A stretch of DNA of 9,799 nt from Candidatus Desantisbacteria bacterium CG1_02_38_46. Its GTDB lineage: Bacteria; Desantisbacteria; UBA1551; UBA1559. The stretch spans positions 1-9,799 of the forward strand of contig MNUO01000085.1 in NCBI GenBank assembly GCA_001871015.1, read 5' to 3'. A program made the translations under genes and the position numbers. Positions 1 through 9,799 of this stretch are shown here, in pieces. A model generated the notes under the pieces. That model was not told the origin of the DNA. It was given only the letters and a program-made list of their open reading frames with translations, and searched no databases. How positions within the stretch are numbered: position 1 is the stretch's first letter; each line of letters starts with the position of its first letter.

Positions 1-176
1 CGCAGCAGGGATATTACAATATTTGAACAGACTAAAACGAATGTCGCAGCAATTCCCATTCCGAAGGCATCCCGAACTGTGGAAGAAACTGCAAGGGCAG
101 GGCATAGCCCGATCATCAATACAAGCACAGGGTTTTCTTTAAGAATCCCTTTTGTAAAACTCAACCATATTTTCAT
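1..176 (-). CDS. rnfE: RnfE, electron transport complex membrane subunit (partial, N-terminal 58 residues)
   Basis: RnfE is an integral membrane subunit of the Rnf complex, which couples electron flow between ferredoxin and NAD to Na+ or H+ transport. Only the first 58 codons are present; the gene runs off the left edge. The translation starts MKIWLSFTKGILKENPVLVL and continues with a GLCPALAVSS segment and a GMGIAATFVLVCSN segment, matching the first membrane helices of the RnfE/RnfA/NqrD family. I call RnfE rather than RnfA from position: it directly follows rnfG, as in the C-D-G-E-A-B order. The ATG (176-174) overlaps the TGA of rnfG (ATGA), implying translational coupling. An AAGGA Shine-Dalgarno sequence lies about six bases upstream, inside rnfG. 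Confidence 0.88.
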   Translation of the reverse strand, partial: MKIWLSFTKGILKENPVLVLMIGLCPALAVSSTVRDAFGMGIAATFVLVCSNIVISLL

Positions 177-736
177 TTTCTTTCCTTTTTAGATTCAGAT
201 AAAATGTCAGTTTCAGATAGCGCATTCCTTATGGCATTTGTTACAGCGCGGGAGGAAATAGTAGCGGCTGTAATAGCATCAATTTTTCCATCAGAGTTAT
301 CCTTTTTAAGCCACATTTCAGATTTTTTCTTTCCGGTGAATTGCGAGGTAAATTTATTTTCTGATATTTTTGCGCCAAGACCCGGGGTTTCACTATGCCT
401 GAGAATTTTAATGTTGGTAATACTGTTTTTTATATCTGTTCCCACCAGAATCTCTGCATTTCCTGCATAACCTTTTGCACTAACCATAATCACATTGCCC
501 AGGAATTTGCCATTCTTGTATCCAGCCCACTTTTTCTCTTGAATGAATTCTTTGAATTCCGTCGCACCAGGAAGTACTTCTTTAAGTGATTCCATTCTTT
601 CATTAATTACCTGCTGACCTATCTTCACTCTGGTTTTATCATAAACAACACTTAAACCTGCTGCACTAACTACACAGATGATTATAAGAAGCGACATAGA
701 TTTCAAAGTTCCTATAAATCTGTTTTCATCTTTCAT
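173..736 (-). CDS. rnfG: RnfG, FMN-binding subunit of the Rnf complex
   Basis: RnfG is a flavoprotein subunit of Rnf anchored by one N-terminal helix, with the flavin domain outside the cytoplasm and FMN attached covalently to a threonine. The 187 residues show a membrane segment at about 14-32 (SLLIIICVVSAAGLSVV). The FMN_bind domain follows, with GYAGNAEILVGTD (89-101), HSETPGLGAKI (114-124) and the attachment motif AITAATISSRAV (154-165), in which Thr159 is the expected FMN-phosphoester residue. The ATG overlaps the end of rnfD by four bases (ATGA). A GGAGGT Shine-Dalgarno sequence lies about ten bases upstream within rnfD. Length and motif order are normal for the family and nothing looks broken. 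Confidence 0.95.
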   Translation of the reverse strand: MKDENRFIGTLKSMSLLIIICVVSAAGLSVVYDKTRVKIGQQVINERMESLKEVLPGATEFKEFIQEKKWAGYKNGKFLGNVIMVSAKGYAGNAEILVGTDIKNSITNIKILRHSETPGLGAKISENKFTSQFTGKKKSEMWLKKDNSDGKIDAITAATISSRAVTNAIRNALSETDILSESKKERK

Positions 737-1668
737 TTTTGTCCAAACCTCCTTGGTCTGGTATATTTATCTATCAGAGGGGTTAGACAATTCATAAACA
801 AAATTGAGTAACAGACTCCCTCAGGAAATCCACCGTAAACTCTTATTAAAGAAGTGATTGCTCCACATCCCGCGCCGAAAATTAACTTTCCCTTTTTTGT
901 AGTTGGCGCTGTAACCATATCTGTTGCCATAAAAAATGCACCCAGGATTAAACCACCTGAGAGTATTTCAAAAATGGGATTCCTGCCAAAGTAAAGTGAA
1001 AGTATGCCAACCACTGCGATAAATGATACAGGTGTTCGCCAATCAATAATCTTTTTAATCAAAAGGATGGCTGCTCCTATAAGAAGTGTAAGTTTACAGG
1101 TTTCCCCGATTGAACCCGGCACAATACCCAGGAACAATTCTGAATAAGATGGAAGTAATTCGCCAAGTTTGATTTTTATTATACCCAGGGGAGATGCTGA
1201 TGTTACTGTATCCACCAACCTCCAGGAGCATACCGGTGCGAGCCAGGTTGTCATATGTGTGGGCCAGGAACAGAGAAGAATTGCCCTTGCAGCCAGGGCT
1301 GGATTAAAAATATTATAGCCCAGTCCACCAAAGAGTTGTTTCACAAGGAATATAGCAAGGATTGCACCGATTACCACAATCCATAGAGGTATCCCGGGTG
1401 GAAGGGTGAAGGCTAAAAGTAGGCCAGTGACAGCAGCACTACTGTCTTTTATGGTTATTTTTTTGCCCAGTAGTTTCTGGCTGATTGCCTCAGTAATTAT
1501 GCAGGAGAACACACTTACTATTGCCACAAGCAGGCTCCTCCAACCAAAGATATAAATGGAAGCAATCAATGTGGGCAGTAAACTGATGTTTACCGCACGC
1601 ATAATCCTAGATGTATCTTCATCAATTCTTATGTGCGGAGAAGATGAAACTATAAACTTATTTTCCAT
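733..1668 (-). CDS. rnfD: RnfD, FMN-binding membrane subunit of the Rnf complex
   Basis: RnfD is a polytopic inner-membrane subunit related to NqrB of the Na+-pumping NADH:quinone reductase; it carries covalent FMN and belongs to the ion-translocating core. The 311-residue protein has the usual start (VSSSPHIRIDEDTSRIM), many hydrophobic helices, the GGLGYNIFNPAL motif (114-125) and MATDMVTAPTT (247-257). The covalent flavin site, normally (S/T)-x-A-T-P-L, reads TSASPL at 156-161, so Ser159 stands where Thr is usual; see findings. The start ATG has a GAGG Shine-Dalgarno sequence about six bases upstream. It is separated from rnfC by 38 bases containing a perfect hairpin, the widest gap in the operon, and overlaps rnfG downstream by four bases. 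Confidence 0.95.
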   Translation of the reverse strand: MENKFIVSSSPHIRIDEDTSRIMRAVNISLLPTLIASIYIFGWRSLLVAIVSVFSCIITEAISQKLLGKKITIKDSSAAVTGLLLAFTLPPGIPLWIVVIGAILAIFLVKQLFGGLGYNIFNPALAARAILLCSWPTHMTTWLAPVCSWRLVDTVTSASPLGIIKIKLGELLPSYSELFLGIVPGSIGETCKLTLLIGAAILLIKKIIDWRTPVSFIAVVGILSLYFGRNPIFEILSGGLILGAFFMATDMVTAPTTKKGKLIFGAGCGAITSLIRVYGGFPEGVCYSILFMNCLTPLIDKYTRPRRFGQK

Positions 1669-1681
1669 TTTTCCTCATTGT

Positions 1682-1710
1682 GTAGTTTGTCGAGCAAGCT
1701 CGACTGCTAC
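1682..1710. repeat. Inverted repeat (hairpin) in the rnfC-rnfD gap
   Basis: A perfect seven-base stem, GTCGAGC and GCTCGAC around a two-base AA centre (1689-1704), is flanked by outer arms GTAG (1682-1685) and CTAC (1707-1710). The outer right arm includes the rnfC stop codon. There is no T-run after the stem on the transcribed strand, so it is not a standard terminator. It could be an mRNA processing or stabilising hairpin that sets rnfC against rnfD expression, or a small dispersed palindromic element. Its stem sequence differs from the repeat found inside rnfC and nrdD. Confidence 0.7.
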
Positions 1711-3077
1711 TTTTTAGCGGCTAACCGTGACTTTGCGTACTTGATCAAATGGATTAAAGGACGTCTTGAAGCACAGACATAAGCACATGCCCCGCATTCC
1801 ATGCAATCAAAAACTCCATATTCCTTGCACAGGTCAAAATTATCTGTTTCAGCGTAATCTCCAATGCGATTTGGCATAAGGGACATCGGGCAGCTCTCTA
1901 CGCACCTGCCGCATTTTATACAGGGACCCTCTGATTCTTCCTTTATATCTTTTAATACGAGAATGCCGCTGGTTCCTTTAACCACAGGCACATCCAGAGT
2001 ATATTGCGCAAGTCCCATCATCGGGCCACCCATAATTACTTTTGAGACGCCGTTTACAAATCCGCTGCAATATTCAATAACCTGTGAAAATGGAGTGCCA
2101 ATCCGGACACGCAGATTTTTAGGTTCTTTTATTCCGTTGCCGGTAACTGTAACAACTCTTTCAATCAAAGGTTTATCTGTCACAACCGCTTCATAAATAG
2201 CGAGAGCAGTCCCGACATTTTGTACAATTACCCCTACATCAAACGGTAAACCTGCACTGGGTACTTCACGGTTCAATATCGCTTTAATTAACTGTTTTTC
2301 TGCGCCCTGTGGATATTTTACTTTTAGCGGCACAACTTCTATGGAAATACCGTGTAAAGCGTCCCTCCCACCAACTTCATAGCTATGTTCTGCGTTTTCC
2401 ATTACCTTTATGGCATCCTGCTTGTTAGATTCAATACCAATGGATGCCCGATTAACACCTAAAACCTTTAAAATTATATTCAATCCTTCGAGTATCTGGC
2501 TGGTTTTTTCAAGCATCAGGCGATGGTCATTGGTGAGGTAGGGCTCGCATTCAACGCCGTTAAGTATTACTGTATCAATTTTTTTATCCGGCGCAGGAGA
2601 CAATTTCACATGGGTTGGAAATGCCGCTCCACCCAGCCCGACAATTCCCGATTCTCTTATCTTTTCCTTAATCTGTTTGGGTGTTAATTCTTTCCAGCTT
2701 TCTGTTTGCAGGCTCGGAGTACCCAGATGTAACATCGGGGGTCGTGCGGATACCTCTGCGGACTCAGGATTCTTCTCTATGACTATTGCCATTACATCCT
2801 TCGCTGATGCGGGGTGTGGACGGGGTTCAATTGCTGTAACCTTTCCAGAAATGCTTGTATGGACCGGTGCAGAAACAAATGCTTTACTTTCTCCGATTTT
2901 TTGACCTTCTTTAACTTCATCCCCGACTTTAACCAGTGGTTCGCAGGGCGCACCTGTGTGCTGCTGCAGGGGAATAATTACCTTTATGGGAACAGGCATG
3001 TCCTCTATGGGTTTTCCTTTTGTTAAATCCTTATATTGGGGTGGATGTACTCCACCTGGAAAAGTTTTCAATTTCAC
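1707..3077 (-). CDS. rnfC: RnfC, iron-sulfur subunit of the Rnf complex (NADH-side)
   Basis: RnfC is the peripheral cytoplasmic Rnf subunit where NAD(H) reacts; it carries two [4Fe-4S] clusters. The 456-residue translation opens with TFPGGVHPPQYK, typical of RnfC. A barrel-sandwich segment follows at about 35-85, then the GIVGLGGAAFP nucleotide-binding region (144-154), GVECEPY (174-180) and a C-terminal ferredoxin-like domain. Its cysteines fall in two CxxCxxCxxxC sets: 386, 389, 392, 396 and 425, 428, 431, 435. The start is GTG at 3077-3075, with AAGGTGA just upstream across the redoxin stop; the ATG at 3079-3077 is out of frame. The gene begins nine bases after the redoxin. Residues 112-120 (RPPMLHLGT) are encoded by a short palindromic repeat also found in nrdD. 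Confidence 0.95.
   Translation of the reverse strand: MKLKTFPGGVHPPQYKDLTKGKPIEDMPVPIKVIIPLQQHTGAPCEPLVKVGDEVKEGQKIGESKAFVSAPVHTSISGKVTAIEPRPHPASAKDVMAIVIEKNPESAEVSARPPMLHLGTPSLQTESWKELTPKQIKEKIRESGIVGLGGAAFPTHVKLSPAPDKKIDTVILNGVECEPYLTNDHRLMLEKTSQILEGLNIILKVLGVNRASIGIESNKQDAIKVMENAEHSYEVGGRDALHGISIEVVPLKVKYPQGAEKQLIKAILNREVPSAGLPFDVGVIVQNVGTALAIYEAVVTDKPLIERVVTVTGNGIKEPKNLRVRIGTPFSQVIEYCSGFVNGVSKVIMGGPMMGLAQYTLDVPVVKGTSGILVLKDIKEESEGPCIKCGRCVESCPMSLMPNRIGDYAETDNFDLCKEYGVFDCMECGACAYVCASRRPLIHLIKYAKSRLAAKK
2719..2742 (+). repeat. Short palindromic repeat, copy A, inside rnfC
   Basis: On the plus strand this 24-base stretch reads GTACCCAGATG, then TAACATC, then GGGGGT. It matches the minus strand of 5918-5940 in nrdD at 21 of 23 aligned bases, with one extra G. 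It is an imperfect inverted repeat: GATGT faces AACATC and ACCC faces GGGGGT. It encodes residues 112-120 of RnfC in the linker before the GLGG domain, a place where an in-frame insertion would be tolerated. It lies in the opposite orientation to its gene compared with copy B. Confidence 0.7.
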
Positions 3078-3086
3078 ATCTTCACC

Positions 3087-3389
3087 TTACTTATTAAGAT
3101 TAAGACTTCCTTCTTTTATTAAAGATTCGAAGTGAGGTTTAAATTCTTTTGATTCAACTGCCCGACCTTGCCATCGGATTAGTTCCTGCCCGCCTTTCTC
3201 AATGATAATTGCCGGGACATTTGTTGCATCCTGAAGTGCAGCTTCAGCGAGTCCATCCACAGTATCTATACTGTGATATTTAACCTCAACTCTGCCTGCA
3301 ATGTTCCAGTGCTCCAGAAATATCTTGAACTTCTCCTGCATTGACTTGCAGACATCGCAGGAATCCTTACCAAAAATCTTTACAACCAT
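3087..3389 (-). CDS. Glutaredoxin/NrdH-like redoxin, CxxC
   Basis: This is a 100-residue thioredoxin-fold protein. It starts with a beta strand (VVKIFG), then the dithiol site CDVC (residues 11-14) at the head of a helix. The cis-proline motif TNVPA (56-60, Pro59) comes later, so all core features of a small redoxin are present. The segment TVDGLAEAALQDATNVPA resembles redoxins often found beside anaerobic ribonucleotide reductase genes. Some class III reductases take electrons from NrdH-type or thioredoxin-type proteins instead of formate, so a role as NrdD reductant is a reasonable inference. Its strong Shine-Dalgarno GGAGGAG (3396-3402) lies in the last codons of the upstream endonuclease gene, six bases before the ATG. 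It could instead serve other thiol reactions. Confidence 0.8.
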   Translation of the reverse strand: MVVKIFGKDSCDVCKSMQEKFKIFLEHWNIAGRVEVKYHSIDTVDGLAEAALQDATNVPAIIIEKGGQELIRWQGRAVESKEFKPHFESLIKEGSLNLNK

Positions 3390-3392
3390 AAT

Positions 3393-4103
3393 TTACTCCT
3401 CCGGTGTTCTATATTCTAAATTAGATTCTCTAATGTACTTCCCTAATCTTGAAATTTCATCTATTTTGCCATTCTCCCAAAGATCCTTACATCTTTGTGC
3501 CCATTCAAGCATTGCTCTTGATTTTTTTAACTCATCTTTATAAAATAAGATTAGTTTCTCAAAGAAAATATTCATCCATTTTCCACGAGTCTGCCCACGA
3601 TTAACCATTATTGATTTTCCTGGGTCAATCTGAAGTTGACCATAACCCAATTTCCCAAAACGTAGACAAGACCAGCTAATCTGTTCTATAGGAAAAACAG
3701 ATATTTGTTTAAAAGTTATTGGTTTTATTTGATTGTTACGATTTAACTGATATTCTGCACTTACTATTATAAAGATGTTATTGGGCGAAGCGTAGAAGTG
3801 AATAAGGCGTTCTACTGATTTAATATTTGGCATATGAAACCCAGCTTCAACATTTTTTGTTTTGACATCAAAAGCAAAATATTTATCTCCTATAGTAAAG
3901 GCGACATCTTCAAATGACCGTCGAGTAAAATCTGTTTTGAATTGGCTGGATACTTCTCTGCAAATATCTGGAAAGTTTTTGGTAATTACCTCCTGAACTT
4001 TATCGCCTATAGACCTGGGGCTTGTTCCCATTTCATCAATTACAAAATTATATCCAGATAAAAACTTTTCAAGCGATTTTTCAATTTGAATGTAGATATC
4101 CAT
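3393..4103 (-). CDS. Probable type II restriction endonuclease (PD-(D/E)XK fold)
   Basis: I do not recognise the specific family. The call rests on position directly after a DNA methyltransferase gene and on a likely nuclease core. Numbered from the ATG, Asp66 (in FEDVAF) is followed twelve residues later by Asp79-Val-Lys81 (AFDVKTK), the spacing and form of a PD-(D/E)XK metal site. An early helix with Glu38 and a segment with hydrophobic strands (NIFIIVSAEY) fit that fold. At 236 residues it is typical of simple type II enzymes. The start is ATG 4103-4101; a TTG one codon upstream (4106-4104) is closer to the Shine-Dalgarno AGGAG (six against nine bases) and could be used. That Shine-Dalgarno sequence abuts the methyltransferase stop. 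The last codons Glu-Glu-stop form the redoxin's ribosome-binding site. The sequence is AT-rich. Confidence 0.72.
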   Translation of the reverse strand: MDIYIQIEKSLEKFLSGYNFVIDEMGTSPRSIGDKVQEVITKNFPDICREVSSQFKTDFTRRSFEDVAFTIGDKYFAFDVKTKNVEAGFHMPNIKSVERLIHFYASPNNIFIIVSAEYQLNRNNQIKPITFKQISVFPIEQISWSCLRFGKLGYGQLQIDPGKSIMVNRGQTRGKWMNIFFEKLILFYKDELKKSRAMLEWAQRCKDLWENGKIDEISRLGKYIRESNLEYRTPEE

Positions 4104-4117
4104 CAATATTTTCTCCT

Positions 4118-5041
4118 TTAGATAAGCAAATTTTCAATTTTATCTAATCTTTTGAGAGCAAGTCTAATATAATCTTTATTGACTTCGAAACCAATATAAT
4201 TTCTTCCAAGTTTTTTTGCTACAATGGCTGTAGTGCCAGAACCTAAGAAGGGGTCTAAAACCAAATTTCCCTCATTGCTGCTTGCCAAAATAATTCTTTC
4301 TAAAAGTTTTTCTGGTTTTTGAGTAGGGTGGGGTGTATTTTCTGGCATTGACCAGAATGGAACTACCATATCTACCCATATATTACTTGGATGGGTGTAC
4401 CGATATCGCTCACCGTTAACTTCAACCCAACCCTTTGGTTGTCCGCCTTTTCCTCCGTAACGATAAGGAGCAATAATTTCTTTTTTTATTTTTACATCTT
4501 CAATATTGAAAATATAATCCTTGCTTTTAACAGCAAACCAGATGTCTTCCATATTTTCTTTCCAATTTTTACTGGCTCCACGACCTTTTTCTCTTCGCCA
4601 GGTAATTCGATTTTTAACCATGAAATATTTTTCTAAAATTTCCTGAATCAATCCCGAAGATTCCCAGCCACAGCAAATATAAATTGAGCCATTTTTCTTT
4701 AAAATCCTTGCTGATTCTTTTATCCATTTTTCTGACCATTCTGCATATTGTTTTTTTGTTTTTGTTTTTAGTGTTCCATTGCCATAGTTTTTATCTACTT
4801 TATAATAAGGTGGGTCAGCAAAAATCAGATCAATAGAATCGTCCGGCAAACAACTCATTCCTTTTATGCAATCACCGAGGATTATTTTGTTTTTAACCTC
4901 AGCAATATCATCAACCTTTTCTTCTAAAGTATAGAAATTACTATATTTCTTGTAGTCTTGTTCTATCAAGAACAAAGTTCTATTTCGAGGTGCCGGATTC
5001 TGTTTGCCTAACATGATTGTACTGTTTGTTTGATTGTCCAT
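4118..5041 (-). CDS. DNA methyltransferase, beta class (probably N6-adenine), of a type II restriction-modification system
   Basis: This enzyme transfers a methyl group from S-adenosylmethionine to an exocyclic amino group in a specific DNA site, protecting host DNA from the adjacent endonuclease. The 307 residues show catalytic motif IV DPPY at 76-79 (LIFADPPYYK), a middle region likely to hold target recognition (about 140-225), HPTQKP at 238-243 (motif X region) and the S-adenosylmethionine motif I DPFLGSGTT at 263-271. The order IV, recognition region, X, I defines the beta class. DPPY favours N6-adenine, although beta enzymes with N4-cytosine activity exist; I cannot read the target site. 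It starts 17 bases after nrdD with a G-rich ribosome-binding site and ends 14 bases before the endonuclease ATG. Sample lines are near 27% GC against about 52% for a sampled rnfD line, suggesting acquisition by transfer. Confidence 0.93.
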   Translation of the reverse strand: MDNQTNSTIMLGKQNPAPRNRTLFLIEQDYKKYSNFYTLEEKVDDIAEVKNKIILGDCIKGMSCLPDDSIDLIFADPPYYKVDKNYGNGTLKTKTKKQYAEWSEKWIKESARILKKNGSIYICCGWESSGLIQEILEKYFMVKNRITWRREKGRGASKNWKENMEDIWFAVKSKDYIFNIEDVKIKKEIIAPYRYGGKGGQPKGWVEVNGERYRYTHPSNIWVDMVVPFWSMPENTPHPTQKPEKLLERIILASSNEGNLVLDPFLGSGTTAIVAKKLGRNYIGFEVNKDYIRLALKRLDKIENLLI

Positions 5042-5058
5042 TAATTACCCCCACCCCA

Positions 5059-8000
5059 TTACCCAAATTGATAATGCTGAACTGCTTTCTGGCGGTCTTT
5101 TAATTCTGCGAGTTTACTTTTATTCCAGTTGTTCACCTTTGAGAAATAACCGACGATTCGTGTTATTCCATAAGTGTTTTCACTTCCGCAATATTTGCAT
5201 TTTCCATTTATGCCTCTGTCCATTTTTGCACAATCATTGCAAATTGTGAATTCAGGAGAAATTGTCAGTTGAGCGCATTGCGTATTTTCCCAGGTTTTTC
5301 TGACGAGATTCTCTATGCTTTGAGCAGAAGGTTTGGATTCTCCTACAAACGCATGGATGATTGCTCCACTTTCAATAATTGGATGAAATTTGCTCTGCTT
5401 AATGATTCTGTCTATGAAGTTTACTGGAGCGCTTGCGGCAAAGTGAATTGAATTTGTATAATAATGTGTATCGTTTTTAATGTCTCCCTTTACAACTTCT
5501 TTGCTCTGGGGAAATTCCCTTAAATCTACTTTTGCAAGCCGTCGTGCCGCGGATTCAGCAGGAGATTCTTCAAGTGCAATGTGCAACTTATACTTTTTCT
5601 GGAACTCATGAGTTTTTAGATACATAAAAGAAATTATTTTCATTCCGAAATTGAAGGCTTCATCATCTTCGTGGAGTTGTTTACCGGTGAGGTATTGTAC
5701 GCACTCATTCAATCCGATTATCCCAATAATATAGGTAGCTTTTTCGAGGTCAACATATGGTTTTCCATCGCAGGCATTCTTTCCAATCTGCCATAATGGT
5801 GTACCAGGGGCAGACATCAACCTGCCAATGAATTTCTTTTTTTCAAGGTGTGCCTTCATTGCTAATTCCATTGCTGTATTAACTTCTTCAAATACCTTAT
5901 TTATATTTTCTTTACTCACCCCGATGTTGCATCGGGGTACCCGATAAGCACACTGAGGTAAATTGATGGTGACATTCTGAAACCCGCAGAAACGCATTGA
6001 TTCCGGATGTCTGAGCATTTCTGGATTACTAACTTTGGTTCTCAACCGGCAACAATTACTTCCATAAATTCCTTCTGGCAGAAGAAAACCGTGTTTTTCA
6101 TCATCTACTTCAAAATCATAAACATAACCATCATAATCAGCATGGCTAACTTCTTTTACCTTTAAAAAATGCATTCCATTATTTACCTTTTTTGACCACT
6201 CATTTTGAGGATAGTATTTTTCAAAGTAGTCGAGATGATTCCTCGATGCTCTACGGAGTTGGTATTTTAAAATACCGCCTGCCTCATCCCAATTAATTCC
6301 CATTTCTTTAGCTGGAAGAAGTCGCCATAAACTATGTGAATCTGAGGGATTTTCTCCCTTATAGGGTAAACCCCAACCTACTTTCTTTAAATCAGTATTA
6401 GCAATTCTTACATGATAAGAATCTAACATTTGTTTTCTATTCCGTGGATTAGGAGCTAATGCTTTTCTAATCGTAGAATTAATTCCTAAATTTCTTAAAA
6501 GAGCTTTTATGTCCCGGGACAAACCAGAAGAACCGAGGTGAAAAGTTACTTCTACAGTAGTAGATCCTTGTCGGGTATACCCATCTCCTTCCAGGAATCC
6601 TTTAATGAAAGATTTTTTAAATTCTTCAGTAACATTAAACATGAGAGAAGTTAATTCTTTATTACGAGCAGACCCTCCTTTAATAAATAATGAAATAAAC
6701 CAGGCAAGAATCTTGGAAGAAGTTACCACTTTTCTTGATTCCCATTTCTTAGAATCGTCAAACCAAATGTTACTTCCAAATACATCTCTTACTGTTCTGG
6801 AAATGAAATTTGCTAATTCTTTTTCCTTCCGTGATAAGGAAAAACTGACAGAAGTTTTATTTGTATAACCCTCCGCTAAATATAGACCTAAAAATCTTCC
6901 AATCCGGGGAGATAAGTAGATTTTAGAAGGCATACGGACAAATTTAGTGTGCCCATATCGATAAATTAATTTTGCATTGGAGGGATAAATTCCTTCATTA
7001 TACAATAGCCATGCGGGGTATCTATATTTTTCTTTCCATCCAGAATTCCAATGTTTTATTCTATCTTTTGAAATTTGATATTTCTCATTAATATATTTTG
7101 TTTTTAGATGTAAACTTTCATCAAAAACAGCTTCTATCTTGTCATTTTTTTGTTTCCAGGCCTCACCCATTAAATCTATCTCAGTAATTGGAGTGTCATC
7201 TAATTTAGGTTTTGTAACTTTATTAATAGGAACAAAATCTTTTTCTGTTAATTCATCAGCTCTTTTTCTGATCAGCAGACCATTTTTAAGAACAAAAAAT
7301 GGATGGTCTGGAGTAACAGAGATTTCAGTTCCATCTTCTAATTTTACATTACAAATTTTCCCTTCATATTTGCGTCTTAACATCTGTTTTATATAAACTA
7401 AATTTGTTTCCCCATCATTATTAATACTGAGAGTTCGATAATAATCCTTGGGAGGAACTTTCCAATATTCCAATCCTTCTATTTCTTCCTGTCCTTTTAT
7501 CAAATCATAAACTTGAGAAATATTTTCGTATACATACTTATTACTGTTTTTAATTAAAACTTTAGTATTTTCTGTAAAACATTGCGAAAGCGTAGCGCCA
7601 TTTCCACGGTCAAAAACAAAATAAGGGCTGCCGTTATAACTCGCTGCCTCGCAGGCAAATTTGAATAATTCATATTGCTTTGGGTCAGAAAAACTTTGTG
7701 CATTAATGTGAAGGTCGCACTTTGGAAATGAGAAAGGATGTCCATCTCTGTCTCCTTCTTTCCACACTTCTATCAAAGCCCGGGCAAACATTTGCGATTC
7801 ATTTTCAAATTTTCCATAGGTCTTGTCCAGATATTTTCCTCCGCTTCCGATAGCAGTAACATCTTTAAGATAATCCGGTACTCCAAGATGTATATTTGCA
7901 TCTAAAAATAGGCTTTGTCCGCCCCTTGAAAAAGCATTTTGCGAGCCACTGAAAAGTAAATATTGAGCTTCCTGTTTCATTTCTTCATAAGACATCCCTT

Positions 8001-9000
8001 GAAGGAACGGAGCATATAAAATATTCAGGAATCCAATTCCAAGCGCTCCAGCATAGTATGCCTGCATTGAAGCAAGATAGGTATTTAAGTGTCCTGTAAG
8101 TGTGCGTGCATGTTTTGCAGGTGCTGATGAGGTTCCAAGGTTATCGAGAACCAATCCGTACTTTTTTAAATATTCTACAGAATGGCTTGAACAATAAATT
8201 CTCGGGTACCCTAAGTCATGAATATGAATTAAACCAGTTAAGTGTGCAGTGGAAACATCTTCGGTAAAGACTTCCTCCAGCAAGTATTGTTTTAAAGTAT
8301 TTTCAGCAATTGATAGGTTTATTGCCTCAGGATTATTTGCGGATATGTTGGAGTTCTCCTGACTCTTGGAATAAATGAGTTCTCTAAGGTCGTAAATTGA
8401 CATTCCAATTACCTGCTGTGATTTAAGCCTGTTGTTGAATCCATGAGTAAGTAATTCAATATCCACAAATTCGCGAATCAGTGATGTAGTAAGTTTCTTC
8501 AGTCCTGTGGCGATAATTTTTTCTTCAACGCTGCGTGCAATTTTCTCCGCGATATTATGGGGAACTTTGGCTTCCTTTACCAGCGCCAGTGTAATTTTGG
8601 ACTTATCCCATGGAGAAATTTCATATCGGCTTGGAGCGGCAACAAGCAGCGAGAGGTCGGTTGTTCCGCTTTGCCCTCTTATTTCTTTGTGTACTTTCAA
8701 CAACTGGCGAATCCTTGCACGTTTATCACGATAAAGTATATATGCCTTTGCTGTTTTTGCGCAACCTTCTTCAATTAAAACTTTTTCTACAACATCCTGA
8801 ATATTTTCAATGCCAGGAATGCGATGGGCAAATTTCTTCTGCAATATTTCTATGACCTTGTCTGCTAATTTGTTCGAAACATCTTTTTTCTTTCCTCCAA
8901 CAGATTTTGCCGCTTTAAATATTGCCTCAGCAATTTTTGTTTTATCAAAAGGAACAACCCTTCCATCCCTCTTTTTAGCCTCTTTTATTACGCTTGACAT
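5059..9000 (-). CDS. nrdD: Anaerobic (class III) ribonucleoside-triphosphate reductase NrdD, intein-containing precursor
   Basis: NrdD reduces ribonucleoside triphosphates to deoxyribonucleotides without oxygen, using a glycyl radical made by the radical-SAM activase NrdG. The precursor is 1313 residues; removing the intein (474-982) leaves 804. An N-terminal ATP-cone spans about 3-100 (KKRDGRVVPFDKTKI). A second, cone-like stretch at about 117-205 (PWDKSKITLALVKEA) precedes the ten-stranded barrel. The catalytic Cys-Cys-Arg-Leu motif (983-986) lies directly after the intein. The C terminus has the zinc cysteines 1254, 1257, 1268 and 1271 and the glycyl-radical motif RIVGY (Gly1284). An excellent AGGAGGT lies four bases before the ATG. 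It follows nrdR by 19 bases. Residues 1021-1028 (VPRCNIGV) derive from a short repeat and look like a small insertion. No nrdG is seen. Confidence 0.96.
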   Translation of the reverse strand: MSSVIKEAKKRDGRVVPFDKTKIAEAIFKAAKSVGGKKKDVSNKLADKVIEILQKKFAHRIPGIENIQDVVEKVLIEEGCAKTAKAYILYRDKRARIRQLLKVHKEIRGQSGTTDLSLLVAAPSRYEISPWDKSKITLALVKEAKVPHNIAEKIARSVEEKIIATGLKKLTTSLIREFVDIELLTHGFNNRLKSQQVIGMSIYDLRELIYSKSQENSNISANNPEAINLSIAENTLKQYLLEEVFTEDVSTAHLTGLIHIHDLGYPRIYCSSHSVEYLKKYGLVLDNLGTSSAPAKHARTLTGHLNTYLASMQAYYAGALGIGFLNILYAPFLQGMSYEEMKQEAQYLLFSGSQNAFSRGGQSLFLDANIHLGVPDYLKDVTAIGSGGKYLDKTYGKFENESQMFARALIEVWKEGDRDGHPFSFPKCDLHINAQSFSDPKQYELFKFACEAASYNGSPYFVFDRGNGATLSQCFTENTKVLIKNSNKYVYENISQVYDLIKGQEEIEGLEYWKVPPKDYYRTLSINNDGETNLVYIKQMLRRKYEGKICNVKLEDGTEISVTPDHPFFVLKNGLLIRKRADELTEKDFVPINKVTKPKLDDTPITEIDLMGEAWKQKNDKIEAVFDESLHLKTKYINEKYQISKDRIKHWNSGWKEKYRYPAWLLYNEGIYPSNAKLIYRYGHTKFVRMPSKIYLSPRIGRFLGLYLAEGYTNKTSVSFSLSRKEKELANFISRTVRDVFGSNIWFDDSKKWESRKVVTSSKILAWFISLFIKGGSARNKELTSLMFNVTEEFKKSFIKGFLEGDGYTRQGSTTVEVTFHLGSSGLSRDIKALLRNLGINSTIRKALAPNPRNRKQMLDSYHVRIANTDLKKVGWGLPYKGENPSDSHSLWRLLPAKEMGINWDEAGGILKYQLRRASRNHLDYFEKYYPQNEWSKKVNNGMHFLKVKEVSHADYDGYVYDFEVDDEKHGFLLPEGIYGSNCCRLRTKVSNPEMLRHPESMRFCGFQNVTINLPQCAYRVPRCNIGVSKENINKVFEEVNTAMELAMKAHLEKKKFIGRLMSAPGTPLWQIGKNACDGKPYVDLEKATYIIGIIGLNECVQYLTGKQLHEDDEAFNFGMKIISFMYLKTHEFQKKYKLHIALEESPAESAARRLAKVDLREFPQSKEVVKGDIKNDTHYYTNSIHFAASAPVNFIDRIIKQSKFHPIIESGAIIHAFVGESKPSAQSIENLVRKTWENTQCAQLTISPEFTICNDCAKMDRGINGKCKYCGSENTYGITRIVGYFSKVNNWNKSKLAELKDRQKAVQHYQFG
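5918..5940 (-). repeat. Short palindromic repeat, copy B, inside nrdD
   Basis: The plus strand carries nine-base perfect arms ACCCCGATG and CATCGGGGT around a TTG loop (5918-5938), followed by AC. Read on the minus strand it matches 2719-2742 at 21 of 23 bases. It encodes VPRCNIGV (residues 1021-1028), just after the conserved NrdD strand NVTINLPQCAYR. From memory of the family, relatives go from that AYR to a shorter linker, so about eight residues look added in frame. A hairpin in the mRNA is also likely. Confidence 0.75.
6055..7581 (-). mobile_element. Intein with LAGLIDADG (DOD) homing endonuclease inserted in NrdD
   Basis: The element encodes residues 474-982 (509 residues), which should splice out of the NrdD precursor. 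The N-terminal junction is Gln473|Cys474, with block A CFTENTKVLI. Block B has Thr563 and His566 (SVTPDH). The endonuclease motifs are FLGLYLAEGY (block C, acidic Glu710) and FIKGFLEGDGY (block E, Asp806). Block F is YVYDFEV with His970. Block G is GIYGSN, ending in Asn982, followed by Cys983 as the +1 nucleophile. All key residues are present except the usual second-last His, which is Ser981. Splicing would rejoin LSQ to CCRL at the NrdD active site. The endonuclease would spread the intein into intein-free nrdD alleles. The region is AT-rich (one sampled line 22% GC) compared with the flanking extein (one sampled line 38%), fitting transfer. Confidence 0.95.
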
Positions 9001-9019
9001 TGTTACCTCCTCTCTCCAA

Positions 9020-9466
9020 TCATCTTAGTTCTTTAACTTCTTTACTGAAGTCTTCCAAATCTTTGAATTCACGATACACAGATGCAAAGCGGACATACGC
9101 AACTTTATCTAACTTTTGAAGTTCTCTGATGACAGTTTCTCCTATTTTCTTGGAAGGGATTTCTTTCTCCATTGATGACTGCAATTTTCCCTCGACAGTG
9201 CTGGCTATTTCTTCCAATTTTTCAATACTGATAGGTCTTTTTTCACAGGCATGGATAAGACCGTTGAGGATTTTTTCCCGTGAAAACTTCTCACGCCTTC
9301 CATCTTTTTTGATTACCATTATGGGAATTTTTTCAATTTCTTCGTAGGTGGTGAAGCGCTTTCCACATTTCAAACATTCTCGGCGTCTTCGGACAGAGAG
9401 GCCATCTTCATTTTCGCGGGAATCAATAACCTTATCATGGATATTGTTACAGAAAGGACATTTCAT
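9020..9466 (-). CDS. nrdR: NrdR, transcriptional repressor of ribonucleotide reductase genes
   Basis: NrdR binds paired NrdR boxes in promoters of ribonucleotide reductase genes and responds to ATP/dATP through its ATP-cone, repressing when deoxynucleotides are plentiful. The 148-residue protein starts MKCPFC and has an N-terminal zinc ribbon with Cys3, Cys6, Cys31 and Cys34, followed by an ATP-cone at about 47-137 (MVIKKDGRREKFSREKI). The length is normal for NrdR. I chose the ATG at 9466-9464 because the family begins at MKCPFC. The open frame extends upstream to a TTG at 9544, but that codon is the first half of the promoter's -35 hexamer, so it cannot be in the transcript. A weak AGGA ribosome site lies five bases upstream. 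nrdD follows after 19 bases. Confidence 0.97.
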   Translation of the reverse strand: MKCPFCNNIHDKVIDSRENEDGLSVRRRRECLKCGKRFTTYEEIEKIPIMVIKKDGRREKFSREKILNGLIHACEKRPISIEKLEEIASTVEGKLQSSMEKEIPSKKIGETVIRELQKLDKVAYVRFASVYREFKDLEDFSKEVKELR

Positions 9467-9491
9467 CTCAATCCTATCGGGGAAAACTGCA

Positions 9492-9507
9492 CCACAAGAT
9501 ATTGTGA
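9492..9507 (-). promoter_or_regulatory. NrdR box 2 (downstream, near the transcription start)
   Basis: The plus strand reads CCACAAGATATTGTGA and agrees with the NrdR-box consensus (acaCwAtATaTwGtgt) at 13 of 16 positions, by my reading. It contains the symmetric arms CACAA and TTGTG. It lies 32 bases centre to centre from box 1, about three helical turns, which is the classic spacing for a pair of NrdR sites on one DNA face. It would cover the start of the transcript, from roughly +2 to +18. Confidence 0.85.
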
Positions 9508-9515
9508 TATTTTCT

Positions 9516-9544
9516 ATTATAACACACAATATATAGTTTGTCAA
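9516..9544 (-). promoter_or_regulatory. Sigma-70-type promoter of the nrdR-nrdD operon
   Basis: On the minus strand there is a perfect -35 TTGACA (9544-9539), a 17-base spacer and a perfect -10 TATAAT (9521-9516). The transcription start should fall near 9509, giving a leader of about 43 bases before the nrdR ATG. The spacer holds NrdR box 1, so repressor binding would block polymerase. This is the only convincing promoter I see for the whole minus-strand gene series. Confidence 0.9.
9524..9539 (-). promoter_or_regulatory. NrdR box 1 (between -35 and -10)
   Basis: The plus strand reads ACACAATATATAGTTT, agreeing with the NrdR-box consensus at 15 of 16 positions. It occupies almost the whole promoter spacer and touches the last base of the -35 hexamer. 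With box 2 it forms the standard paired operator, so NrdR is expected to repress its own gene and nrdD. Confidence 0.9.
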
Positions 9545-9799
9545 GCAAAATAATAATAATCTGTGATTCAGACACTAAGGCCTAAAAATGAAGAAATTGA
9601 TTAGAGGGGTCATTTTTCAATTAAAATCTCAGCCAAGGCATTTTATATCCCCAGAATCAAATCATTTGGACAACGGCAAAACCGTCTCCCTGGGTAAGAA
9701 TTAGAAAAATGCAACAATATTCCCTTGGGTTTTAATACAGGGAAGATCGAAAAAAATTAAAAAGGTAGATTAGGTAGGCTGTTTTTAATTATGGAGGTC
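9545..9799 (+). other. Gene-free stretch, possible leader of a divergent gene beyond the window
   Basis: These 255 bases hold no recognised gene, tRNA or confident riboswitch. Plus-strand structure includes a short hairpin ACGG/CCGT around CAAAA (near 9673-9685) and an inverted repeat TTCCCT (9720-9725) with AGGGAA (9739-9744) around a 13-base loop. The last bases contain GGAGGT (9793-9798), a good ribosome-binding sequence for a plus-strand start codon just outside the window. A plus-strand promoter is not clear: TTGATT (9597-9602) and TAAAAT (9622-9627) are 19 bases apart, too wide to trust. Confidence 0.4.
9588..9704 (+). CDS. Candidate small ORF, 38 residues, unknown
   Basis: An ATG at 9588 opens a 38-codon frame beginning MKKLIRGVIFQLKSQPRHF and ending at a TAG (9702-9704). 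A weak ribosome site (AAGG) lies seven bases upstream. I recognise no family or motif. The first ten residues are basic then hydrophobic, but too short for a convincing signal peptide or membrane helix. It could equally be chance in an untranslated leader. Confidence 0.15.
   Translation: MKKLIRGVIFQLKSQPRHFISPESNHLDNGKTVSLGKN

What the first reader, a model, noticed from the sequence alone, without database searches (positions are those of the whole stretch)
2719..5940. Same short palindromic repeat read in-frame inside two unrelated genes
Positions 2719-2742 (rnfC) and 5918-5940 (nrdD) share 21 of 23 bases, in opposite orientation relative to their genes. Copy B is a perfect nine-base-arm hairpin with a TTG loop. 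In both genes the repeat lies in a variable linker and adds about eight residues (VPRCNIGV in NrdD, PPMLHLGT in RnfC) without breaking the frame. This suggests a dispersed palindromic element that can insert into coding sequence, in the style of the Rickettsia palindromic elements but much shorter. Two copies in 10 kb imply many in the genome.
Basis: partly seen in the sequence, partly recalled or inferred. Interest (0 to 1): 0.7.

Follow-up and report, generated by a model that had tools for sequence, protein, structure and literature searches.

The report
Tiny palindromic repeats inserted into genes
A 19-21 base hairpin-forming DNA repeat is scattered through this uncultured bacterium and through unrelated bacteria of at least three other phyla, and it has landed in frame inside essential genes, adding about seven amino acids each time, so it looks like one of the smallest known kinds of spreading DNA repeat.

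Summary
Window 2721-2741 (rnfC) and 5918-5938 (nrdD) are two copies of one palindrome, consensus ACCCCGATGTNACATCGGGGT. The genome (1.73 Mb, same order as Candidatus Desantisbacteria CG1_02_49_89) holds 18 copies at <=3 mismatches; the reversed pattern gives none. The related genome holds 43-44. Genomes from Planctomycetota, Elusimicrobia and Chloroflexi hold 28-64, while 18 of 23 genomes in one planctomycete class hold none. A control palindrome of equal make-up gives 0-3. Compared with orthologues in the related genome, nrdD, hisC and mrdA carry a net insertion of exactly 21 nt. Further copies lie in topA, ispG, dapF, gltX and pgsA here, and in leuS, NAD kinase, mfd and fmt in other phyla. 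Three peptide readings occur (PDVTSG, PRCNIG, PMLHRG), so the peptide is not what is selected: the repeat is dispersing DNA, tolerated because its length is a multiple of three and it is nearly stop-free. It resembles Rickettsia palindromic elements, intragenic REPs and cyanobacterial SDRs, but lacks the GTAG and CGTC tags of catalogued REPs, and no copy flanks any Y1 transposase gene examined. The mobilising mechanism is not shown. Verdict: a new, unusually small, cross-phylum family of a known kind.

The parts
5918..5938 (.). Copy B: perfect palindromic element ACCCCGATGTTGCATCGGGGT inside nrdD, read in frame as (V)PRCNIG(V) on the minus strand
   Evidence: net 21-nt insertion relative to the orthologue of the related genome
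2721..2741 (.). Copy A: degenerate palindromic element ACCCAGATGTAACATCGGGGG inside rnfC, read in frame as PPMLHLG(T) on the minus strand, in the linker between the RnfC_N and Complex1_51K domains
   Evidence: linker residues absent from solved RnfC chains 7zc6 and 9eri; domain limits
5059..9000 (-). Host gene nrdD (anaerobic ribonucleoside-triphosphate reductase, with an intein)
   Evidence: Pfam NRDD, ATP-cone, Intein_splicing, LAGLIDADG_3
1707..3077 (-). Host gene rnfC
   Evidence: Pfam RnfC_N, Complex1_51K, SLBB, Fer4; PDB RnfC matches
1682..1710 (.). A different short palindrome with GTAG/CTAC ends (GTAGTTTGTCGAGCAAGCTCGACTGCTAC); its GTAG supplies the TAG stop codon of rnfC
   Evidence: sequence; GTAG REPs supplying stop codons are described in PMC3733652

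Best explanation
The repeat is a dispersed, insertion-capable, non-coding palindromic element: a 19-nt perfect palindrome core, CCCCGATGTNACATCGGGG, with a 21-nt insertion unit. Shown here: it occurs in many copies, it is present in some genomes and absent from their kin, it sits at sites where an orthologue lacks exactly 21 nt, and it is also nested inside other repeats. Inferred: the hairpin formed in single-stranded DNA is what is recognised or copied; a trans-acting HUH/Y1-type transposase or a replication-linked hairpin transfer places new copies; and copies in genes survive because 21 nt keeps the frame, because at least five of the six frames contain no stop, and because selection keeps only insertions in tolerant loops and linkers. 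The encoded peptide has no function of its own. Confidence given is for dispersal by insertion, not for the enzyme.
For: Multi-copy and specific: 18 and 27 copies at two stringencies against 0 for the reversed pattern; 15-64 copies in other carriers against 0-3 for a control palindrome of the same composition. Filled against empty sites: nrdD, hisC and mrdA, each net 21 nt; solved-structure relatives of LeuRS, NAD kinase and IspG lack residues around the insert. In-frame hosts identified by family models: hisC, mrdA, topA, ispG, dapF, gltX and pgsA; dnaE, tmk and a CCA-adding enzyme; leuS and NAD kinase; Mfd, Fmt and NuoL-type proteins. Different frames give different peptides, and at least five of six frames are stop-free. 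Palindromy reaches +/-9 positions, with C:G to T:A covariation at +/-8 and +/-9 in both genomes. Patchiness: 27 copies against 0 within one family, and 5 of 23 genomes of one class positive. Nesting in other repeats: 6 of 32 flanks form a larger hairpin against about 5% in controls.
Against: No copy was seen in the act: no strain-level insertion polymorphism could be tested, because the nearest held relative is in another family (nrdD 82% identical). No fixed target-site duplication could be defined. No transposase is tied to the palindrome: none of 25 Y1 transposase loci in the carrier genomes has a near-consensus copy beside the gene, and one carrier genome has no Y1 match at all (draft genome). 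In the relative the flanks show no excess of nesting, so nesting is not general.
Confidence: 0.8

Rival explanations
1. It is an untagged REP mobilised by a RAYT/Y1 (IS200/IS605-like) transposase acting in trans on the single-stranded hairpin.
For: REPs are 20-60 bp palindromes tied to RAYTs (PMC3116915). Y1 genes exist in G000, G001 and five of six other carriers tested. GTAG-tagged REP-like repeats (GTAGTGGCAGAG...CTCTGC) occur in this genome, some adjacent to the palindrome in topA, dapF and ispG.
Against: No near-consensus copy flanks any of 25 Y1 loci. The window copies have no GTAG tag; 5 of 32 G000 copies have GTAG close by, some of it from a neighbouring REP. A Chloroflexi carrier with 30 copies has no Y1 match.
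Confidence: 0.35
2. Copies spread without a dedicated enzyme, by replication-linked template switching or end-joining of hairpin-tipped single strands, and quasipalindrome correction keeps the arms paired.
For: Covariation at the arm ends; nesting at tips of other hairpins and exchangeable inner hairpins in the GTCATTGCGA...GAAGCAATC repeat; no transposase association.
Against: It does not by itself explain why the same 19-nt core recurs in several phyla while a control palindrome does not, nor an exact 21-nt net gain at three unrelated sites.
Confidence: 0.3
3. It is a functional RNA hairpin (transcription terminator or mRNA-stability element) that some genes have gained.
For: Stable hairpin and covariation; many copies are intergenic, and in the related genome several lie close to tRNA genes.
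Against: Copies lie deep inside open frames of essential genes in several phyla; the window copies have no T run; Rfam finds no family in the window; 18 of 23 genomes of one class do without it.
Confidence: 0.1
4. The two copies are a chance resemblance, or the residues are ordinary lineage-specific loops.
For: RnfC's linker is variable in all relatives, and copy A folds no better than shuffled sequence.
Against: 0.00 expected matches in the window; 18 genome copies against 0 control; the orthologue lacks exactly the element in nrdD.
Confidence: 0.01

Closest known systems
Rickettsia palindromic elements (RPEs)
   Same: Palindromic repeats found in frame inside conserved housekeeping genes as well as between genes (PMC10969869; PMC2229807).
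   Different: Most described RPEs are about 100-150 bp and encode a longer peptide; this unit is 21 nt with an unrelated sequence. RPE-4 and RPE-6 correspond to CGTC-tagged repeats.
Intragenic REPs: GTAG- and CGTC-tagged palindromic repeats (PMC3733652)
   Same: Single palindromes of similar size (stems 8-9 bp in CGTC families); many species; intragenic copies in DNA-synthesis and tRNA-synthetase genes thought to sit in linkers or loops; CGTC repeats likewise lack a dedicated transposase.
   Different: No unpaired GTAG or CGTC tag on the window copies, a different stem sequence, and nearly the same core shared across phyla.
Cyanobacterial small dispersed repeats (SDRs; Elhai et al. 2008, known here from citations and from memory)
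   Same: About 20-nt dispersed repeats that may be mobile (PMC2884548); SDR5 inserts precisely inside the HIP1 palindrome (PMC4390886). Here too, some copies sit inside other palindromes.
   Different: Different sequence and phyla; the original paper could not be read here. From memory, SDRs are mainly outside protein-coding sequence.
REPINs (PMC3116915)
   Same: Miniature palindromic DNA thought to move in trans.
   Different: REPINs are paired inverted REPs linked to a RAYT and almost wholly extragenic; this element is a single palindrome, often intragenic, with no RAYT beside it.

Membership tests
REP (GTAG superfamily) | 20-60 bp palindrome in many copies | tested here: met
   19-21 nt palindrome, 18-27 copies in 1.73 Mb
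REP (GTAG superfamily) | Unpaired GTAG tetranucleotide at one end | tested here: not met
   Absent from both window copies; GTAG close by in 5 of 32 G000 and 2 of 38 G001 copies, in several of them from a neighbouring distinct repeat
REP (GTAG superfamily) | Copies flank a RAYT gene | tested here: not met
   No near-consensus copy beside the gene at any of 25 Y1 transposase loci in the carrier genomes
CGTC palindromic repeats | CGTC tag at one end | tested here: not met
   Absent from the window copies; CGTC adjacent or overlapping in 4 of 32 (G000) and 11 of 38 (G001) copies, where in G001 it is part of the paired GTCCCG arm
Rickettsia palindromic elements | In-frame insertion into conserved protein genes | tested here: met
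   nrdD, hisC, mrdA with net 21-nt gains over the orthologue; further genes
Rickettsia palindromic elements | Long palindrome (about 100-150 bp) with terminal inverted repeats | tested here: not met
   Palindromy ends at +/-9 to 10 positions
Small dispersed repeats (SDR type) | About 20-27 nt dispersed unit, apparently mobile | tested here: met
   21-nt insertion unit with empty sites; mobility itself inferred
Small dispersed repeats (SDR type) | Insertion inside other repeats or palindromes | tested here: inconclusive
   Clear individual cases and 6 of 32 in G000, but none of 38 in G001, beyond the control threshold
MITE | Terminal inverted repeats plus target-site duplication and a matching transposase | tested here: inconclusive
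   No transposase match found; microhomology at the nrdD junction makes a duplication undecidable

The most novel reading that the evidence does not exclude
A single minimal mobile hairpin of about 21 nt, carried by lateral transfer between phyla of subsurface bacteria, uses a still unknown mobilising activity and writes short in-frame peptides into essential proteins wherever it arrives. It would be among the smallest mobile DNAs known and shared across phyla.
Probability: 0.3. Interest if true: 0.8.

Novelty: new member of a known kind. Interest (0 to 1): 0.56.

Why it matters
In-frame palindromic repeats in essential genes are best known from Rickettsia, where they are usually discussed with reductive intracellular life. 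Here the same behaviour, with a unit about one fifth the size, is seen in bacteria known from groundwater and subsurface metagenomes, in several phyla, so it is not a peculiarity of parasites. A 21-nt unit that is frame-neutral and nearly stop-free gives a simple, testable account of how repeats colonise coding sequence, and a small defined substrate with which to look for the mobilising enzyme. It also matters for annotation: such inserts look like lineage-specific protein loops.

Tried and rejected
Chance: rejected. A functional peptide: rejected, since different frames give unrelated peptides. A known RNA family: none in the window. Y1 transposase neighbours: examined and empty. Insertion into tRNA: two palindromes next to tRNA-like sequence in L109 and L092 look as if they replace an anticodon arm, but ARAGORN and Rfam do not call a tRNA there, so nothing is claimed. 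RNase P: in the Calescamantes locus L091 the palindrome forms helix P3 of a good RNase P RNA; P3 is a hairpin anyway and that genome has only 5 copies, so this may be coincidence. Viral carriage: one exact match in all viral contigs, inside a phage-type gene, probably chance. Precise insertion size in rnfC, pyrK-like, gltX, pepQ-like and pgsA: not resolvable, because both genomes vary there. No structure prediction was run.
Full report
WHAT IS THERE. The window is a 9.8-kb contig of a 1.73-Mb draft genome. The only near relative held is in the same order. It is the genome behind locus L048, Candidatus Desantisbacteria CG1_02_49_89: the copy positions of G065 (from L048) and G001 coincide. The window carries the end of an rnf operon (FMN-binding protein, rnfD, rnfC), a DNA methyltransferase, nrdD with an intein, and nrdR. 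Inside rnfC and nrdD lie two copies of one palindrome. Copy B is perfect (ACCCCGATG-TTG-CATCGGGGT); copy A is degenerate. Two such matches in 9.8 kb against none expected is not chance.

HOW MANY AND WHERE. In the own genome the pattern gives 18 copies against 0 for its reversed control; looser searches give 27 and 52 against 12. The related genome has 43-44 copies. Most of 57 other sampled genomes sit at background. A scan of about 85,000 species genomes for the 19-mer found clusters of hits in a few MAGs. Whole-genome counts there are: planctomycete Yes70-35, 31; planctomycete NC_groundwater_1514, 28; Brocadiaceae Hainich-H41-bin252, 64; Elusimicrobia UBA5214, 43; Chloroflexi KW1-S21_197, 30; unclassified STD1_102, 15; controls 0-1. 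A control palindrome of the same composition gives 0-3 in the same genomes, so the sequence counts, not just palindromy. The three planctomycete-type carriers belong to one class, so the element is established in at least four phyla, Desantisbacteria included (phylum names as given in the records' titles). Within that class 5 of 23 genomes have 4-27 copies and 18 have none. Within the Hainich genome's family the count is 27 against 0. This is the patchy pattern of gain and loss.

ANATOMY. Across 32 own copies and 38 copies in the relative, symmetry spans +/-9 positions and then falls towards chance, with a hint at +/-10 in the own genome. At +/-8 and +/-9 the pairs switch between C:G and T:A while staying paired, beyond shuffles. 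Copies were chosen by similarity to the core, not by pairing, but they are related sequences, so this supports but does not prove selection on a hairpin. The 21-mer has at least five of six frames free of stops whatever the central base.

INSERTION. Compared with the orthologue in the relative, nrdD has a net 21 nt more at the element. hisC and mrdA each have 7 residues more at theirs. Three unrelated genes thus show the same 21-nt step. In rnfC the linker varies and the relative carries another repeat there; solved RnfC chains lack 10-12 residues around the site. Other own-genome hosts named by family models are topA, ispG, dapF, a Xaa-Pro peptidase, a dihydroorotate-dehydrogenase electron-transfer-like subunit, gltX and pgsA. 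In the relative they are dnaE, a lipoamide acyltransferase, a sulfatase, tmk and a CCA-adding enzyme. In other phyla they include leuS and NAD kinase, and Mfd, Fmt, NuoL, UbiA-type and amidohydrolase proteins. For LeuRS, NAD kinase and IspG, solved relatives lack residues around the insert. Three peptide readings occur, PDVTSG, PRCN/YIG and PMLHRG. Because proteins receive different peptides from the same DNA, the DNA is the unit that spreads.

NESTING AND COMPANY. Some copies are the inner hairpin of a larger repeat: GTCATTGCGA-[CCCCGATGTTACATCGGGG]-GAAGCAATCT. Other copies of that larger repeat carry other inner hairpins (CCCGCCAGTCATCATGGCGGG, GGGCAGAGCCC) or short loops. Similar composites occur in a sulfatase gene of the relative and in Dehalococcoidia and Elusimicrobia loci. 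In topA, dapF and ispG the palindrome is joined to a GTAG-tagged repeat, GTAGTGGCAGAG...CTCTGC. In the own genome 6 of 32 copies have flanks that pair beyond a 5% control threshold; in the relative none do. So nesting is real in cases but not a general rule.

MECHANISM. Shown: dispersal, insertion with frame kept, patchy distribution. Inferred: mobilisation. The strongest candidate by analogy is a Y1/HUH transposase acting on the single-stranded hairpin, as proposed for REPs (PMC3116915). Against it, none of 25 Y1 loci in carriers has a near-consensus copy beside the gene, and one carrier has no Y1 match. CGTC repeats, which include two RPE families, also lack a dedicated transposase (PMC3733652). 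Replication-linked hairpin transfer is the main alternative. Purifying selection then leaves intragenic copies in linkers and loops, as argued for REPs in PMC3733652.

PLACE AMONG KNOWN THINGS. It works like an RPE or an intragenic REP, at SDR size. It is not filed as a GTAG or CGTC REP, since both tags were tested and are absent from the window copies (sequence; wider counts). Untagged REP-like families are known in other bacteria (PMC3733652), so this is a new member of a known kind. It is notable for its 21-nt size, its habit of entering essential genes, and its shared core in several phyla. I found no paper on it in the library searched; that library holds only part of the literature.

Noticed in passing
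window 5059-9000 (-): nrdD carries an intein with a LAGLIDADG domain; the orthologue in the related genome lies in a 798-residue frame against 1313-1321 here, so it probably lacks it.
   Followed up: partly
window 3393-5041 (-): A DNA methyltransferase (N6_N4_Mtase) and an unrecognised 237-aa protein, likely its restriction partner, sit between rnfC and nrdD. In the related genome the two genes are only about 440 bp apart, so this looks like an inserted restriction-modification pair.
   Followed up: partly
window 1682-1710: A GTAG...CTAC palindrome (GTAGTTTGTCGAGCAAGCTCGACTGCTAC) supplies the stop codon of rnfC, a habit described for GTAG REPs (PMC3733652).
   Followed up: partly
L140 (G001:C38), rnfC orthologue: The relative's rnfC has a different repeat (GTGGACCGTTGACCGTGGACCGTCGAC) in the same linker, so this linker collects insertions.
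   Followed up: no
L091:5992-6333: Calescamantes RNase P RNA whose P3 helix is this palindrome and whose other helices contain CCGAT/ATCGG hairpins.
   Followed up: partly
L109:350-440 and L092:2330-2370: tRNA-like sequences in two phyla in which the palindrome stands where an anticodon arm would be; not called as tRNA by ARAGORN or Rfam.
   Followed up: partly
G000 loci such as L001:2540-2620 and L169:220-340: Other short palindrome families in the same genome (CAGGACTTTAGTCCTG, GCAGAGTAAACTCTGC), some in tandem; the genome is rich in small hairpins.
   Followed up: partly
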